The position numbers and the translations under genes are program-made. DNA of 64,000 bases from the NCBI RefSeq assembly GCF_009789235.1, contig NZ_WSTB01000004.1, forward strand, positions 124,001-188,000, written 5' to 3'. Below the pieces are notes generated by a model. The model saw nothing but the letters and a program-made list of their open reading frames with translations, searched no databases and had not been told where the DNA came from. This DNA comes from Flavobacterium hydrocarbonoxydans. GTDB lineage: Bacteria; Bacteroidota; Bacteroidia; Flavobacteriales; Flavobacteriaceae. Within the stretch, counting starts at the first letter, position 1. Every line of letters starts with the position of its first letter. Positions 1 through 64,000 of the stretch are shown here, one piece after another.

Positions 1-32
1 TTTATGTATAAAAAGTTTCATTTTTTTTTCGT

Positions 33-743
33 TTAAATACTTATAAATGATGTTTGAAAATCTTTTTGGGTCTGCAAATCATGATATTCGATAACTCCTT
101 TATTTTTTTCGATAACAGCTTGTGTAATACTTAGTGTTTTTAATAGGTCATTGCGATTGATAATCATGCCGTTTTCGTCATTTTCTACCTCGGTATATCT
201 ATGAAATCGAATCATATCAGTTGGAGCTGGCTTTTTTTTCTTTGTTAAAAAATGGTCAAACCAATAAATTCGCTCTTTTCGAATTGCCTCAGGATATAAA
301 GTAACAGAGGACCAAATATGATTTTTTGCTACATCAAGTGCACGATCCCTTTTTACAATTCCATCCCAAATTAATTCATAGAGCTTTTTGTTTTGATATA
401 AAACCAATGTAAAAGGCTCGATGTTATCCAGATCTATTTCTTTCCAAAAATCCTTTGGCGATTCCTGACTAATCATATCCAGAACAATCAATCCTCTGCT
501 TTTTCGATAAGGCAATTCTACTGTATGTTTTTCTAAACCACCGTTAAGCAGAACCAGAATTGTCCCTACTGTATCTACAACAAACCAGGTTCCTCCGGCT
601 TTTTCATCTTTTGGAAAAATAATGTTCTTTCCGTTTTTACTGTAATTTTTAGGCGGAAGAGCACTTGGTCGAATTGTTGCTTCATCCCGGTTAGAGGTGA
701 TGATAATTTGTTTTTTATTATTTATAAAACTTACTGTGCACAT
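33..743 (-). CDS. NRDE family protein (TANGO2-like)
   Basis: The 236-residue protein begins MCTVSF and carries the family-naming Asn-Arg-Asp-Glu motif at residues 18-21, followed by a GGTW segment near residue 50. This is the N-terminal signature of the NRDE/TANGO2 family, which has an Ntn-hydrolase-like fold; Cys2 would be the N-terminal residue after Met removal. The biochemical role in bacteria is not settled. The start overlaps the 3' end of the DinB-like gene by 13 nt, so it is probably the last gene of the five-gene unit read from about 2680. No signal peptide is seen, so it is probably cytoplasmic. Confidence 0.85.
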   Translation of the reverse strand: MCTVSFINNKKQIIITSNRDEATIRPSALPPKNYSKNGKNIIFPKDEKAGGTWFVVDTVGTILVLLNGGLEKHTVELPYRKSRGLIVLDMISQESPKDFWKEIDLDNIEPFTLVLYQNKKLYELIWDGIVKRDRALDVAKNHIWSSVTLYPEAIRKERIYWFDHFLTKKKKPAPTDMIRFHRYTEVENDENGMIINRNDLLKTLSITQAVIEKNKGVIEYHDLQTQKDFQTSFISI

Positions 744-1219
744 TGTTTTCTATATTCTATGGTAGATCGGGCTACTCCAAAATTCTCATCGATTAACACA
801 TTTTCGCATTGCAAAACAGCCACTTTTATCAAGGCCTGATGATGAATGCAGTGTTCCAGATTATACAATAATTCCCTAAAGTAATTACTCTGAATCCGTA
901 TGGCTAATCCATCAATTATCTGTTCTAAATAAATGGTTTTATTTTCGGCTTTCAAACCTTTTTTTACTTCCAGGATACATTGAGATGCAAAAACAGTATC
1001 AGTCTGAATACGCTTATTGCGTTCTCTATTGTCGTAATTCAGAATACCAAAAGGATAACTTTTTTCCAGACATTGAAACATTTCTAAAATATGTCTGGTA
1101 TGCTCCCCAATGCTGGCGTTACTGAGTGCTTTACACGAATTAGAATATTCTTCATCCGACAATTGAATTAACAAATCCATTAATTCGTCTAAACTGCGAT
1201 GTATCGATTTTACTAACAT
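731..1219 (-). CDS. DinB-like four-helix protein
   Basis: A protein of about 162 residues with the spaced histidines of the DinB/YfiT fold: an EHTRH cluster near residues 39-43 and an EHCIHH cluster about 80 residues later. These would bind a divalent metal. Family members include thiol transferases and damage-inducible proteins, but the substrate cannot be read from sequence. The chosen ATG at 1219 lies one base after the DoxX stop codon, as expected for translational coupling; an upstream ATG at 1240 would instead overlap doxX by 20 nt. It lies within the redox/envelope operon. Confidence 0.75.
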   Translation of the reverse strand: MLVKSIHRSLDELMDLLIQLSDEEYSNSCKALSNASIGEHTRHILEMFQCLEKSYPFGILNYDNRERNKRIQTDTVFASQCILEVKKGLKAENKTIYLEQIIDGLAIRIQSNYFRELLYNLEHCIHHQALIKVAVLQCENVLIDENFGVARSTIEYRKQCAQ

Positions 1220-1220
1220 A

Positions 1221-1607
1221 TTATTTTGTTTTAAAAACATTCGAAATTTTTTCTTTATCCCAATAAAGCAATACTAAACAAGACAACATTACTACAACAG
1301 CCAATCCAAATAAAAAACCGCTATCATTTTGAACCTCAATTCCTAAAACAAATATATGCGATAAAATTGCTCCTGCCATAATTATGATTCCACCAAGTGC
1401 GCCCAACCATGTTTTTTTTGGAATTAGCAATAAAACAGCAACAAGCAATTCGGCAATTCCGGAACCAAATCTTCCGTAAGGTTCAATTCCTAAAGTGGAG
1501 AAAATATAAATACTTTCCGGAGCTCCGCTAAATTTAAAATAAAGCGTTTGCAATAAAATAATGGCTGAAAGCAATCGTAAAGCCCATTGTAATTGTACTT
1601 TTTTCAT
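1221..1607 (-). CDS. DoxX-like integral membrane protein
   Basis: 128 residues with four predicted membrane segments. The first helix contains a LLSAII segment followed by TLYFKFSG, and a GSGIAELLVAVLLL helix follows, a pattern typical of the DoxX/DoxD-like family of small inner-membrane proteins. Several members are linked to redox metabolism, but no specific reaction can be assigned. It sits 8 nt downstream of the YHS-domain gene and touches the DinB-like gene, so it is part of one transcription unit. The charged C-terminus (KEKISNVFKTK) should be cytoplasmic. Confidence 0.75.
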   Translation of the reverse strand: MKKVQLQWALRLLSAIILLQTLYFKFSGAPESIYIFSTLGIEPYGRFGSGIAELLVAVLLLIPKKTWLGALGGIIIMAGAILSHIFVLGIEVQNDSGFLFGLAVVVMLSCLVLLYWDKEKISNVFKTK

Positions 1608-1615
1608 CTTTAAAT

Positions 1616-2074
1616 TTAATTATAGATTTTTTTCCAATTACTGTCGGCTTTCGATTTTAGGCCTGCCTCATTTTTGTTCCAGCTTTTCAGCGTATTATTG
1701 AAATAAGCATTGTAAAACAAATACAATTTTCCATCAATGATTTTGAAAGTTTCCGGATTGATTTCTACTTTTTCGCCAGAACTTCCTAAAGCATAAGCGC
1801 ACCAGCCGCCGTATTGAGGCTCATATTTTGATGGATTTTTGAGGAATTCTGCTTTATTGGTATCTGAAGAAAAATTATAAATCACGCCCTGATGCGAGGC
1901 AGAAATTTCTTTTTTGCCTTTTATTGATTTTCCCTGTTTAAAGTAAGCCACAGGATCGTAACCCTGAATAGCCACTTTGTTTTCTAAATTATACTGACTA
2001 ATACGTTTAGCATCGGTTTGGGAAAATCCAGCAAACGAAACGGATAACAGCAGCAATAATACTATCTTTTTCAT
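1616..2074 (-). CDS. Secreted YHS-domain protein
   Basis: 152 residues with an N-terminal signal peptide (MKKIVLLLLLSVSFAGFSQ). The body has the YHS-like pattern: GYDPVAYF near residue 40, a mid-domain with PSKYEPQYGGWCAYAL, and an NPETFKIIDGKLYLFYN strand. YHS domains are small, often metal- or cofactor-associated folds found in metal transporters and oxygenases. A periplasmic role next to a thioredoxin-fold protein is suggested by context only. It begins 6 nt downstream of the peroxiredoxin-like gene. Confidence 0.82.
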   Translation of the reverse strand: MKKIVLLLLLSVSFAGFSQTDAKRISQYNLENKVAIQGYDPVAYFKQGKSIKGKKEISASHQGVIYNFSSDTNKAEFLKNPSKYEPQYGGWCAYALGSSGEKVEINPETFKIIDGKLYLFYNAYFNNTLKSWNKNEAGLKSKADSNWKKIYN

Positions 2075-2080
2075 TATTTG

Positions 2081-2677
2081 TTATTTTAAAGTTTTTAAAA
2101 CTGCAATCAATAAATCGTTTGTAATTCTGTGCTTGAAATCCGGTGTTATGAATTCAAATTCGATTTCACTTTCCTTATTCAAAACAAAAACCGAAGGAAC
2201 AGGTAAAAAAGTTTTATTCTCTCCTTTAGAATGTACGTTAATTATTGGTTTATAGTTTTCCGGAGCTTCAAAAACAATTCCGAAAGCTTTTGCCAGTTCC
2301 CCTTTACTATCCGATAATAAGGTATATTTTACTTTATCTTTTTCTTCGGTAATTTTTAGATTTTCAGGACTATCCGGGCTAATGGCAATAATTTGATAAC
2401 CTAAATCCAGAATTTGCTGTTCGGCTTCAGCCAAAGCTGCTAAATGCTGATTACAATACGGGCACCAGCCGCCACGGTAAAAAACCAAAACTGTTTTCTT
2501 CTTTTTTATTTCATCTACAATTTTTACATCTGAATTGTCAGATGATTTTAATACGGTATTTGGAACTTTTTCTCCTATTAATAAAGGAGCAATATCGGTT
2601 GCAGATTGGGGTAGTATGCTTTGCGCATTTGCAATCGAGGTTATTGTTACTAAAACAATACAAATTAATTTTTTCAT
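2081..2677 (-). CDS. AhpC/TSA-type thioredoxin-fold protein, exported
   Basis: 198 residues with a signal peptide ending near ANAQ. A thioredoxin fold follows, with a GGWCPYC active site in which C72 and C75 form a CXXC pair, followed by the ISPDSPENL segment typical of the AhpC/TSA and Bcp families. It probably acts as a periplasmic thiol peroxidase or disulfide reductase. It is the first gene of the 743-2677 unit, with a TAGTTTTG -7-like box just upstream at 2699-2706. The neighbouring Crp/Fnr regulator is an obvious candidate controller, but that is inference. Confidence 0.85.
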   Translation of the reverse strand: MKKLICIVLVTITSIANAQSILPQSATDIAPLLIGEKVPNTVLKSSDNSDVKIVDEIKKKKTVLVFYRGGWCPYCNQHLAALAEAEQQILDLGYQIIAISPDSPENLKITEEKDKVKYTLLSDSKGELAKAFGIVFEAPENYKPIINVHSKGENKTFLPVPSVFVLNKESEIEFEFITPDFKHRITNDLLIAVLKTLK

Positions 2678-2698
2678 AGTTTTATATTTTTAACAATA

Positions 2699-2706
2699 CA
2701 AAACTA
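2699..2706 (-). promoter_or_regulatory. -7 element upstream of the peroxiredoxin-like gene
   Basis: On the minus strand this reads TAGTTTTG, matching the Bacteroidota -7 consensus TAnnTTTG, 22 bases upstream of the ATG. No TTTG -33 box lies at the usual 19-20 bp distance, so an activator such as the adjacent Crp-like protein may be needed. The last point is inference. Confidence 0.45.
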
Positions 2707-2758
2707 CTTTAGGATCAAAAAACTAAATGTCGGCTAATTTACACTTCAGCCTAAATAA

Positions 2759-3436
2759 TCATAATTGGGTAATATCCTGAATTAGAATTTCTTTTCGGTT
2801 GTAAATCAAAACCTGATTGTCTTCCAGTTCGTTTAGCAATTGTGTGGCGGTTTGTCTGGAAGTACAGATAATCTGAGCGATATCGTTTTGGGTTAAATAA
2901 TTTTCAATCCTAACCGAATTGCCCTCACGTACCCCTTCATTTTCGGCCCAGTCTTTTAAAAACTGACTCAGTCTTGTTTTGGCATCTTTAGAAATTAAAT
3001 TAGCATAGCTGTTTTTAATTCTTTTCATTTTCAGTCCCACAAATTTGGTATAAGAAATTGCCAAAGTTGGATTTTTAAGCAATAAATCTTCAAAATCCGA
3101 CATTAGAAAACTACAGATAGACACATCATCGGATAGTACTTTTGCGTATTCTTCAACTTTGTCATCGGTTTCCAGAGTCAGTTCGCCAAACAAATCGCCT
3201 TTCTGGATAATGTCTTTTATGGTTTCGTTGCCGTCTTCATCTACCGCAACAATTTTAATATTTCCTTTTTTGAGTAAAAAAATACGGGGCACATCTGATG
3301 ACGAAAAGTAAATGATTTCTCCTTTTGTAGCTGTTTTAAAACCTGTAATTATGCATAATTGTTTGATTTGCGAATAGCTCAATACTCTAAACAATTTATG
3401 ATCTCTTAAATACCAATATTTTAAATCTTCATACAT
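2759..3436 (-). CDS. Crp/Fnr family transcriptional regulator
   Basis: 225 residues. An N-terminal cyclic-nucleotide-binding-type beta-roll spans about residues 20-130 and includes ETIKDIIQKGDLFGELTL. A long dimerisation helix follows, then a C-terminal winged helix with the recognition segment LTQNDIAQIICTSRQTATQLLNEL near residues 180-205. There is no N-terminal cysteine cluster, so an Fnr-type iron-sulfur sensor is unlikely; the ligand is unknown. It lies on the same strand and 81 bp upstream of the redox/envelope operon. Confidence 0.9.
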   Translation of the reverse strand: MYEDLKYWYLRDHKLFRVLSYSQIKQLCIITGFKTATKGEIIYFSSSDVPRIFLLKKGNIKIVAVDEDGNETIKDIIQKGDLFGELTLETDDKVEEYAKVLSDDVSICSFLMSDFEDLLLKNPTLAISYTKFVGLKMKRIKNSYANLISKDAKTRLSQFLKDWAENEGVREGNSVRIENYLTQNDIAQIICTSRQTATQLLNELEDNQVLIYNRKEILIQDITQL

Positions 3437-3478
3437 AAAAAAACCTTTTTGTAAAAGTAACTATTTTAACCCAAAAAC

Positions 3479-3513
3479 AAAACCCTTTCAAGCCGTTAGC
3501 CAGAAAGGGTTTT
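3479..3513 (-). terminator. Intrinsic terminator of the acyl-CoA dehydrogenase gene
   Basis: Arms AAAACCCTTTC (3479-3489) and GAAAGGGTTTT (3503-3513) form an 11-bp stem. Read on the minus strand, the right-hand side continues into T-rich sequence, placing a terminator just past the dehydrogenase stop and before the Crp-type gene. Confidence 0.75.
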
Positions 3514-3541
3514 ATCTATTTTTTATATGTTTTAAGGAACA

Positions 3542-4684
3542 TTATCCTGCAATAACCGATCTCGAAATTACGATTTTTTGAATTTCTGAAGTTCCTTCGT
3601 AAATCTGGGTAATTTTGGCATCACGCATAAAACGTTCTACGTGATATTCTTTTACATACCCATTTCCTCCGTGTATCTGAACAGCCTCAACAGCAGTATC
3701 CATGGCCACTTGCGAAGCAAATAATTTTGCCATTGCGCCACTTACATCATAATTATTGTGCTGGTCTTTGTCCCAGGCAGCCTTCATGCAAAGATGACGT
3801 GCGGCCTCGATATTTACCGCCATATCAGCTAATTTAAAAGCAATAGCCTGATGATTACAAATTTCAGTTCCGAAGGCTTTACGTTCTTTTGAATATTTAA
3901 GAGCCAATTCGTAAGCACCGGAAGCAATTCCTAAAGCCTGAGAAGCAATACCAATACGGCCGCCGGCAAGTGTTTTCATGGCAAATTTAAATCCGAAACC
4001 GTCTTCTCCGATTCTGTTTTCTTTAGGAACTTTTACATCACTAAACATTAAAGAGTGCGTATCAGAACCGCGAATACCCATTTTTTGTTCTTTTGGCCCA
4101 ATAGAAAAACCAGGCATATCTTTGGTCATAATCAACGCATTGATTCCTTTGTGTTTTTTTTCAGCATGGGTTTGCGCAATTACCAAATATACAGATGCTG
4201 TGTTACCATTCGTAATCCAGTTTTTTGTACCGTTTACCAAATAGTGGTCGCCCATGTCAATCGCTGTTGTTTTTTGCGAGGTGGCATCGCTTCCTGCTTC
4301 TGGTTCACTTAAACAAAAAGCACCGTGAATTTCACCCGAAGCCAGACCCGGTAAATATTTTTGTTTTTGTTCTTCAGTTCCAAATTCCTGTAATCCCCAG
4401 CATACTAAAGAGTTGTTTACCGACATTACTACAGAAGCTGAAGCATCGACTTTAGAAATTTCTTCCATAGCGATAACATAAGAAATCGTATCTAAACCGC
4501 TTCCTCCATATTTTGGATCAACCATCATTCCCATGAAACCCAATTGTCCCATTTTTTTTATTTGTTCCGCAGGGAAAATTTGCTTTTCATCGCGTTCTAT
4601 CACACCTTCCAATAATTCGTTTTGAGCAAAATCTCTTGCTGCCTGCTGAATCATTAAATGTTCTTCGGTTAGATTAAAATTCAT
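3542..4684 (-). CDS. Acyl-CoA dehydrogenase
   Basis: 380 residues, the normal length for a flavin-dependent acyl-CoA dehydrogenase acting in fatty-acid or branched-chain amino-acid degradation. Recognisable are the FCLSEPEAGSDA flavin-binding segment, KNWITNG, the QALGIA helix and the C-terminal IYEGTSEIQ, whose first Glu is the usual catalytic base. The start at 4684 (MNFNLTEEH) is preferred over an in-frame ATG ten codons upstream because it matches the family N-terminus. The gene is monocistronic, with its own terminator. Chain-length specificity cannot be told from the sequence. Confidence 0.92.
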   Translation of the reverse strand: MNFNLTEEHLMIQQAARDFAQNELLEGVIERDEKQIFPAEQIKKMGQLGFMGMMVDPKYGGSGLDTISYVIAMEEISKVDASASVVMSVNNSLVCWGLQEFGTEEQKQKYLPGLASGEIHGAFCLSEPEAGSDATSQKTTAIDMGDHYLVNGTKNWITNGNTASVYLVIAQTHAEKKHKGINALIMTKDMPGFSIGPKEQKMGIRGSDTHSLMFSDVKVPKENRIGEDGFGFKFAMKTLAGGRIGIASQALGIASGAYELALKYSKERKAFGTEICNHQAIAFKLADMAVNIEAARHLCMKAAWDKDQHNNYDVSGAMAKLFASQVAMDTAVEAVQIHGGNGYVKEYHVERFMRDAKITQIYEGTSEIQKIVISRSVIAG

Positions 4685-5165
4685 AGTCTTTAACTTTTTT
4701 ATTGTTTTTTGCACCCAAATTCTAAAAATATTGGGATTTGGTTTTGTTTAATAATATGGAATAAGCTCTTTTTTACTAAAAAAAGGCTCCCAAAGATAAT
4801 TTTTAAAACCCAAATTAACAATGCGTGCATACAATTTTAATAGATCAGCAACAAATACTATAACGTTTTCGTGAAAATATTGATTTTTGAACCACTTCGC
4901 ATCAAATTGACAAACATTTGCTTAAAATTTAAGAATAAAAATGTAGAATAAAATGGATAATTTGAAATGATTTGGACTATTTTCAGTTCAAAAAAGCGAG
5001 CGCAACCTTAAAGTACGTAATTCTACGTAAAACAACTCTTACTAATTTGATTTTGAAATCAATACGTTTTTTTAATTTCAAAATCAGATGCAAAAAACCT
5101 AACAATTATCGTCTTAAAATTTAGAAATTAAACTATTTTTGCCAAAAAAAACAAATACCACTAAA
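4685..5165. other. Gene-free divergent region with inverted repeats
   Basis: About 480 bases between divergent genes with no convincing ORF. It contains two TACGTA palindromes four bases apart (5014-5019 and 5024-5029) and a perfect 11-bp inverted repeat, GATTTTGAAAT (5049-5059) with ATTTCAAAATC (5075-5085). These lie 50-120 bp upstream of the predicted -7 box of the rightward gene. Confidence 0.5.
5134..5141 (+). promoter_or_regulatory. -7 element of the chalcone-isomerase-like gene
   Basis: TATTTTTG matches TAnnTTTG. It overlaps a possible upstream TTG start at 5139, which argues that translation starts at the ATG at 5166 instead. No good -33 TTTG box is seen. Confidence 0.5.
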
Positions 5166-5753
5166 ATGAAAAAAATTCTATTATTACTTACGTTAATCCT
5201 AAGCGTACAATTTTCGACAGTTAACGCTCAAAAGAGTTTAGAAATAAATGGTGTTAAAGTTCCAAGAACTTTAGATTTTAAAGGAAAAAGTTTGACTTTA
5301 AATGGTGTAGGACAACGTTCTAAAATGTTTACTGAATTATATGTACAGGCATTATACCTTTCTGTACTTACACAAGACGCAAAACTTATCATGGAAAGTG
5401 ATATCGAAATGGCTATCAGAATTCAGGTTACCTCTTCATTAGTTACCTCAAAAAAATTATCTAAAGCATTAGAAAAAGGAATGGAGCGTTCTGTTGGAGA
5501 ACAAGTCATGCTAAAATTAGCCAAAGAAGTTGCCGAACTGGAAACTCTTTTAAGCAAAGAAGCTACAAAATCAGGAGACTGTTTCAACCTTATTTACAAT
5601 CCTTTTGATCATTCTTTATGGATTTATAAAAATGATAATTACGAAGGAAAAATTGAAGGTTTTGAATTTAAAAAAGCATTTTTTGGAATCTGGCTTTCTG
5701 AAAATCCGGTAGATAAAGATTTAAAACAAGAACTTTTAGGAAAATACGAGTAA
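5166..5753 (+). CDS. Exported chalcone-isomerase-like protein
   Basis: 195 residues with a cleavable signal peptide (LLLLTLILSVQFSTVNAQ). The mature part matches the chalcone-isomerase-like fold: INGVKVPRTLDFKGKSLTLNGVGQRSK, a FTELYVQALYL strand, and a C-terminal GFEFKKAFFGIWLSENPVDKDLK segment. Bacterial members are not flavonoid enzymes and are thought to bind lipids or fatty acids; here export to the periplasm is predicted. The start at 5166 is supported by the signal peptide and by the promoter box that precedes it. Confidence 0.82.
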   Translation: MKKILLLLTLILSVQFSTVNAQKSLEINGVKVPRTLDFKGKSLTLNGVGQRSKMFTELYVQALYLSVLTQDAKLIMESDIEMAIRIQVTSSLVTSKKLSKALEKGMERSVGEQVMLKLAKEVAELETLLSKEATKSGDCFNLIYNPFDHSLWIYKNDNYEGKIEGFEFKKAFFGIWLSENPVDKDLKQELLGKYE

Positions 5754-5811
5754 TTAGACTTATCCTCAAATTTTTTCTATATCAATAAAGTATTCGCATT
5801 AATCTAATGTA

Positions 5812-5819
5812 TATATTTG
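5812..5819 (+). promoter_or_regulatory. -7 element of the amino-acid dehydrogenase gene
   Basis: TATATTTG matches TAnnTTTG, 25 bases upstream of the ATG at 5845. The -33 box is weak or absent. Confidence 0.5.
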
Positions 5820-5844
5820 CTGAAAATAAACATATCTCAACAAA

Positions 5845-7071
5845 ATGAAAGATTTATTACAGCAATTTGAAAATAAAGCACCTGAAATTGTTTTTAACTG
5901 GAAAGATTCTGAAACAGAAGCTGAAGGATGGACGGTGATTAACTCCCTTCGTGGAGGAGCCGCTGGTGGAGGTACCAGAATGAGAAAAGGCTTAGATATG
6001 AACGAAGTTCTATCCTTAGCCAAAACAATGGAAGTGAAATTTTCGGTTTCTGGCCCAGCCATTGGTGGTGCAAAATCTGGAATTAATTTTGACCCGAACG
6101 ATCCTCGTAAAAAAGGTGTTTTGCAACGTTGGTACAAAGCCGTTTCACCTTTACTGAAAAGTTATTACGGAACTGGTGGAGATTTGAATGTAGATGAAAT
6201 TCACGAAGTAATCCCGATGACGGAAGAATGTGGCGTATGGCATCCCCAGGAAGGTGTTTTTAACGGACACTTCAAACCAACTGAGGCTGATAAAATTAAT
6301 AGAATAGGACAATTACGTCAGGGTGTAATTAAGGTTATTGAAAACCCAAAATTCTCACCAGATGTAACCCGTAAATATACCGTTGCCGATATGATTACCG
6401 GTTTTGGAGTTGCCGAAGCGGTTCGCCATTTTTATGCAACTTATGGTGGTGACATCAAAGGCAAAAAAGCAATCGTACAGGGTTTTGGTAACGTAGGTTC
6501 GGCTGCTGCTTTTTATCTGGCAGAAATGGGCGCTAAAGTTATCGGAATTATTGACCGCGATGGTGGATTAATTAAGGAAGATGGTTTTTCTTTTGAAGAA
6601 ATCAGAACGTTGTTTTTAAACAAAGACGGTAACAAATTAGTTGCCGATAATATGATTCCGTTTGAGGAAATCAACGCTAAAATCTGGACGATTGGTGCTG
6701 AAATTTTCACACCATGTGCTGCTTCAAGACTAGTACAGCAAACCCAAATTGATAGTTTGATTGCCAACGGACTGGAAGTTATTTCCTGTGGAGCGAATGT
6801 TCCTTTTGCCGACAAAGAAATTTTCTTTGGTTCGATTATGGAAGAAGTAGATCATAAAGTAAGTTTGATTCCTGACTTTATTTCAAACTGCGGAATGGCA
6901 AGAGTTTTTGCTTATTTCATGGAGAAAAAAGTGCAAATGACGGACGAGGCAATCTTTAATGATACTTCAGAAATTATAAAAAATGCGATTGTAAAAGCAC
7001 ATGCTTTGAATCCATCCAAAACAAATATCAGCGCAACAGCTTTTGAAATTGCACTGAAACAATTAGTATAA
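5845..7071 (+). CDS. Glu/Leu/Phe/Val dehydrogenase family protein
   Basis: 408 residues of the amino-acid dehydrogenase superfamily. The N-terminal dimerisation/catalytic domain shows SLRGGAAGGGTRM and GPAIGGAKSGINFDP, the latter carrying the catalytic Lys region. The C-terminal Rossmann domain has VQGFGNVGSAAAFYLAEMGAKVIGIIDRDG (residues about 210-240). These enzymes deaminate L-amino acids oxidatively to 2-oxo acids with NAD(P). The substrate could be glutamate or a branched-chain amino acid and is not decided here. It is monocistronic, with a strong terminator 23 bp downstream. Confidence 0.88.
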   Translation: MKDLLQQFENKAPEIVFNWKDSETEAEGWTVINSLRGGAAGGGTRMRKGLDMNEVLSLAKTMEVKFSVSGPAIGGAKSGINFDPNDPRKKGVLQRWYKAVSPLLKSYYGTGGDLNVDEIHEVIPMTEECGVWHPQEGVFNGHFKPTEADKINRIGQLRQGVIKVIENPKFSPDVTRKYTVADMITGFGVAEAVRHFYATYGGDIKGKKAIVQGFGNVGSAAAFYLAEMGAKVIGIIDRDGGLIKEDGFSFEEIRTLFLNKDGNKLVADNMIPFEEINAKIWTIGAEIFTPCAASRLVQQTQIDSLIANGLEVISCGANVPFADKEIFFGSIMEEVDHKVSLIPDFISNCGMARVFAYFMEKKVQMTDEAIFNDTSEIIKNAIVKAHALNPSKTNISATAFEIALKQLV

Positions 7072-7093
7072 TCCCTTTTTCCCCCTTGAATAT

Positions 7094-7132
7094 AAAACGA
7101 ATCAAATACTATATTTGGTTCGTTTTTTTTTT
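7094..7132 (+). terminator. Terminator of the amino-acid dehydrogenase gene
   Basis: Arms AAAACGAATCAAAT (7094-7107) and ATTTGGTTCGTTTT (7113-7126) give a 14-bp stem with one G-U pair, a short loop and a T run to about 7132. Confidence 0.85.
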
Positions 7133-7149
7133 GATGTTATTGGCAAAAG

Positions 7150-7450
7150 AATTTCACGCAGATTTAAAACAGATAAAAGCAGATCTGGCAGATTTTTTCT
7201 AATTAATTATATCTAAATATGGAAAGAGACAAACCATTATTGACAAAAGTTAATAGTTTAAATTTAGCAAACTGAAAACCTGCGAAGTTATAGTTAGTGT
7301 TCATTAACCACAAATTACACTAATTTGCACAAATTAATTTACGAGAATTTGTGGTTGTTTTTTTTAGAAGCTGAAATCGAAATGCAGTTTTTAATATTTC
7401 AGAGATCAATAAAATCTGCTCCAATCTGCGGAATCTGCGTGCAAAAAAAC
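7150..7450. repeat. Nested imperfect inverted-repeat block
   Basis: The outer arms are CACGCAGATTTAAAACAGAT plus following AAAGCAGATC (from about 7154) and the inverted counterpart AAATCTGCTCCAATCTGCGG plus following AATCTGCGTG (to about 7441). They share the CACGCAGATT and AGCAGAT words. The inner arms AACCACAAATT (7306-7316) and AATTTGTGGTT (7346-7356) are perfect and are followed by a T run, so they could also terminate transcription. No ORF is present. Confidence 0.55.
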
Positions 7451-7546
7451 GCAGTCTATAAAATCTTTCTCAACCTTTGATTCTAAACAATTTTTAGTAC
7501 TTTTAAACGTTTTTATTAAATACTATTACAAAAATTCAGAATCACA

Positions 7547-8452
7547 ATGACTTCAACCGATTCTTCAGACAAAAAGAAATCCTTATTAATCACCACAGCA
7601 ATTTATGCTTTAGTATTACTGCTGTTGTTTTTTATACGATTTTGGCCTCCTTATAATCCGGAAAACAACGTTGCCCTTGCAGAAGGCGGTGGCGGTGGCG
7701 GCGTAACGGTAAATTTTGGAGATAGTGATTTAGGTTCTGGGGACAATTATAAAAGCGAGGTTTTGGATGTAAAAAACGAAGCCAGACAAACTCCCGCAAA
7801 AGCAACACCAGACGAGGCTATTATTACTCAGGAAAACACCGCAGATGATGTGAATGACGTAGTAATTCCGGTAAAAGAAAAATCTAAAAAAAATACACCT
7901 GTTGTAAAACCGGAAGCAAAACCGGTACCTCAAAAACCAAAAGTTTCGAATTCTACCAATGATGCTTTATCGAGTATTTTAAAAGGTTCTAACAAAGGAG
8001 GTGACGGCGATGATAAAACGGCAGGAAACAAAGGAAAAGCTAACGGAAGCTTAGGCTCTAATGGTTATTACGGAACGGGTGGTTCCGGAGGTGGAACTGG
8101 CGGCGGAAACGGTACCGGGAATGGTATTGGTACCGGAAGCGGTTACGGAGCCGGAAGCGGCGGCGGTTCTGGTGGAGGCTCAGGGTATTCGTTAAACGGC
8201 CGAAAAGCATTGTCTAAACCAAAACCAAATAGTGAATGCAGCAATGAAACAGGTACAGTAGTTGTGCAAATTACCGTTGATAAAAACGGCAATACTATTA
8301 GTGCTGTTTCTGGAGTAAAAGGAACTACAATTACTGCTAAATGTTTAAGAGAACAGGCTAAAATGGCCGCTATGAATACTAAATGGGATGCAGACAGCAA
8401 TGCTCCAACCAAACAAACTGGAACTATTACTTATAATTTTAGTTTGAATTAA
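7547..8452 (+). CDS. TonB-like energy transducer with Gly-rich linker
   Basis: 301 residues. One N-terminal membrane anchor (LLITTAIYALVLLLLFFIRF, about 12-31) is followed by GGGGGG and an acidic stretch, a Lys/Pro-rich section (VVKPEAKPVPQKPK) and a long Gly/Ser-rich spacer (about 165-225). The C-terminal domain has VVVQITVDKNGNTISAVSG, resembling TonB C-terminal strands. It probably couples inner-membrane energy to outer-membrane receptors. ExbB and ExbD are not adjacent, so it must rely on partners elsewhere, or serve a related envelope-spanning role. Confidence 0.72.
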   Translation: MTSTDSSDKKKSLLITTAIYALVLLLLFFIRFWPPYNPENNVALAEGGGGGGVTVNFGDSDLGSGDNYKSEVLDVKNEARQTPAKATPDEAIITQENTADDVNDVVIPVKEKSKKNTPVVKPEAKPVPQKPKVSNSTNDALSSILKGSNKGGDGDDKTAGNKGKANGSLGSNGYYGTGGSGGGTGGGNGTGNGIGTGSGYGAGSGGGSGGGSGYSLNGRKALSKPKPNSECSNETGTVVVQITVDKNGNTISAVSGVKGTTITAKCLREQAKMAAMNTKWDADSNAPTKQTGTITYNFSLN

Positions 8453-8485
8453 AACAAACACAGCGTACACAGATTTACACAAATA

Positions 8486-8525
8486 AAAAAGGCTTTCTGA
8501 TTCTTTTCAGAAAGCCTTTTTTTTG
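8486..8525. terminator. Bidirectional terminator, tonB-like / SDR genes
   Basis: AAAAGGCTTTCTGA (8487-8500) and TCAGAAAGCCTTTT (8507-8520) pair perfectly over 14 bp around a six-base loop, with A and T runs on either side. It lies between convergent genes. Confidence 0.88.
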
Positions 8526-8570
8526 TGTCATTTCTGATAATATTGGAGGAATAATGATTAAGAAAGCTTA

Positions 8571-9476
8571 TCACAGCAAATTTTCAAATGCCTCATCAAT
8601 ATCCCCATACTTAAATTCAAATCCATTATCCAAAAGTCGTTTCGGAATCACATTTCTGCTTTTTAAAACCAATTCTGGTTCAGTCCGAATGATGAAAGAA
8701 CCAATTTTAAGCAGCAAAGCATTTAAAGGAATCCCGAAAGGAAAACCAACAGCTTTTCGAAGTTTTTTCATGAAATCCTGATTTGGAATTGGCTGCGGAG
8801 AAACAATATTTATTTTTCCGGTAAGTTCTTTTTCGATAACAAAATCTATTGCTTGGGCAAAATCTTCTTCGTGAATCCAGCTGACAAATTGATTTCCTTT
8901 TCCCTGTTTTCCGCCAAAACCAATTTTTGCCAAAGTCTTTAACGGAATAAAAGCGCCGCCGTTTTTGCCTAATACAATTGAAGTCCGTAACGCCGTTTTC
9001 ATTGTCTTTGGCGTTTCGGTTTTAAAAAATGCTTTTTCCCAGGAAAGCGCCACATTTATTGAAAAGTCATTCCCGATTTCGCCATCAACTTCATCCATCT
9101 GTTTATCCAAAGAAAATCTGTAAATAGTAGAAGTGGAAGAATTCAGCCAATGTTTCGGAGGATTTTTGCAAGTTACAACCGCTTTGTTTAACACCTTTGT
9201 GCTTTCGATTCTGGACAATAAAATTTCTTTTTTGTTTTCTTTCGTATAGCGGCAATCAACAGATTTTCCTGCCAGATTGATTAAAACGGTTGCGTTCTCC
9301 AATTCGTTTTCCCAGCCGGAAAGAGTTTTGGCGTTCCAGTTTACATATTTAATTCCGTCAATCGTTTTTGATTTTCCTCGGGTTAGAATCACGATTTCTT
9401 CAAATTTATCTTTGAAGTGATTCATCAAAACTTGCCCTAAAAATCCTGTTCCTGCAGCTATTACGAGTTTTTTCAT
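8571..9476 (-). CDS. TIGR01777-type SDR family epimerase-like protein
   Basis: 301 residues. The Rossmann N-terminus is AAGTGFLGQVL (nucleotide-binding GxxGxxG-like), followed by VNWNAKTLSGWENELENATVLINLAGKSVDCRY, a characteristic TIGR01777 block. The C-terminal domain (KLRKAVGFPFGIPLNALLLKIG, NVIPKRLLDNGFEF) matches the DUF1731 region. These proteins are called nucleoside-diphosphate-sugar epimerase-like, but the substrate is unknown. It is transcribed toward the convergent terminator at 8486-8525. Confidence 0.88.
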   Translation of the reverse strand: MKKLVIAAGTGFLGQVLMNHFKDKFEEIVILTRGKSKTIDGIKYVNWNAKTLSGWENELENATVLINLAGKSVDCRYTKENKKEILLSRIESTKVLNKAVVTCKNPPKHWLNSSTSTIYRFSLDKQMDEVDGEIGNDFSINVALSWEKAFFKTETPKTMKTALRTSIVLGKNGGAFIPLKTLAKIGFGGKQGKGNQFVSWIHEEDFAQAIDFVIEKELTGKINIVSPQPIPNQDFMKKLRKAVGFPFGIPLNALLLKIGSFIIRTEPELVLKSRNVIPKRLLDNGFEFKYGDIDEAFENLL

Positions 9477-9498
9477 GATCTGTTTATTTCTGTTGACG

Positions 9499-9531
9499 AA
9501 ACCCGACTGGTTTTTAAAACCTGTCGGGTTT
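9499..9531. repeat. Long near-perfect palindrome (AAACCCGAC family)
   Basis: AAACCCGAC-T-GGTTT-TTA-AAACC-T-GTCGGGTTT folds as a 14-bp stem interrupted by one T-T mismatch. There is no U run on either side, so it is not a classical terminator; it looks like a REP-type palindrome between two minus-strand genes. Confidence 0.6.
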
Positions 9532-9544
9532 AGAATGTAAATAA

Positions 9545-9931
9545 TTATGCTTTAAAAACCAATCTTTCTTCAATTTGTGCTTCTTTGGCTTTTCTTTTTC
9601 CTCTAAAGAAAAAATACAAATTAAAGAAAAGCATAATTCCTAAATAAATAGCAAATCCACCAATTTTGTAACTCAAAGCTTCAATCAAACTTTGATAATC
9701 GTCTTTGTAAATATTCATTTCCAGAATCATCAAAGCAAAACCAATATTCAAGAGATAAAATCCTGTTTCGAAAAGTCTGTTTGTCGCTTCGGCAATATCT
9801 TCGCGACCTTTGAAAATGTCTAACATAAAGATTTTTCCGTTTTTGAAAAGCGTTTTAGAAACATAGTAAGTAAGAAACAAAGCTATTGGTAAATAGATGC
9901 TGTAACCGATTAAGATTTTTGTAGTTTCCAT
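9545..9931 (-). CDS. Small membrane protein, paralogue of the next upstream gene
   Basis: 128 residues with three predicted membrane helices (IGYSIYLPIALFLTYYVS, GFYLLNIGFALMILEM, IGGFAIYLGIMLFFNLYFFF) and a basic C-terminus. The pattern GYxIYLxI, KxxxKNGxI and GFYLLNIG is shared with the 9950-10297 protein, so the two are paralogues. No known family is recognised and no catalytic residues stand out. It is the last gene of a four-gene membrane-protein unit downstream of a GbsR-type regulator. One possible role is stress-responsive envelope function, but that is unsupported beyond context. Confidence 0.72.
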   Translation of the reverse strand: METTKILIGYSIYLPIALFLTYYVSKTLFKNGKIFMLDIFKGREDIAEATNRLFETGFYLLNIGFALMILEMNIYKDDYQSLIEALSYKIGGFAIYLGIMLFFNLYFFFRGKRKAKEAQIEERLVFKA

Positions 9932-9949
9932 GATATTTAATTTAAGGAG

Positions 9950-10297
9950 TTATTTAATTAATTTTTGAATGTACTTGGTTAGAATAATAATATTGAGGTA
10001 ATGCAATATTGAAATGATAAAAATAATAATCGCTGTTTTTGTCCCGATGGTTTCAATCAATTGCGTTGCTGAAAGGATTTTATTCCAGGAAATCAAAGTC
10101 ATGGCGCAATACCCAATGTTTAAAAGATAATAGCCCAAAAGCAAAACCTGATTGATTTTTTGACAGATGTCTGCGTGATTCGGAATCAATTCTGCTACAT
10201 AAATGTTTCCGTTTTTGTAACAGATTTTTCCAACTTTCAGAATAATGAAAACCGTAATGCTGAGATAAATAAAATATCCTACGATGTTGAGATTCAT
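9950..10297 (-). CDS. Small membrane protein, paralogue of its downstream neighbour
   Basis: 115 residues with three membrane helices. It begins MNLNIVGYFIYLSITVFIILK, then a loop CYKNGNIYVAELIPNHADICQKINQ, and GYYLLNIGYCAMTL. The loop and second helix align with the 9545-9931 protein, indicating tandem duplication. It starts 2 nt after the 147-residue membrane-protein gene, implying translational coupling. Function unknown. Confidence 0.72.
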   Translation of the reverse strand: MNLNIVGYFIYLSITVFIILKVGKICYKNGNIYVAELIPNHADICQKINQVLLLGYYLLNIGYCAMTLISWNKILSATQLIETIGTKTAIIIFIISILHYLNIIILTKYIQKLIK

Positions 10298-10299
10298 GA

Positions 10300-10743
10300 T
10301 TAAAGAAGTTTATAATGGCCAATTAAATTATAAAGAAACAACGCTGTATTTACGGTGGCAAACAATACAAAAAGTGTATTCATAAAGTAACTTCCAATTT
10401 TAAAAATTAATCTTTGCGGAATCTGATACATCGGGTAATAGGCAATTTGAGTGGCAACTTTTCCAACCCAATACAAGGCAATCAATCCGGTGAGTGCGAC
10501 CGCTAAAGCAGATTGTTCTTTTAGTTCGGTTGTAAAAAGAATTGCAATTAATCCAAAACAAAAATTCAATCCCTGAATATATCTGCCATACGTTTTTGCA
10601 ATTTCCTGATTTAAGGGTTTAAGCTGTTTTACATCATTGTACCAATCAAATACATTGTGTCGAATGTACGGGTAGATAAGGGCAGTAAATATCTGGCCTA
10701 TCCCGCTAAGGATAATGATCCAGTTTGGTATTGGTGTGTTCAT
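10300..10743 (-). CDS. Four-helix membrane protein of unknown function
   Basis: 147 residues with helices around IIILSGIGQIFTALIYPYI, YIQGLNFCFGLIAILF, ALAVALTGLIALYWVG and YFMNTLFVLFATVNTALFLYNL. A short motif YPYIRHNVFDWYNDV lies between the first two helices. It is not recognised as a known family. Gaps of 2 nt to both neighbours show that it belongs to one tightly coupled cistron set. Confidence 0.7.
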   Translation of the reverse strand: MNTPIPNWIIILSGIGQIFTALIYPYIRHNVFDWYNDVKQLKPLNQEIAKTYGRYIQGLNFCFGLIAILFTTELKEQSALAVALTGLIALYWVGKVATQIAYYPMYQIPQRLIFKIGSYFMNTLFVLFATVNTALFLYNLIGHYKLL

Positions 10744-10745
10744 GA

Positions 10746-11078
10746 TTATAGCTTTTTATAGATTAGTATTGATAGATAAATGGCTAAAACTGGTGGAATC
10801 CCAAATAGTATGTAATCTATAGTATCATTATAATAGATTTGAGAATTGATGAACCATAAGCAGAAAAAGAAAATTACTCCCGCAAAATAAATTTGAAGAT
10901 TTCTATTACTTGGTTCTCTAACTATTAGTTTTATTGCCAATAGTACTTGTATAAAGCCCGTTGCCATTGTTGAAAATAAAGCGAAAAAGTAAGCACTTTC
11001 TTTTGCTATAGGATAAGTTAAAAGAATCAAAAACGGAAGTCCGACTGCAAATGTGTTAATGTTTTTTATAGTTTTCAT
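10746..11078 (-). CDS. Membrane protein, first gene of the GbsR-linked unit
   Basis: 110 residues with about four membrane helices (FAVGLPFLILLTYPIA, YFFALFSTMATGFIQVLLAIKLIV, IYFAGVIFFFCLWFIN, DYILFGIPPVLAIYLSILIY). Family unknown. A 26-bp operator, identical in arms and spacing to one upstream of the regulator gene, ends 17 bp before its start codon, so the unit is likely controlled by the adjacent GbsR-type protein. Confidence 0.7.
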   Translation of the reverse strand: MKTIKNINTFAVGLPFLILLTYPIAKESAYFFALFSTMATGFIQVLLAIKLIVREPSNRNLQIYFAGVIFFFCLWFINSQIYYNDTIDYILFGIPPVLAIYLSILIYKKL

Positions 11079-11094
11079 AGTTATTATTTGTTTT

Positions 11095-11120
11095 AAACTT
11101 TCAGAAAATAATGAAAGTTT
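11095..11120. promoter_or_regulatory. Predicted operator 1 of the GbsR/MarR-type regulator
   Basis: AAACTTTCA (11095-11103), eight bases, TGAAAGTTT (11112-11120): a perfect 9-bp inverted repeat between the regulator gene and the four-gene membrane unit. The same arms and the same 8-bp gap recur at 11699-11724. Confidence 0.75.
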
Positions 11121-11146
11121 TAATTAAATTTTTTTAGTTTGAAGTT

Positions 11147-11650
11147 TTATTTCATGATTTTCAGAACCAGACGTCCTAACCAGTTTTCGTTGAATTCCGT
11201 CATTTTGTCTAACATATTATCTGCTTTTAAAACAAAATCATATAATTTGGAGGTTTGCTCAACAAAGTGTTTTTCTTCAGCCGAATCTTTCGAATCAATC
11301 GAGGAAACTTCTTTTAAGATTTTAAGCGCTGGTTTGATTTCTCTTTTGCTTCTTTCTCTGGCGATTTTTACGGCTAATTCATCTAAATCTTTTTCGGCAG
11401 TAAAAAACTCTCTTCTTTCTCCGGCTTTGTATTCTTTATAAACAATTCCCCAATCCATTAAAGCTCTTAGATTCATACTTGCATTTCCGCGCGAAATTTG
11501 CAATTCGTCCATAATGTCTTCCATAGAAACAGCTTCGTTCGAAACCATCAATAAAGCATGAATTTGCGCCATGGTTTTATTAATTCCCCATTGAGAACCT
11601 AATGCTCCCCAGGTTTGTACGAACTTATTTTTTGCTTCTTTGAATTCCAT
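11147..11650 (-). CDS. GbsR/MarR-type transcriptional regulator
   Basis: 167 residues from the ATG at 11650. The winged helix is VSNEAVSMEDIMDELQISRGNASMNLRALMDWGIV followed by the wing KEYKAGERREFFTAE, close to GbsR-type MarR-family regulators; a long C-terminal helical dimerisation region follows. An ATG at 11680 is rejected as the start because it lies on the predicted -7 box (11678-11685). It most likely represses its own promoter and the downstream membrane-protein operon by binding the two matching operators. The inducer is unknown; GbsR of Bacillus senses choline, which need not apply here. Confidence 0.88.
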   Translation of the reverse strand: MEFKEAKNKFVQTWGALGSQWGINKTMAQIHALLMVSNEAVSMEDIMDELQISRGNASMNLRALMDWGIVYKEYKAGERREFFTAEKDLDELAVKIARERSKREIKPALKILKEVSSIDSKDSAEEKHFVEQTSKLYDFVLKADNMLDKMTEFNENWLGRLVLKIMK

Positions 11651-11677
11651 TTTCAGCGTTCTTTTCTTTTGATGAAA

Positions 11678-11709
11678 CAAATGTAAGTAAAAGTTTTTAA
11701 ACTTTCAAA
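11678..11709 (-). promoter_or_regulatory. Promoter of the GbsR-type gene
   Basis: On the minus strand, TTTG (11709-11706), a 20-bp spacer and TACATTTG (11685-11678) match the Bacteroidota -33/-7 consensus. The -33 box lies inside the operator at 11699-11724, the geometry expected for autorepression. The implied transcript begins about 20 bases before the ATG at 11650. Confidence 0.75.
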
Positions 11710-11724
11710 AATAAATGAAAGTTT
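11699..11724. promoter_or_regulatory. Predicted operator 2 of the GbsR/MarR-type regulator
   Basis: AAACTTTCA (11699-11707), eight bases, TGAAAGTTT (11716-11724). Perfect arms, overlapping the -33 box of the regulator's own promoter. Confidence 0.75.
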
Positions 11725-12013
11725 GTTTGATATAATTTAATTTAAATCGAGAAAAACCTTTAAATCAGGTATTTATACTTGTAGGATTATTTTGTGTCAA
11801 TGCTTTATCTGATTTATACCCAATAAAGTCAATCCTGTAACATTTTATTAATGAAGGCTGTTTATTAGATATAGATTTGAACTTGAATTATAACCTAAAA
11901 TGTATTGTTTAGGATGTTTTTAAGACAGCTGTAATGATACAAGTAACGAATCAAATAGGAGCAGAACCCACTTAAAAAACGTTTTTCCGTAATAATTAAT
12001 AAACTTAGAAATA
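11725..12013. other. AT-rich gene-free divergent region
   Basis: Nearly 290 bases between the regulator promoter and the rightward CXXCH-protein gene. No ORF, repeat or canonical TAnnTTTG promoter for the rightward gene was found. Confidence 0.4.
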
Positions 12014-13474
12014 ATGAAAAAAAAATATACTATTATTAGCTTGCTACTTCTTGTGGTAATTGCTGTGGCTTTGTGGTTTTTTCTTTTTAATAGAAATAAC
12101 GCATTAAATTCATACACAAGTGTATCTTCTGAATCTTGCGATTGCGAAGAAAGCTGGTTTCCTCATGACCAGACTCCACCGCCGGCTGAAGGTGACGGAA
12201 GCCCGTTTGACACCACAAGCACAACTAACTGTATTTTTCATCAATGGTCATGGCAGAAGTTTTTGTGGCTGACCAAACCGTTGCCAAGTGGTAATCCGCT
12301 GTTTTTAGACTCTCTTAATCTAGTGAGTCCGGAGATGGAAAGTGTAAGTCCGCAATTAGGCTTAAAGTTGGTTTTAAGTTCCTACAACCAGGCTGGTCCT
12401 GCTGGTGTTTTGATTTCAAATCCAAAAGTAAATGCGGGCCAGACTGTTGGTGATACCGTATTTTATTCCATTCACATTAACAATGCTTTTATGGATAAAG
12501 CTGTTTTGGCTGCTTCTATGATTAATAGCGGAAGAACACCGTATTCTAATTTAGAAACTTTCCCTGTTGGTGCATTCGAATTAAAAGTTTCATGGATTAA
12601 TATTAATGCTATTGCAAAAGAGAAACGTGCAGATTATTTTACAACCAAAGCTGCTGTGAAAAATAATAGCGGACAGTATGCCATAAAAACGATGGCGTTA
12701 TTAGGAATGCACGTGGTAGGTGTGGTCAAAAACCATCCTGAATTTATCTGGGCGACTTTTGAGCATAAAGATATGGCTCCAGTTTATGATTGGAAAAACA
12801 ATAATGCCAATTCGGCAACTGAAACGTTGTTTTACGGAAAAGGAAAAACAACCGAGTTGGGTGGTATTACATGGGATACCCTCACGCATAAACCAATTCT
12901 TCCAAATCAGGCATTTGTTCTTTTTGAGTATGGAGTTCCAAAGGTTTCCGGCTCTGGTGCCTTTATGACTACCAGCCAATCTGAGCCTTTGAATTTTGAT
13001 AATATTGACAATATCAATAAATGTGTAGCAGGAAAATTAAAAGATGTTTTCAAAAACTATTTTTATAACGGTTCTATCTGGCTAAATACGGATGGATTAT
13101 CTTCTGAACAACAGGCAAAGACCATTGTAAAAAGTAAAATTTCTAGTGTCTTACCGGATTCTTTGGCAAGAGGTTCTTCTAATTTGGCGAACATTACCAT
13201 GGAAACCTACACACAAACGTTTAGTGATAGCATACACGATATTAATGCAGGTAATCTGGTAAATTGTTTTACCTGTCATCAGTCTCATAATTTTGATACG
13301 AAACGAGGAAACGGTAAATCGCCTTTGTATTTAAGTCATGTTTTCGAATCTTATCTGATGATCAATAAACCTAAATTACTAAGCAAACAGAATACTGCTA
13401 AAAGCAATCGTATTGAAGAAACAAAAGCACTTAAACTTGAACAGTTTAAGGAGTTTGTTCGCGATCATAAATAA
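12014..13474 (+). CDS. Membrane-anchored protein with one CXXCH haem-c motif
   Basis: 486 residues. The N-terminal anchor is LLLLVVIAVALWFFLF, followed by a periplasmic body with a Cys-rich start (CDCEESW) and a Trp-rich segment (HQWSWQKFLWLTKP). Near the C-terminus, VNCFTCHQSHNF provides a CXXCH motif typical of covalent haem c. It looks like a monohaem cytochrome-like protein, but no known enzyme family is recognised, and the large body before the motif is unassigned. It is monocistronic, ending at a bidirectional terminator. A metal-binding rather than haem role remains possible. Confidence 0.65.
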   Translation: MKKKYTIISLLLLVVIAVALWFFLFNRNNALNSYTSVSSESCDCEESWFPHDQTPPPAEGDGSPFDTTSTTNCIFHQWSWQKFLWLTKPLPSGNPLFLDSLNLVSPEMESVSPQLGLKLVLSSYNQAGPAGVLISNPKVNAGQTVGDTVFYSIHINNAFMDKAVLAASMINSGRTPYSNLETFPVGAFELKVSWININAIAKEKRADYFTTKAAVKNNSGQYAIKTMALLGMHVVGVVKNHPEFIWATFEHKDMAPVYDWKNNNANSATETLFYGKGKTTELGGITWDTLTHKPILPNQAFVLFEYGVPKVSGSGAFMTTSQSEPLNFDNIDNINKCVAGKLKDVFKNYFYNGSIWLNTDGLSSEQQAKTIVKSKISSVLPDSLARGSSNLANITMETYTQTFSDSIHDINAGNLVNCFTCHQSHNFDTKRGNGKSPLYLSHVFESYLMINKPKLLSKQNTAKSNRIEETKALKLEQFKEFVRDHK

Positions 13475-13542
13475 AGTGTCTTATTATTTTTAAATAAATC
13501 ATTCTGAAATTGACTTTTTGTATTACATTTAGTTTTAAACAA

Positions 13543-13575
13543 AAAAATCCGAAGTCGTTTGTACTTCGGATTTTT
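13543..13575. terminator. Bidirectional terminator
   Basis: AAAAATCCGAAGT (13543-13555) and ACTTCGGATTTTT (13563-13575) form a perfect 13-bp stem with a 7-base loop, between the convergent CXXCH-protein and SanA-like genes. Confidence 0.9.
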
Positions 13576-13577
13576 CT

Positions 13578-14267
13578 TTATCGCTTGTCTTCTTTTGAAT
13601 AATTTGAAACACCATTAATATCAATTTCATTACCTAAAAAGTGAGGTTCACGATTTCTCAAGACATCAAAAAAAGATTTGAAAGTCGAAAGATATTCTCT
13701 AAAACAGACATATTTATAACCTCGATATTTTCCTTTATTAGCAGAGTAACCTGCTGATTTTATTCCGAGTTCTTGTCCGATGTAAATTGCTCGGTTTAAG
13801 TGATATTTTTGAGATATTAAAGTGGCTTTTTTGATTTTAAAAATATGTTTGGCGCGATACATAGTCGAATAGGTATCGAAACCTGCGTAATCGATAAAGA
13901 TTTTAGTAGTGTCAACGCCATGTTTGAAACAATAATTTTTCATTACCGTTAATTCATCATATCCTTCACGGCCGTTATCTCCAGACAGTAAAATTTTATT
14001 AATTCGTTTCGCTTTGTATAAAAAGATTCCGGCATCAAGTCTGTCTTTTAGATATTTGCTGGGTTGGTCTCCGTTGATTCCGGCACCAAAAATAATTCCG
14101 ACATCATTTTTCGGAAATTTCCTTAACGAATAATGAATATCTCTTTTGGTAGCTGACTTTACATGTGAATTTACCGCAATAATTAAAATTAATACAATGA
14201 AAGAAAGTAAAACGAGTTTTTTAAGCAATTTTTTCAATTTTAAAAACGAATTAATCTTTAATATCAA
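13578..14267 (-). CDS. SanA/YdcF-like DUF218 membrane protein
   Basis: About 229 residues. One N-terminal membrane helix (LVLLSFIVLILIIAV) precedes a DUF218-type domain: DVGIIFGAGINGDQPSKYLKDRLDAG, ILLSGDNGREGYDE, a mid-part with STMYRAKHIF and SQKYHLNRAIYIGQELGI. SanA-type proteins affect envelope barrier function and vancomycin sensitivity at high temperature in enterobacteria. No ATG is available before the domain; the 5'-most start is a TTG at 14267, overlapping the 53-codon ORF upstream by 17 nt, and later TTG codons are possible. A tight arrangement with the zeta-like toxin operon is visible. Confidence 0.78.
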   Translation of the reverse strand: MILKINSFLKLKKLLKKLVLLSFIVLILIIAVNSHVKSATKRDIHYSLRKFPKNDVGIIFGAGINGDQPSKYLKDRLDAGIFLYKAKRINKILLSGDNGREGYDELTVMKNYCFKHGVDTTKIFIDYAGFDTYSTMYRAKHIFKIKKATLISQKYHLNRAIYIGQELGIKSAGYSANKGKYRGYKYVCFREYLSTFKSFFDVLRNREPHFLGNEIDINGVSNYSKEDKR

Positions 14268-14412
14268 CAGCGTTTATGGTCTGAATTTTTCCATCAGCAT
14301 AGACCACAATTTTTCCGTTAATTTTCTTTTTGTTTTCAATCATTTTTTTTGATGAAACCTTAAGACCTTCTACTATCTTATGTTGCAACTCTTTGATTTT
14401 ATCTTTTGTCAT
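14251..14412 (-). CDS. Small 53-residue lysine-rich protein beside zeta-like toxin
   Basis: An ATG at 14412 opens 53 codons ending in TAA at 14251-14253. The product starts MTKDKIKELQHKIVEGLK, has a run of Lys/Glu (SSKKMIENKKKINGK), and ends with a strand-like IVVYADGKIQTINAVDIKD. The start overlaps the end of the zeta-like gene by 14 nt and the end overlaps the SanA-like gene by 17 nt, which argues for a real, coupled cistron. It is a candidate antitoxin or accessory factor for the zeta-like protein by position alone; no antitoxin motif is recognised. Confidence 0.6.
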   Translation of the reverse strand: MTKDKIKELQHKIVEGLKVSSKKMIENKKKINGKIVVYADGKIQTINAVDIKD

Positions 14413-14986
14413 TTCTTAAATTATTTATTTTCTTAAATAAAATTTCATCTAAAATTATAGCTTCTTCATTAAGTTCCTTTTCCAGTATAAGAACTGGTAA
14501 TTTATTAGAATTATCAAATAACATTACATTATTGCATTTATCTAAATAAATTTCGAAAAGGTTTTTAATTCCTCTATGATATCGTCGTTCAATAATATCT
14601 TCAGGAATATTATGTCCTCCTTCGCTAACCCTAACAAGGACCCTCTGTTTTGCAAGCTCGATAGAATTTAGCCAAAAGAAAACTAATGTTACAAAGTATC
14701 CTTGATTTTGAGCCTTTTTTACAATCGAAATATAACTCTTTGCTGAAAGAGTTGTTTCAAAAGCAAAATCGGCCTGCTTTTCTAATAATTCATCAATGCG
14801 ATGGAGCATTATTCTGCCAGCTTCAAAACTAACTTTTTCAGGTTGAAAAGGAGATAGCCCCTTAGCAATTTCATCAGCATTTACAAACTCTTTACAATCT
14901 AAAATTTCAGGTAAGATTGTATAGGAAGCTGTTGTCTTTCCAGCTCCGTTACAACCTGCTATGATATATAAGTTTTTATCTTTCAA
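14399..14986 (-). CDS. Zeta-toxin-like P-loop kinase
   Basis: 195 residues with a TTG start. Walker A is IAGCNGAGKTT at about residues 9-19. Next come FVNADEIAKGLSPFQPE, ETTLSAKSYI and a late RVLVRVSEGGHNIPEDIIERRYHRGIKNL, which contains the basic residues typical of zeta-toxin or AAA_33 P-loop kinases. Zeta toxins phosphorylate UDP-N-acetylglucosamine in some systems; many homologues have unknown targets. The expected epsilon-type antitoxin is not upstream; a 53-codon ORF overlaps its 3' end instead. A TATCTTTG -7 box at 15003-15010 suggests its own promoter. Confidence 0.8.
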   Translation of the reverse strand: MKDKNLYIIAGCNGAGKTTASYTILPEILDCKEFVNADEIAKGLSPFQPEKVSFEAGRIMLHRIDELLEKQADFAFETTLSAKSYISIVKKAQNQGYFVTLVFFWLNSIELAKQRVLVRVSEGGHNIPEDIIERRYHRGIKNLFEIYLDKCNNVMLFDNSNKLPVLILEKELNEEAIILDEILFKKINNLRNDKR

Positions 14987-15002
14987 TAGTTTGAATGTTA
15001 AG

Positions 15003-15010
15003 CAAAGATA
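15003..15010 (-). promoter_or_regulatory. -7 element of the zeta-like gene
   Basis: TATCTTTG on the minus strand matches TAnnTTTG, 16 bases upstream of the TTG start at 14986. The -33 box is not clear. Confidence 0.4.
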
Positions 15011-15020
15011 TCTAAATTTT

Positions 15021-17048
15021 CTACAACAATCCCGCTCTCTTTAATAAAGCTTCAGGTTTTGGTTCCTGACCTCTAAAACGTTTGTACAAGATCATCGGAT
15101 GTTCTGTTCCTCCTTTTGAAAGTACATTGTCTTTGAATTTCTTCGCTACTTCAGGATTGAAAATGCCGTTTTCCTGAAAATATTCAAAAGCATCGGCATC
15201 CAGCACTTCAGCCCATTTGTAACTGTAATAACCTGATGAATAGCCACCTTGAAAAATATGCGAAAAAGCGGTACTCATCGCGTTTTCTTTTACATCAGGA
15301 TACAATTGTGTGTTGGCGAATTGTGCTGTTTCGAAAGTTTTCAAATCGGTAATATTCGTCGGATCTTGTCCGTGCCAGGCCATGTCTAATAATCCAAAAC
15401 TCAACTGACGCATAGTTGCTAGTCCTTCCTGAAAACTGGCACTTTCTTTAATTTTCTGAACATATTCTTGTGGAATGATTTCGCCTGTTTCATAATGATT
15501 GGCAAACAAAGCCAAAGCTTCCGGCTCGTAACACCAGTTTTCCATAATCTGACTTGGTAATTCTACGAAATCCCAATACACAGAAGTTCCCGATAAACTC
15601 GGATAGGTGGTGTTGGCCAACATCCCATGTAAACCGTGACCAAATTCATGAAACAAAGTCGTTACTTCATTAAAAGTCAACAACGAAGGTTTTGTTTCTG
15701 TGGGTTTTGTAAAATTACAAACGTTCGAAATATGTGGTCTTTCGTTTACGCCGTCTTTTATAGATTGTGATTTAAACGAAGTCATCCAGGCACCGTTACG
15801 TTTTCCTTTTCTAGGGAAAAAGTCGGCGTAGAAAATCGAAACCAAATTATTTTGTTCGTCGGTTACTTCGTAAGTTATAACTTCTTCATGGTATTTATCA
15901 ATATCAAAAATTTCGGTAAATGTTAATCCGAATAATTTTTTAGCAACCGTAAAAGCACCTTCTAAAACTTTTTCTAACTGAAAATAAGGTTTCAGTTTTT
16001 CGTCATCCAAATTAAAAAGCTGTTGTTTTAATTTTTCAGAATAATACGCTCCGTCCCATTTTTCCAATTGTTCGATTCCGTCTAACTTTTTCGCAAAAGC
16101 GGTTAATTCAGCAAATTCCTTTTGAGCTGCCGGCTTTGCTTTAGCCAATAAATCATTTAAAAATGTAAAAACTTTCTCCGGGCTTTGCGCCATTCTTTCT
16201 TCCAGAACAAAATGGGCGTGCGTTTTATACCCTAATAAATTGGCTCTTTCGAAACGTAATTTGGCAATTTTCAGTACATTTTCCTGATTGTCAAATTCGT
16301 TATTCTGAAAAGATCTTGCCCCAAAAGCAATCGCCATTTTTTTACGCAGTTCGCGATTATCGGCATACGTCAAAAACGGAACATAGCTCGGATGGTCTAA
16401 AGTGAAAATCCAGCCTTCTTTTTCCTGACTTTTCGCCAATAATCTGGCCGCTTCGATGGTACCTTCTGGTAATCCTGATAAATCTTTCTCATCTGTTAAA
16501 TGCAATTCGAAAGCATTGGTTTCGGCCAAAACATTCTCACCAAACTGCAAACTCAACATGGACAATTCTTTATCAATTTCGCGTAATTGATCCTTTTTGT
16601 CTTCGGCTAAATTGGCTCCGTTTCTGGAAAAACTTTTGTATTTTTTATCTAAAAGTGTCGTTTGCTCTGCATTTAGATTTAATTGCTGTTTTTGGTCGTA
16701 AACGGCTTTCACTTTTGTAAATAAGGCAGCATTTAAGGTGATGTCGTTTCCGAACTCTGATAATAAAGGCGAAACTTCCTGAGCAATTTTTTGCATTTCA
16801 TCATTCGTTTCAGCCGAATTCAGATTAAAGAAAATACTGGAAAGACGGTCCAAAATATCACCTGCAAATTCCATTGCCAGAATGGTATTCTCAAAAGTTG
16901 GTGCTTCAGGATTGTTTACGATGGCATCAATTTCGGCTTTCGCCAAAGTAATTCCTTCCTGAAAAGCAGGAAAATAATCTTCGATTTTGATTTGAGAAAA
17001 AGGTGCTGTGTTATGTTTTGTATTGAAAAATTGTGTTAAGATGCTCAT
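15021..17048 (-). CDS. M3 family oligopeptidase / peptidyl-dipeptidase (Dcp type)
   Basis: 675 residues, the usual length for cytoplasmic M3 metallopeptidases. The zinc site LFHEFGHGLHGML lies near residue 466, with a third-ligand region SQIMENWCYEPEAL about 28 residues later. The C-terminal substrate-binding part contains FQGGYSSGYYSYKWAEVLDADAFEYF, which is highly characteristic. It cleaves short peptides and helps recycle amino acids. No signal peptide is present, so it is predicted to be cytosolic. It is flanked by two toxin loci but is itself housekeeping in character. Confidence 0.92.
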   Translation of the reverse strand: MSILTQFFNTKHNTAPFSQIKIEDYFPAFQEGITLAKAEIDAIVNNPEAPTFENTILAMEFAGDILDRLSSIFFNLNSAETNDEMQKIAQEVSPLLSEFGNDITLNAALFTKVKAVYDQKQQLNLNAEQTTLLDKKYKSFSRNGANLAEDKKDQLREIDKELSMLSLQFGENVLAETNAFELHLTDEKDLSGLPEGTIEAARLLAKSQEKEGWIFTLDHPSYVPFLTYADNRELRKKMAIAFGARSFQNNEFDNQENVLKIAKLRFERANLLGYKTHAHFVLEERMAQSPEKVFTFLNDLLAKAKPAAQKEFAELTAFAKKLDGIEQLEKWDGAYYSEKLKQQLFNLDDEKLKPYFQLEKVLEGAFTVAKKLFGLTFTEIFDIDKYHEEVITYEVTDEQNNLVSIFYADFFPRKGKRNGAWMTSFKSQSIKDGVNERPHISNVCNFTKPTETKPSLLTFNEVTTLFHEFGHGLHGMLANTTYPSLSGTSVYWDFVELPSQIMENWCYEPEALALFANHYETGEIIPQEYVQKIKESASFQEGLATMRQLSFGLLDMAWHGQDPTNITDLKTFETAQFANTQLYPDVKENAMSTAFSHIFQGGYSSGYYSYKWAEVLDADAFEYFQENGIFNPEVAKKFKDNVLSKGGTEHPMILYKRFRGQEPKPEALLKRAGLL

Positions 17049-17087
17049 GTAGAATTTAATGATTTAAAAATTAAAAGATTGAAAGAA

Positions 17088-17375
17088 TTATAATTTGAAT
17101 TGCTTTAAATCTTGAAAATTATTCCAAAAACGCAGTAATTGGATAGTGTTGTTTTCTATTCTATAATAAAGTGAAATATGTTTTGTTATGACAATTTTAT
17201 AAACGTTTCTGTAGTTAGTTTTTACAAATAAAACATTGTCATTTTTTAAAAGAGCTATTGTAGCATCTACTTTCTCAATAAAACTTGCTGCAACTTTTAC
17301 AGACCATTCGGCTTCTAAATAATCGATATTATTCCAAAAGTCTTTTTTAGCCTGTGGAGCCCAAATTACAATCAT
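17088..17375 (-). CDS. ParE/RelE-type toxin
   Basis: 95 residues with the ParE/RelE-like arrangement: VIWAPQAKKDFWNNIDYLEAEW at the N-terminus, then helices and strands including NYRNVYKIVITKHISLYYRIENNTIQLLRFWNN. Members are ribosome-dependent mRNA interferases (RelE) or gyrase poisons (ParE); which one applies is not decidable here. Its ATG overlaps the antitoxin stop by one base, the standard layout with the antitoxin first. Confidence 0.82.
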   Translation of the reverse strand: MIVIWAPQAKKDFWNNIDYLEAEWSVKVAASFIEKVDATIALLKNDNVLFVKTNYRNVYKIVITKHISLYYRIENNTIQLLRFWNNFQDLKQFKL

Positions 17376-17602
17376 TATTTAAAATATTTTGAATAACGAT
17401 TTTTGGTTTCTTCCATAACAGCATCGTGCGGAGTTCCTTCATTATTTTCTAAAGAATATATAGCCTCGTCTATGCGGTGCTTTTGCTCATCAGAAAGATT
17501 TTCTTTTGATTGAATGAAGTCAACAATTTCCTGAATTAGATCAGGATTATCTATATCTAAAACAATTTTGGCCAGTTCTATTTTAGAGGTTTGAATGTTC
17601 AT
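17375..17602 (-). CDS. Antitoxin partner of ParE/RelE-type toxin
   Basis: 75 residues. An N-terminal segment (SKIELAKIVLDIDNPDLIQEIVDFIQSKE) is followed by a helical, charged C-terminus (DEAIYSLENNEGTPHDAVMEETKNRYSKYF) likely to wrap the toxin. It is identified mainly by its one-base overlap with a ParE/RelE-type gene. A consensus promoter (17616-17646) lies directly upstream and is partly embedded in an intergenic repeat. Confidence 0.75.
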   Translation of the reverse strand: MNIQTSKIELAKIVLDIDNPDLIQEIVDFIQSKENLSDEQKHRIDEAIYSLENNEGTPHDAVMEETKNRYSKYFK

Positions 17603-17615
17603 TTCGCTTTTTTAT

Positions 17616-17646
17616 CAAAGTTAAGGTTTATTTTTTGTTCCACAAA
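17616..17646 (-). promoter_or_regulatory. Promoter of the ParE-type toxin-antitoxin pair
   Basis: Minus-strand TTTG (17646-17643), 19 bp, TAACTTTG (17623-17616). The -33 box lies in the CACAAAG word of the intergenic repeat at 17637-17750. Confidence 0.65.
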
Positions 17647-17750
17647 GTCTCGCTAAGTAAACACAGAGATTCACAAAGTTTTCTTCAATAATAAATTAAA
17701 AAAAATCTTAGCGAATCTCTGTGGTATTTCTCTGTGAGTCTCTGCGGAAT
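17637..17750. repeat. Imperfect inverted-repeat block between purE and the TA pair
   Basis: The left arm has CACAAAGTCTCGCTAAG and CACAGAGATTCACAAAG. The right arm has CTTAGCGAATCTCTGTGG and CTCTGTGAGTCTCTGCGG. Shared words (CACAGAGATTC and CGCTAAG, with their complements) make an imperfect stem of some 45 nt with an AT-rich centre. It is probably a dispersed element and also possibly the purE terminator. Confidence 0.55.
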
Positions 17751-17758
17751 AAATAACC

Positions 17759-18244
17759 TTATTTTTTCAATCCTTCAGCCGCTTTGTTAACGGCAGCTTT
17801 CAATTCTTCTTTGTAGGAGATAATAGTTTCAAGAACGTTTTTATCATGACTTCCGATGATTTGAGCGGCTAAAATTCCGGCATTTTTTGCTCCGTTTAAT
17901 GCCACAGTTGCAACAGGAACTCCGCCTGGCATTTGCAGAATCGACAAAACCGAATCCCAACCATCAATAGAATTGCTTGATTTTACTGGAACTCCAATTA
18001 CAGGAAGAGGAGACATCGAAGCCACCATTCCAGGTAAATGTGCAGCTCCTCCAGCTCCGGCAATAATGACCGAAATGCCACGAGTGTGTGCATTTTTGCT
18101 GAAATCGAATAATTTTTCCGGAGTTCTGTGTGCCGAAACGATATCTACTTCTACTTCAATATTAAATTGTTTTAATATGTCGATGGCATCCTGCATAACT
18201 GGCATGTCTGAGATGCTTCCCATTATAATGGCTACTTTGCTCAT
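17759..18244 (-). CDS. purE: N5-carboxyaminoimidazole ribonucleotide mutase
   Basis: 161 residues, class I PurE. The N-terminus is VAIIMGSISDMPVMQDAIDILKQF, then VSAHRTPEKLFDF, AGAGGAAHLPGMVASMSPLPVIGVPV and LLSILQMPGGVPVATVA-like sequence with NAGILAAQIIG. It converts N5-CAIR to CAIR in purine synthesis, together with PurK. The usual partner purK lies 2 kb upstream on the same strand; an ATPase-HNH pair separates them. Confidence 0.96.
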   Translation of the reverse strand: MSKVAIIMGSISDMPVMQDAIDILKQFNIEVEVDIVSAHRTPEKLFDFSKNAHTRGISVIIAGAGGAAHLPGMVASMSPLPVIGVPVKSSNSIDGWDSVLSILQMPGGVPVATVALNGAKNAGILAAQIIGSHDKNVLETIISYKEELKAAVNKAAEGLKK

Positions 18245-18263
18245 GTGTTTTTTTGTTTGTTTT

Positions 18264-18288
18264 GTTTCAGGTTTCAGGTTTCAGGTTT
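18264..18288. repeat. Short GTTTCAG tandem array
   Basis: GTTTCAG repeated three times with a fourth partial unit, directly upstream of purE. The same word recurs as an inverted pair at 29113-29160. Confidence 0.5.
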
Positions 18289-18318
18289 GAAAACTGTTAC
18301 TATAATATTGTTTAATTT

Positions 18319-18915
18319 TTATTGTGGATCAGGTAGTAAACTCCAAATGTCAATCTTGAATTCTTTATCAATGGCTCTCAAATAAGATATTTGTTTTACA
18401 TCGTCATCAATTAATACTTTAAAGAAAACTTCTGGTGATTCACCATATAAGGCAAGTTCTTTAGTTTTTCTTTGAATGTATTTTTTTCTTTCGTCAGCTA
18501 AAATAATATCATCAAGCTTTAATAAATTTATCAAATTGACAGCTTCATTATCATTTAAATCAGAAACTCTATAATCGCCATCATCGTAAACTACTCTTTC
18601 ATCAAAATCAATTGCTGTTGGGTGCAAAACAGGTTGATAATCTTCCCATTTGGTAGATTTTTCTTTATTCCATTGATGTTTGACTAAAAACCAATTTGAA
18701 TAAGAATCTTTTTTAGTTCCTTTTAAAGTTGGATTAAAATGTTCGATATCTCTTGCGTCTGCTCTTCCTAAATATTCTTCTGTATAAACACAAAATCCCT
18801 TTTGTTCTTTGTATAAGATTTTCGAAATTTTTAAATTATTATTTGAATTGCCTTCGATATAACCCAAATTACTTTTTTTAACTTCGGAATCGTCATTTTT
18901 AATAACTCTTCTCAT
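18319..18915 (-). CDS. HNH nuclease-like protein (PtuB-like)
   Basis: 198 residues. An HNH-type finger is visible: KEQKGFCVYTEEYL (C42), DIEHFNP with H59, then YSNWFLVKHQWNKEK with N74 and N83. In many PtuB/TIGR02646-type proteins the first knuckle is CxxC and a Cys precedes the last Asn; here these positions are Thr45 and Trp82, so the structural zinc site looks lost or altered while the catalytic His is kept. It starts 2 nt after the ATPase gene, the usual order of Septu-type defence systems. It may be a nuclease effector; the assignment is by layout and motif. Confidence 0.72.
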   Translation of the reverse strand: MRRVIKNDDSEVKKSNLGYIEGNSNNNLKISKILYKEQKGFCVYTEEYLGRADARDIEHFNPTLKGTKKDSYSNWFLVKHQWNKEKSTKWEDYQPVLHPTAIDFDERVVYDDGDYRVSDLNDNEAVNLINLLKLDDIILADERKKYIQRKTKELALYGESPEVFFKVLIDDDVKQISYLRAIDKEFKIDIWSLLPDPQ

Positions 18916-18917
18916 AT

Positions 18918-20237
18918 TTAGAAGTTATAAGTGTCACCGAGTTTAACGGTTTCTAATAATAATTCTTTTTTTCTTTTAGGATCACTTTCGTTTGCAACTT
19001 CTTGTTTTAGAGTAATATATCTTTGATAGGCTTCTTCTCCGTGTTTATTATAATAATTTACTCCAAAATCATTCTTCAACATATCATTCGGGTCATCACC
19101 AATTGGAGAACTTCCTCTTCTAACAGCAACTTTTCCTTCCTCATCAAAATATAGAATAAATCTTTCCTCTGGTTCAAATGAAGCAGCAACAAATGGAGAA
19201 TGAGTTGCTACTATAAATTGAGCTTTTGGAGCAAGGTTTTGATAATGATCCATCAAGTCCATTTGCATATCTGGATATAAGGATCTTTCTGGTTCGTCAA
19301 TTAAAATTATAGAATCTTTTGTCTCTAGTTTGAATAGGGGTAAAAATGACAGTAATAATCCTTTTGTTCCTGTACTAGTATTTTGTATTGGAATTATTTC
19401 ATCATTTCTTTTATTCTTAATAGGGATTGAATATTCTGTATTCACTAAATCAACTTCTAGATTTAGTTTTTCTAAAATTGGATTAAAATTTTCAACAAAA
19501 GCTTCCAATTCATTTGGATTTTCTTTTTGCCATTTTTTATATTCGCTATCTAGTTTAGTAGGGTTTGATAATAGCCCCTTATGGATTAATTCAGACATTT
19601 TTTGAGTGAAATTTTTGCGGTATTCTAAAATTTCACTTAGAAGAAAAAGCCATATTTTTACATCTACATCATCATTAAAAAGTATGTTTGGGGTGTTAAA
19701 ACTACTATTTAGAATATTTTCGAGACTAATTTCAGAGTTTTTTTGGTGTTTTTCGATTAGGTCAATTGGATTCTTAGTAAAAATATCAATATTTTTATCT
19801 GAAATTAAATTAGCTTTAAAATAATAAATTAGTTTTTTTTCTTCACGTTTTTCAAATAATTGACCTGACCAACCACCTATAAATTTATTATAATAGATGT
19901 CATTATTATATTTTAAATTTTCATTTGACAACTCAATATTGTTATCATTGTTATCGAACCAATTAAAGTTTATACTGCCATTAAATTTTTTTTCTTCTCC
20001 AAGTGGAGGATCAACATAATTTTGATTATTAATGAAAAGATTATTTATAAAAAAATGTCTTTCATAAAATAATTCCAACAAACCAGTTTTCCCAGTAGCA
20101 CTCTGTCCAATAAAACATATTTTATCTAAAGGTTTTCCTCTTTTTTCTTCAATATGGAAATCTTCAGGATAAGTAAAATCAAAATCTAGATTTTCTAAAT
20201 GTCTAAACTGATCGATATGTAATTTTGAAATTTTCAT
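18918..20237 (-). CDS. AAA/OLD-type ATPase, Septu PtuA-like
   Basis: 439 residues. Walker A is GQSATGKT at 44-51. The ABC-like signature region is NTSTGTKGLLLSF, Walker B SIILIDEPERSLYP lies near 312, and the switch histidine THSPFVAASF near 345. A C-terminal block (DPNDMLKNDFGVNYY) is followed by a short charged helical tail. This is the layout of ATPases paired with HNH nucleases in Septu and some retron systems. No reverse transcriptase is nearby. The gene is more AT-rich than its purine-gene neighbours, consistent with acquisition. A role in phage defence is inferred. Confidence 0.75.
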   Translation of the reverse strand: MKISKLHIDQFRHLENLDFDFTYPEDFHIEEKRGKPLDKICFIGQSATGKTGLLELFYERHFFINNLFINNQNYVDPPLGEEKKFNGSINFNWFDNNDNNIELSNENLKYNNDIYYNKFIGGWSGQLFEKREEKKLIYYFKANLISDKNIDIFTKNPIDLIEKHQKNSEISLENILNSSFNTPNILFNDDVDVKIWLFLLSEILEYRKNFTQKMSELIHKGLLSNPTKLDSEYKKWQKENPNELEAFVENFNPILEKLNLEVDLVNTEYSIPIKNKRNDEIIPIQNTSTGTKGLLLSFLPLFKLETKDSIILIDEPERSLYPDMQMDLMDHYQNLAPKAQFIVATHSPFVAASFEPEERFILYFDEEGKVAVRRGSSPIGDDPNDMLKNDFGVNYYNKHGEEAYQRYITLKQEVANESDPKRKKELLLETVKLGDTYNF

Positions 20238-20286
20238 TTATTGAATTTTTACAAAGCTAATTAAAAAATGATTGCTAATATAAACT

Positions 20287-20330
20287 GAGGACTAAGGACT
20301 AAACACTAAGGACTAAGAACTAAGCACTAA
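20287..20330. repeat. ACTAAG-word array overlapping the purK stop
   Basis: Repeated ACTAAG and GGACTAA words run through 44 bases, and the last codons and TAG of purK (20320-20322) fall inside the array. It is a short, imperfect tandem structure. Confidence 0.5.
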
Positions 20331-21468
20331 TCACCCTAATCGTATTCTTAACCTCCTCCGCAATTCTTCTCGCTTCCGCCATATCTTCATTTACAATCGT
20401 AACGTGACCCATTTTTCTGAAAGGGCGTGTTTGTTTTTTACCATAAATATGTGGTGTAACACCGTTCCAGCCTAAAATGGTTTCGATGTTTTCATACACT
20501 ACATCTCCAGAAAAACCTTCTGCGCCTACTAAATTTACCATAATTCCGGCAACTTTGCTGTCGGTATTTCCTAACGGAAGATCCAGAATGGCACGTAAAT
20601 GATTTTCGAATTGTGATGTATAACTGGCTTCGATAGAATAATGTCCTGAATTGTGTGGTCGTGGAGCGACTTCGTTTACCAAGATTTCATCATCATTGGT
20701 TTGGAACATTTCAACTGCCAATAAACCAACATGATTAAATTTCTCTGAAACATTCAACGCAATTGCTCGGGCTTTTTCAGCCACTTTTTCGTCGATTCTT
20801 GCCGGACAAATTACGTATTCAACTTGGTTGGCTTCTGGGTGAAATTCCATTTCGACCACAGGATACGTTTTGATTTCGCCTGACGGATTTCTGCAAACAA
20901 TAACGGCCAATTCATTTTTGAAAGGAATCATCGTTTCAGCAATACATTCTACATTAGGTAAACTGTCTAAATCAGATGCTTGGCGAATTACTTTTACACC
21001 ATTTCCGTCGTAACCAAATTCGGTACATTTCCAGACGAAAGGCAATTTTAAATCGTTGATTTTAGATTTCAAATTATCTAAATTCTCAAATCTTTCAAAA
21101 GGAGCAGTTGGGATATTGTTATCAGCGTAGAATTGTTTCTGAATTCCTTTATTCTGAATTCCTTTTAAGGTTTTTGGCGACGGATAAATTTTTAGCCCTT
21201 CGTTTTCTAATTGCGTTAAAGCTTCCAGATTAACCAATTCAATTTCAAAAGTCAAAACATCCACTTGTTTCCCGAAATTGTAAACCGTTTCATAATCCAT
21301 TAAATCGCCCTGAAAGAATTTATTGCACGCAAATTTACTCGGTGCTTCATCGCTTGGGTCTAAAACATAAGTTTGTATGTCAAATTTTCGAGTGTCAAAC
21401 AATAGCATTTTACCTAATTGTCCGCCTCCTAAGATTCCTAATTTAAAATCAGAAGAAAAATAATTCAT
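20320..21468 (-). CDS. purK: N5-carboxyaminoimidazole ribonucleotide synthase
   Basis: 382 residues of the ATP-grasp family. The N-terminus KLGILGGGQLGKMLLFDTRKFDIQTYVLDP is characteristic. The ATP-grasp core has PFVWKCTEFGYDGNGVKV, and the C-terminal part has NEVAPRPHNSGHYSIEASYTSQFENHLRAI. It makes N5-CAIR from AIR, ATP and bicarbonate; PurE then converts it. Its 3' end lies in a short repeat array, and the ATPase-HNH pair follows before purE. Confidence 0.96.
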   Translation of the reverse strand: MNYFSSDFKLGILGGGQLGKMLLFDTRKFDIQTYVLDPSDEAPSKFACNKFFQGDLMDYETVYNFGKQVDVLTFEIELVNLEALTQLENEGLKIYPSPKTLKGIQNKGIQKQFYADNNIPTAPFERFENLDNLKSKINDLKLPFVWKCTEFGYDGNGVKVIRQASDLDSLPNVECIAETMIPFKNELAVIVCRNPSGEIKTYPVVEMEFHPEANQVEYVICPARIDEKVAEKARAIALNVSEKFNHVGLLAVEMFQTNDDEILVNEVAPRPHNSGHYSIEASYTSQFENHLRAILDLPLGNTDSKVAGIMVNLVGAEGFSGDVVYENIETILGWNGVTPHIYGKKQTRPFRKMGHVTIVNEDMAEARRIAEEVKNTIRVISA

Positions 21469-21473
21469 TGTTT

Positions 21474-21887
21474 TTATAGTGTATTTAAGAATTCATCTGG
21501 TGTGAAAACGTTAATTTCTGAAAATTTATAATCTTTCAAATCCCGGGTAACAATACAATCCATATTATGAATAGATTGAGCAGCTGTAATTTGAATGGCA
21601 TCTTCAAAATCTTTATGGTTTGATTTTAAGCTTTTTTTAATGATGTTTACATCAATTGAAATTATTTCAATATTTTCTGTGATTTCATCCAAAGCCATTC
21701 GGATTTTTTCCTCAGGAATCAGTTTTTTTAACAAATAATGAAGCGTGATGACCGTATTTGATGTAGAATATAGATTTATTTTTTTATCAACTCCTAAGGC
21801 GTAAATTTTTAAAGAATTATGTACAAAAGGTTGTCTATTTGCAAAAATATCCATCAGAATATTAGTGTCAATAAAAACGTTTTTCAT
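21474..21887 (-). CDS. PIN-domain toxin (VapC-like)
   Basis: 137 residues. PIN-type acidic positions are visible: VFIDTNILMDIFANR at the N-terminus (D7), central acidic residues including DFEDAIQITAA, and a late CIVTRDLKDYKF. VapC-type toxins are Mg-dependent ribonucleases that cut tRNA or rRNA. The start overlaps the antitoxin gene by four bases (ATGA type). It sits directly upstream of purK on the same strand, so read-through into purK is possible. Confidence 0.85.
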   Translation of the reverse strand: MKNVFIDTNILMDIFANRQPFVHNSLKIYALGVDKKINLYSTSNTVITLHYLLKKLIPEEKIRMALDEITENIEIISIDVNIIKKSLKSNHKDFEDAIQITAAQSIHNMDCIVTRDLKDYKFSEINVFTPDEFLNTL

Positions 21888-22132
21888 AGACCGTATTTTT
21901 CTCTGTAATGCTCTTCTTTTACTTTTTCTTCATCAAAATCGTCAGGCAAAGTTACAATGCCAATCAGTTTTTTTACTTTTGGATGAATGTCATCGTAGGT
22001 TTCTGTTTTTTCAGTCAGATTTTTAAAATAACTTTCTACCAGTTCAGATAAGCTTCTGCCCGTTTTTTTAGCATACGATTTTGCTTGTTCGATAACTTCT
22101 TTTTCTAACGATAAAGTGAGTTTGGTATTCAT
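21884..22132 (-). CDS. Antitoxin of the PIN toxin (DUF6364-like)
   Basis: 82 residues. A ribbon-helix-helix-like N-terminus, NTKLTLSLEKEVIEQAKSYAKKTGRSLSELVESYFKNL, is followed by an acidic tail (DDIHPKVKKLIGIVTLPDDFDEEKVKEEHYREKYG) suited to neutralising the toxin. The four-base overlap with the PIN gene fixes the pair. The promoter region has a -7 box TACATTTG and two TACGTAAA repeats 21 bp apart that probably serve as its operator. Confidence 0.82.
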   Translation of the reverse strand: MNTKLTLSLEKEVIEQAKSYAKKTGRSLSELVESYFKNLTEKTETYDDIHPKVKKLIGIVTLPDDFDEEKVKEEHYREKYGL

Positions 22133-22133
22133 A

Positions 22134-22162
22134 TACGTAAAGTTTTTACAAATGTACGTAAA
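22134..22162. promoter_or_regulatory. Promoter and candidate operator of the PIN toxin-antitoxin pair
   Basis: TACGTAAA occurs at 22134-22141 and 22155-22162, two helical turns apart and each containing the palindrome TACGTA. Between and overlapping them, the minus strand carries a -7 element TACATTTG (22156-22149). Autorepression by the antitoxin is a reasonable inference. Confidence 0.55.
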
Positions 22163-22192
22163 ATAATTATTTTGATCGAATTACAAATTTAA

Positions 22193-22262
22193 TTTTTCCG
22201 CCACGAATTCACGAATTTCTAATTATATAACTTCAAAAATTCGTGAATTCGTGGCGGAAAAA
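22193..22262. repeat. Long perfect palindrome, CCGCCACGAATTC family, copy 1
   Basis: 26-bp arms (22193-22218 and 22237-22262) are perfect complements around an 18-base AT-rich loop. The core CCGCCACGAATTCACGAAT is identical to the arms at 33374-33423. The outer T/A runs give terminator potential on both strands. Confidence 0.85.
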
Positions 22263-22296
22263 AATAGTTTCAAATCCATTTAATCTGTGGCAAAAA

Positions 22297-22848
22297 CTAT
22301 TTTATTTTCTTTAAAACTTCTTTAGCGACAGCTTTATATGCCGCTGAATGGTCTCCGAAATCTTTCTCCAGAATAATTTTCAACTCAGGATGAATCCAGT
22401 CATAATGATTTCCGAGTAAGTATAAAGTTCGAATCGAATAGGCTTTTGTAGCCACTTTTACATCGGTAATCAACCAGTCAAAACTAATTTCGATTAATTC
22501 CTGAAGATTTTCTTCAGAAAGCAAAATACTATTTTCTGCTTTTTGGTAATGCGATTTAACCAAAAGCTGAACCACTTTTGCAATCGGTCTTATAGCACTT
22601 TCATCTTTTAAGATTTTGATATTGGAACAAAAAAAATCAAGATGCGGCTGTAGCCAAAGAAGTTCTTCGTAAGCGACAAATTCTAAAATCCAGCAGGCTT
22701 TGTGATTGTTTTTATCAGAAGGAGAAAAACAAATAGCAATCAATTCGTCAAATAAGTCTTTGTTTTCCAGAATTTCCTGTGCCGCCTTCAGCCGGTTTTC
22801 TCTGTAAGCATTTACGTAGTCGAGTTTTCTTTGCAGTTCAGAAGACAT
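22297..22848 (-). CDS. HEAT-like helical protein, function unknown
   Basis: 183 residues from ATG 22848; an in-frame ATG at 22869 is an alternative. The sequence is almost wholly alpha-helical with repeat-like Trp/Leu patterns: KACWILEFVAYEELLWLQPHLDFF, IRPIAKVVQLLVKSHYQ, FDWLITDVKVATKAYSIRTLYLLG, HPELKIILEKDF. This resembles HEAT or Armadillo-type solenoids. No catalytic motif is seen. It follows the TonB-dependent receptor by a few bases and ends near the palindrome at 22193-22262. Confidence 0.65.
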   Translation of the reverse strand: MSSELQRKLDYVNAYRENRLKAAQEILENKDLFDELIAICFSPSDKNNHKACWILEFVAYEELLWLQPHLDFFCSNIKILKDESAIRPIAKVVQLLVKSHYQKAENSILLSEENLQELIEISFDWLITDVKVATKAYSIRTLYLLGNHYDWIHPELKIILEKDFGDHSAAYKAVAKEVLKKIK

Positions 22849-22873
22849 TTTTAGATTTTGAATTAACATTGCT

Positions 22874-24964
22874 CTAAAATAAATAATTTAATGAAATACT
22901 GCCGTAATAATTTACAGGAAGTCCCGGGTAGTAATATCGCGGAGTATTGTTTCCTACCGCTACGGCATTGGGTAAAATTAAGGAAGTATATTTTTCGTCA
23001 AATAAATTGTTTACGCCAAAAGCCAGGTGAGTTGTTAATTGAGGGAGTATTTCAAAACGATAGCCTGTTTTTAGATTGACAATATTATAAGCATCTGAGT
23101 AATCTGAGTTGGCGTCGTTTAGCGGAATTTCATCAACAAACTGAAAATCTGCAGAAAAGTAAAGCCCAGAACTAGTGTTTAAAAGTAAGCCTGCATTCGC
23201 TTTGTTGGCAGCAACTCCGGTTAATTTGTTTCCGGAATAATCATTTCCGCTATCCATAAAATCCTTAAATTCATAATTTCCTATTGAAGCTGAAACATAC
23301 GAGTTTAACAAAAAGAAGTTGTTCATCTGCCAGTTGTGTTTTAAGGCAATTTCTAAACCCTGATGAAATGTTTCACCTGCATTTATACCTACATACTGAT
23401 CATCGCCTATTCTTTTTGCTACCAGTAAATCTTTGATCTGCATGCGATACAAGGCAAATTCGGTGTAAAGATTTTTGTTTAAAAAATAGAATTTTCCTCC
23501 GGTTTCAAAATTATAACCATTTTCGGGTTTAATGTCCGTGTTGATTGTACCTTCAGTGGTTAAAGTTTCTTCAGTTGCTGGCAATGAGAACCCGCGACTA
23601 ACTGAAAAATAAAGCGTTCGTTGCGTATTAGGCTTAAATAATAGAGAAAATTGTGGAGCCAATATACCGTCATAACTGTATTTTTGGGTAGAAGAAGTGT
23701 TATAATTTGTTAACTCAAATTCTGTTTTATTATAGTTAATTCCAGCCTGAATTTCAAACTGCTCAGAAAGCAAGGTTCGGACTTGAGAAAATATATTATA
23801 AAAATGTCTTTTCTGGTCTGTTTCAGTCAGTTGATTTCCCTGTAAGCTCCCTAATCCATTATTTTGCTGATATAAATTTTCGAACGTATTTCCATTATAA
23901 TTATCTGTAAAATATTCGATTCCGGCAATGAATTGATTTTGTGTTTCTTTAATTTTAAAATTCCCCGAAAATTGCGTTCTGGCACCAGTGGCAAAAGTAT
24001 ATTGACGTAAAATATCAAAAGGCCGCGGCTCGTTACTGCCTTTATAATTGATAAAAACGGATGACGAATTGCTTAAATTTTCATTAATTTTAAAATCATA
24101 CGCCAATCCCGCCAATGTAGATTTGTATTCTTTAAAACCTTTCGAAGCTACCCAGGTTGGTGCACCGGCTTGCGGATTATTTTCAAAGACGTTTTTACTA
24201 ATCGAACTCGGGATAAAAGCTTTTAAATAGGTGTAATTTGAAAAATAAGTCAATTGACTGTTCTTTCTTTTTAAAAGTTCTCCTGCAAGCGTGATTCCTT
24301 CTCTGTTGTACGCGCTGTTTTCCCGCCAGCCATCCGTTTTTAGTTTGTGATAACTCACGTTCAGGCTTGAACTTTCTTTATTTAAGGAATAGTTCAGCGT
24401 ATTTTTTAATAAACCAAATGAACCATAAACGGTACTGATAGAAGCATTTTGTCCCTGAATTTTCAGAAGTTGAGGCGAAATTATAATGGCTCCGCCCAAT
24501 CCAGCGCCATACACACTCGAAAGAGGTCCTTTTATAATTTCAATCTGGCCAATATTTTCCAGATCAATATCATCAATTACGGTTTCGCTGTTTCCGGATG
24601 TCAGCGGAATACTGCCATAAAAAGCCCTGATTTTATTGGTGCCATAAGTAGTTCTCGCGCCAATACCCCGAATCGAAATACGGCTTGTAGTAAAATTTGC
24701 AGACTGCATGAACACACCGGGAATGGTATTAACGACCGTGCTGATATCGGTCGTATTGTTTTGCATTAAATCTTTTTTAGATAAAATCCCGATAGAAGCG
24801 GGAGCATTCAATAAACTGTCATTGATGTGAAGCGAGCTGATAACAACTTCGTTTAATTTTTCAGCTTTGGCAGCATCAATGTTTTTGCCTTCTTTTTTTT
24901 GTGCCAAAATGTTTTGGAAACAAAGTAGCACAAAAAAAAGAAAACAATATTTTTTATAAATCAT
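22874..24964 (-). CDS. TonB-dependent outer-membrane receptor
   Basis: 696 residues with signal peptide (FLFFVLLCFQNILAQ). The plug domain follows immediately (LNEVVISSLHINDSLLNAPASIGILS, SIRGIGARTTYGTNKIRAFYGSIPL, DLENIGQIEIIKGPLSSVYGAGLGGAIII). The 22-strand-type barrel ends in a terminal aromatic strand (YYGSISLNYLF). No N-terminal carboxypeptidase-like domain is present, unlike SusC. It lies 12 bp downstream of a PQQ-dependent sugar dehydrogenase gene, so a small cofactor such as PQQ is a possible ligand. Iron or vitamin complexes remain alternatives. Confidence 0.9.
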   Translation of the reverse strand: MIYKKYCFLFFVLLCFQNILAQKKEGKNIDAAKAEKLNEVVISSLHINDSLLNAPASIGILSKKDLMQNNTTDISTVVNTIPGVFMQSANFTTSRISIRGIGARTTYGTNKIRAFYGSIPLTSGNSETVIDDIDLENIGQIEIIKGPLSSVYGAGLGGAIIISPQLLKIQGQNASISTVYGSFGLLKNTLNYSLNKESSSLNVSYHKLKTDGWRENSAYNREGITLAGELLKRKNSQLTYFSNYTYLKAFIPSSISKNVFENNPQAGAPTWVASKGFKEYKSTLAGLAYDFKINENLSNSSSVFINYKGSNEPRPFDILRQYTFATGARTQFSGNFKIKETQNQFIAGIEYFTDNYNGNTFENLYQQNNGLGSLQGNQLTETDQKRHFYNIFSQVRTLLSEQFEIQAGINYNKTEFELTNYNTSSTQKYSYDGILAPQFSLLFKPNTQRTLYFSVSRGFSLPATEETLTTEGTINTDIKPENGYNFETGGKFYFLNKNLYTEFALYRMQIKDLLVAKRIGDDQYVGINAGETFHQGLEIALKHNWQMNNFFLLNSYVSASIGNYEFKDFMDSGNDYSGNKLTGVAANKANAGLLLNTSSGLYFSADFQFVDEIPLNDANSDYSDAYNIVNLKTGYRFEILPQLTTHLAFGVNNLFDEKYTSLILPNAVAVGNNTPRYYYPGLPVNYYGSISLNYLF

Positions 24965-24976
24965 AAAAGGAGTTGG

Positions 24977-26251
24977 TTATTTATTCGCTGTTACTCTCCA
25001 GATTGTATTACCGCTATCGTCATTCACCAATAGCGATCCGTCATTCATAACGGTAACTGCCACAGGGCGTCCGTAAACTTCTGCTTTTTCAGCGTTGGCT
25101 ACAAATCCTGTTAAAAAATCTTCTGGTTTTCCGGAAGGTTTTCCGTTGGAAAAAGGAACAAAAACTACTTTATAACCAGATATTTTTGAACGATTCCACG
25201 AACCGTGCTGCCCTACAAAAGCACCGTTTTTATATTTCTCAGGAAACCCTTTTTTAGTATAAAAAGCCAATCCTAATGAAGCGGTATGCGCCCCAACTGA
25301 AACATCCGGAACAATAGCCTTTGCAGCTAAATCTTTTCGTTCGCCTTTCATTCTTGGGTCTAAAATGTTACCATAATAAGAATACGGCCAGCCATAAAAA
25401 CCATCTTTTTTAACGCTTGTAATATAATCGGGAACAAGGTCATCACCCAATTCATCACGTTCATTTACAGCTGTCCACAATTCGTTGTTGACAGGGTTCC
25501 AGTCCATTCCTACCGGATTTCTTAGTCCGGCAGCGTAGATTACCTCGCCGGTTCCATCGGGGTTAATTTCCAGGATATCGGCACGGCGTACTTCTTTGTC
25601 CATTCCGTTTTCACCTACATTACTTCCGGAACCTACAGAAACGTAGATTTTTGTTCCGTCAGTATTGGCAATAATATTTCTTGTCCAGTGATTGTTGTAA
25701 CCTCCCGCTGGAAGTTCCAGAATTTTTTCGCCTTTGGTTTCTAATTTTAGTGGAGCATTTTTATAAGGATAGCGATACAAACCATCCGTATTAGCTATAT
25801 AGAAAAAGTCTTTTAGAACCAGCATTCCAAAAGGTCTGTTGAGATCTTTAATGAATACTTCACGGGTTTCAAATTTTCCGTCTTTGTCTTTATCACGTAA
25901 AATAATAATCTGGTTTTTACTTGTTCTGGTGCCGCTTTCTACCACAAAAATATCATTGTTGGGCGCAATGTACGTCCAGCGCGGATTCTCAAAACCATCA
26001 GCAAACTTCGTTACTGTAAAACCTTCCGGTGCTGTTGGTGTTTTTCCTTCTGGCCATTGAATAACCTTACTATTGTTTGCTTTAGATTCTGTTGCGTAGG
26101 GTGGAGGCAGCGTAATATCTCCAACAGCGGTTTTTACAATAATAGAGGGCTGTTTTGCTAAAGCATCTTTTTCCTCTTTTTTGACCTGCCCATTGCAGGC
26201 TGTCATCAATAGCAATAGGGATGCGGATAAGATTTGCGTGGTATTTTTCAT
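24977..26251 (-). CDS. PQQ-dependent sugar dehydrogenase, lipoprotein
   Basis: 424 residues. A lipoprotein signal is seen (LLLLMTAC, lipobox Cys19), followed by a six-bladed beta-propeller of the glucose/sorbosone dehydrogenase type. Telling blocks are GFENPRWTYIAPNNDIFVVESG, NNHWTRNI, YVSVGSGSNVG, AAGLRNPVGMDWNP (Arg-Asn equivalent to PQQ-contact residues of soluble glucose dehydrogenase), and GQHGSWNRSKISGYKVVFVPF. It would oxidise sugars or other polyols in the periplasm, passing electrons to the respiratory chain. PQQ synthesis genes are not in the window. Confidence 0.85.
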   Translation of the reverse strand: MKNTTQILSASLLLLMTACNGQVKKEEKDALAKQPSIIVKTAVGDITLPPPYATESKANNSKVIQWPEGKTPTAPEGFTVTKFADGFENPRWTYIAPNNDIFVVESGTRTSKNQIIILRDKDKDGKFETREVFIKDLNRPFGMLVLKDFFYIANTDGLYRYPYKNAPLKLETKGEKILELPAGGYNNHWTRNIIANTDGTKIYVSVGSGSNVGENGMDKEVRRADILEINPDGTGEVIYAAGLRNPVGMDWNPVNNELWTAVNERDELGDDLVPDYITSVKKDGFYGWPYSYYGNILDPRMKGERKDLAAKAIVPDVSVGAHTASLGLAFYTKKGFPEKYKNGAFVGQHGSWNRSKISGYKVVFVPFSNGKPSGKPEDFLTGFVANAEKAEVYGRPVAVTVMNDGSLLVNDDSGNTIWRVTANK

Positions 26252-26404
26252 TTCGATTTGAAGTTAAAAGTTTTAAAAACAACAATTTAATAAAATTAAA
26301 AATCTTTTTAAGGAAAAATTTGTAAATATTAAGTGATATTTAACATTCTGAAAAAAGTATTGCCTACACTATAATTTGATACTTACAGTTTGGTTGTAAT
26401 TCTG

Positions 26405-26412
26405 TATCTTTG
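26405..26412 (+). promoter_or_regulatory. -7 element of hpt
   Basis: TATCTTTG matches TAnnTTTG, 23 bases upstream of the hpt ATG. A -33 box at normal spacing is not evident. Confidence 0.5.
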
Positions 26413-26435
26413 CGCATTATTTTAAACCCAAAATA

Positions 26436-26966
26436 ATGATACAACTTCACGATAAACAATTTGTTCCGTTTATTTCGGCTAAAGAAATTGATTTTGCTTT
26501 AACCAAGTTAGTTGCTCAGGTAGAGGACGATTTTGCAGATGAAACTCCAATTTTTATTGGCGTTCTTAACGGAGCTTTTATGGTTGTGGCCGATTTTATG
26601 AAAAAATACAAACACAATTGCGAGGTTTCATTCATCAAAATGGCCTCTTACGAAGGAACAGCCTCGACCAATACCGTCAAAGAATTAATTGGGATTAATC
26701 AGGATTTAACAGGCAGAACCGTAGTTCTTATCGAAGATATTATCGATACCGGAAACACGATCGAAGAATTAAAAAGAATGTTTAAAGAACAAAACGTAAA
26801 GCATTTCAAAATTGCAACCTTGTTTTTTAAACCCGAAGCATACAAAAAAGACATCAAAATAGATTATATCGGAATCAGAATTCCAAATAAATTCATCGTA
26901 GGTTACGGTTTAGACTACGATGGATTGGGCAGAAATTTGCCGGAAATTTACAAATTAGCAGAATAA
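26436..26966 (+). CDS. hpt: Hypoxanthine phosphoribosyltransferase
   Basis: 176 residues. The PRPP-binding loop VVLIEDIIDTGNTIEEL is canonical, with FIGVLNGAFMVVADFMK (flexible loop region) and KYKHNCEVSFIKMASYEGT upstream. It salvages hypoxanthine and guanine to their nucleotides using PRPP. It is followed 74 bp later by adk, giving a purine-nucleotide pair commonly seen in Flavobacteriia. Confidence 0.95.
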   Translation: MIQLHDKQFVPFISAKEIDFALTKLVAQVEDDFADETPIFIGVLNGAFMVVADFMKKYKHNCEVSFIKMASYEGTASTNTVKELIGINQDLTGRTVVLIEDIIDTGNTIEELKRMFKEQNVKHFKIATLFFKPEAYKKDIKIDYIGIRIPNKFIVGYGLDYDGLGRNLPEIYKLAE

Positions 26967-27040
26967 AATAACAAACACACAACTATAATATTCATTTTAA
27001 ACTTCTTAAAAATTAAAGAAGTCAAAGCAACACTAACATT

Positions 27041-27613
27041 ATGATTAACATCGTTTTATTCGGAAAGCCTGGTGCAGGAAAAGGAACTCAGGCAGAATTT
27101 TTAAAAGAAAAATACAAATTAACACATCTTTCTACAGGAGATATTTTTCGTTTTAACTTAAAAAATGATACAGATTTAGGAAAAAAAGCAAGAGTTTTTA
27201 TGGATAACGGAGAGCTGGTTCCTTGCGAATTAACTACCGAAATGTTGATCGATGAAGTAAATAAACACTTAGATTCAAACGGGTTTTTGTTCGATGGTTA
27301 CCCAAGAACAATCAATCAGGCTGAAGCTTTAGATAAATTTTTGCCAACAATTGGTTCTAGCGTTACCGCTACAATCGCTTTGGAGGCTGACGACGAGATT
27401 CTGGTAGCTCGTTTACTTGAAAGAGGAAAAACCAGCGGAAGAGTGGATGATCAGGACGAAGAAAAAATTCGCGTAAGATATCAGGAATACAACGAAAAAA
27501 CAGCCCCATTAATCGGGTATTATAAAGAACAAAACAAGTTTCACGCCGTAAACGGTATCGGAACTATCGAAGAAATTACTGAGAGATTAACGTCAGTTAT
27601 AGATAATTTGTAG
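27041..27613 (+). CDS. adk: Adenylate kinase
   Basis: 190 residues with the P-loop FGKPGAGKGTQ at the N-terminus, the AMP-binding segment HLSTGDIFRFN, FDGYPRTINQAEALD, and a short LID (LLERGKTSGRVDDQDEEKIRVRY). The short LID without a four-Cys zinc site makes it the non-zinc type. It interconverts ATP, ADP and AMP. The start context is ATGATTAACATC. Confidence 0.96.
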   Translation: MINIVLFGKPGAGKGTQAEFLKEKYKLTHLSTGDIFRFNLKNDTDLGKKARVFMDNGELVPCELTTEMLIDEVNKHLDSNGFLFDGYPRTINQAEALDKFLPTIGSSVTATIALEADDEILVARLLERGKTSGRVDDQDEEKIRVRYQEYNEKTAPLIGYYKEQNKFHAVNGIGTIEEITERLTSVIDNL

Positions 27614-27616
27614 AAG

Positions 27617-27754
27617 CCAATCCAGCTGTACGTTACAAGTCCTCGCTAAAAAAACTATTTTTCTACACCATAAAACGAGCTTCCGCTGGTCGCTGTTTTC
27701 TGGTAAGAAAAATTAGTTTTTTTAGCTCCGGGCTTTTCTCTTCCATCTGGGCTA
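27617..27754 (-). repeat. AGCCC-GATGGAAG structured element, copy 1
   Basis: Read on the minus strand it begins AGCCCAGATGGAAG, then carries a hairpin whose arms are about 20 nt (GCTAAAAAAACTAATTTTTC with AGAAAAATAGTTTTTTTAGC, one bulge), between which lies CAGCGACCAGCGGAAGCTC. A second copy with the same flanking words but a different hairpin is at 48100-48179. No ORF is present. Confidence 0.6.
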
Positions 27755-27814
27755 GAAACGACCCGAATTAATAATTGCATTAACGAACCAAATAAATAAC
27801 GAATCTACTAAAAA

Positions 27815-29089
27815 TTGGAAATACTAATAATATTTTTTCTGATACTATTAAACGGAGTTTTCTCTATGTCAGAAATCGCACTGATTTCAGCCAGAAAAAA
27901 CCGACTGGAGACAGCAGCAAAAAAAGGGAACAAAAGTGCCAAAATTGCGCTCGATTTAGCCAATTCTCCAAACAAGTTTTTGTCCACAGTACAAATCGGA
28001 ATTACCTTAATCGGGATTTTGACGGGTATTTATTCTGGCGACAAAATCACGATGGATGTAGAAACATTTGTTAGCGGATTTGCAGTTTTAAAACCCTTTG
28101 CCCATTCGGTTGCAGTGGGAATTGTGGTCGTTACACTAACGTTTTTCTCATTGGTCCTGGGTGAATTATTGCCAAAACGTATTGGCTTAAATTACCCGGA
28201 AGCGATTGCAAAAGCAGTTGCCTTACCGATGAAAATCGTATCGATTATTACAGCACCATTTATTTGGTTGTTGACATCATCGACAGATTTTTTATTGAAT
28301 GTTCTGCAAATTAAACCATCAGCCGACGGAAAAGTGACCGAAGAAGAAATAAAAGCGATCATCAAAGAAGGAACCGAAGGCGGTGAAGTTCAGGAAATAG
28401 AGCAGGACATCGTGGAGCGTGTTTTTCATATTGGCGACCGAAAAGTAAACTCCTTAATGACGCATCGCAAGTCGGTAGATATGTTGCCGCTTAATGCTGA
28501 TAAAGCAAAAATAAAAGAACTGGTTTTAGAAGACTTACATACTATTTATCCAGTTTACAGTGATAATTACGATGATATAGTAGGAATTGTAACATTAAAA
28601 AACATATTCGCTTCCATCGAAAAAGATACGTTCGATTTAGGCGCAATAATGACAGATGCACCGTATTTAATGGAGCAAACGACGGCCTACAAAGCCCTTG
28701 AAAATTTTAAGAAAACAGGTGTTCACTACGCTTTAGTTTCGGATGAATATGGTGTTTTTCAGGGAATTATTACCCTGAATGATATTCTGGAAGCTTTGGT
28801 AGGTGATGCATCCGATTTTTATAAAGATGAATTTCAACTTATCGAAAGAGAAGATGGATCCTGGATGGTGGACGGACATTATTCATTGCATGATTTCTTA
28901 ACTTATTTTGAGTTAGACGAACTGACAAATGATTATGAAGTCAACACCGTGAGCGGAATGATTATGACCGAGCTTTCACATATTCCGAAGGAAGGCGAGA
29001 AATTAATCTGGCAAAAATTTGTGCTCGAAGTAATCGATATGGACGGCGTAAAAATTGATAAAGTGTTGGTAAAAACACTAAAAGAATAG
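27815..29089 (+). CDS. CNNM/CBS-domain hemolysin-type transporter (CorC/TlyC family)
   Basis: 424 residues with a TTG start at 27815, chosen because the family N-terminus (ILIIFFLILLNGVFSMSEIALISARKNRL) starts there. A DUF21/CNNM membrane domain (about 1-190) is followed by a CBS pair (NSLMTHRKSVDMLPLNAD, DAPYLMEQTTAYKALENFKK and FQGIITLNDILEALVGD) and a C-terminal CorC/HlyC domain (DGSWMVDGHYSLHDFLTYF). It is probably involved in magnesium or other divalent cation homeostasis; the old hemolysin label is historical. It lies between adk and obgE. Confidence 0.9.
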   Translation: MEILIIFFLILLNGVFSMSEIALISARKNRLETAAKKGNKSAKIALDLANSPNKFLSTVQIGITLIGILTGIYSGDKITMDVETFVSGFAVLKPFAHSVAVGIVVVTLTFFSLVLGELLPKRIGLNYPEAIAKAVALPMKIVSIITAPFIWLLTSSTDFLLNVLQIKPSADGKVTEEEIKAIIKEGTEGGEVQEIEQDIVERVFHIGDRKVNSLMTHRKSVDMLPLNADKAKIKELVLEDLHTIYPVYSDNYDDIVGIVTLKNIFASIEKDTFDLGAIMTDAPYLMEQTTAYKALENFKKTGVHYALVSDEYGVFQGIITLNDILEALVGDASDFYKDEFQLIEREDGSWMVDGHYSLHDFLTYFELDELTNDYEVNTVSGMIMTELSHIPKEGEKLIWQKFVLEVIDMDGVKIDKVLVKTLKE

Positions 29090-29112
29090 AAAATTGTTTC
29101 AGGTTTTATTTT

Positions 29113-29160
29113 GTTTCAGGTTTCAGGTTACGTGCGTTGTGCCAACTTGAAACCTGAAAC
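29113..29160. repeat. GTTTCAG inverted repeat
   Basis: GTTTCAGGTTTCAGGTT (29113-29129) and AACTTGAAACCTGAAAC (29144-29160) are inverse complements with one mismatch; further GAAACTT words follow. The word is shared with the array at 18264-18288. Confidence 0.55.
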
Positions 29161-29253
29161 TTGAAACTTGAAACTATAAGTTAACAATAGATCTTGGAAA
29201 TAAGATTTCAGAGTAATCTAAAATCTAAAATCTAAAATCTGAAATTTAAAACA

Positions 29254-30255
29254 ATGACAGAAGGAAATTTTGTAGATTATGTTAAGATATATGTTTCTTC
29301 CGGAAAGGGAGGAAAAGGATCTACACATTTACATAGAGAGAAATTTATTGAAAAAGGTGGGCCAGACGGAGGAGATGGTGGACGCGGTGGACACGTATAT
29401 TTAGTTGGAAATAAAGGTCTTTGGACATTGTTTCACTTAAAATTTGCTCGTCATATTAAAGCTGGTCACGGTGGAGATGGAGGAGGAGACCGTAGTACGG
29501 GGGCTGATGGAGATGATAAATTTATCGAAGTGCCATTAGGAACTGTGGTAAAAGACAAAGAAACCGGAGAAACCTTATTCGAAATTACCGAAGACGGTGA
29601 AAAAAGAATCCTTTCAAAAGGAGGAAAAGGTGGTTTAGGAAACTGGCACTTTAGAAGTTCAACCAATCAAACACCACGATACGCACAGCCAGGTTTGCCT
29701 GGAGTAGAAATGGATGTTATTCTGGAACTTAAAGTTTTGGCAGATGTTGGATTGGTAGGTTTTCCTAATGCGGGAAAATCAACTTTGTTGTCTGTATTGA
29801 CTTCGGCTAAGCCAAAAATTGCGGATTATCCGTTTACAACGCTAAAACCAAACTTAGGAATTGTGGCTTACAGAGATTATCAATCGTTTGTAATTGCTGA
29901 TATTCCTGGAATTATCGAAGGTGCCGCTGAAGGAAAAGGTCTTGGACATTATTTCTTGCGTCATATCGAGCGTAATTCAACATTATTGTTTTTAGTTCCT
30001 GTGGATACGCCGGATATTAAGGGAGAGTATGATATTTTGGTAAACGAATTAACAAAATACAATCCGGAAATGTTAGATAAAGAACGTTTGCTGGTTATCT
30101 CAAAATGCGATATGCTGGACGACGAACTGAAAGCAGAATTGAAAGCAGAATTGGATGTTGCTTTCAAAGATGTTCCTTATATGTTTATTTCATCTGTTGC
30201 ACAACAAGGTTTGACAGAATTGAAAGACAAACTTTGGAAAATGTTGAACGAATAG
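29254..30255 (+). CDS. obgE: GTPase Obg/CgtA
   Basis: 333 residues. The N-terminal Obg fold is Gly-rich ([32 protein letters not shown]). The G domain starts with [12 protein letters not shown] (G1), then [12 protein letters not shown] (switch I), [25 protein letters not shown] (G3 and switch II), and SKCDML (G4). The OCT C-terminal extension of Gram-positive homologues is absent, as usual in this phylum. It is a ribosome-assembly and stress GTPase. It lies downstream of hpt-adk-CNNM. Confidence 0.97.
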
Positions 30256-30326
30256 AAAATACAAAACCCGAAAAAATAATACTATTTTCCCGGGTTCACA
30301 CTCACCATTAAAATTCAAACAAAAAA

Positions 30327-30358
30327 CAAAAGGCCGTTTTTATGCGGTCTTTTATTTT
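30327..30358. terminator. Bidirectional terminator, obgE / barrel protein
   Basis: AAAAGGCCG (30328-30336) and CGGTCTTTT (30345-30353) pair with one G-U, with T-rich flanks. It lies between the convergent genes. Confidence 0.75.
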
Positions 30359-30370
30359 ATGTATTCATTT

Positions 30371-30901
30371 TTATAGTGCGAAGTTTTTAGAAATTCCGAT
30401 GTTGAATGTTTTTCCAAAATCAAATCCGAAGCTTTCTCTTCTTTCGTCATTTCTGCCGTCAAGATTATTATAGCCAATTCCTCCAATAGAGAAATTCAAA
30501 CCAAATCCGTTTTTCATATTAATGAATAAATTTGGAATTAGATTTACATACATTCCTTTTGCATCATTTACGGATTCATTTTGATAACCGGCTCCTAAAT
30601 CTGCAAATACAGCAAAGGTTTCAGAAAGGGATTGTGTGTAACGGACGAATCCGCCAATTTTGTATTTTTCAGTTTTCTCAGCCCAGTCACTATCAACACT
30701 TGCGATATATCCTTCAACACCTGCTGTCCATTTATCCGCAAATTGATATCCAATTTTTGGGTTAAATTCAAAAGAAGTCGATTTGGCTTCTCCTACTTTG
30801 TCTGATGCAAATCCAATATTTCCACCTACTAATACAGATCCTTTTTGTGCACTTGCCAATCCGCTTATAAGCAATGCAGCACATACTAATAATTTTTTCA
30901 T
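30371..30901 (-). CDS. Small outer-membrane beta-barrel protein
   Basis: 176 residues with a signal peptide (LLVCAALLISGLASAQ). The mature part has alternating amphipathic strands and Gly/aromatic turns (GSVLVGGNIGFASDK, FEFNPKIGYQFADKWTAGVEGY, YKIGGFVRYTQSL, FADLGAGYQ, GFGLNFSIGGIGY), ending in a C-terminal FGKTFNIGISKNFAL strand. This is typical of eight-stranded porin-family barrels of unknown specificity. A perfect inverted repeat overlaps its promoter (30905-30932). Confidence 0.82.
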   Translation of the reverse strand: MKKLLVCAALLISGLASAQKGSVLVGGNIGFASDKVGEAKSTSFEFNPKIGYQFADKWTAGVEGYIASVDSDWAEKTEKYKIGGFVRYTQSLSETFAVFADLGAGYQNESVNDAKGMYVNLIPNLFINMKNGFGLNFSIGGIGYNNLDGRNDERRESFGFDFGKTFNIGISKNFAL

Positions 30902-31215
30902 TTTAGTTTTGTAAATTAATTTTTACAAAACTAGTATTATTTATTTTGTAAGAAAAGTTTTTGATTAAATTTTTTTCATTGAGAGTTTATTTTTACAAAT
31001 AAAATATTTTTTTAGAATGAAATTATAATTTATGTTAGTTTTTAATATGTTTTTCTGTTTTAAATTTTTACGAAATCGGTTTCTCTTTTTTTATAGTATA
31101 AATATAGATTTACTAAAAATTATTCAAAATGAATTTGATTTTTTTAGCTTTTATATGTTAAGCTTCTATTTTTTTGAGAAAATGAATTATATTCGCATAA
31201 CTTAAACAAAATATC
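30902..31215. other. AT-rich divergent intergenic region with an inverted repeat
   Basis: 314 bases without an ORF. AGTTTTGTAAA (30905-30915) and TTTACAAAACT (30922-30932) form a perfect 11-bp inverted repeat next to the barrel-protein ATG; the minus strand of the right arm contains TAGTTTTG, a -7-like box (30933-30926). The rest is A/T runs. Confidence 0.5.
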
Positions 31216-33360
31216 ATGAAAAAAATAATTTTATTCTTTACCATGTTACTTATGGCTTTTCCGGTAAGAGCTGATGAAGGAATGTGGTTTTTGATGTTCA
31301 TCGAAAGACTGAATCATCGAGATATGCAAAAAATGGGCTTGCAATTGACAGCTCAGGAAATTTACAGTATTAACAATCACAGTTTAAAAGATGCGATTGT
31401 ACAATTTAATGGTGGATGTACTGCTGAAATCGTTTCAAAAGAAGGTTTAGTTCTAACGAATCACCACTGTGGATACAACGCAATTGCAGAACTTTCGACT
31501 GCTGAACAAAACTATTTAAAAGATGGTTTTTGGGCGAAAGAAAAAAGCGCTGAAATGAAACCAAAATCATTATACGTTCGTTTCTTCGTGCGTATGGATG
31601 ATGTTTCGAAAAGAATTTTGTCAAAAGTAAACGATACAATGACAGAAACAGAAAGAAACAAAGTCATTCAGCAAGAGATTGCATTAATTGAAAAAGAAAA
31701 TAACGAAGGCGGAAAATATACGGTTTCTGTTCGTCCTTTCTTTCAGGGAAATGAATATTACTATTTTGTTTACCAGGATTACACAGACGTTCGTTTAGTA
31801 GGAACGCCTCCGGAAAGTGTTGGTAAATTTGGAGGGGATACAGATAACTGGGAGTGGCCTCGTCAAACAGGAGATTTCTCTATGTTCAGAGTTTATGCTG
31901 ATAAAAACGGTAATCCTGCAGCGTATTCTAAAGACAATGTGCCTTTGCAGCCAAAGCATTATTTGCCAGTAAGTATCAAAGGGGTTAAAGAAAATGATTT
32001 TGCCATGATTTTGGGTTATCCTGGAAGAACAAACCGCTGGATGCCGGCTGGTGGAATCGAGCAAAACATTCAATACGCTTATCCTGCCTGGGTTGAAGGT
32101 GCTAAAACCGGAATGGACCAAATGAAAAAATATATGGATGCTGATGCAACAGTTCGTTTGCAATATGCTTCAAAATATGCTTCGACAGCGAATTACTGGA
32201 AAAATCGTCAGGGAATGATTGATGCTTTAACAAAAGCTGGAACGGTTGAAGCTAAAACGGGACAAGAAGATAAGTTCTACGAATGGGCAAGTAAGGATGC
32301 TAATAAGGAAAAATACGAAAATGTAATTCCAACTATTAACAACTATTACCGACAAACCAATATAAAAGCACGCCACGATAATTACCTTATGCAGCTTTTG
32401 CGTACGTCTAGTTATGCAACAGGACCAGCAAATTTAGGAAACGCATTAATCGCTTACTATAACGAAAATGATGCAAAAAAAGCAGAAATGCTTCCTAAAA
32501 TAAATGCCATGATTGAAACCATCTATGGCGAATTTTACGCTCCATTAGAAAAAGATGTTTTAACGGCACAATTAAATTTGTATTCTTCTAAAGCTGCTGA
32601 ATATGGTTTGGCAACACATATCGCTAAAATGAAATCTGAAAATAATGGAGATTTTACAAATGATGTAGCAAAAGCAACAGAAGTAAGTTATTTTACTACT
32701 AAAGAAAAAGTGCTGGCGTTTATGGCAGATCCAAAGCCATTGGCAATTGTACACGACCCGTTGTATATTATTTCTAATGATTTATTGACAAAATACCGTG
32801 CAAAAACAGATGATCAAACCAGAGCTGACGACGTTTTTGCAACAGCTTATCGTAAATTGGTTGAAGGTTTTAGAGAATCAAAACTAAATGCGATTCAATA
32901 TCCGGATGCCAATTCTACATTAAGATTGACGTATGGAAAAGTTCGCGCTTTACCTGCAGACCCTCGCAATGATGCTAAAATCAACAATTATACAACCATG
33001 GAAAGTATGGTGAAAAAGTATAAAGCAGGTGATCAGGAATTTGATTTACCGGCTCGTTTATTAGAATTGAACAAAGCAAAAGATTTTGGTCAATATGCGG
33101 ATAAAGCAGGATATATGCCAGTAAATTTCTTAACGGATAACGATATCACAGGAGGAAATTCAGGTTCACCGGTTCTTAACGGAAAAGGAGAATTAATTGG
33201 AATTGCTTTTGACGGAAATATCGAAGCTATGGCGGGTGATGTTATTTTTGATCCTAATTTGCAAAGAACTATCAACGTTGATATTCGTTATGTACTTTGG
33301 ATTATTGACAAATACGCCGGAGCAAAAAATATTATAAATGAATTGACGATTATTAAATAA
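31216..33360 (+). CDS. S46 family dipeptidyl-peptidase, DPP7-like
   Basis: 714 residues with a signal peptide (LFFTMLLMAFPVRA). The chymotrypsin-like catalytic parts of family S46 are visible: TNHHCGY at 81-87 (His), a central all-helical insertion, and GGNSGSPVLN with Ser649. The specificity position, 18 residues after the Ser, is Gly667 (FDGN). In family knowledge a Gly there marks DPP7 (hydrophobic P1 preference) and an Arg marks DPP11 (Asp/Glu). It releases dipeptides from N-termini in the periplasm for peptide nutrition. Monocistronic. Confidence 0.93.
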   Translation: MKKIILFFTMLLMAFPVRADEGMWFLMFIERLNHRDMQKMGLQLTAQEIYSINNHSLKDAIVQFNGGCTAEIVSKEGLVLTNHHCGYNAIAELSTAEQNYLKDGFWAKEKSAEMKPKSLYVRFFVRMDDVSKRILSKVNDTMTETERNKVIQQEIALIEKENNEGGKYTVSVRPFFQGNEYYYFVYQDYTDVRLVGTPPESVGKFGGDTDNWEWPRQTGDFSMFRVYADKNGNPAAYSKDNVPLQPKHYLPVSIKGVKENDFAMILGYPGRTNRWMPAGGIEQNIQYAYPAWVEGAKTGMDQMKKYMDADATVRLQYASKYASTANYWKNRQGMIDALTKAGTVEAKTGQEDKFYEWASKDANKEKYENVIPTINNYYRQTNIKARHDNYLMQLLRTSSYATGPANLGNALIAYYNENDAKKAEMLPKINAMIETIYGEFYAPLEKDVLTAQLNLYSSKAAEYGLATHIAKMKSENNGDFTNDVAKATEVSYFTTKEKVLAFMADPKPLAIVHDPLYIISNDLLTKYRAKTDDQTRADDVFATAYRKLVEGFRESKLNAIQYPDANSTLRLTYGKVRALPADPRNDAKINNYTTMESMVKKYKAGDQEFDLPARLLELNKAKDFGQYADKAGYMPVNFLTDNDITGGNSGSPVLNGKGELIGIAFDGNIEAMAGDVIFDPNLQRTINVDIRYVLWIIDKYAGAKNIINELTIIK

Positions 33361-33373
33361 TCTGATTTTTTTT

Positions 33374-33423
33374 CCGCCACGAATTCACGAATATTTTTAA
33401 AATAATTCGTGAATTCGTGGCGG
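33374..33423. repeat. CCGCCACGAATTC palindrome, copy 2
   Basis: CCGCCACGAATTCACGAAT (33374-33392) and its exact complement (33405-33423) around a 12-base AT-rich loop, flanked by T runs on both sides. The arms are identical to the core of 22193-22262. Located between convergent genes, it may terminate both. Confidence 0.85.
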
Positions 33424-33469
33424 ATTTTTTTTGGAATTAGGAATTTTATTTTTGGAATTTTAGTTATAC

Positions 33470-36400
33470 TTATTGTTTCACTTTTACCCGAATTCCTTTG
33501 GTATGACTGGCGAATTCAGGAGCATACATACTCTGGATTGTGGTAATTCCATTAGAAAATTCTCCACTATTGTTCACCCGAATATCATATTCTAAAATAT
33601 AGGTTCCTTTGTTGATTTGGTCAAAAAAGAAATGTGTTGCAGCATCTTTTGTACTCCTATAATATCCTAAACCATCTTTGTATTGGTATTCTGAAAGTAC
33701 AGCTACAGGCTCAAAACAAGAAGCACGCATGTCTTTTAAATGTACAAATTCCACGTCTTCCTTCGATGAAATTATCAATCTCACGGTAACCAAATCGCCC
33801 GTTTTTAATTCATTTTTAGAAGAGATTTTTTCTAATTCATCTCCTTTCAAAGTGCTTTTCTTCAAATACAATTCTTTACTAACAGATAAAACTGCCCCGG
33901 AGTTATTTTGAATTTTATCCAAATCTTCAAAATATTGCCAATACACGCCGCCATATCCCGGAACTTTCGATTTGTTTTCGATAGAAATTGACGCCATTTC
34001 TTTTTTTACTTCTTCTGCTTTCCAGTTGAGTTTGATGTAACCTGTTTCTGCTTCTTTTTCGTTTTCTGACAGTTTTTTGGTTATGATTTTTTCATTACCA
34101 AGTTTGATGATAGTATTGTCTTTTACACTTGTCCAGTCGGTGCCTTGCATCAATAAAGCATAAATGGCTTCGGTTGTTGATTTTGTGGTGGGCCAGTTTT
34201 TGGTTTGTTTGTTTTTTAATAGCCAGACTTTCATAGCATCGACTGATTTGGTGTCCTGAGTCACTTCGGCGAAAGCCTCAATCAATAAAGCCTGAGTTTC
34301 AATAGGCGCCTGATACCAATACCAGCCTGCTTTATTGGCAATCCAGTACATGCCCCAATCTTCGTTATTTGATGACGTTTCTTTTAGGCTTTCGATGATT
34401 TTTTTAGCCGTTTCTTTTTCTCCAAAACGATTCAGTGCCAAAGCGGCTAATCCTTTTTCGTAAAGCGAATAGGTAAGCCAGTCTTTTTTAGCGGCTTCAA
34501 AATACATTTTAGACGCTTTTTTCAAAGTATCCGAAAGTGGGTGTTTTTCCAAATAAAAGCTTCTTGTGTAGAAATAATGTAAATCAGCATTAGGATTTAC
34601 CCAAATCAATTTATTTGTAGCTTTAGCATTCTTTGTTCTGATTTTGTGATAGTCTAAAAACTTACGGTCTAAAAACGGAATTCCAGTCTTAGCAATTTCG
34701 TCCATTTTAGAAGTATTATTTTCGTCTTTACTCAATTTAGATAAATGGCCTAATCCTGCCAGAATGTGTCTGGTGATGTATTCGCTTTCGTCGCTGCCTT
34801 CAAACCATGGGAAACCTCCGGATGATTTTTGTTTTTGCTTTAATTTATCGAAAGTGGCTTCCTGAGAATTTTTCATTTTTTCTAAATCGAATAACAGCCC
34901 CAGATTCTTTTTCTTTTCGTCTTCACTTTTAGCATCATTTAGCCAGGGTGTTTCTGCCAGAATTATCGATTTTAATTCTTCGTTTTCTTCTAATTTGGAA
35001 TTTAGATTTCCGCTTTTTCTCCACTTTTCAAACACAGTAGCAATTTTTGGATTACTCCCGATAATATCCGAAGCCAGCGCATTGGCATAAAATCGTGCAA
35101 AAGTCTGTTCCGCGCATTCATGTTCGTATTCCATCAAATAAGGAAGAGACTGAATGGTAATCCATGTTGGGTTTGATGTATATTCGAAAGTAAACTGATG
35201 ATTTTTTAAAGTCGATGAGGTATTGTTTTTTAAATTCTCAAACGTATATTCTTTTTTAGAATTCTCACGAACCCAAATCGGAATACTTTCTGTAACCAGC
35301 ATATTATTCGTTAAAACCGGAAGTATGTTTTCTTCACCATCCGAATAATCACCTGATTTTGCCAGAATTTTATACTGAACACCTTGTAAGCCTTCCGGAA
35401 TTGTAATAGTCCAGTTGGCTGTTGTATTACCAAAAGCCGGAATGGTAAAGTTCTTAACGTTTTGCGCATTCAGCATTTCGTTGTCTATTGGCTGCATGGT
35501 TGCAGCATCAAAAAACTGCAGCATGGCAATTCCTGTTTTGGCTTCGCCGGTAATATTCGAGATTTTAGCACTAATTACAATGGTGTCTTTCTCTCTGAAA
35601 AAGCGAGGAAAATTGGGTAAAATCATTAACTCTTTTTGAGTAAGGACAATTTTTTCTAAATAACCTGTAATCGCTTTTTTATTATGAGCTAGCAAACGAA
35701 GTTTCCAAGATGTTAATGCTTCCGGAGAAGTAAAGTTGAAGCTTACTTTTCCGTCTGCATCAGTTCTTAAATTCGGTAAAAAGAAAGCAGTTTCAGAAAG
35801 ATTTTTTCTTGCTTTTACCTGTGTCAGTTCTTCTAATGCTTTTTTGGTGTTAATGATAATCACTCCATTTGCACCTCTGCTTCCGTAAAGAGCGGTTGCT
35901 TTGTCATCTTTTAAAACATCAACAGATAAAATAGTCGCAGGATCTATATTTTTTATATCATTTATAATTTGTCCATCCACCACATATAAAGGAGTTTTTC
36001 CTTCAAGACTGGCTGCTCCTCTAATTTGTACACCTGCAACAACACCTGCAACACTGGTACTGTCTGCTCCAACTAGAAAATTTCCTGTACTAATTCGCGA
36101 AATTGATGCAGAGAGACTGGCTTTCTTAGTCTGTATCCCATAACCGGTAACAACAACTTCTTCTAGACTATTGTGGTCTTCAGTTAGAACTATATCGATA
36201 ATTTTTGCATCTTTGACTATTATGGACTGATTTTTAAAACCGATATAACTAAAAACAAGTTCTTCGTTTCTTACAGCTTCAATTTCATAATAACCATCAA
36301 AATCAGAACTTGTACCTCGTTGTGTTCCTTCGATTGTAATGCTAACCCCAGGAAGCGGCATATTCGATTCGTCTGTTACGATTCCGGAAATCAATTTGGC

Positions 36401-39400
36401 ATTAATTGGTTTTTCTGCTTTTTTGCGAAGTTGTTTTTGATATTCTCTTTGAAGGAAAACAGAATTATTAGCATTGTTAAAATCAAATCCAAACCAGATA
36501 AGCTTGGCCGTTTCATTATGAAGTTCAATTCTGTTTTTTGGGATATTTAAATTCTGAAGATAACTTGATGTTTTTTCAAAACCCAAATCTGATTTAATAT
36601 TACTGCTATTATAGGAGTAATCATAAAATCCCAAAGTGTTCCAACTGCTTGCTGCAAATTGGTCTAAGGAGCTGTCATACATCGAGGCCAGCACTTCGGC
36701 TTCATTTTTAGTATGGGTCGATTTTAATTTAAAGGACCAGTTTTCATTAGTTCCGGGTTGTAGTTTGCTTCTAAAAGTTTCGGTAGTAAACTCCAGTTTT
36801 GGTGCTTCAGTTTTTAAAAATACGTCAATATCTTTGTTGAAAACAGTATTCTCAAAAACACTCTGAATTCCTATTTTTAAATGCTTTTCAAATTCTTTTT
36901 TTAATGCGATTTTAATGATTTTTTCATTGTTTTCAAGATGTTCTGTTTTTTCAAAAAAGACTTTACTATCGTAATTTCCTGTAACAGAAAAATAAAGCTC
37001 AGGAATCACCGACGTTATTTTTAAGAGAACAAAACCATCTTTTTTAGGATCTTCATTAATCTGTTTGATACTAAATAAAGTACTGGTATTAAACTTGTCT
37101 TTGCTTTGCGTAATCTGAAAATCCGTGGAAGATTTTATAGTATTATCAAAACTATCTTTAGCTGAAAATACTATTTTATAATTCCCTGATTTATAATTTG
37201 AAATGAAATCCAAAACAATCTTTTTATCTTTTTCTGTATCTATTTTTTTAGAATAAAGTAAAGTTGTTGTGGTATCAGTTGTTATTTTTTCGTTTTGTTC
37301 ATAAGGAAACAAGCGTTCAAAATCTGCATTCTTTATGGTTTCAAAATCAGGTACGGGCCAGACTCTGGGTTTGAATTTTCCGGAAAAAGGACTTTTATAA
37401 AAGATTTTGATTTCGCCTTTGACAGCCAGGAATTCGCCATTTAAGTTGGTGCTCGTAAGTAGAATTTCGTTTTTATTTTTGGTTTCAATTTGAAAAGGAA
37501 CTGAGGTACCCAATACCAAGTCATGATAACCAACTTTTACATCGGTTTCAGCATCGTGAGTTTCGCCGTTAATATCAGTAACAGTGGTTTTTATATGATA
37601 ATTAAAAACAGGTAATTGCTCTTTTTTAGTGTTTTTAGGAGGAATTGCAGTAAAGTCAATACTGAATTTTCCCGAAGCATCTGTTTTCGTTTCGCCGGTA
37701 ATTATAATTTCCGTTTCTTCATCTGGTCCGGAAAAACCTCTAAAATAATTGGAATATCGGGTAACCGTGTATTTCACTACAGCATCAGAAATGTTGCTGC
37801 CCGCAAAAGCTTTCGCACTTCCTTGTACTTTAATCAGCTCATTGACCTTAAAGCTCTCTTTTTTTGGTTCAAAAGTAATTTCAAATTTTGGACGTTTGTA
37901 TTCCTCAACTCTAAAATCAATTGCAGAATCTTCAAAGTCAACATTTTCCCAGAAAGCGTGTTCGTCTTTACCTTTGTTATAGTCTATGTCATTTTCATAA
38001 GTATCAGGTTCATCTGCTTCAATGGTAAAATTACCTGTCAAGCCATTTTTTGGTAAAACGAATTCCCCCGAAAAAGAACCGAATTCATTTGTAATAACAT
38101 CAAATTCTTTAAAATCATTATAATCAGCGTCCTGAATAATAATTTTGAATGTTGTTTTAGCCACTACCTTTGTTTCATTATTCTTTTTTTGGATGGCAAT
38201 CCCTTTGTAATAAACCGTTTGCCCGGGGCGATAAATTGCCCGGTCTAAATAAAAATCTACTTTTCCTTTAAAATCATCTTCGTTTTCGTTATCATTTTTG
38301 GAATATTCATTAAAATAGCTGAGATAGTTTTTCTGAACTAAAACAGTATCATTTTTCGTTGATAATTCAATATCGTTATTGTTGTAAATGAATTTCTTTT
38401 GACTGTAAGATGCAACACCGTTTTTATTCGTTTTTAAATTATAATGTTTCGATTTTACCGTCACATTCTCTAATGGTTTTCCGGTTTTTCTGTCCAGAAC
38501 CTGAAACGTTTCTCCGGAAATATTCTGAGAAGCCAAAACAGCTAAATTAGAAACAGTAATGGTTTCATAGGAAAAAGCTTTTTCGTCTTTGGTTTCTGAA
38601 TCACTTTCAAAATAAACCAAATAAGAACCGGTTTTTAAATTTGGTAAAAGTACCTCGGTAGTGTATTCAAAAAAATCATTTTTGTTTTTGATGGTATAGT
38701 TTTGGGTTACAATAACTGCCCCTTTTTGGATAATAACGGATGCTAAAGTGCCTTTTTTAGAATAATCTCTTAAATCTAAAAGTTGTTTTTGATTGATTTT
38801 ATAGAAAGAAACTTTTACTTCTGAAACATTTTTATATCGAATAAGGGCTCTCGTATTTTCATCTGAATAACTGTATTTCTGAAGCTGAATATTTAATGAT
38901 TTGGATTGAATATATCCTTTTTGCTGTACAGCCAGTTTGTAAGCGTTTGATCTGTTATTTACGGCAATAATACTGTCTAATAAAAAGACAGCCTGGATGT
39001 TATAATCCGGATGAGTTTCTTTTGAAGCTTTTTGCGATAAAACAGAAGCTTTTTCCAATTGAATGTTCTGAATCAGAATAGCTTCTTTTGTTTCTTTTTG
39101 AAGGGAAGTCAAAGCTGGGAAATAAGCCTCGTCAGAATCCAGAAGATTATTTTTGCAGTATTGCATGCGCTCCAGCTGATTGTCTCCGGAGGGGTTGTTC
39201 GATTCCTGATTTTGATATAAAGATAAAACGGTACGTAGGTTTTCATTTGTAGCAAAACCGAAATCGACCTTTATGAAATCTGTAGATTTCCCTAAAAGTT
39301 GTTTGGTATAGGGCGTAAAATCACTTTTTACAACTTCCCATTGATGCACTTTTTGTTTGTAAAAAGCCAGATTTTCTTTTAAAAGATAATCAAAAAGGTT

Positions 39401-39943
39401 TTCTTTTTTGAATTTCTCTAAGGTAAAAAAATCAAAGATTGCCTCGTATTTTTCTAATGAAGTTGATTTTAAAACGGTTTCGTTTTCTAAAGTCTTTTTC
39501 ATAATCAAACCTATTTGATTTTTGAAAGTAGCTTCAGTCCAGGTCAAAAAATCTTCATCAAAAGCATTGGTATTGGTTCTGCTTCTGATTTTAGAATTGT
39601 TTCTGTTGTAATAATCATTCAGACACTTCGCGTAAACGAAATTCAATATTGCTTTTGATGGAATCGAAACACGGTTAATTTCGCTTTTCAAATTATTTAT
39701 AATCTTCGTTTGTGCATTTTCATCAACCGTTTGCAGGTATTTCGACTGATAAAAAAAGCATTTTATCATTTGCACTTCGTCTTTATTTTCTACCGCTTTT
39801 TTATAGATTTCGACAACAATCTCGTTCGATGATTTTATTTTTCCTTCGTTTTCATAGTTAATTACTTTGGCCCATTTTTTATCATTTTGTTGAGCGAATA
39901 GCGTTGTAGAAAACAATAAGAACGCAAATAATATTTTTTTCAT
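33470..39943 (-). CDS. Alpha-2-macroglobulin-like protein with embedded SusC-type plug segment
   Basis: 2157 residues with a signal peptide (FAFLLFSTTLFAQ). The N-terminal half is macroglobulin-like: YRPGQTVYYKGIA, GLTGNFTIEADEPDTYENDI, and FKVNELIKVQGSAKAFAG. At about 1185-1370 an insertion shows a carboxypeptidase-regulatory domain (GIVTDESNMPLPGVSITIEG) and a TonB plug (LEEVVVTGYGIQTKKASL, VRGAAS-like QIRGAAS, GKTPLYVVDGQ, SVDVLKDDKATALYGSRGANGVIII). The A2M core then resumes (FFLPNLRTDADGKVSFNFTSPEALTSWKLRLLAHN), with a thioester-type Cys-Ala-Glu-Gln near 1610 (YEHECAEQ) and helical toroid repeats. It would be a periplasmic protease trap; the role of the plug segment is unknown. Convergent with the S46 gene. 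Confidence 0.88.
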   Translation of the reverse strand: MKKILFAFLLFSTTLFAQQNDKKWAKVINYENEGKIKSSNEIVVEIYKKAVENKDEVQMIKCFFYQSKYLQTVDENAQTKIINNLKSEINRVSIPSKAILNFVYAKCLNDYYNRNNSKIRSRTNTNAFDEDFLTWTEATFKNQIGLIMKKTLENETVLKSTSLEKYEAIFDFFTLEKFKKENLFDYLLKENLAFYKQKVHQWEVVKSDFTPYTKQLLGKSTDFIKVDFGFATNENLRTVLSLYQNQESNNPSGDNQLERMQYCKNNLLDSDEAYFPALTSLQKETKEAILIQNIQLEKASVLSQKASKETHPDYNIQAVFLLDSIIAVNNRSNAYKLAVQQKGYIQSKSLNIQLQKYSYSDENTRALIRYKNVSEVKVSFYKINQKQLLDLRDYSKKGTLASVIIQKGAVIVTQNYTIKNKNDFFEYTTEVLLPNLKTGSYLVYFESDSETKDEKAFSYETITVSNLAVLASQNISGETFQVLDRKTGKPLENVTVKSKHYNLKTNKNGVASYSQKKFIYNNNDIELSTKNDTVLVQKNYLSYFNEYSKNDNENEDDFKGKVDFYLDRAIYRPGQTVYYKGIAIQKKNNETKVVAKTTFKIIIQDADYNDFKEFDVITNEFGSFSGEFVLPKNGLTGNFTIEADEPDTYENDIDYNKGKDEHAFWENVDFEDSAIDFRVEEYKRPKFEITFEPKKESFKVNELIKVQGSAKAFAGSNISDAVVKYTVTRYSNYFRGFSGPDEETEIIITGETKTDASGKFSIDFTAIPPKNTKKEQLPVFNYHIKTTVTDINGETHDAETDVKVGYHDLVLGTSVPFQIETKNKNEILLTSTNLNGEFLAVKGEIKIFYKSPFSGKFKPRVWPVPDFETIKNADFERLFPYEQNEKITTDTTTTLLYSKKIDTEKDKKIVLDFISNYKSGNYKIVFSAKDSFDNTIKSSTDFQITQSKDKFNTSTLFSIKQINEDPKKDGFVLLKITSVIPELYFSVTGNYDSKVFFEKTEHLENNEKIIKIALKKEFEKHLKIGIQSVFENTVFNKDIDVFLKTEAPKLEFTTETFRSKLQPGTNENWSFKLKSTHTKNEAEVLASMYDSSLDQFAASSWNTLGFYDYSYNSSNIKSDLGFEKTSSYLQNLNIPKNRIELHNETAKLIWFGFDFNNANNSVFLQREYQKQLRKKAEKPINAKLISGIVTDESNMPLPGVSITIEGTQRGTSSDFDGYYEIEAVRNEELVFSYIGFKNQSIIVKDAKIIDIVLTEDHNSLEEVVVTGYGIQTKKASLSASISRISTGNFLVGADSTSVAGVVAGVQIRGAASLEGKTPLYVVDGQIINDIKNIDPATILSVDVLKDDKATALYGSRGANGVIIINTKKALEELTQVKARKNLSETAFFLPNLRTDADGKVSFNFTSPEALTSWKLRLLAHNKKAITGYLEKIVLTQKELMILPNFPRFFREKDTIVISAKISNITGEAKTGIAMLQFFDAATMQPIDNEMLNAQNVKNFTIPAFGNTTANWTITIPEGLQGVQYKILAKSGDYSDGEENILPVLTNNMLVTESIPIWVRENSKKEYTFENLKNNTSSTLKNHQFTFEYTSNPTWITIQSLPYLMEYEHECAEQTFARFYANALASDIIGSNPKIATVFEKWRKSGNLNSKLEENEELKSIILAETPWLNDAKSEDEKKKNLGLLFDLEKMKNSQEATFDKLKQKQKSSGGFPWFEGSDESEYITRHILAGLGHLSKLSKDENNTSKMDEIAKTGIPFLDRKFLDYHKIRTKNAKATNKLIWVNPNADLHYFYTRSFYLEKHPLSDTLKKASKMYFEAAKKDWLTYSLYEKGLAALALNRFGEKETAKKIIESLKETSSNNEDWGMYWIANKAGWYWYQAPIETQALLIEAFAEVTQDTKSVDAMKVWLLKNKQTKNWPTTKSTTEAIYALLMQGTDWTSVKDNTIIKLGNEKIITKKLSENEKEAETGYIKLNWKAEEVKKEMASISIENKSKVPGYGGVYWQYFEDLDKIQNNSGAVLSVSKELYLKKSTLKGDELEKISSKNELKTGDLVTVRLIISSKEDVEFVHLKDMRASCFEPVAVLSEYQYKDGLGYYRSTKDAATHFFFDQINKGTYILEYDIRVNNSGEFSNGITTIQSMYAPEFASHTKGIRVKVKQ

Positions 39944-40073
39944 AAAGTGAGTTTTCTATATAGAGTGTTGTTTTTTGAAAAAGGTTGGAAACGTAATAAA
40001 ATAAATTTCGTACAAATTACTAATTTATCCCTAAAACCTAATGATACATTTTATATTTCCTTATTTTTGAAAC

Positions 40074-40781
40074 ATGAAAAAGCTACTATTCCTTTTTTTG
40101 ATGATACCAATATTTGTTTGGTCACAATCTAACTTTGAAAAAGCGGATAAGTTATTTAATTCTAAAAAGTATGAAGAAGCCGAGATTGCTTTTAAGGCAG
40201 TTTTAAAAAGTAATCCTAATGATATTAAAACATTAGAACGCCTGGCAGATATTGCTGCCCATCATAAAAATTGGGAGCAGACTGCTGTATATTATAAAAA
40301 GCTCAAAGAAATAAAACCTACCGAAGCCGATTATTTTTATAAATATGGAGGTTCTTTAGGGATGCTGGCTTTAGAAGCCAATAAATTTAAAGCTTTAGGA
40401 ATGGTGTCGGATATGAAAAAGGCATTCGAAAAAGCTATTCTTTTAGATCCAAAACATCTGCCTGCGAGATGGGCTTTGATAGAGCTGTACCTGCAACTGC
40501 CGGCAATAGTAGGAGGCAGTGAGTCAAAAGCTTTGAAATACTCGCATGAACTGGCCCGGTTATCGCCGGTTGACGGGTATATGTCCAAAGGGAGAATTGA
40601 TGAATATTTTGAAAGATATGCTGAGGCTGAAAAAAATTATATAAAAGCAGACGAAATTGGGAAATCAAAAATTACATTTCAAAAATTATATAATTTATAT
40701 TTGAACAAATTAAAAGACCCTAAAAAAGCAAAGCATTTAAAACAGGAGTTTGATAAAAATAACGAAATATCAAAATCGTAA
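40074..40781 (+). CDS. Exported tetratricopeptide-repeat protein
   Basis: 235 residues with signal peptide (LLFLFLMIPIFVWSQ). TPR units are clear: NFEKADKLFNSKKYEEAEIAFKAVLKSNPND, then IKTLERLADIAAHHKNWEQTAVYYKKLKEIKP and AFEKAILLDPKHLPARWALIELYLQ. These mediate protein contacts; no enzymatic domain is present. A TATTTTTG -7-like box at 40062-40069 lies so close to the ATG that the mRNA could be nearly leaderless. The Mur ligase gene follows 45 bp later. Confidence 0.82.
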   Translation: MKKLLFLFLMIPIFVWSQSNFEKADKLFNSKKYEEAEIAFKAVLKSNPNDIKTLERLADIAAHHKNWEQTAVYYKKLKEIKPTEADYFYKYGGSLGMLALEANKFKALGMVSDMKKAFEKAILLDPKHLPARWALIELYLQLPAIVGGSESKALKYSHELARLSPVDGYMSKGRIDEYFERYAEAEKNYIKADEIGKSKITFQKLYNLYLNKLKDPKKAKHLKQEFDKNNEISKS

Positions 40782-40826
40782 CTTCCGGATTAAGAACGGA
40801 ATCAGATAAAAAAATTGAAATTTAAA

Positions 40827-42182
40827 ATGAAAACACATTTCATCGCCATAGGCGGAAGCGCCATGCACAACTTAGCATTAGCATTACATAACAAAGGATA
40901 CAAGGTTACCGGCAGCGACGATGCTATTTTTGAACCATCGAAATCGCGTTTGGATAAAAAAGGAATTTTACCTGCTGAATTAGGCTGGTTTCCCGAAAAA
41001 ATTACTGCTGATATCGAAGCTGTAATTTTAGGAATGCACGCCAAAGCTGACAATCCTGAATTGCTAAAAGCGCAGGAATTAGGTTTGAAAATATATTCGT
41101 ACCCGGAGTTTTTATATGAACAGTCTAAAAATAAAACACGTGTTGTAATAGGTGGTTCTCACGGAAAAACTACTATTACTTCGATGATTTTGCACGTTAT
41201 GCATTATCATAATATCGAAGTTGATTATATGGTAGGAGCACAGCTGGAAGGTTTTGATACAATGGTGCATCTTACTGAAGAGAATGATTTTATGGTTCTG
41301 GAAGGCGACGAATATTTATCTTCTCCGATTGACAGAAGACCAAAATTTCATTTGTACCAGCCTAATATTGCCTTGATTTCCGGAATTGCATGGGATCATA
41401 TTAATGTTTTTCCAACGTATGAAAATTACGTGGAGCAATTCGAAATTTTTATTGCCAAAATCACCAATGGCGGAATTTTAGTGTACAACGAAAATGATCC
41501 AGAAGTAAAACGCGTTGCAGAGGCCGCTGTAAACCCAATTCGTAAATTAGCCTATCACACACCAGAATATTCCGTAAACGATGGTGTAACGTTATTGAAA
41601 ACTCCCGAAGGCGATATGCCAATCGAAGTTTTTGGTGCGCACAACTTAAATAATTTGGCTGGAGCCAAATGGATTTGCCAGAATATGGGCGTTGACGAAG
41701 CTGATTTTTACGAAGCTATCGCCAGTTTTAAAGGAGCGTCTAAACGATTGGAGAAAATTGCTGAAGGAAAAGGCAAAGTAGCGTATAAAGATTTTGCACA
41801 TTCGCCAAGTAAAGTGGCTGCAACTACAAAAGCGGTAAAGGAGCAATATCCAAACAGAACGTTGGTGGCATGTTTAGAATTGCATACGTATTCTAGTTTG
41901 AATGCTGAGTTTTTGAAAGAATACGAAGGAGCACTTGAATATGCTGGTGTAGCGGTTGTTTTTTATTCGCCGGATGCAGTAAAAATCAAACAATTAGAAG
42001 AAGTAACTTACGAGCAAATCGCCAGCTCTTTCAATAGAAAAGATTTAATAATTTACACGAATCCTGTTGAATTCAAAGAATATTTATTCAATTTAAATTT
42101 AGAGAATTCAGCACTTTTATTAATGAGTTCAGGAAACTACGGCGGATTGAATTTTGATGAGGTAAAAGGTTTGATTGAGTAA
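40827..42182 (+). CDS. mpl: UDP-N-acetylmuramate:tripeptide ligase (Mpl-type Mur ligase)
   Basis: 452 residues from ATG 40827 (a TTG four codons upstream is possible but less likely). The N-terminal UDP-binding part starts THFIAIGGSAMHNLALALHNKGYKVTGSD. The ATP site is VVIGGSHGKTTITSMI, then DFMVLEGDEYLSSPIDRRPKFHLYQPNIALISGIAWDHINVF, a Mpl/MurC-like block, and a C-terminal HSPSKVAATTKAVKEQYPNR. It reattaches the recycled tripeptide (L-Ala-D-Glu-mDAP) to UDP-MurNAc. MurC is the alternative, but the length and N-terminus favour Mpl. Confidence 0.88.
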   Translation: MKTHFIAIGGSAMHNLALALHNKGYKVTGSDDAIFEPSKSRLDKKGILPAELGWFPEKITADIEAVILGMHAKADNPELLKAQELGLKIYSYPEFLYEQSKNKTRVVIGGSHGKTTITSMILHVMHYHNIEVDYMVGAQLEGFDTMVHLTEENDFMVLEGDEYLSSPIDRRPKFHLYQPNIALISGIAWDHINVFPTYENYVEQFEIFIAKITNGGILVYNENDPEVKRVAEAAVNPIRKLAYHTPEYSVNDGVTLLKTPEGDMPIEVFGAHNLNNLAGAKWICQNMGVDEADFYEAIASFKGASKRLEKIAEGKGKVAYKDFAHSPSKVAATTKAVKEQYPNRTLVACLELHTYSSLNAEFLKEYEGALEYAGVAVVFYSPDAVKIKQLEEVTYEQIASSFNRKDLIIYTNPVEFKEYLFNLNLENSALLLMSSGNYGGLNFDEVKGLIE

Positions 42183-42208
42183 TTAATTAGTCAATGAGAT
42201 AATTTGAA

Positions 42209-42250
42209 AATGTGTCAATTGTTTTTATATAATTGGCACATTTTTTTTTG
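42209..42250 (+). terminator. Terminator of the Mur ligase gene
   Basis: AATGTGTCAATT (42209-42220) and AATTGGCACATT (42231-42242) form a 12-bp stem with one G-U and are followed by eight T. It serves the rightward gene and may also serve the convergent DUF1287 gene. Confidence 0.85.
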
Positions 42251-42315
42251 AAATTCATTTCACCATCACTTGTTTGGAATTTGGAATTTCTGTTTTGGAA
42301 TTTCCTTAATAGGAT

Positions 42316-42960
42316 TTACATTTTGGAATTTGTATATAAAAAATGTCCCACAATTGGATATTCAAACAAACAATCTTCCAACACTTGTCCACCGCCTACA
42401 TTGTGAACGATTAAATTTCGTTTTCCGTCTTGAGATTTTTTGTTAGTGATGATACCAATGTGCGGTAACTTTCCGTTTATCATCCAGGTTACTAACTCGC
42501 CAGTTTTATAATCGGATGGATTTTGGGTTACGGGTAATTTTGTTCCTTTTCGTTCAAAGAAAATTTCCAGATTAGGAACTCTTCTGTGATCGATATTTTT
42601 GTCGGTTTTGGTCATTCCCCATTTCTTTAAATTTGGATAAAGATTAAAATTACCTATCATATCTTCATGCACTTCTTTTTGTAAATCAATGTCTAGTTTT
42701 CTATAAGCACGAATGATCACATCGGTACAAACACCTTTATTTGCAGGAACATCTCCGTTTGGATATTTAATCGAAAAGTAAGCCGGATCATAATCAATAG
42801 AAGGGTCGATTATTGAAATTGCCGCTTCGGATAATTTTTCTTCAAATGTTTTAACCGTTTTTTCTGTAGAATGATGTACTGCAAATTGCGTTTTTTCTTT
42901 TTGGTTACAGGAAATCACTGAAAATGCGATTAGAAATAGGACACAAATAGTCTTCATCAT
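42316..42960 (-). CDS. DUF1287 lipoprotein
   Basis: 214 residues with a lipoprotein signal (VLFLIAFSVISC). The DUF1287 pattern is clear: ISIIDPSIDYDPAYFSIKYPNGDVPANKGVCTDVIIRAYRKLDIDLQKEVHEDM, NIDHRRVPNLEIFFERKG, and GELVTWMINGKLPHIGIITNKK. These proteins resemble NlpC/P60-like cysteine hydrolases; C and H residues are in GVCTDV and LPHIGI. Cell-wall amidase activity is plausible but unproven. Monocistronic. Confidence 0.85.
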   Translation of the reverse strand: MMKTICVLFLIAFSVISCNQKEKTQFAVHHSTEKTVKTFEEKLSEAAISIIDPSIDYDPAYFSIKYPNGDVPANKGVCTDVIIRAYRKLDIDLQKEVHEDMIGNFNLYPNLKKWGMTKTDKNIDHRRVPNLEIFFERKGTKLPVTQNPSDYKTGELVTWMINGKLPHIGIITNKKSQDGKRNLIVHNVGGGQVLEDCLFEYPIVGHFLYTNSKM

Positions 42961-43082
42961 ATTGGGTTAGAATTTGTTATTCGGATTATCTATAAATTTA
43001 ATTCTTTTTAGAATGCGAATACATTTTTAATGAATGATTTTTCTTATTTTTAACAAAAAATCCCCAAACACTATTTTTAAGT

Positions 43083-43544
43083 ATGAATGCAACAACAAAA
43101 GTGATCGCTACGACAAGCGAGAACCCAGATTTTATATTTTTAATACAAACCTTCGATACTTTTTTATGGGAAAGATATCCCGAATTAAAAAAAGAGTATT
43201 GGGGCAATAACCTGATAGAGTTTAACCCAAATGTGATTATCGTTTATCTTGATGAAAAACCAGTTGGCTGTGGCTGTTTTAAAAGGTACAATGAAAATTC
43301 GGCTGAGCTAAAGAGAATGTTCGTTTCTCCTGAAGCCAGAGGTTTAGGTCTGGCGCAATTAGTTATCAAAGAATTGGAGCTGAAAGCCAAAGAGCAGGGT
43401 TTTGAGACTTTCATTTTAGAAACATTGTACAAGCAGACAGAAGCAATTAGTCTCTATCAAAAAGTAGGTTTTGAAATAGTAGAAAACTATGAACCTTATG
43501 TAGGTATGACAAATAGCATTTGTATGAGCAAAAGCATTATTTAA
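43083..43544 (+). CDS. GNAT family N-acetyltransferase
   Basis: 153 residues with the GNAT core: VGCGCFKRYNENSAELKRMFVSPEARGLGLAQLVIKELE (acetyl-CoA loop RGLGLAQ) followed by AKEQGFETFILETLYKQTEAISLYQKVGFEIVENY. The acceptor is not predictable. Twelve bases separate it from radC, so the two may be co-transcribed. Confidence 0.88.
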   Translation: MNATTKVIATTSENPDFIFLIQTFDTFLWERYPELKKEYWGNNLIEFNPNVIIVYLDEKPVGCGCFKRYNENSAELKRMFVSPEARGLGLAQLVIKELELKAKEQGFETFILETLYKQTEAISLYQKVGFEIVENYEPYVGMTNSICMSKSII

Positions 43545-43556
43545 TATTTAATTTTA

Positions 43557-44246
43557 ATGGAATCAACACATTTTCCTATTACAAATTGGTCCGAAGACGA
43601 CAGGCCGCGCGAAAAATTAATGCTGAAAGGAAAAAGTGCGTTAAGTGATGCCGAGCTGATTGCAATTTTGATTGGTTCCGGCAGTCGAAACGAATCGGCT
43701 GTAGATTTGAGTAAACGAATTTTAGCAAGTGTAGATACATTAAATTCTTTAGGGAAAATGTCGATTTCGCAATTGATAAATTTTAAAGGAATAGGAGAGG
43801 CAAAAGCTATCGCAATCATTGCAGCACTCGAATTAGGTAGAAGAAGAAGGTCTGAAGATGCTGTTGAACTTGTTAAAATTACGTCAAGCAAATTGGTTTT
43901 CGAAATCATGCAGCCTATTATTGGCGAACTGCCACACGAAGAATTTTGGGTTCTTTTTCTGAATAATTCAAATAAAGTAATTTCGAAATCACAATTAAGC
44001 AAAGGCGGAATTTCGAGTACCATTGTCGATGTGCGTTTGGTGTTTAAATTGGCTCTCGAATCGGGTGCTACAGGACTGATTTTGTGTCACAATCATCCGT
44101 CTGGCGTTTTGAAACCGAGTAACGCCGATCTTCAGATTACTAAAAAACTTAAAATAGCCGGTGATAGTTTAGATGTTAAAGTTTTAGACCATCTGATTAT
44201 AACCGAAACAAAATATTATAGTTTTGTAGATGAAGGCGTTTTTTGA
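43557..44246 (+). CDS. radC: RadC family JAB/MPN protein
   Basis: 229 residues. An N-terminal helix-hairpin-helix region (LGKMSISQLINFKGIGEAKAIAIIAALELGRRR) precedes a JAB1/MPN metal site, LILCHNHPSGVLKPSNADLQITKKL (HxH plus distal Asp). The start (MESTHFPITNWSEDDRPREKLMLKG) is typical. The DNA-repair role named in old annotations is doubtful; the biochemical function is unknown. Confidence 0.9.
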   Translation: MESTHFPITNWSEDDRPREKLMLKGKSALSDAELIAILIGSGSRNESAVDLSKRILASVDTLNSLGKMSISQLINFKGIGEAKAIAIIAALELGRRRRSEDAVELVKITSSKLVFEIMQPIIGELPHEEFWVLFLNNSNKVISKSQLSKGGISSTIVDVRLVFKLALESGATGLILCHNHPSGVLKPSNADLQITKKLKIAGDSLDVKVLDHLIITETKYYSFVDEGVF

Positions 44247-44262
44247 TAAATTTGCTTCTTTC

Positions 44263-44295
44263 AGACATTTGTCTTATATTTACGGTCAAATGTCT
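44263..44295. promoter_or_regulatory. Inverted repeat before the Xre/RES pair (operator or radC terminator)
   Basis: AGACATTTG (44263-44271) and CAAATGTCT (44287-44295) are perfect 9-bp complements with a 15-bp gap containing TATATTTA, one mismatch from TAnnTTTG. A T run follows, so it could terminate radC. Its position 5 bases before the start codon and the enclosed -7-like box also fit an operator. Confidence 0.5.
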
Positions 44296-44300
44296 TTTTT

Positions 44301-44804
44301 ATGGAAGCTGTAAAATTAAAATCGGGAGAAGCCATTGATAAGGCTGTAAGAGGGTTTATCACCAAGGTCGAGAAGGATAGTGGGTACAAACTCATTACTA
44401 AAAACATAACCTATAGGGAGTTTTTAAAAAACAAAATGTTGATTAGTCATTCTATTCGCGAAGGAATTCCGTATGATTTTTTTAATCTGATAAAAGAAAA
44501 TGCCCCTTTTAATGAAGAGGATTGGGCTTCTTTTTTAGGAATTTCAACCAAATCACTTCAAAGAAATAAAGTAAAAGAGAATTTTATATTCAAGTCTTTA
44601 CAGTCAGAAAAAATTCTCGAATTAGCTGAGGTTACTTCATTAGGAAAAGAAGTTTTTGACTCTGAAGAACAATTTTATTTATGGTTGAACACACCTTCGT
44701 TTGCATTAGCTTCCTTAACTCCTTTTGAACTCTTAAGAGATTCTTACGGAAAAGAAATGGTGGTGAACGAATTGAATAAAATTGATCAGGGAATTTTTGT
44801 GTAA
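44301..44804 (+). CDS. Xre/MbcA/ParS-type antitoxin (DUF2384)
   Basis: 167 residues. An HTH-like middle, FNEEDWASFLGISTKSLQRNKVKENF, resembles the Xre-type antitoxin domain. The C-terminal toxin-binding domain has EVTSLGKEVFDSEEQFYLWLNTPSFALASLTPFELLRDSYGKEMVVNELNKIDQGIFV, the MbcA/ParS pattern. Its stop overlaps the RES toxin start by one base. Together they form an Xre-RES type II module. Confidence 0.9.
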   Translation: MEAVKLKSGEAIDKAVRGFITKVEKDSGYKLITKNITYREFLKNKMLISHSIREGIPYDFFNLIKENAPFNEEDWASFLGISTKSLQRNKVKENFIFKSLQSEKILELAEVTSLGKEVFDSEEQFYLWLNTPSFALASLTPFELLRDSYGKEMVVNELNKIDQGIFV

Positions 44805-45262
44805 TGGAAGTTTTTCGATTAGCGCGCAAAAAATATCCGATTGAGCTGTCTGGACGTGGTGCAGCAATTTCAGGCGCAAGATGGAATTCTAAAGGAACTG
44901 AAATTATTTATTGTGCAGAGAACAGGGCACTTGCCATGGCTGAGGTTTTAGTACATCTTTCGTTAGCAACTTTGCCAGGCGATTTTGTAATGCTCACTAT
45001 TATTATTCCTGACGAAATTGACATTGAGGTATTAGATCTGAAAACCCTGAAAGAAGATTGGTCTGTTTTTCCCGGCACATTCGAAACAGCGGCAATGGGC
45101 GATGATTTCATCCGAAGAAATGATTCTTGTGTTTTGAAAGTTCCATCAGCAGTCGTAAAGGGAGATTTTAATTTGCTTATTAATCCGTATCACAAGGATT
45201 TTCATAAAATTAAAATTATAGATCAGCATGACTTTCCATTTGATAAACGAATATTTAAATAA
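44804..45262 (+). CDS. RES-domain toxin (NAD+ phosphorylase type)
   Basis: 152 residues. The RES pattern is present: EVFRLARKKYPIELSGRGAAISGARWNSKG, an acidic IYCAENRALAMAEVLVHL, and SCVLKVPSAVVKGDFNLLINP. RES toxins such as MbcT and Xre-RES proteins destroy NAD+. Cytoplasmic. Directly followed by a HAD phosphatase 10 bp downstream. Confidence 0.9.
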   Translation: MEVFRLARKKYPIELSGRGAAISGARWNSKGTEIIYCAENRALAMAEVLVHLSLATLPGDFVMLTIIIPDEIDIEVLDLKTLKEDWSVFPGTFETAAMGDDFIRRNDSCVLKVPSAVVKGDFNLLINPYHKDFHKIKIIDQHDFPFDKRIFK

Positions 45263-45272
45263 TTAGATTACC

Positions 45273-45962
45273 ATGTTACAAAATACGATTACAGATGTTT
45301 TTTTTGATTTAGATCACACACTTTGGGATTTTGATAAAAACTCCGAAATGGCTTTTGATCGAATTTTTAAAGATAAATATCCGCATATTAAGACAACTGA
45401 TTTTATCGAAAAATATGCGCCTATTAATCAGGCTTGCTGGAAATTATACCAAAACGATACAATCACCCATCAGGAATTGCGTTATAACAGATTAAGATTT
45501 TCTTTTGACGCTCTGAACATTGACATCTCAGATGACGAAATTAGCGAAATTGCTGTTGATTATATCGAATTCTTAACCGACAATAATCATCTTTTTGATG
45601 GTGCAATTGAGGTCTTGGAGTATTTGAAATCAAAGTACAAATTGCACATTATAACCAATGGTTTTGCGGGTGTTCAGGATAAAAAAATAAACAACGCGTT
45701 GCTTTCAGGTTATTTTACAACGATTACAAATTCTGAATTAGCAGGCGTAAAGAAACCAAATAGTATTATCTTTGATTATGCGATTAATATTGCGAAGGCT
45801 TCTAAAGCGAACAGCATCATGATTGGAGATTGTCTGGATGCAGATATTAACGGAGCTTTGAATGCAGGTTTGGATGCTATTTTTTTTAATGAAAAAAAAA
45901 TCGAAACACCTGAAAATATTAAACAAATTAATCATTTATTAGAACTTAAAAAATATTTATAA
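45273..45962 (+). CDS. YjjG-type HAD nucleotidase
   Basis: 229 residues of the haloacid-dehalogenase superfamily. Motif I is DVFFDLDHTLWDFDKNS, motif II IITNGFAG, motif III (Lys) VKKPNS, and motif IV SIMIGDCLDADINGALNAG. The pattern fits noncanonical pyrimidine nucleotidases of the YjjG type. It would clean up damaged or unusual nucleotides in the cytosol. It is linked by 2 bp to the next gene. Confidence 0.9.
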   Translation: MLQNTITDVFFDLDHTLWDFDKNSEMAFDRIFKDKYPHIKTTDFIEKYAPINQACWKLYQNDTITHQELRYNRLRFSFDALNIDISDDEISEIAVDYIEFLTDNNHLFDGAIEVLEYLKSKYKLHIITNGFAGVQDKKINNALLSGYFTTITNSELAGVKKPNSIIFDYAINIAKASKANSIMIGDCLDADINGALNAGLDAIFFNEKKIETPENIKQINHLLELKKYL

Positions 45963-45964
45963 TT

Positions 45965-46729
45965 ATGAAAATTAAATTTTTATTGCTTGCCCTATTTGCT
46001 TCCGTTATCGGATTTTCACAATCTATTAACGATTATAAGGCTGTGATTGTACCGCTGCGATATGATTTTCAAAAAACAGATAATCAATACAGATTGTCAA
46101 CCATGACAAAAGCAAATTTGATCAAAGCAGGTTTTGAAGCTTTTTATTCAAACGAACAGCTCCCGGAAGGCTATAACGAACGTTGCGATCTTTTATACGC
46201 CGAGGTAAAAAGAGATAACGCTTTTTTAATGACAAAACTTTTTGTAGAGTTTAAAGATTGTTACGGAAAAGTAATTTATACATCCGGTGTTGGAAAAAGC
46301 AAAGAAAAAGAATATGAAGTTGCCTATAAGGAATGTCTGGATATGGCTTTTGTCTCAATCAATGAATTGCATTATAAATACAACGGAACAAAAGCAGCAT
46401 TGCCTGCAAGAGCGACATCAACTGTAGCTGCTCCAGCAGTTACAACAGCAGTTGTTGCGACTCCGGTTGTATCAGCGGTTGTTGCAACTCCTACTCCTGA
46501 TGTTTCAGACCCGAATTTACTATATGCACAACCAACAGAAACTGGTTATCAGTTGATTGATAAAACGCCAAAAGTAGTGATGAAATTAATGAAAACATCA
46601 CGTCCGGATTCTTTTATTGCAATCAAAGATGGTGTTCAGGGAACATTAAATGCAAAGGACAATCAATGGTTTTTTGAATATTATAAAGACGACAAATTAG
46701 TTTCTGAAAAAGTTGTAGTTAAGTTCTAG
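45965..46729 (+). CDS. Secreted protein, function unknown, with Ala/Val-rich repeat
   Basis: 254 residues with a signal peptide (KFLLLALFASVIGFSQ). A conserved-looking N-terminal domain (YKAVIVPLRYDFQKTDNQYRLSTMTKANLIKAGFEAFY, CDLLYAEVKRDNAFLMTKLFVEFKDC) is followed by a low-complexity Ala/Thr/Val/Pro linker (VAAPAVTTAVVATPVVSAVV) and a C-terminal strand-rich part. Not recognised as a known family. It may be co-transcribed with the HAD gene. Confidence 0.7.
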   Translation: MKIKFLLLALFASVIGFSQSINDYKAVIVPLRYDFQKTDNQYRLSTMTKANLIKAGFEAFYSNEQLPEGYNERCDLLYAEVKRDNAFLMTKLFVEFKDCYGKVIYTSGVGKSKEKEYEVAYKECLDMAFVSINELHYKYNGTKAALPARATSTVAAPAVTTAVVATPVVSAVVATPTPDVSDPNLLYAQPTETGYQLIDKTPKVVMKLMKTSRPDSFIAIKDGVQGTLNAKDNQWFFEYYKDDKLVSEKVVVKF

Positions 46730-46794
46730 ATTTTAGATTTTAGATTAAGAATGTTAAACAGCTATTAGAAAAAAAATAAACAACAAACAGTATA

Positions 46795-48072
46795 TTAATA
46801 TCCATATTTATCTTTCCAACGGTTCTTTAAAAATTCGCGGTTGCTGTTCTCTCTGGAATTGCTTCCCGGATTATAAAGAACCGTTTCTTTTATCGCTTCA
46901 GGTAAAAATTCCTGTTCTGCAAAATTATTGGCATAATCGTGCGAGTACTTATAATCTTCGCCATAACCCAACTCTTTCATCAGTTTCGTTGGGGCATTTC
47001 GCAAATGAATCGGAACTGGCAAATCTCCGGTTTGTTTTACCAATTGTTGCGCATTTCCAATCGCCATATACGAAGCATTACTTTTAGGAGAAGTGGCCAG
47101 ATAAATAGCGCATTGGCTCAGAATAATTCTGCTTTCAGGATAGCCAATCGTACTCACCGCCTGAAAGGTATTATTAGCCATAATAAAAGCCGTAGGATTG
47201 GCATTGCCAATATCTTCACTGGACAAAATAAGCATTCTTCGGGCGATAAATTTTACATCTTCGCCGCCTTCAATCATTCTTGCCAGCCAATAAACCGCAC
47301 CGTTTGGATCGCTGCCACGAATCGATTTTATAAAGGCCGAAACAATATCATAATGCTGCTCACCAGTTTTGTCATACAAAACCGTGTTTTGCTGCACCAG
47401 TTCAAAAACTCTGTCATTAGTAATAATTATTTCATCGCCAGCCGAAGCGTTTACAACCAATTCAAAAATATTCAGCAATTTTCTGCCATCACCTCCGGAA
47501 AGTCGCAACAATGCTTCCGTTTCTTTCAGAACAATATTTTTTGATGCTAAATACGAGTCAGTTTTCATCGCGCGGTGCAGTAAAGCTTCCAGATCATCTT
47601 TTGTAAAAGCATTCAAAATATACACCTGACAACGCGATAATAATGCGGGAATAACTTCAAAACTTGGGTTTTCGGTCGTGGCACCAATTAGGGTAATAAT
47701 GCCTTTTTCGACCGCTGCCAGAAGCGAATCCTGCTGCGATTTACTAAATCTGTGAATCTCATCAATAAACAAAATAGGGTTTTTAGCCGTAAACAAACCA
47801 CCGCTTTGTTTCGCCTTATCAATCACATCACGTATGTCTTTCACGCCCGAATTTATCGCACTCAAAATATAAAACGGACGCTTCGATTCCTGTGCAATAA
47901 TTTGTGCCAAAGTCGTTTTTCCCGTTCCCGGCGGTCCCCAGAAAATCAACGACGGAATAATTCCTTTCGAAATTTGCTGCGTCAGCGAACCGTTTGGTCC
48001 AACCAAATGACTCTGACTAATATAATCTTCTAATTGCTGTGGGCGAATACGCTCGGCTAAAGGTGCTTCCAT
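46795..48072 (-). CDS. rarA: Replication-associated recombination protein A
   Basis: 425 residues. The AAA+ core has [17 protein letters not shown] (Walker A), [23 protein letters not shown] (Walker B), [21 protein letters not shown] (sensor 1), then a long C-terminal part ([35 protein letters not shown]). The start ([26 protein letters not shown]) is typical of MgsA/RarA clamp-loader-like ATPases acting at stalled forks. Divergent to the rhomboid gene. Confidence 0.94.
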
Positions 48073-48099
48073 TTTGTAAAATTACTATTTTTAATTTTT

Positions 48100-48179
48100 T
48101 CAGGAGCTATTTCCTGCTGTCCGCTGTATCTTTTTATTTTTAAAGAAAAAATAAAAAGGATGCCGCTTCCATCAGGGCT
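48100..48179 (-). repeat. AGCCC-GATGGAAG structured element, copy 2
   Basis: On the minus strand: AGCCCTGATGGAAGCGG, a hairpin with arms CTTTTTATTTTT and AAAAATAAAAAG, then CAGCGGACAGCAGGAAATAGCTCCTG in two pieces. It matches the flanking words of copy 1 but has an unrelated stem, which suggests that structure rather than sequence is kept. It lies between the divergent rarA and rhomboid genes. Confidence 0.6.
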
Positions 48180-48280
48180 AAATCCGGCTTCGAAAGAATG
48201 TTTTTCAGTTAGCTGACAAAATATCAGTAAATTAGTTTTGGATAGTTTTTTGATGCTTCCTTTTCAAATCAATGCTAAAT

Positions 48281-49042
48281 ATGAACGACAATCATTTTAA
48301 GTTTTCAAATGCAGTTATCGGGCTTCCGGTTTTTTTTGTGCTTTTCATTTGGGTGGTTTACTGGGCTCAGATTCGTTTCGATTTTGACTTTTACCAGCAT
48401 GGTGTTTATCCTCGTGAATTCTCCGGTTTGCAAGGTGTTCTGTTTAGCCCTTTTATTCACGAAAACTTAGGGCATTTGTATAACAATTCGATTCCGCTTT
48501 TGGTTTTATTAGCAGCGATGCAATATTTTTATCCCAGACAAACTTTTGGCGTTATCACTTTCGGAATACTTTTTTCAGGATTGATAACCTGGATTATTGG
48601 CCGCGAAAATTATCATATTGGCGCCAGCGGACTGATATATGTTTTGGTAAGTTTTATATTTTTCAAAGGAATTCAAACCAAATATTACCGGTTAGTAGCG
48701 CTTTCCTTATCTGTAATTTTGCTTTATGGCGGAATGATTTGGTATGTTTTTCCAGATGTCGATCAGTCTATTTCCTGGGAAGGACATCTGGCAGGTTTTA
48801 TCACAGGTTTCGGAATAGCAATGTTTTATAAAACACCAGAATACACAAAACCTATTGTCTATGATTGGCAAAAACCTGACTTCAATCCTGAAGAAGATGC
48901 TTTTATGAAACATTTTGACGAAAACGGAAATTTTGTCAATACTGAAATTCCGGAAGAAGAACCTGAAAATAGTTCTACTTATTTCAATTCTGATGTTTCC
49001 GTGCACTATATTATCACAAAATCTGATGAAGAAGACAAATAG
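48281..49042 (+). CDS. Rhomboid family intramembrane serine protease
   Basis: 253 residues from the ATG at 48281; an ATG three codons upstream (48272) is an alternative. Rhomboid features are HENLGHLYNNSIPLLVLLA in an early helix, the catalytic serine in IIGRENYHIGASGLIYVLVSFIFF, and the catalytic His in SWEGHLAGFITGFGIAMF. Six membrane helices are followed by an acidic cytoplasmic tail. It cleaves membrane proteins; the substrate is unknown. Confidence 0.9.
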   Translation: MNDNHFKFSNAVIGLPVFFVLFIWVVYWAQIRFDFDFYQHGVYPREFSGLQGVLFSPFIHENLGHLYNNSIPLLVLLAAMQYFYPRQTFGVITFGILFSGLITWIIGRENYHIGASGLIYVLVSFIFFKGIQTKYYRLVALSLSVILLYGGMIWYVFPDVDQSISWEGHLAGFITGFGIAMFYKTPEYTKPIVYDWQKPDFNPEEDAFMKHFDENGNFVNTEIPEEEPENSSTYFNSDVSVHYIITKSDEEDK

Positions 49043-49113
49043 GAGAGGGTAATTTTCATTTGATTTAAAATGACTATTTTTGTTAAGGATATTCTAATTT
49101 CATTTCTCTAATT

Positions 49114-49647
49114 ATGAAAAAGATAAGCTTTTCTATTTTGTTTTTATTAGTTTTTGTCAGTGCAAAATGTTTTTCTCAATGTGAGGTAAGAAACAGAGTA
49201 CAGGCTGACGGAACGATGATTTATTATTTTGATCCAACAGTGTTTTATTATACGCAGTCAAAATCGTTAAAGATTAATATTGTAACGGATAAAGAACATT
49301 ATTTTGTTGCTTTGCAGCCTTCTCCTTTTCCTGCAAAAAAAGAAGGGAGAAAGATAAAGGATGATTTAGTTATTCAATTGGCTAATAAAGAGTCGTACAA
49401 ACTTTCTCATTACGACACACAATATCAGAATAATGATTCTATAATGCAGGTTTTGTATCTGATGGATGATAAAGATATTGAGGTCTTTTCTAAGTTCGAA
49501 GCCATTTCGGCTACGATCAATATGAAAGGGACCGAGTTTATGCGAACCTATACTTTCAAATTGCATAAAAATGCTATAATACAACAATTAGAATGCTTCC
49601 TGAAAAATGAGGAAGTGCTAAAAACAGAAGACGAAAAGAAAGAGTAG
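49114..49647 (+). CDS. Secreted protein of unknown function
   Basis: 177 residues with a signal peptide (FSILFLLVFVSAKCFSQC). The mature part is mostly beta (IYYFDPTVFYYTQSKSLKINIVTDKEHYFVALQPSP) with a Lys/Asp-rich tail. Cys22 and Cys163 could form a disulfide. No family is recognised. It is convergent with the DUF2490 gene, with one base between the stops. Confidence 0.65.
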   Translation: MKKISFSILFLLVFVSAKCFSQCEVRNRVQADGTMIYYFDPTVFYYTQSKSLKINIVTDKEHYFVALQPSPFPAKKEGRKIKDDLVIQLANKESYKLSHYDTQYQNNDSIMQVLYLMDDKDIEVFSKFEAISATINMKGTEFMRTYTFKLHKNAIIQQLECFLKNEEVLKTEDEKKE

Positions 49648-49648
49648 T

Positions 49649-50446
49649 TTAATGAATCGAATCTTCTGCAATATCTGGTTTTGGAGCTTCTTTGATTTTC
49701 TTTCTTATTTTTCTGATGAGGTTGTTGTAGCTTACCTGAATAGAAATATTGTTGGTGATTTTGGTTAAAGCATCTCTTGGTTGATAATCACTCAGATAAG
49801 ATACTTCTACTTGTAAGTCTTCTGTAATAAGATAACCACCTCCAATATTAAATCGGTTTTTGTCAAAAAAAGAAAGGCCGGTTACCTTTGCGTTTGATTT
49901 AAGATATATTTCATCTGAAACAAAAGCATAAAAGACTCCTTGTCGTAAAAGTTGACTGTTGATGGGTTTCAGGTATTTTACCTGTTGGCGAAATCGAAAG
50001 ACTTGTTCGAAATCATCATCACTATTTTTGATGTTTCTTAATTCAGTTCTTGTTCTGGTACTTAAAGTATAGCCAATTTTATGAAAAAAATAGGTGCCTT
50101 GTAGGGTAAAACGCCACTCCGGTGCGTCGAATTGTCCAATGTCAGGGGCATTTTTATTATCGTAAAAAGCAATTCCACCAGTAAACTTCCATCTTGGGGA
50201 GAAGTAATAATTTGCCCAGCCAGAAAAAGAACTCTGAACAGGTTCGTGAAAGATATTGCTGTTGTTTAAAGTACTGCTCGACGTTCGGTTATAATAAAAT
50301 TCGGTTGCCCATTTTTCGCTTAAAGTTCCGTTGAATAATAGTTCGGTAGTAAATTGATTGAGTTTTTCTTTTTGAGCATAAGTTATGTGATTAGCAAAAG
50401 CTAAAAAAAAGATAATAGTATATTTTAATAGTTTTTGCCAACACAT
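49649..50446 (-). CDS. DUF2490 outer-membrane barrel protein
   Basis: 265 residues with signal peptide (YTIIFFLAFANHITYAQ). Barrel-like strands with the DUF2490 pattern follow: FTTELLFNGTLSEKWATEFYYNRTSS, GWANYYFSPRWKFTGGIAFYDN, EWRFTLQGTYFF, RQQVKYLKPINSQLLRQGVFYAFVSDEIYL. Function unknown. A 28-bp gap separates it from the rlmB gene upstream, so co-transcription is likely. Confidence 0.82.
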   Translation of the reverse strand: MCWQKLLKYTIIFFLAFANHITYAQKEKLNQFTTELLFNGTLSEKWATEFYYNRTSSSTLNNSNIFHEPVQSSFSGWANYYFSPRWKFTGGIAFYDNKNAPDIGQFDAPEWRFTLQGTYFFHKIGYTLSTRTRTELRNIKNSDDDFEQVFRFRQQVKYLKPINSQLLRQGVFYAFVSDEIYLKSNAKVTGLSFFDKNRFNIGGGYLITEDLQVEVSYLSDYQPRDALTKITNNISIQVSYNNLIRKIRKKIKEAPKPDIAEDSIH

Positions 50447-50474
50447 ATTTATACTCTGAAATGAGAGTTAATAC

Positions 50475-51209
50475 TTAATTTCTTTGGCGAACAGCTTCGT
50501 ATAAGAAGGCACCACAAGCGACAGAAACATTCAGTGAACCAATAGTTCCAAACATCGGAAGTTTAGCTTTTTCATCTACAATTTTCAATACAGAAGGGTT
50601 GATTCCTCTGTCTTCAGATCCCATGATAATTGCGACTGGTTCGTTTAATTGTAAATCGTAGATATTGGATTCAGTTTTTTCTGTAGCAGCTACCGTTTTA
50701 ATACCTGAACCTTGCAGGTAGAAAATAGCATCTTTGATATGCTCTACTTTACAAATAGGAACATTAAAAACAGCACCCGCAGATGTTTTTACGGTATCAC
50801 CATTTACAGGAGCAGAACCCGCTTTTTGAACAATAATTCCGTTAACACCTGTACATTCAGCAGTTCTGATGATGGCACCAAAATTACGGGCATCGGAGAT
50901 TTGGTCAAGAATCAAAAATAATGGTTTTGTACCTGAAGCTATTGTTGATTCAACCAGGTGTTCCAAATCGATAAAACCAATAGGTGAAATTGTAGCAACA
51001 GCACCCTGATGATTGTTTGGTGTAAGTCTGTTTAGTTTTTCAACCGGGACATAAGAGAAATTAATGTTAGCGCGTTTCATCACTTTCATTAAATCCTTCA
51101 TTAATTCGCCTGATATTTCTTTTTGTATAAATACTTTATCGACTTCTTTTCCTGCCTGAATTGCTTCTATAATGGCCCTGATGCCAAATATTTGATGTTC
51201 TTTTTCCAT
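50475..51209 (-). CDS. rlmB: 23S rRNA 2'-O-methyltransferase (RlmB type)
   Basis: 244 residues of the SpoU/TrmH class. The N-terminal substrate domain (EKEHQIFGIRAIIEAIQAGKEVDKVFIQK) precedes the knot: LDQISDARNFGAIIRTAECTGVNGIIV, VAIIMGSEDRGINPSVLKIVDEKAKLPMFGTIGSLNVSVACGAFLYEAVRQRN. This matches RlmB, which methylates G2251 of 23S rRNA. Upstream of the DUF2490 gene on the same strand. Confidence 0.92.
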   Translation of the reverse strand: MEKEHQIFGIRAIIEAIQAGKEVDKVFIQKEISGELMKDLMKVMKRANINFSYVPVEKLNRLTPNNHQGAVATISPIGFIDLEHLVESTIASGTKPLFLILDQISDARNFGAIIRTAECTGVNGIIVQKAGSAPVNGDTVKTSAGAVFNVPICKVEHIKDAIFYLQGSGIKTVAATEKTESNIYDLQLNEPVAIIMGSEDRGINPSVLKIVDEKAKLPMFGTIGSLNVSVACGAFLYEAVRQRN

Positions 51210-51240
51210 GGTGCAAATATAGGTATAATGTTTTTATAAA

Positions 51241-51271
51241 AAAAAACCACCCTGAATGAACAGGGTGGTTT
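51241..51271 (-). terminator. Terminator of the SusC/SusD pair
   Basis: AACCACCCTG (51244-51253) and CAGGGTGGTT (51260-51269) form a perfect 10-bp stem with a six-base loop; read on the minus strand a T run follows. It ends the susC-susD transcript. Confidence 0.9.
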
Positions 51272-51298
51272 GATATGTAAATCTGAAATTTAAATAAA

Positions 51299-52876
51299 TT
51301 ATTTAGCCCAGATTAGTTTTGTGTCTAATTGGTCGCCTCCAATAGCAGCAGCTGCAGCAGCAACATTTTCACCGTTTAATGTTTGTAAGTTTACAGGGTA
51401 TGTAAATCTTGCAGGCATTGCAGTTAAATTGTTTAATGCAGTGAACGTGTAAGTAGTTACACCATCAACAGGATTGTTGAATGTGTAAGTTCCTCCTGGT
51501 TGAAGAAGTGTGTTCGGATATCCAGTTCTTCTGTATTCAGCATATGCCTCATATGGCTGCATGAAAAGAGCTAGATATTTTTGAGTAATTACATTTGCTT
51601 GGTTTGGAGCAGGCAATGCAGCTACGTAAGCGTTGATTTTAGCAGTAGCTACTCCCCAACGTTCCATAGATGCTCTTACACCAGCTTGGTATTCTGCAGC
51701 AGACCACCCTTTGCTTTCAGATACTAAAAATGCAACTTCAGCATATTCCATTAGTATTTCAGTGTAATCTCTTCTCAATACACTATTACTCCAGAAAGAA
51801 GTGTTAGTTCTCTGTCCTGCAGCTTGTGCACTTGTAATACCATAAGGCATACCACGATATTGTGATAAGTCATCAGTTTCTGCATACGTATTATCTCTAA
51901 CTGCAGTTTTAGTTGCAGTAATTGGAGCAGCATATTTTTGTAACCTTGGATCAAGACCAAAAACTCCTGTATTCCCTTTTAACAAATCAACAAGTGTATT
52001 TGAAATAGCAAAGTCAGTTCTGTTTGAGATGTAGAAATCTCTATAGAATGGACTTGGGTTGATAAGGTCATTTTGATATTTGACACCTACGTTATCAGCA
52101 TTAGAAGTCATTACACCAGAAGCAATTGCGTCTGTGATATGTGCTTCTGCTCCTGGAACAACACCTTTAACTCTTGTTGCGATACGCAATCTTAATGAGT
52201 TTGCAAATTTAACAAGTTTCGCTGGTGTTCCAAAAAGCCTATCTCCTTTTGTAAATACAACTGTTTCAGAAGTAACTACACTTTCAGCAGCTTCTTTAAG
52301 TTCTTTCATTAAATCTGTATAGATTTTTTGTTGAGATGCAAATTTAGGTTTAAGAATACCTTTGTCAATTTGCAATGCCTGAAAATCTGGATCAGCATTA
52401 CCATAAGAGTAATAAGGAACATCACCGTAAGCATCTACTAATTGCAAGAAAGTATAGGCTAACATTACTCTTGCAGCTGCAATTTGATTGGTGTTATTAC
52501 CATAAGCTTCATTTGCAATTTTAGTTGTTGGATTAGTATTTAAATCAATTACAGTTTTAAAATCCTGAGCAGCTAAATAATAATTTAGATACAATGCTTG
52601 GTTGGTAACTTCTCTGAATTGGAATCTGTCTTCTTCAGTATAGTTTCTTTGTGCGGAATATTGTACCCAAGGTAATGCCATTCTACCAGAAGAAAAACTT
52701 CCTCTAGATTCTGTCATTACAAAAGCAGAAGCGCTATTGAAAACACCAAAAGCAGGGACTTGCGTAATTTCAGGTGCATTAGGGTTTTTGTTTATGTCCT
52801 CTAATTGATCATCGCAACTTACAGTTGTTGTAAGTAGTGCTGCGAATGATAGTATTGATATGAATAATTTTTTCAT
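51299..52876 (-). CDS. SusD/RagB-like surface lipoprotein
   Basis: 525 residues with a lipobox (LLTTTVSC) and a SusD-like TPR-rich body: QLEDINKNPNAPEITQ, AARVMLAYTFLQLVDAYGDVPYYSYGNADPDF, KIYTDLMKELKEAAESVV, RIATRVKGV, DYTEILMEYAEVAFLVSESKGW, and YLALFMQPYEAYAEYRRTGYPN. It binds a nutrient at the surface and delivers it to its SusC partner, 13 bp upstream. No glycoside hydrolase or peptidase is adjacent, so the ligand is not predictable; peptides are possible. Confidence 0.92.
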   Translation of the reverse strand: MKKLFISILSFAALLTTTVSCDDQLEDINKNPNAPEITQVPAFGVFNSASAFVMTESRGSFSSGRMALPWVQYSAQRNYTEEDRFQFREVTNQALYLNYYLAAQDFKTVIDLNTNPTTKIANEAYGNNTNQIAAARVMLAYTFLQLVDAYGDVPYYSYGNADPDFQALQIDKGILKPKFASQQKIYTDLMKELKEAAESVVTSETVVFTKGDRLFGTPAKLVKFANSLRLRIATRVKGVVPGAEAHITDAIASGVMTSNADNVGVKYQNDLINPSPFYRDFYISNRTDFAISNTLVDLLKGNTGVFGLDPRLQKYAAPITATKTAVRDNTYAETDDLSQYRGMPYGITSAQAAGQRTNTSFWSNSVLRRDYTEILMEYAEVAFLVSESKGWSAAEYQAGVRASMERWGVATAKINAYVAALPAPNQANVITQKYLALFMQPYEAYAEYRRTGYPNTLLQPGGTYTFNNPVDGVTTYTFTALNNLTAMPARFTYPVNLQTLNGENVAAAAAAIGGDQLDTKLIWAK

Positions 52877-52889
52877 CTTATTTTTTTTT

Positions 52890-55800
52890 TTAGAATTTTA
52901 ATTCTAGATTCATTCCGTATGTTCGAGTTGATGGCAATGAACCACCTTCAAGACCTTGCGTGTTACCACTACCATAAGATGCCATTTCAGGATCCATACC
53001 GTCCCAATCTAATCCCCATGTGAATAAGTTTCTTGCGAAAAGTGAGAATCTTATATCTGATAATGGTCCGATTATTTTTTTAGGTAAAGAATATCCAAAA
53101 GTTACTTCTCTTAATTTGATATAACTTGCATCAAAAACGTTCATAGCGTCAAGTCCGTAGTGTTGTTGAGCCCATGCTTGTCCAGGTAAATTAGATGTAT
53201 TTTTTGTTCCATCTGCATAAACAGCATCTACAACAATTCCGTTCTCTCTGATTCCATTTGCTGCAGTAGCTTCTAACATACCAGAATAAGAACCCCACAT
53301 GTGAGAAGTTGAGAAGTAATTACCACCCTCTTGTACATCAATTAAGAATCCAAAACTTAAATTTTTGTATTTAAAGCTGTTTCTAAGACCCATATTGTAT
53401 TTAGGAGTAGTTGTTCCTAATGATTTTTGAGCAGAAGGAACGTAAGCTCCGTCAGCATCAACTATTTTATTTCCGTTTGCATCGTAAGTGAAATCTGTTC
53501 CGTAAATTTGACCAAACGGTTGTCCTACAACTGCTAATAATCTAGCTTGGAAAGGTGCGTTTGCAATTGACAATTCATTCGTTCCATCAACTAACTCAAC
53601 TAATTCATTTTCGTTTTTAGCAAAGTTCCAAGTGATATCCCATCTGAAATCATTTGTTCTTACTGGGTTAGCTGTTACTGTTGCTTCAATACCTTTATTT
53701 TGTAATTTACCAGCATTGAATAATTTCGCATTGTATCCTGTAGCTCCATCAACTTGAATAGATGTAATTAAGTCTGTTGTAACGACATCATAATAAGTAA
53801 GGTCAAGTCCAAGTCTTCTGTCAAATAAGCTTAATTCTAAACCTATCTCTTTTGTAGTTTTCAACTCAGGAACTAAATCTGGGTTACCTGCTAAGTTTGG
53901 TTGGCTGTATCTTGGGTCACCTTGAAAAGGAGTGTCAATTACAGCGTAGTTAGCTAATTGGTAAGCTGTTGTTGCATTTCCTGCTTGAGCCCAACCTCCT
54001 CTAATTTTACCATAATTTAACCAAGAAACGTTAGCTAATTCTGAGAAGATAAAACTTCCAGTGATAGAAGCGTAGTTTACAGGTTCTTTAACAGTACTAA
54101 ACCAATCTTGTCTGTCTGTTACCTCTAAGAATAAGAAATCATCATATCCTAATGAAAGGAAACCGTATAAACTGTTTGTTCTTGTTTGTTCTTCAAAATT
54201 AGTTCCAGATGCCTGAGCAACACTATTTGATAAGTTGTAGATGTTAGGTAATGATAGACCTCCTACAGTAGCACCAGTTACTCTTGAGAAATTGTAACTT
54301 CTTCTGTTAGCACCAACAAATGAATTTAAACTGAATTTATCGAATTTTTTATCGTAGTGTAAACGCCCTTCGTAGTTGAAATCAGTTAAATTTCTTGCAC
54401 TTGTTGTGAAACTTGGAGTAGCTTGAGAGCCTATTGCTACCTGCTCATTAATATTTAATGAGTAAGTATCAGCATAAACGTTACCCACTGCATATAATTC
54501 AGGAGTAAAGTTATAAGTTATTTTATTTCCATAAACTCTATTTCTTTTATCACTTGAAGTGTTTTCATAGATGATCCAGTATGGATTGTCAGAATAGTTT
54601 GGAGTTGGATCATTCCAAGCAATTCTATTCCATGATCTTTGAGCTCCATTTGCTAATTTGTAATCTTTCATTTCATTGAAGTCAAGTTGTCTTTGTCCCC
54701 ATTGGAAGAATTTTTGTGCTAAACCATTATCTCCGTACCCAACTTCTGGTCTGTTAAAACCTCTTGTTTGTACGTATGTAGCCATACCTTCAACTTTAAG
54801 TTTTTCACTTAATTTTGCGTTAGCATTGATAGATAATGTGTTTTTAGTTAAACTAGAATTTGGTACAACACCTTCAGTTTTTTGATTTGCGTAAGAAAAT
54901 CTAACTCCTGAATCCTGACTTGATTTAGAAAACGAAATAGAGTTATTTCTTGTGATACCTGTTCTAAAAAATGATTCTACATCATTTGGAGATTTTACCC
55001 AAGCTCTTTCTTTTAAGTAATCATTTGCAAATTCTGGATCAAAAGCATTCCATGGCAAATACATTAAAGTTGGATCATATTTAGGTCCCCAGCTTTCGTC
55101 TGTTGCGTAATCTGCTATTTTATAAGTTCTTCCGTTAATTACCTGATCTTGGAATGTTGTAGAGCTACCTCCACCGTATTCGTCTTGTAATTTAGGCATG
55201 ATGTAAATTGACTCGAATGTCATACCTGTATTAAATGAAATTTCAGATTTTCCACCTGATTTTTTAGCAGATTTAGTGGTATATAAGATAGCACCATTAC
55301 CAGCTCTACTTCCATAAAGAGCAGCAGCAGGACCTCCTTTTAATACTGTTACAGATTCGATGTCATCAGGATTGATATCCGCAGACGCATCACCATAATC
55401 TCTACCTCCAGCTCCTCTTTGAGTTGCTGTAGTGTTGTAGTTTCCGTTGTCTAATGGAATACCATCAACTACAATTAAAGGTCTGTTTTCTCCTGTTACA
55501 GATCCAACACCTCTCATTACAATTCTGGTAGAACCTCCCATTGTTGATGGAGCTGTTACTTGTAAACCAGCAACGTTACCAGATAAAGCAGATACAGCAT
55601 TGTTTGTACCACCTTCATTAAGAACGCTTCCTTTTAAATCTTGTGCGGCATAAGAAAGAGATTTTTTCTCTCTTTTGATACCTAATGCTGCAGTAATTAC
55701 AACACTTTCTAATTCTACTGAATCATCAGCTAATTTTACGTTAACTGTAGTAGAACTAGCTGCAATTTCTTGGGTTTTCATCCCAATGTAACTGAATACC

Positions 55801-56012
55801 AAAACTTGGCTAGATGATGCTTTGATAGAAAATTTACCATCAAAGTCGGTTTGAGTTCCAGATTTTGTCCCTTTTACTAATACACTTACACCTGGAAGAG
55901 GCATGCCTGTATTATCGGTAACAGTTCCTGAAACAGCTCTTTCTTGCGCAAAAGTAAGTTGCGCTACTAGTACTAATAAAAGCACTAGGAATCCATTGAA
56001 CTTTAGTTTCAT
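52890..56012 (-). CDS. SusC/RagA-type TonB-linked outer-membrane transporter
   Basis: 1040 residues. Signal peptide (FLVLLLVLVAQLTFAQ), then a CarboxypepD-regulatory domain (VSGTVTDNTGMPLPGVSVLVKG), then a plug (AALGIKREKKSLSYAAQDL, TRIVMRGVGSVTGENRPLIVVDGIPL, SVTVLKGGPAAALYGSRAGNGAILY) and a 22-strand barrel ending in YGMNLELKF. It takes nutrients through the outer membrane, powered by TonB. Forms one operon with the susD-like gene. Confidence 0.94.
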   Translation of the reverse strand: MKLKFNGFLVLLLVLVAQLTFAQERAVSGTVTDNTGMPLPGVSVLVKGTKSGTQTDFDGKFSIKASSSQVLVFSYIGMKTQEIAASSTTVNVKLADDSVELESVVITAALGIKREKKSLSYAAQDLKGSVLNEGGTNNAVSALSGNVAGLQVTAPSTMGGSTRIVMRGVGSVTGENRPLIVVDGIPLDNGNYNTTATQRGAGGRDYGDASADINPDDIESVTVLKGGPAAALYGSRAGNGAILYTTKSAKKSGGKSEISFNTGMTFESIYIMPKLQDEYGGGSSTTFQDQVINGRTYKIADYATDESWGPKYDPTLMYLPWNAFDPEFANDYLKERAWVKSPNDVESFFRTGITRNNSISFSKSSQDSGVRFSYANQKTEGVVPNSSLTKNTLSINANAKLSEKLKVEGMATYVQTRGFNRPEVGYGDNGLAQKFFQWGQRQLDFNEMKDYKLANGAQRSWNRIAWNDPTPNYSDNPYWIIYENTSSDKRNRVYGNKITYNFTPELYAVGNVYADTYSLNINEQVAIGSQATPSFTTSARNLTDFNYEGRLHYDKKFDKFSLNSFVGANRRSYNFSRVTGATVGGLSLPNIYNLSNSVAQASGTNFEEQTRTNSLYGFLSLGYDDFLFLEVTDRQDWFSTVKEPVNYASITGSFIFSELANVSWLNYGKIRGGWAQAGNATTAYQLANYAVIDTPFQGDPRYSQPNLAGNPDLVPELKTTKEIGLELSLFDRRLGLDLTYYDVVTTDLITSIQVDGATGYNAKLFNAGKLQNKGIEATVTANPVRTNDFRWDITWNFAKNENELVELVDGTNELSIANAPFQARLLAVVGQPFGQIYGTDFTYDANGNKIVDADGAYVPSAQKSLGTTTPKYNMGLRNSFKYKNLSFGFLIDVQEGGNYFSTSHMWGSYSGMLEATAANGIRENGIVVDAVYADGTKNTSNLPGQAWAQQHYGLDAMNVFDASYIKLREVTFGYSLPKKIIGPLSDIRFSLFARNLFTWGLDWDGMDPEMASYGSGNTQGLEGGSLPSTRTYGMNLELKF

Positions 56013-56660
56013 TTTTAAATATTTTGAATTAGTCTCGCAAAACTCTTAATAATTTGTTAACTTTCCTAATAATGATTCAATCTTTTTTGCTGTTATATTC
56101 AATTTTAACACAAAAATCTTTTAAACATATCGCTGTATTTGAATATTTTGTTTTGTTTATGTTGAAGAATTTTTGCTTTTTTTCTTTTTTTTTTAAGAAT
56201 GTTTCATTTTTTAGTATGTTTTATTTGTATTGATTTTTATTTATGTTAATTAAATTAAAATTATATAATTTTTAGCTTTTTATTTTTTTATCATAAGAAG
56301 TTTCTTATATTTATTGATTTAACCTTGTTTTTTTTATCTGTTTAACAGTTTTTTTTGTGATTTTATTGCTTTCTGTTGATTTTCTTGTGTTATTATAATT
56401 TTTTGTATGATTATTAAAAAACAAGTATTTAGCAGTACATATTTTAACTTATTGTTAATTTACTTATTGTTTTTTTAATAAATAGTCAGTTTTGGCTATT
56501 GTGTGGTTTTATTTGATGTTTTTTGGAATCCTTATGACTTTTTTAATAAAACGTCTAATGAAGTTTGGAGGAGCGGAAAGTTCTGTTGTTTTTTGAAGTT
56601 TTACGAATAACTTTAATCCAGGTGCTGTTTATGTTGAAGTTTTAATAGTGATCCTTTGGT
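56013..56660. other. Extended AT-rich promoter region upstream of susC
   Basis: 648 bases, strongly T-rich, with no ORF and no clear TAnnTTTG box for the susC start at 56012. It includes homopolymer T runs. The length suggests regulatory DNA, but no operator or repeat was found. Confidence 0.35.
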
Positions 56661-58376
56661 TTAGAAATTCACATTATAAGATAAGTTTACAATACTGCTG
56701 TAAAATTTAAATTCATTAATATTCTCAAATCCGTTAGATAGCGTTATTTTCAATAAGCCATTTGTAGTTTGTATTCCTGTTCCTAGGCCTAGCCCGGTTA
56801 GTTTTTCAATTCTGTTTTTATTTGTTGGTTTGGTCTGGTCCTGATAGAATGCGAGATCTATAATTGTGTTTATGTATAGGCTTGATGTAATTGTGTATCT
56901 GTATTCTGTTAATAAAGCAGAGGTGTAATTTGCCTGCAAACTATTATCAAGGAAACCTCTAATTGAATTCATTCCTCCAAAACGGAATAATTCATTAGTA
57001 ATGTAGTTGTCACTTTTGAGATAGAAATTTTGGGAGTTTAGAAACACAAAGTTTTTTTTGTTGAGTTCAAAATTGTAAGCAAAATTAATATTGCTGTAAA
57101 TTTGTCTGCTTGAAGGAGCAGTTTCTGGTAGATTGTTAGTATTTCTTTTTCCAAAACCAATAATCAAATTGATGAATCCTTTTTTTGGAAAGAAATCATT
57201 TGTTATATCTGTTTTTTTATAATCAAAACTGGTGGTGAAATAGGAATTTTTGAAATCGCTAATCGATGTGTTATTTGTGTTTTGAATATCGCTGGATTCA
57301 GTAGATTGATAGCCTAAATAAATTTTCGAATTATAGTTTAAATAATAACCTAAGTCAATAGCAGTTTTTGAATTCTGAAAAGTACTGTCTTGTTTAAAGA
57401 TGTTTAGCTGTGCTTTTATTCCAAGTGAGGATTTAAAAATATAAGGGATTTCTAATTTAGTGTCAAAGGTGCGTTGTTGATTTCCGTCACTTTTCCAATA
57501 CAAAGAAAATTGCTCACCGGCCCGAAGTGTGTTTTGTAATGTGATGTCGAGATATCCGTTTAGATTTAGTTTTTTATTTTCGTCATTTGTAAATCCGATA
57601 TAGCCATCAAAATTATTTGCTTTTCGTTTTTCAATGTAAACATAAATTTTTGTGGAGTCTTTTGTAAATAAAATTTCCGGGTATTTGGTTTGTGATACAA
57701 AAGTATATTGGTTGATGTCTTCGTTTAATTCTTTTGTAATGTCTTGATTGAATGTTTTGTTTAGGTATTTTTTATTAAGTTGCTTCAGATGCTCTTTAGG
57801 GAAGTATTCCTTGCGATTGTTGTTTGCGTAATTTATGATAATCGAATTTATAGCGCGTTTTTTTTCGGAATTAAAATTTAAGTCGGCATAAATCACTTCG
57901 CTTTTCTTTCGAATATTTGTTAGGTTTAATTTATTTAGAGCAAAACCTTTTTTTTCTGCTTCAATGTTTTTTTGATTTAAGTAATTTTCAATAGTGTTGT
58001 AAGGGATAATTATAGTATCGTTTTTTGTTTCGTTTGTTTCAAATAATGGATTGTTTGTACCTATATATATATGTATGCTTTTTATCTTGCTGCCAAGAAT
58101 TAATTGTGAGTTGTAAGTTGAATCGTTAATTTGGGTGGTCTCTATTGTTTTGATTTCTAAATACCCTTTTTTATGTAAGTTTTCAGAGGTATTATTTATT
58201 TCGTTGAATAATGATTTTATATCAATATGTTTTGTTTTGTAATTCAATGAATCAATGATTTGATTTTCTGACGCACTGATTCCAATAATTTTTAAATGAA
58301 AATTTTGCGCAAAAGAATTTATGCTAAAGCTGAAAAAAAGTAAAAAGGCTAAATGTTTCAAAAGCAAATGTTTCAT
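56661..58376 (-). CDS. BamA/TamA-like Omp85 outer-membrane protein
   Basis: 571 residues with signal peptide (LAFLLFFSFSINSFAQ). A periplasmic POTRA-like part (NTSENLHKKGYLEIKTIE, KGFALNKLNLTNIRKKSEVIYADLNF, DITKELNEDINQYTFVSQTKYPEILFTKDSTKIYVYIEKRKANNFDGYIGF) precedes a 16-strand-type barrel with the loop-6 motif RFGGMNSIRGF and the terminal FYSSIVNLSYNVNF. It is shorter than BamA and not near it, so it is probably an accessory Omp85 family member. Separate from the susCD unit. Confidence 0.82.
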   Translation of the reverse strand: MKHLLLKHLAFLLFFSFSINSFAQNFHLKIIGISASENQIIDSLNYKTKHIDIKSLFNEINNTSENLHKKGYLEIKTIETTQINDSTYNSQLILGSKIKSIHIYIGTNNPLFETNETKNDTIIIPYNTIENYLNQKNIEAEKKGFALNKLNLTNIRKKSEVIYADLNFNSEKKRAINSIIINYANNNRKEYFPKEHLKQLNKKYLNKTFNQDITKELNEDINQYTFVSQTKYPEILFTKDSTKIYVYIEKRKANNFDGYIGFTNDENKKLNLNGYLDITLQNTLRAGEQFSLYWKSDGNQQRTFDTKLEIPYIFKSSLGIKAQLNIFKQDSTFQNSKTAIDLGYYLNYNSKIYLGYQSTESSDIQNTNNTSISDFKNSYFTTSFDYKKTDITNDFFPKKGFINLIIGFGKRNTNNLPETAPSSRQIYSNINFAYNFELNKKNFVFLNSQNFYLKSDNYITNELFRFGGMNSIRGFLDNSLQANYTSALLTEYRYTITSSLYINTIIDLAFYQDQTKPTNKNRIEKLTGLGLGTGIQTTNGLLKITLSNGFENINEFKFYSSIVNLSYNVNF

Positions 58377-58459
58377 TAATTAAAAGTATTGCAAATATCT
58401 ATTATTTGTTTGTAAAAGTTTAAGCTTAAATAATGTTATTGAAAATTAATGGATTAACG

Positions 58460-58490
58460 TTTGTATAGTGAAAAATATTTTATACATTTG
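58460..58490 (+). promoter_or_regulatory. Strong str-operon promoter
   Basis: TTTG (58460-58463), 19 bp, TACATTTG (58483-58490): a near-consensus Bacteroidota promoter 54 bases before the rpsL ATG. A CCCG/CGGG hairpin (58495-58509) lies right at the expected transcript start. Confidence 0.85.
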
Positions 58491-58544
58491 CAACCCCGTA
58501 AAAAGCGGGAATTTAATATACATAATAAATTTTTAGTATTAATT

Positions 58545-58928
58545 ATGCCAACAATTCAACAATTAGTAAGAACAGGAAGAACTCAGATCACTAAGAAGAG
58601 TAAATCGGTTGCTTTAGATTCTTGTCCTCAAAGAAGAGGGGTTTGTACGCGTGTTTACACTACTACACCAAAAAAACCAAACTCTGCAATGCGTAAAGTT
58701 GCGCGTGTACGTTTGACAAATGGTAATGAAGTGAATGCTTACATCCCTGGAGAAGGACACAATTTACAAGAGCACTCGATAGTATTAGTGCGAGGTGGAA
58801 GGGTAAAAGATTTACCAGGTGTTAGATATCATATCGTTCGTGGAGCGCTTGACACGTCAGGAGTTGCAGGAAGAACGCAAAGAAGATCTAAGTACGGTGC
58901 TAAACGCCCAAAAGAAGCAAAAAAGTAA
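58545..58928 (+). CDS. rpsL: Ribosomal protein uS12
   Basis: 127 residues from the ATG at 58545; an earlier in-frame ATG at 58461 lies inside the promoter and is rejected. Hallmarks of S12 are [56 protein letters not shown] and [24 protein letters not shown]. The decoding-site loop has KKPNSA with Lys, the usual streptomycin-sensitive form. First gene of the str operon. Confidence 0.98.
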
Positions 58929-58952
58929 TTTAAAACGTTATTCTCGTAGAGG

Positions 58953-58966
58953 CGTGATTTGTCACG
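58953..58966 (+). promoter_or_regulatory. Small hairpin between rpsL and rpsG
   Basis: CGTGA-TTTG-TCACG in the 74-bp intercistronic gap. In E. coli S7 represses this junction by binding RNA there; this may be a counterpart, but the stem is short. Confidence 0.3.
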
Positions 58967-59002
58967 ACTGAAATGAGTGTGAAATTTTATTAAAAAAAAG
59001 AC

Positions 59003-59479
59003 ATGAGAAAAAGAGCGGCAAAGAAAAGACCACTTTTACCAGATCCGAGGTTTAACGACCAACTGGTAACACGTTTTGTGAACAACTTAATGTGGGACGG
59101 TAAGAAATCTACAGCTTTCAAAGTATTTTATGATGCTATTGACATCATTGAGTCTAAAAAGCAAGATTCAGAAAAATCTTCATTAGAAATTTGGAAAGAT
59201 GCTTTAACAAACGTTATGCCTCACGTAGAAGTACGTAGTCGTAGAGTTGGTGGAGCTACATTTCAAATTCCAATGCAAATTAGACCAGACAGAAAAATTT
59301 CTATGGCAATGAAGTGGTTAATACTTTATTCTAGAAGAAGAAACGAAAAATCAATGGCACAACGTTTAGCGTCAGAATGTTTAGCTGCTGCTAAAGAAGA
59401 AGGTGCTGCTGTTAAGAAAAGAATGGATACTCACAAGATGGCAGAAGCTAACAAAGCTTTCTCTCACTTTAGATTTTAA
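59003..59479 (+). CDS. rpsG: Ribosomal protein uS7
   Basis: 158 residues. [49 protein letters not shown], then [38 protein letters not shown] and the C-terminal [27 protein letters not shown] identify S7. It nucleates 30S head assembly. Confidence 0.98.
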
Positions 59480-59490
59480 TTCGTAAAGAA

Positions 59491-61647
59491 ATGGCTAGAG
59501 ATTTAAAATATACAAGAAATATTGGAATTGCGGCTCACATTGATGCTGGTAAAACAACAACAACTGAGCGTATCCTTTTTTATACAGGAAAGTCACATAA
59601 AATTGGTGAAGTACACGATGGTGCTGCAACAATGGACTGGATGGCACAAGAGCAGGAAAGAGGTATTACAATTACTTCTGCGGCTACAACTTGTGAGTGG
59701 AATTTTCCAACTGAGCAAGGTAAACTTTTGCCGGAATCATTACCATATCACTTTAATATTATTGATACTCCTGGACACGTTGACTTTACCGTAGAGGTAA
59801 ACCGTTCGTTACGTGTATTGGATGGATTAGTTTTCTTGTTTTCTGCTGTTGATGGTGTTGAGCCACAATCAGAAACTAACTGGAGACTTGCTGATCAATA
59901 TAGAGTTCCTCGTATGGGATTCGTTAACAAAATGGACCGTCAGGGATCTAACTTTTTGGCAGTTTGTCAACAAGTTCGTGATATGTTAAAATCAAATGCT
60001 GTTGCGATCACTTTGCCAATTGGTGAAGAGAATGATTTCAAAGGTGTTGTAGATTTAGTAAAAAACCAAGCTATCATTTGGCATGATGCAACTCAAGGGG
60101 CAACTTTTGATATTGTTGAAATTCCTGCTGATATGGTTGCTGAAGTAAAAGAATACAGATCTATTCTTATTGAAGCAGTTGCTGATTACGATGAAAACTT
60201 ATTAGAGAAATTCATGGAAGATGAAAGCTCTATTACAGAAGAAGAAATCAACAACGCTCTTAGAGCTGCTACTATGGATATGGCTATCATCCCGATGATC
60301 GCTGGTTCTTCTTTCAAAAACAAAGGAGTTCAGTTCATGTTAGATGCAGTATGTAAATACTTGCCTTCTCCAATGGATAAAGAAGGTATTGAAGGTATTC
60401 ACCCTGATGATGCTGAATTGTTAGAAGAAGATCAAACTAAAATCTTACGTCGTCCAGATGTAAAAGAGCCGTTCGCAGCTTTAGCATTTAAAATTGCTAC
60501 TGACCCATTCGTAGGTCGTTTAGCTTTCTTCCGTGCTTACTCTGGTCGTTTGGATGCTGGTTCTTATGTTTTGAACACTCGTTCAGGAAGTAAAGAAAGA
60601 ATTTCTCGTATCTACCAAATGCACGCTAATAAACAAAATCCAATCGAATATATTGAGGCTGGAGATATTGGAGCTGCTGTTGGATTTAAAGATATCAAAA
60701 CTGGAGATACATTGTGTGATGAAAAACACCCAATCATTCTTGAGTCTATGAAGTTCCCTGCGCCGGTAATTGGTATTGCAATTGAGCCTAAAACTAAAGC
60801 TGACGTTGATAAAATGGGTATGGCTTTGGCTAAATTAGCTGAAGAAGATCCAACATTTACTGTTAGAACAGATGAGGCTTCAGGGCAAACTATTATCTCT
60901 GGTATGGGTGAGCTTCACTTAGATATCTTAGTTGATAGAATGAAACGTGAATTTAAAGTTGAAGTAAACCAAGGTGAGCCTCAAGTTGAATATAAAGAAG
61001 CGTTTACAAGATCTGCAACTCACAGAGAGACTTACAAGAAACAATCAGGAGGTCGTGGTAAATTCGGTGATATCGTATTTACACTTGAGCCAGCTGACGA
61101 AGTTGACGGTAAAGTTCCTGTAGGATTACAGTTTATTAATGCAGTAAAAGGTGGTAACGTTCCTAAAGAATATATCCCTTCTGTAGAAAAAGGTTTCCGT
61201 GAAGCTATGAAAACTGGTCCTTTGGCTGGTTATCAAGTGGATAGTTTGAAAGTAACTTTGACAGACGGATCTTTCCACCCTGTCGATTCTGATGCTCTTT
61301 CTTTTGAATTAGCTGCAAGAATGGGTTATAGAGAAGTAGCGAAAGCTGCTGGAGCAATTGTTCTTGAGCCAATCATGAAAATGGAAGTTATTACTCCTGA
61401 AGAAAACATGGGAGATATCGTAGGTGATATCAACCGTCGTAGAGGTCAGGTTAATGACATGGGTGACAGAAACGGTGCTAAAACTATTAAAGCTGATGTG
61501 CCTTTATCAGAAATGTTTGGTTATGTAACAACATTAAGAACATTATCTTCTGGTAGAGCTACTTCAACAATGGAGTTTTCTCACTATGCAGAAACACCTT
61601 CTAATATTTCAGAAGCTGTAATTAAAAAAGCAAAAGGTAACGCTTAA
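59491..61647 (+). CDS. fusA: Elongation factor G
   Basis: 718 residues, full length. G1 is [21 protein letters not shown], then [22 protein letters not shown] (switch I), [23 protein letters not shown] (G3), and [12 protein letters not shown] (G4). Domain IV has [15 protein letters not shown] and domain [29 protein letters not shown]. It catalyses translocation. Eleven bases follow rpsG. An extra aromatic insert, [16 protein letters not shown], is typical for this phylum. Confidence 0.98.
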
Positions 61648-61658
61648 TTCTTAAGAAA

Positions 61659-61964
61659 ATGAGTCAAAAAATCAGAATAAAACTAAAATCTTACGATCAC
61701 ATGTTGGTAGATAAGTCTGCTGAAAAGATCGTAAAAACAGTAAAAACTACTGGAGCAGTTGTAACAGGTCCAATTCCGTTACCAACTCACAAAAAACTTT
61801 TCACTGTACTACGTTCTCCGCACGTAAACAAAAAAGCGAGAGAGCAATTTGAAGTAATGTCATACAAAAGATTGATTGATATTTATTCATCTTCATCAAA
61901 AACTATCGATGCATTAATGAAACTTGAATTGCCAAGTGGGGTTGAAGTAGAGATCAAAGTATAA
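61659..61964 (+). CDS. rpsJ: Ribosomal protein uS10
   Basis: 101 residues: [77 protein letters not shown] is S10/NusE. It comes 11 bases after fusA without tuf in between, and is separated from rplC by a terminator and a promoter. Confidence 0.98.
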
Positions 61965-61984
61965 TTTTATTATATTTTTATAAA

Positions 61985-62017
61985 AAAAAGCGAGACAGAA
62001 ATGTTTCGCTTTTTTTG
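61985..62017 (+). terminator. Strong terminator after rpsJ
   Basis: AAAAAGCGAGACA (61985-61997), a GAAA tetraloop, and TGTTTCGCTTTTT (62002-62014) form a 13-bp stem with one G-U, then T. It splits the str genes from the S10-type operon. Confidence 0.92.
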
Positions 62018-62263
62018 TGTTTAAAGATTTTTGCTCTGTTAGTTTTTTAATTAATCAAAAATAATAATTTAATGTTGGTTTGTTGAAAAAGCCTTATATA
62101 TAGCTTGTTGGCAACGATTATAGAATTTTTCCAATAATTTATTTTGTAATAATAGTCTGTAATAAATTTTTGTCAAAATATTTTTTCCTTGTGGAAGAAA
62201 TAAAAACAAGAAGGTTTGTTTGAGCTTGGATTTTGATAATGAGCGATTTAATTTTTGTAACTG

Positions 62264-62295
62264 TTTGGTAAATTGAATTTTAATACCTACTTTTG
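62264..62295 (+). promoter_or_regulatory. Promoter of the rplC operon
   Basis: TTTG (62264-62267), 20 bp, TACTTTTG (62288-62295). The transcript should begin at about 62300, immediately before a hairpin. Confidence 0.85.
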
Positions 62296-62299
62296 CACT

Positions 62300-62337
62300 C
62301 CCTGTTTGAAAACTTATGTAGTTTTCAAATTGAAGGG
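62300..62337 (+). promoter_or_regulatory. 5'-end leader hairpin of rplC-rplD mRNA
   Basis: CCCT-g-TTTGAAAAC (62300-62313), loop TTATGTA, GTTTTCAAA-ttga-AGGG (62321-62337): a 9-bp perfect stem extended by four pairs across an internal loop, at the very start of the predicted mRNA and 27 bases before the rplC ATG. This is the place of autoregulatory ribosomal-protein leaders. Confidence 0.6.
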
Positions 62338-62364
62338 AATTTTAGTAATCAATAATTAATATTT

Positions 62365-62982
62365 ATGTCTGGGTTAATTGGTAAAAAAATCGGCATGACT
62401 AGTATTTTCGACGAAAACGGGAAAAATATTCCTTGTACAGTAATCGAAGCTGGACCATGCGTTGTTACCCAAGTCAGAACCAAAGGTGTTGACGGGTACG
62501 AAGCGTTGCAACTTGGTTTCGATGACAAAAACGAGAAACATTCCACTAAAGCGGCTTTAGGTCACTTTAAGAAAGCTGGAACTGTTGCTAAGAAAAAAGT
62601 CGTTGAATTTCAAGATTTTGCAACTGAACAAAAATTAGGAGATCTTATTGATGTTTCTATTTTTGCTGAAGGAGAATTTGTAGATGTACAAGGTGTATCT
62701 AAAGGTAAAGGTTTTCAAGGGGTTGTTAAACGTCACGGATTTGGTGGTGTTGGACAAGCAACTCACGGTCAACACAACCGTTTAAGAGCGCCAGGTTCTG
62801 TAGGAGCTTCTTCTTATCCATCAAGAGTATTCAAAGGAATGCGTATGGCTGGAAGAATGGGAGGAGACAATGTAAAAGTTCAAAACCTTAGAGTTTTAAA
62901 AGTAGTGGCTGAAAAGAACCTGCTTGTTATTAAAGGATGTGTTCCTGGACATAAAAACTCTTATGTAATCATTCAGAAGTAA
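62365..62982 (+). CDS. rplC: Ribosomal protein uL3
   Basis: 205 residues: [38 protein letters not shown], and the conserved [56 protein letters not shown]. An early protein of 50S assembly. The stop overlaps rplD by one base. Confidence 0.98.
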
Positions 62983-63611
62983 TGGAAGTAAAAGTATTAG
63001 ATTTCAACGGAAAAGATACTGGAAGAAAAGTTCAACTTTCTGATTCAGTATTCGCAATTGAACCAAACAATCACGCTGTATACCTTGATGTTAAGCAATA
63101 TCTTGCTAATCAAAGACAAGGAACTCACAAAGCTAAAGAAAGAGCTGAAGTGACAGGAAGTACACGTAAGATTAAAAAACAAAAAGGAACTGGTACAGCT
63201 CGTGCGGGAAGTATCAAAAATCCATTGTTTAAAGGTGGTGGAACTATTTTTGGACCAAGACCAAGAAGTTATTCATTTAAATTGAATAAAGCCTTGAAAA
63301 GATTGGCGAGAAAATCAGCTTTCTCAATCAAAGCAAAAGAGGCGAATATTATCGTTCTTGAAGACTTTGGATTTGAAGCTCCAAACACTAAAAATTTCAT
63401 TAACGTTTTGAAAGCTTTAGGGTTAGAAAATAAAAAATCTCTATTTGTATTGGGTGAAGCGAATAAAAATGTATATTTGTCGTCACGTAATTTAAAGTCT
63501 TCTAATGTCGTAACTAGCTCAGAATTAAGCACTTACGCTATATTAAACACTAATAATTTAGTGCTTTTAGAAGGTTCTTTGGAGTTAATTGAAGAAAATT
63601 TAAGCAAATAA
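62982..63611 (+). CDS. rplD: Ribosomal protein uL4
   Basis: 209 residues: EVKVLDFNGKDTGRKVQLSDSVF, the basic loop RKIKKQKGTGTARAGSIKNPLFKGGGTIFGPRPRSYSFKLNKALKRLARKSAFS. L4 is the autorepressor of the S10 operon in E. coli and is a candidate ligand for the 5'-leader hairpin here. Confidence 0.98.
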   Translation: MEVKVLDFNGKDTGRKVQLSDSVFAIEPNNHAVYLDVKQYLANQRQGTHKAKERAEVTGSTRKIKKQKGTGTARAGSIKNPLFKGGGTIFGPRPRSYSFKLNKALKRLARKSAFSIKAKEANIIVLEDFGFEAPNTKNFINVLKALGLENKKSLFVLGEANKNVYLSSRNLKSSNVVTSSELSTYAILNTNNLVLLEGSLELIEENLSK

Positions 63612-63618
63612 TAGGAAT

Positions 63619-63909
63619 ATGAGTATCATAATTAGACCTATAGTAACAGAAAAAGTAACCAAAGAAAGTGAAGTTTTAAACCGCTTCGGATTCGTTGTTG
63701 ACAAAAAAGCAAACAAAGTTCAGATTAAGAAAGCTATCGAAGCTGCTTATGGAGTAACTATCGTTTCAGTTAACACGATGAACGTAAGACCGGATAGAAC
63801 TACAAAATACACTAAAAGTGGTTTGATCAGTGGAAAGACAAATGCTATCAAAAAAGCAATTGTACAAGTACAAGAAGGAGAAACAATTGATTTTTACAAC
63901 AATATCTAA
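63619..63909 (+). CDS. rplW: Ribosomal protein uL23
   Basis: 96 residues: SIIIRPIVTEKVTKESEVLNRFGFVVDKKANKVQIKKAIEAAYGVTIVSVNTMNV with the basic NVRPDRTTKYTKSGLISG extension. Lies at the peptide exit tunnel and docks trigger factor and SRP. Seven bases after rplD. Confidence 0.97.
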   Translation: MSIIIRPIVTEKVTKESEVLNRFGFVVDKKANKVQIKKAIEAAYGVTIVSVNTMNVRPDRTTKYTKSGLISGKTNAIKKAIVQVQEGETIDFYNNI

Positions 63910-63915
63910 GATAAA

Positions 63916-64000
63916 ATGTCAGTAAGAAAATTAAAACCTATTACCCCAGGTCAGCGATTTAGAGTTGTGAATGGTTATGACGCCATTACAACTGATAAGC
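63916..64000 (+). CDS. rplB: Ribosomal protein uL2, 5' part
   Basis: 28 complete codons visible: MSVRKLKPITPGQRFRVVNG and then YDAITTDK, the N-terminus of L2; the gene continues past the window end. It follows rplW by 6 bases in the conserved S10-type order. Confidence 0.93.
   Translation, partial: MSVRKLKPITPGQRFRVVNGYDAITTDK

What the first reader, a model, noticed from the sequence alone, without database searches (positions are those of the whole stretch)
33470..39943. Alpha-2-macroglobulin-like protein with an embedded SusC-type regulatory and plug segment
In a single open frame, macroglobulin-like domains are interrupted at about residues 1185-1370 by a CarboxypepD-regulatory domain plus a TonB plug without any barrel. 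The A2M core and a CAEQ thioester-type motif resume afterwards. A plug without a barrel could dock onto an outer-membrane transporter or act as a signalling or anchoring module.
Basis: partly seen in the sequence, partly recalled or inferred. Interest (0 to 1): 0.7.

Follow-up and report, generated by a model that had tools for sequence, protein, structure and literature searches.

The report
Protease trap baited with transporter parts
A bacterial relative of the human protease trap alpha-2-macroglobulin carries, in the very stretch that proteases must cut to spring the trap, the periplasm-facing end of an outer-membrane nutrient transporter, and related bacteria have swapped such transporter pieces in and out of that stretch many times.

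Summary
The frame is on the minus strand (2157 aa, type I signal peptide). Residues 1185-1383 match SusC/RagA transporters in SusC order: N-terminal extension (NTE), Ton box (LEEVVVTGYG, 1260-1269), compacted plug; no barrel. It is no oddity of one assembly: 74 of 94 close A2Ms carry at least one SusC module in the bait, and 45 of 94 a strict Ton-box motif there, against none in the 170,495 residues outside. In a phylum sample it is 34 of 82, in distant subfamilies 9 of 38. Baits are mosaics: full sets, plug ends, lone Ton boxes, reversed order. Modules change at least 9-24 times on a tree, while gene order around is mostly kept. In one Winogradskyella the bait plug is nearer to a SusC of its own genome (61-62%) than to any other sampled A2M bait (43%). 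Persisting modules look constrained. Best reading: a transporter-mimicking bait; TonB recruitment and a neutral landing pad remain open. Function untested.

The parts
33470..39943 (-). A2M-family protein, 2157 aa
   Evidence: Foldseek of the 1049-2157 model: Salmonella A2M 4u4j E 3.7e-32, then ECAM, CD109, TEP1, later C3 and C5
39890..39943 (-). type I signal peptide (about residues 1-18, by eye); no lipobox
   Evidence: sequence MKKILFAFLLFSTTLFAQ; no lipobox regex match in 90 of 90 proteins over 1900 aa, window included
38006..38254 (-). MG2 domain, residues 564-646
   Evidence: Pfam PF01835 E 5e-17
35810..36661 (-). bait region, residues 1095-1378 (between the two halves of the bait-bearing MG domain)
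   Evidence: flanked by SMYDSSLD and RKNLSETAFF; position and PMC9352918/PMC4498604 passages
36149..36391 (-). SusC-type N-terminal extension (NTE, CarbopepD_reg_2), residues 1185-1265
36137..36166 (-). Ton box LEEVVVTGYG, residues 1260-1269 (Bt1763 Ton box is DEVVVTG); overlaps the end of the Pfam NTE match
   Evidence: Bt1763 Ton box from PMC7782687 passages; lies in a stretch with pLDDT under 50
35861..36112 (-). compacted SusC-type plug, residues 1278-1361
   Evidence: Pfam PF07715; TIGR04057 1338-1367; 8aa4
35537..35791 (-). A2M domain PF00207, residues 1385-1469, preceded by the alpha'NT-like strand RKNLSETAFF from 1379
35105..35116 (-). thioester-type motif CAEQ, residues 1610-1613
   Evidence: a CxEQ behind the bait in 85 of 95 proteins
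33515..33889 (-). bMG10 (C-terminal macroglobulin) domain, residues 2019-2143

Best explanation
It is a soluble, probably periplasmic A2M protease trap whose bait region has been rebuilt from the periplasm-facing end of a SusC/RagA TonB-dependent transporter (NTE, Ton box, plug). Shown: the domain anatomy, the position in the bait, the recurrence and swapping across Bacteroidota. Inferred: the SusC pieces work as a transporter-mimicking bait. Two stretches predicted as disordered, one of which holds the Ton box, hang beside folded NTE and plug beads. They offer an intruding protease the same exposed sequence that it would meet on the cell's own transporters, and one that resident proteases already have to leave alone. 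Cleavage there lets the alpha'NT strand retract from its channel, the A2M collapses and the thioester captures the protease.
For: The insert ends directly before the segment that aligns with the post-bait part of other A2M-family proteins; there the alpha'NT strand threads a channel (PMC9352918 passages). The models give the A2M fold and disordered linkers, one with the Ton box. CxEQ in 85 of 95. Bait sequence sets which proteases trigger human A2M and no part of it is otherwise essential (PMC8267569 passages), so keeping SusC pieces there suggests use. Recurrence: 74/94, 34/82, 9/38 baits with at least one module. Strict Ton box in 45/94 baits, 0 in 170,495 other residues, 0.26 proteins expected from shuffles. 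Of Pfam models, Plug and CarboxypepD_reg are the recurrent ones in 176 baits; the others seen in three or more baits are TTR/Ig-like sandwich models. Repeated turnover, a capture seen in Winogradskyella, mostly conserved gene order. omega for window vs L056: NTE 0.22, plug 0.20. Mosaics and reversed order fit a need to look like a transporter end better than a need for one fixed site.
Against: No protease, cleavage site, localisation or expression data. 20/94, 48/82 and 29/38 baits have none of the modules by these tests, so the feature is not required. The thioester motif is missing in 10 of 95, including insert-bearing L042, L043, L068, L072 and L077, so in these a covalent trap cannot be the whole story. 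The bait is far longer than the 39 residues of human A2M, and bait extension favours the collapsed form of human A2M (PMC9352918 passages). omega under 1 could reflect folding alone, and the Ton-linker reaches 1.07 in one of 14 pairs. SusC modules are very common in these genomes (83 plug matches in the own genome, this one included), so chance recombination has many donors.
Confidence: 0.45

Rival explanations
1. TonB recruitment: the Ton box in the bait binds the C-terminal domain of TonB, so the A2M is stationed at, or sensed through, the TonB-ExbBD machine where foreign proteins enter. The NTE would give TonB specificity.
For: A Ton box in SusC context. The Ton box lies in a stretch predicted as disordered. 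NTE as a TonB-specificity domain is a suggestion in PMC7782687 (passages).
Against: 29 of 74 module-bearing baits of set A and 14 of 34 of set B have no strict Ton box, and the motif changes at least 24 times on the tree of set A. No complex prediction or binding test was possible.
Confidence: 0.25
2. Neutral landing pad: the bait tolerates inserts and SusC genes are very common modular genes, so their pieces accumulate by recombination without function beyond a foldable spacer.
For: Hypervariable mosaics, LxGRxxG-then-Ton order (reverse of SusC) in 7 of 214 baits, many donors, a bait that in human A2M can be replaced entirely (PMC8267569 passages).
Against: In 176 baits no barrel, SusD or other common unrelated domain recurs. 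Modules persist at omega 0.10-0.39 (NTE, 13 of 14 pairs) and 0.08-0.30 (plug, 12 of 14). The same kind of capture is seen in distant A2M subfamilies.
Confidence: 0.22
3. Released plug: cleavage frees the NTE-plug, as the anaphylatoxin domain is freed from C3-C5, and the freed plug blocks or signals to a transporter barrel.
For: Same position as the anaphylatoxin domain (PMC9352918 passages); a SusC plug can leave its barrel in vitro (PMC7782687 passages).
Against: One cut frees nothing; two are needed. The plug is compacted here and C-terminal only in 31 of 80 modules.
Confidence: 0.05

Closest known systems
Bacterial alpha-2-macroglobulins (E. coli YfhM/ECAM, Salmonella SaA2M)
   Same: Fold of the C-terminal half, A2M-type domains, CxEQ motif, a bait region inserted in an MG domain
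   Different: Their bait is described as largely disordered (PMC4498604 passages); here it holds SusC NTE, Ton box and plug. YfhM is named a lipoprotein in the PDB; here no lipobox
SusC/RagA TonB-dependent transporters (Bt1763, BT3090, RagA)
   Same: NTE, Ton box and plug in the same order
   Different: No barrel, plug compacted, modules inside a trap-type protein
Complement C3/C4/C5 with the anaphylatoxin (ANA) domain
   Same: A folded domain at the bait position just before alpha'NT (PMC9352918 passages)
   Different: Unrelated domain; here the insert comes from outer-membrane transporters; bacterial
Engineered tabula rasa human A2M (PMC8267569, passages)
   Same: Shows that bait sequence can be replaced and decides protease choice
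   Different: Man-made 39-residue Gly-Ser bait; here natural, long and partly folded

Membership tests
Alpha-2-macroglobulin family | MG2, A2M (PF00207) and bMG10 domains | tested here: met
   all three over Pfam cut-offs
Alpha-2-macroglobulin family | thioester CxEQ motif in an alpha-helical TED | tested here: met
   CAEQ at 1610, at the start of a helix in a helix-rich stretch of the model; bond formation itself not testable
Alpha-2-macroglobulin family | bait region before the alpha'NT strand | tested here: met
   profile alignment of the part behind the insert to C5 (7.5e-5), YfhM (2.6e-4) and frog A2M 7s62 (7.2e-4); in human A2M that stretch alone is weak (i-Evalue 1.7); Pfam A2M from 1385; own alignment. 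Pfam's own bait-domain model A2M_BRD did not match the window protein
Alpha-2-macroglobulin family | protease-triggered collapse and inhibition | not testable with these tools
   needs protein
SusC/RagA TonB-dependent transporters | NTE, Ton box, plug | tested here: met
   plug compacted
SusC/RagA TonB-dependent transporters | outer-membrane beta-barrel | tested here: not met
   no barrel match in Pfam; TIGR04056 covers only positions 3-220 of 981. So it is not a transporter

The most novel reading that the evidence does not exclude
Across Bacteroidota, A2M protease traps are functionally wired to the TonB system: their bait regions are repeatedly replaced with Ton-box-bearing ends of transporters, so that the trap is stationed by TonB at the transporters (or even sprung by TonB pulling) and guards the route by which foreign proteases and bacteriocins enter the periplasm.
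Probability: 0.2. Interest if true: 0.9.

Novelty: new variant of a known kind. Interest (0 to 1): 0.72.

Why it matters
It shows that evolution has rewritten A2M baits with modules of the cell's own transporters, repeatedly and in both near and distant A2M subfamilies. That offers a handle on what bacterial A2Ms defend against, which to my knowledge is still open: if the bait mimics the transporter end, the enemy is something that meets that end. It also gives a soluble protein in which NTE, Ton box and plug are kept together without a barrel, and so a system in which to test NTE function and TonB binding; in the own genome the other 82 plug matches lie in frames of 641-1242 residues, the size of transporters (barrels not checked one by one). 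NCBIfam's SusC signature model matches this protein over its cut-off, so annotation pipelines may misname it.

Tried and rejected
Assembly or frame artefact: rejected, the insert is in orthologues of other genomes. Repeat-mediated insertion: no repeats bounding the insert. Recent single transfer from a SusC of the same genome: rejected for the window; its bait is 65% identical to the nearest other A2M bait (L056) against 42% to the nearest of 36 sampled SusC and 46% to the best SusC in its own genome; blastn against 20 own SusC segments gives only patches, those of 55 bases or more at 68-77% and at most 115 bases long. GC of the insert is 0.367 against 0.332 for the rest of the gene. A second A2M in the own genome: PF00207 has one match there, and the 1836-residue frame with two weak NTE-like hits proved to be a GH18 protein with CarboxypepD_reg repeats. 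A functional partner in the neighbourhood: none stood out; the conserved neighbours mpl (58 of 70 loci over 20 kb) and obgE (51 of 70) look like housekeeping genes (names from my reading of the sequences).

Literature: nine searches. Searches returned no paper; one (E. coli A2M structure); one, a dentifrice study, seen as a listing; eight on SusC/TonB; one search required two of three terms and matched 4,382 papers, mostly through 'susceptib...', of which I saw 20 listed. None of those seen describes SusC modules or a Ton box in an A2M. The library holds open-licence PMC papers only. Of PMC4498604, PMC7782687, PMC9352918 and PMC8267569 I read passages only. The Oar-type reading of L157, L211 and L215 rests on recall, apart from a weak Pfam Plug match (E 0.0038, below cut-off) in L272, a larger fetch of the L215 gene. 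Pairing of bacterial A2M with PBP1C is recalled and was not tested. No A2Ms outside the phylum were examined for Ton boxes. Barrel matches in the own genome (61) were not paired with plug matches one by one.
Full report
WHAT IS THERE. The frame 33470-39943 lies on the minus strand and encodes 2157 residues with a type I signal peptide. Pfam finds MG2, CarbopepD_reg_2 (1185-1265), Plug (1278-1361), A2M (1385-1469) and bMG10. CAEQ is at 1610 and the Ton box LEEVVVTGYG at 1260. The SusC/RagA family model TIGR04056 covers 1185-1383 at E 9.4e-59 and the SusC signature TIGR04057 is over its cut-off. Against PDB sequences the same stretch matches SusC 8aa4 (2e-21), Bt1763 5t3r (4.5e-19) and RagA (1.3e-18). 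The Ton box of Bt1763 is DEVVVTG, and its NTE is PF13715 (PMC7782687, passages). So the insert is NTE, Ton box and plug, in SusC order, with no barrel.

WHERE IT SITS. The insert ends just before RKNLSETAFF (residue 1379 on). A profile of the part behind it aligns with C5 (7.5e-5), E. coli YfhM (2.6e-4) and frog A2M 7s62 (7.2e-4, profile 3-101 to residues 718-817) at the segment after the bait; human A2M is matched overall (1.5e-6), but the stretch in question is weak there by itself (i-Evalue 1.7). In human A2M the alpha'NT strand (R732, F735) follows the bait, threads a channel and retracts when the bait is cut; in complement factors the anaphylatoxin domain sits at this place (PMC9352918, passages). 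The match of R1379 to R732 is my own reading of the two sequences, not a superposition. Pfam's bait-domain model A2M_BRD does not match the window protein; it does match L272 and, below its cut-off, L273. The bait here is 284 residues (1095-1378), against 39 in human A2M (PMC8267569, passages).

STRUCTURE. AlphaFold of 1049-2157 (56 rows) gives pLDDT 79, pTM 0.67, with low-confidence stretches at model residues 51-112 and 211-264; the latter holds the Ton box. Foldseek ranks Salmonella A2M first (3.7e-32), then ECAM, CD109, TEP1 and complement; TM-scores are low (about 0.2-0.3 by query) because the packing of domains is not matched. The insert alone (29 rows, pLDDT 74, pTM 0.40) matches the SusC NTE 9hfj (6.6e-8, TM by target 0.87, rmsd 0.8) and, more weakly, the plug of 8aa4 (1.9e-3, 56 columns, 46% identity). 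The NTE fold is therefore firm and the plug fold probable but compact.

HOW WIDESPREAD. Of 60 relatives, seven have a full-length orthologue with the insert at 44-69% identity, and others have part of it or none. In a sample of 392 genomes of the phylum, 130 had a match; from the listed matches I fetched 120 bait regions: 82 with strong matches to the same profile (set B) and 38 of distant subfamilies (set C). With HMMs built from 10 SusC seeds (E<0.01) and a strict Ton-box regex, modules are present in 74/94, 34/82 and 9/38. Set A: full NTE-Ton-plug 32, plug only 19, NTE and plug without strict Ton box 10, Ton box only 7, NTE and Ton box 4, Ton box and plug 2, none 20. Pfam alone (E up to 0.01) gives Plug 50 and CarbopepD_reg_2 46 of 94, and 13 and 19 of 82. 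The first Ton-box test found 45 of 94 in the 260 residues before the bait end and none in 170,495 residues elsewhere; residue shuffles gave 0.26 proteins on average, at most 3 in 200 trials. Outside the bait the plug HMM has no hit and the NTE HMM only four marginal domain rows (domain E-values 0.037-0.28). Set A is chosen for closeness to the query, so its rate is not a rate for the phylum; sets A and B share one bait.

MOSAICS AND TURNOVER. Baits mix the modules freely. Seven of 214 have the plug-type LxGRxxG motif before the Ton box, the reverse of SusC. There are 86 pairs with C-terminal parts at least 85% identical that differ in module class, for example L099 and L115 (93.7%) or L049 and L052 (91.4%). 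On a quick tree of the C-terminal parts (SH-aLRT only, some long branches) the fewest changes are 15 for NTE, 10 for plug, 24 for the strict Ton box and 9 for any module. The strict regex misses decayed boxes, so 24 is inflated, and the counts do not tell gain from loss. Gene order around the gene is mostly kept in the family (mpl in 58 of 70, obgE in 51 of 70 loci over 20 kb), so the locus looks inherited while the bait is rewritten. In Winogradskyella ludwigii (L099) the bait DNA follows L115 at 92% up to base 191; from base 240 it is 68% identical to a SusC of the same genome. Its plug is 61-62% identical in protein to that SusC and 43% to the best other sampled A2M bait. That the SusC piece came in here, and was not lost in L115, is inference. 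Overall 15 of 80 plug modules and 4 of 74 NTE modules are nearer to one of 36 sampled SusC than to any other A2M bait; the rest are nearer to other A2Ms, as expected of inherited inserts. Distant A2M subfamilies have it too: by Pfam L269 NTE and plug, L271 NTE and plug, L270 NTE, L272 CarboxypepD_reg and a sub-threshold plug; L273 neither.

SELECTION. Nei-Gojobori omega for the window against L056: N part 0.12, NTE 0.22, Ton-linker 0.31, plug 0.20, C part 0.06. Over 14 pairs, NTE lies at 0.10-0.39 in 13 (one 1.11, where L061 has no NTE by HMM), plug at 0.08-0.30 in 12 (one 0.93, one undefined), and the Ton-linker at 0.08-1.07. Many dS values exceed 1, so these are rough, and some Ton-linkers show no visible constraint. 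In 6 of 8 group-f5 baits, which lack NTE and plug, the Ton-box motif is the most regular element behind the conserved FNWF.

MECHANISM. Shown: anatomy, position, recurrence, turnover. From published work: bait cleavage triggers the trap, and bait sequence sets which protease can do so (PMC9352918, PMC8267569, PMC4498604, passages). Inferred: the transporter end is used as a bait because it is what an intruder meets and what resident proteases spare. TonB recruitment explains lone Ton boxes better but not the module-bearing baits without one (29 of 74 and 14 of 34). A neutral landing pad explains the mosaics but not the narrow choice of modules nor their persistence. I put these at 0.45, 0.25 and 0.22. 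A caution for all trap readings: 10 of 95 relatives lack CxEQ, some with a full insert.

NOVELTY. The protein is an A2M by the features tested and is not a transporter, since the barrel is absent. What is new is the kind of bait. No paper on it was seen in nine searches of the held open-licence library (listed under tried and rejected).

Noticed in passing
L042, L043, L068, L072, L077 (at the CAEQ position): Thioester cysteine replaced (SAEQ, GAEQ, in L077 SAEH) in A2Ms that still carry the full insert: a trap without covalent capture, or another function.
   Followed up: partly
window 33470-39943 against L041: The N half diverges much faster (60% identity) than the C half (84%) between close orthologues.
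   Followed up: no
L046 and L078: dS is 1.47 in the N half but 0.45 in the C part, a sign of recombination within the gene between lineages.
   Followed up: no
L108 6236-12370 and 12473-18904: Winogradskyella echinorum has two A2M genes in tandem, one with a bait free of the modules and one with NTE, Ton box and plug.
   Followed up: partly
L157, L211, L215 baits: Baits with pieces that look like Oar-type rather than SusC-type receptors (DEVIVVSERP, INIRGGRTDG); the Oar comparison is recalled.
   Followed up: partly
L268 449-5953 (own genome contig C1): 1834-residue GH18 protein with six CarboxypepD_reg stretches.
   Followed up: no
window 31216-33360: S46 peptidase (Dpp7-like, below the NCBIfam cut-off) convergent with the A2M; S46 matches in 30 of 70 related loci over 20 kb.
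   Followed up: partly
model m70634867e416: Foldseek also matches a 146-residue chain of the Flavobacterium johnsoniae extended BAM complex (9n2d_E, E 2e-5, rmsd 18.2).
   Followed up: no
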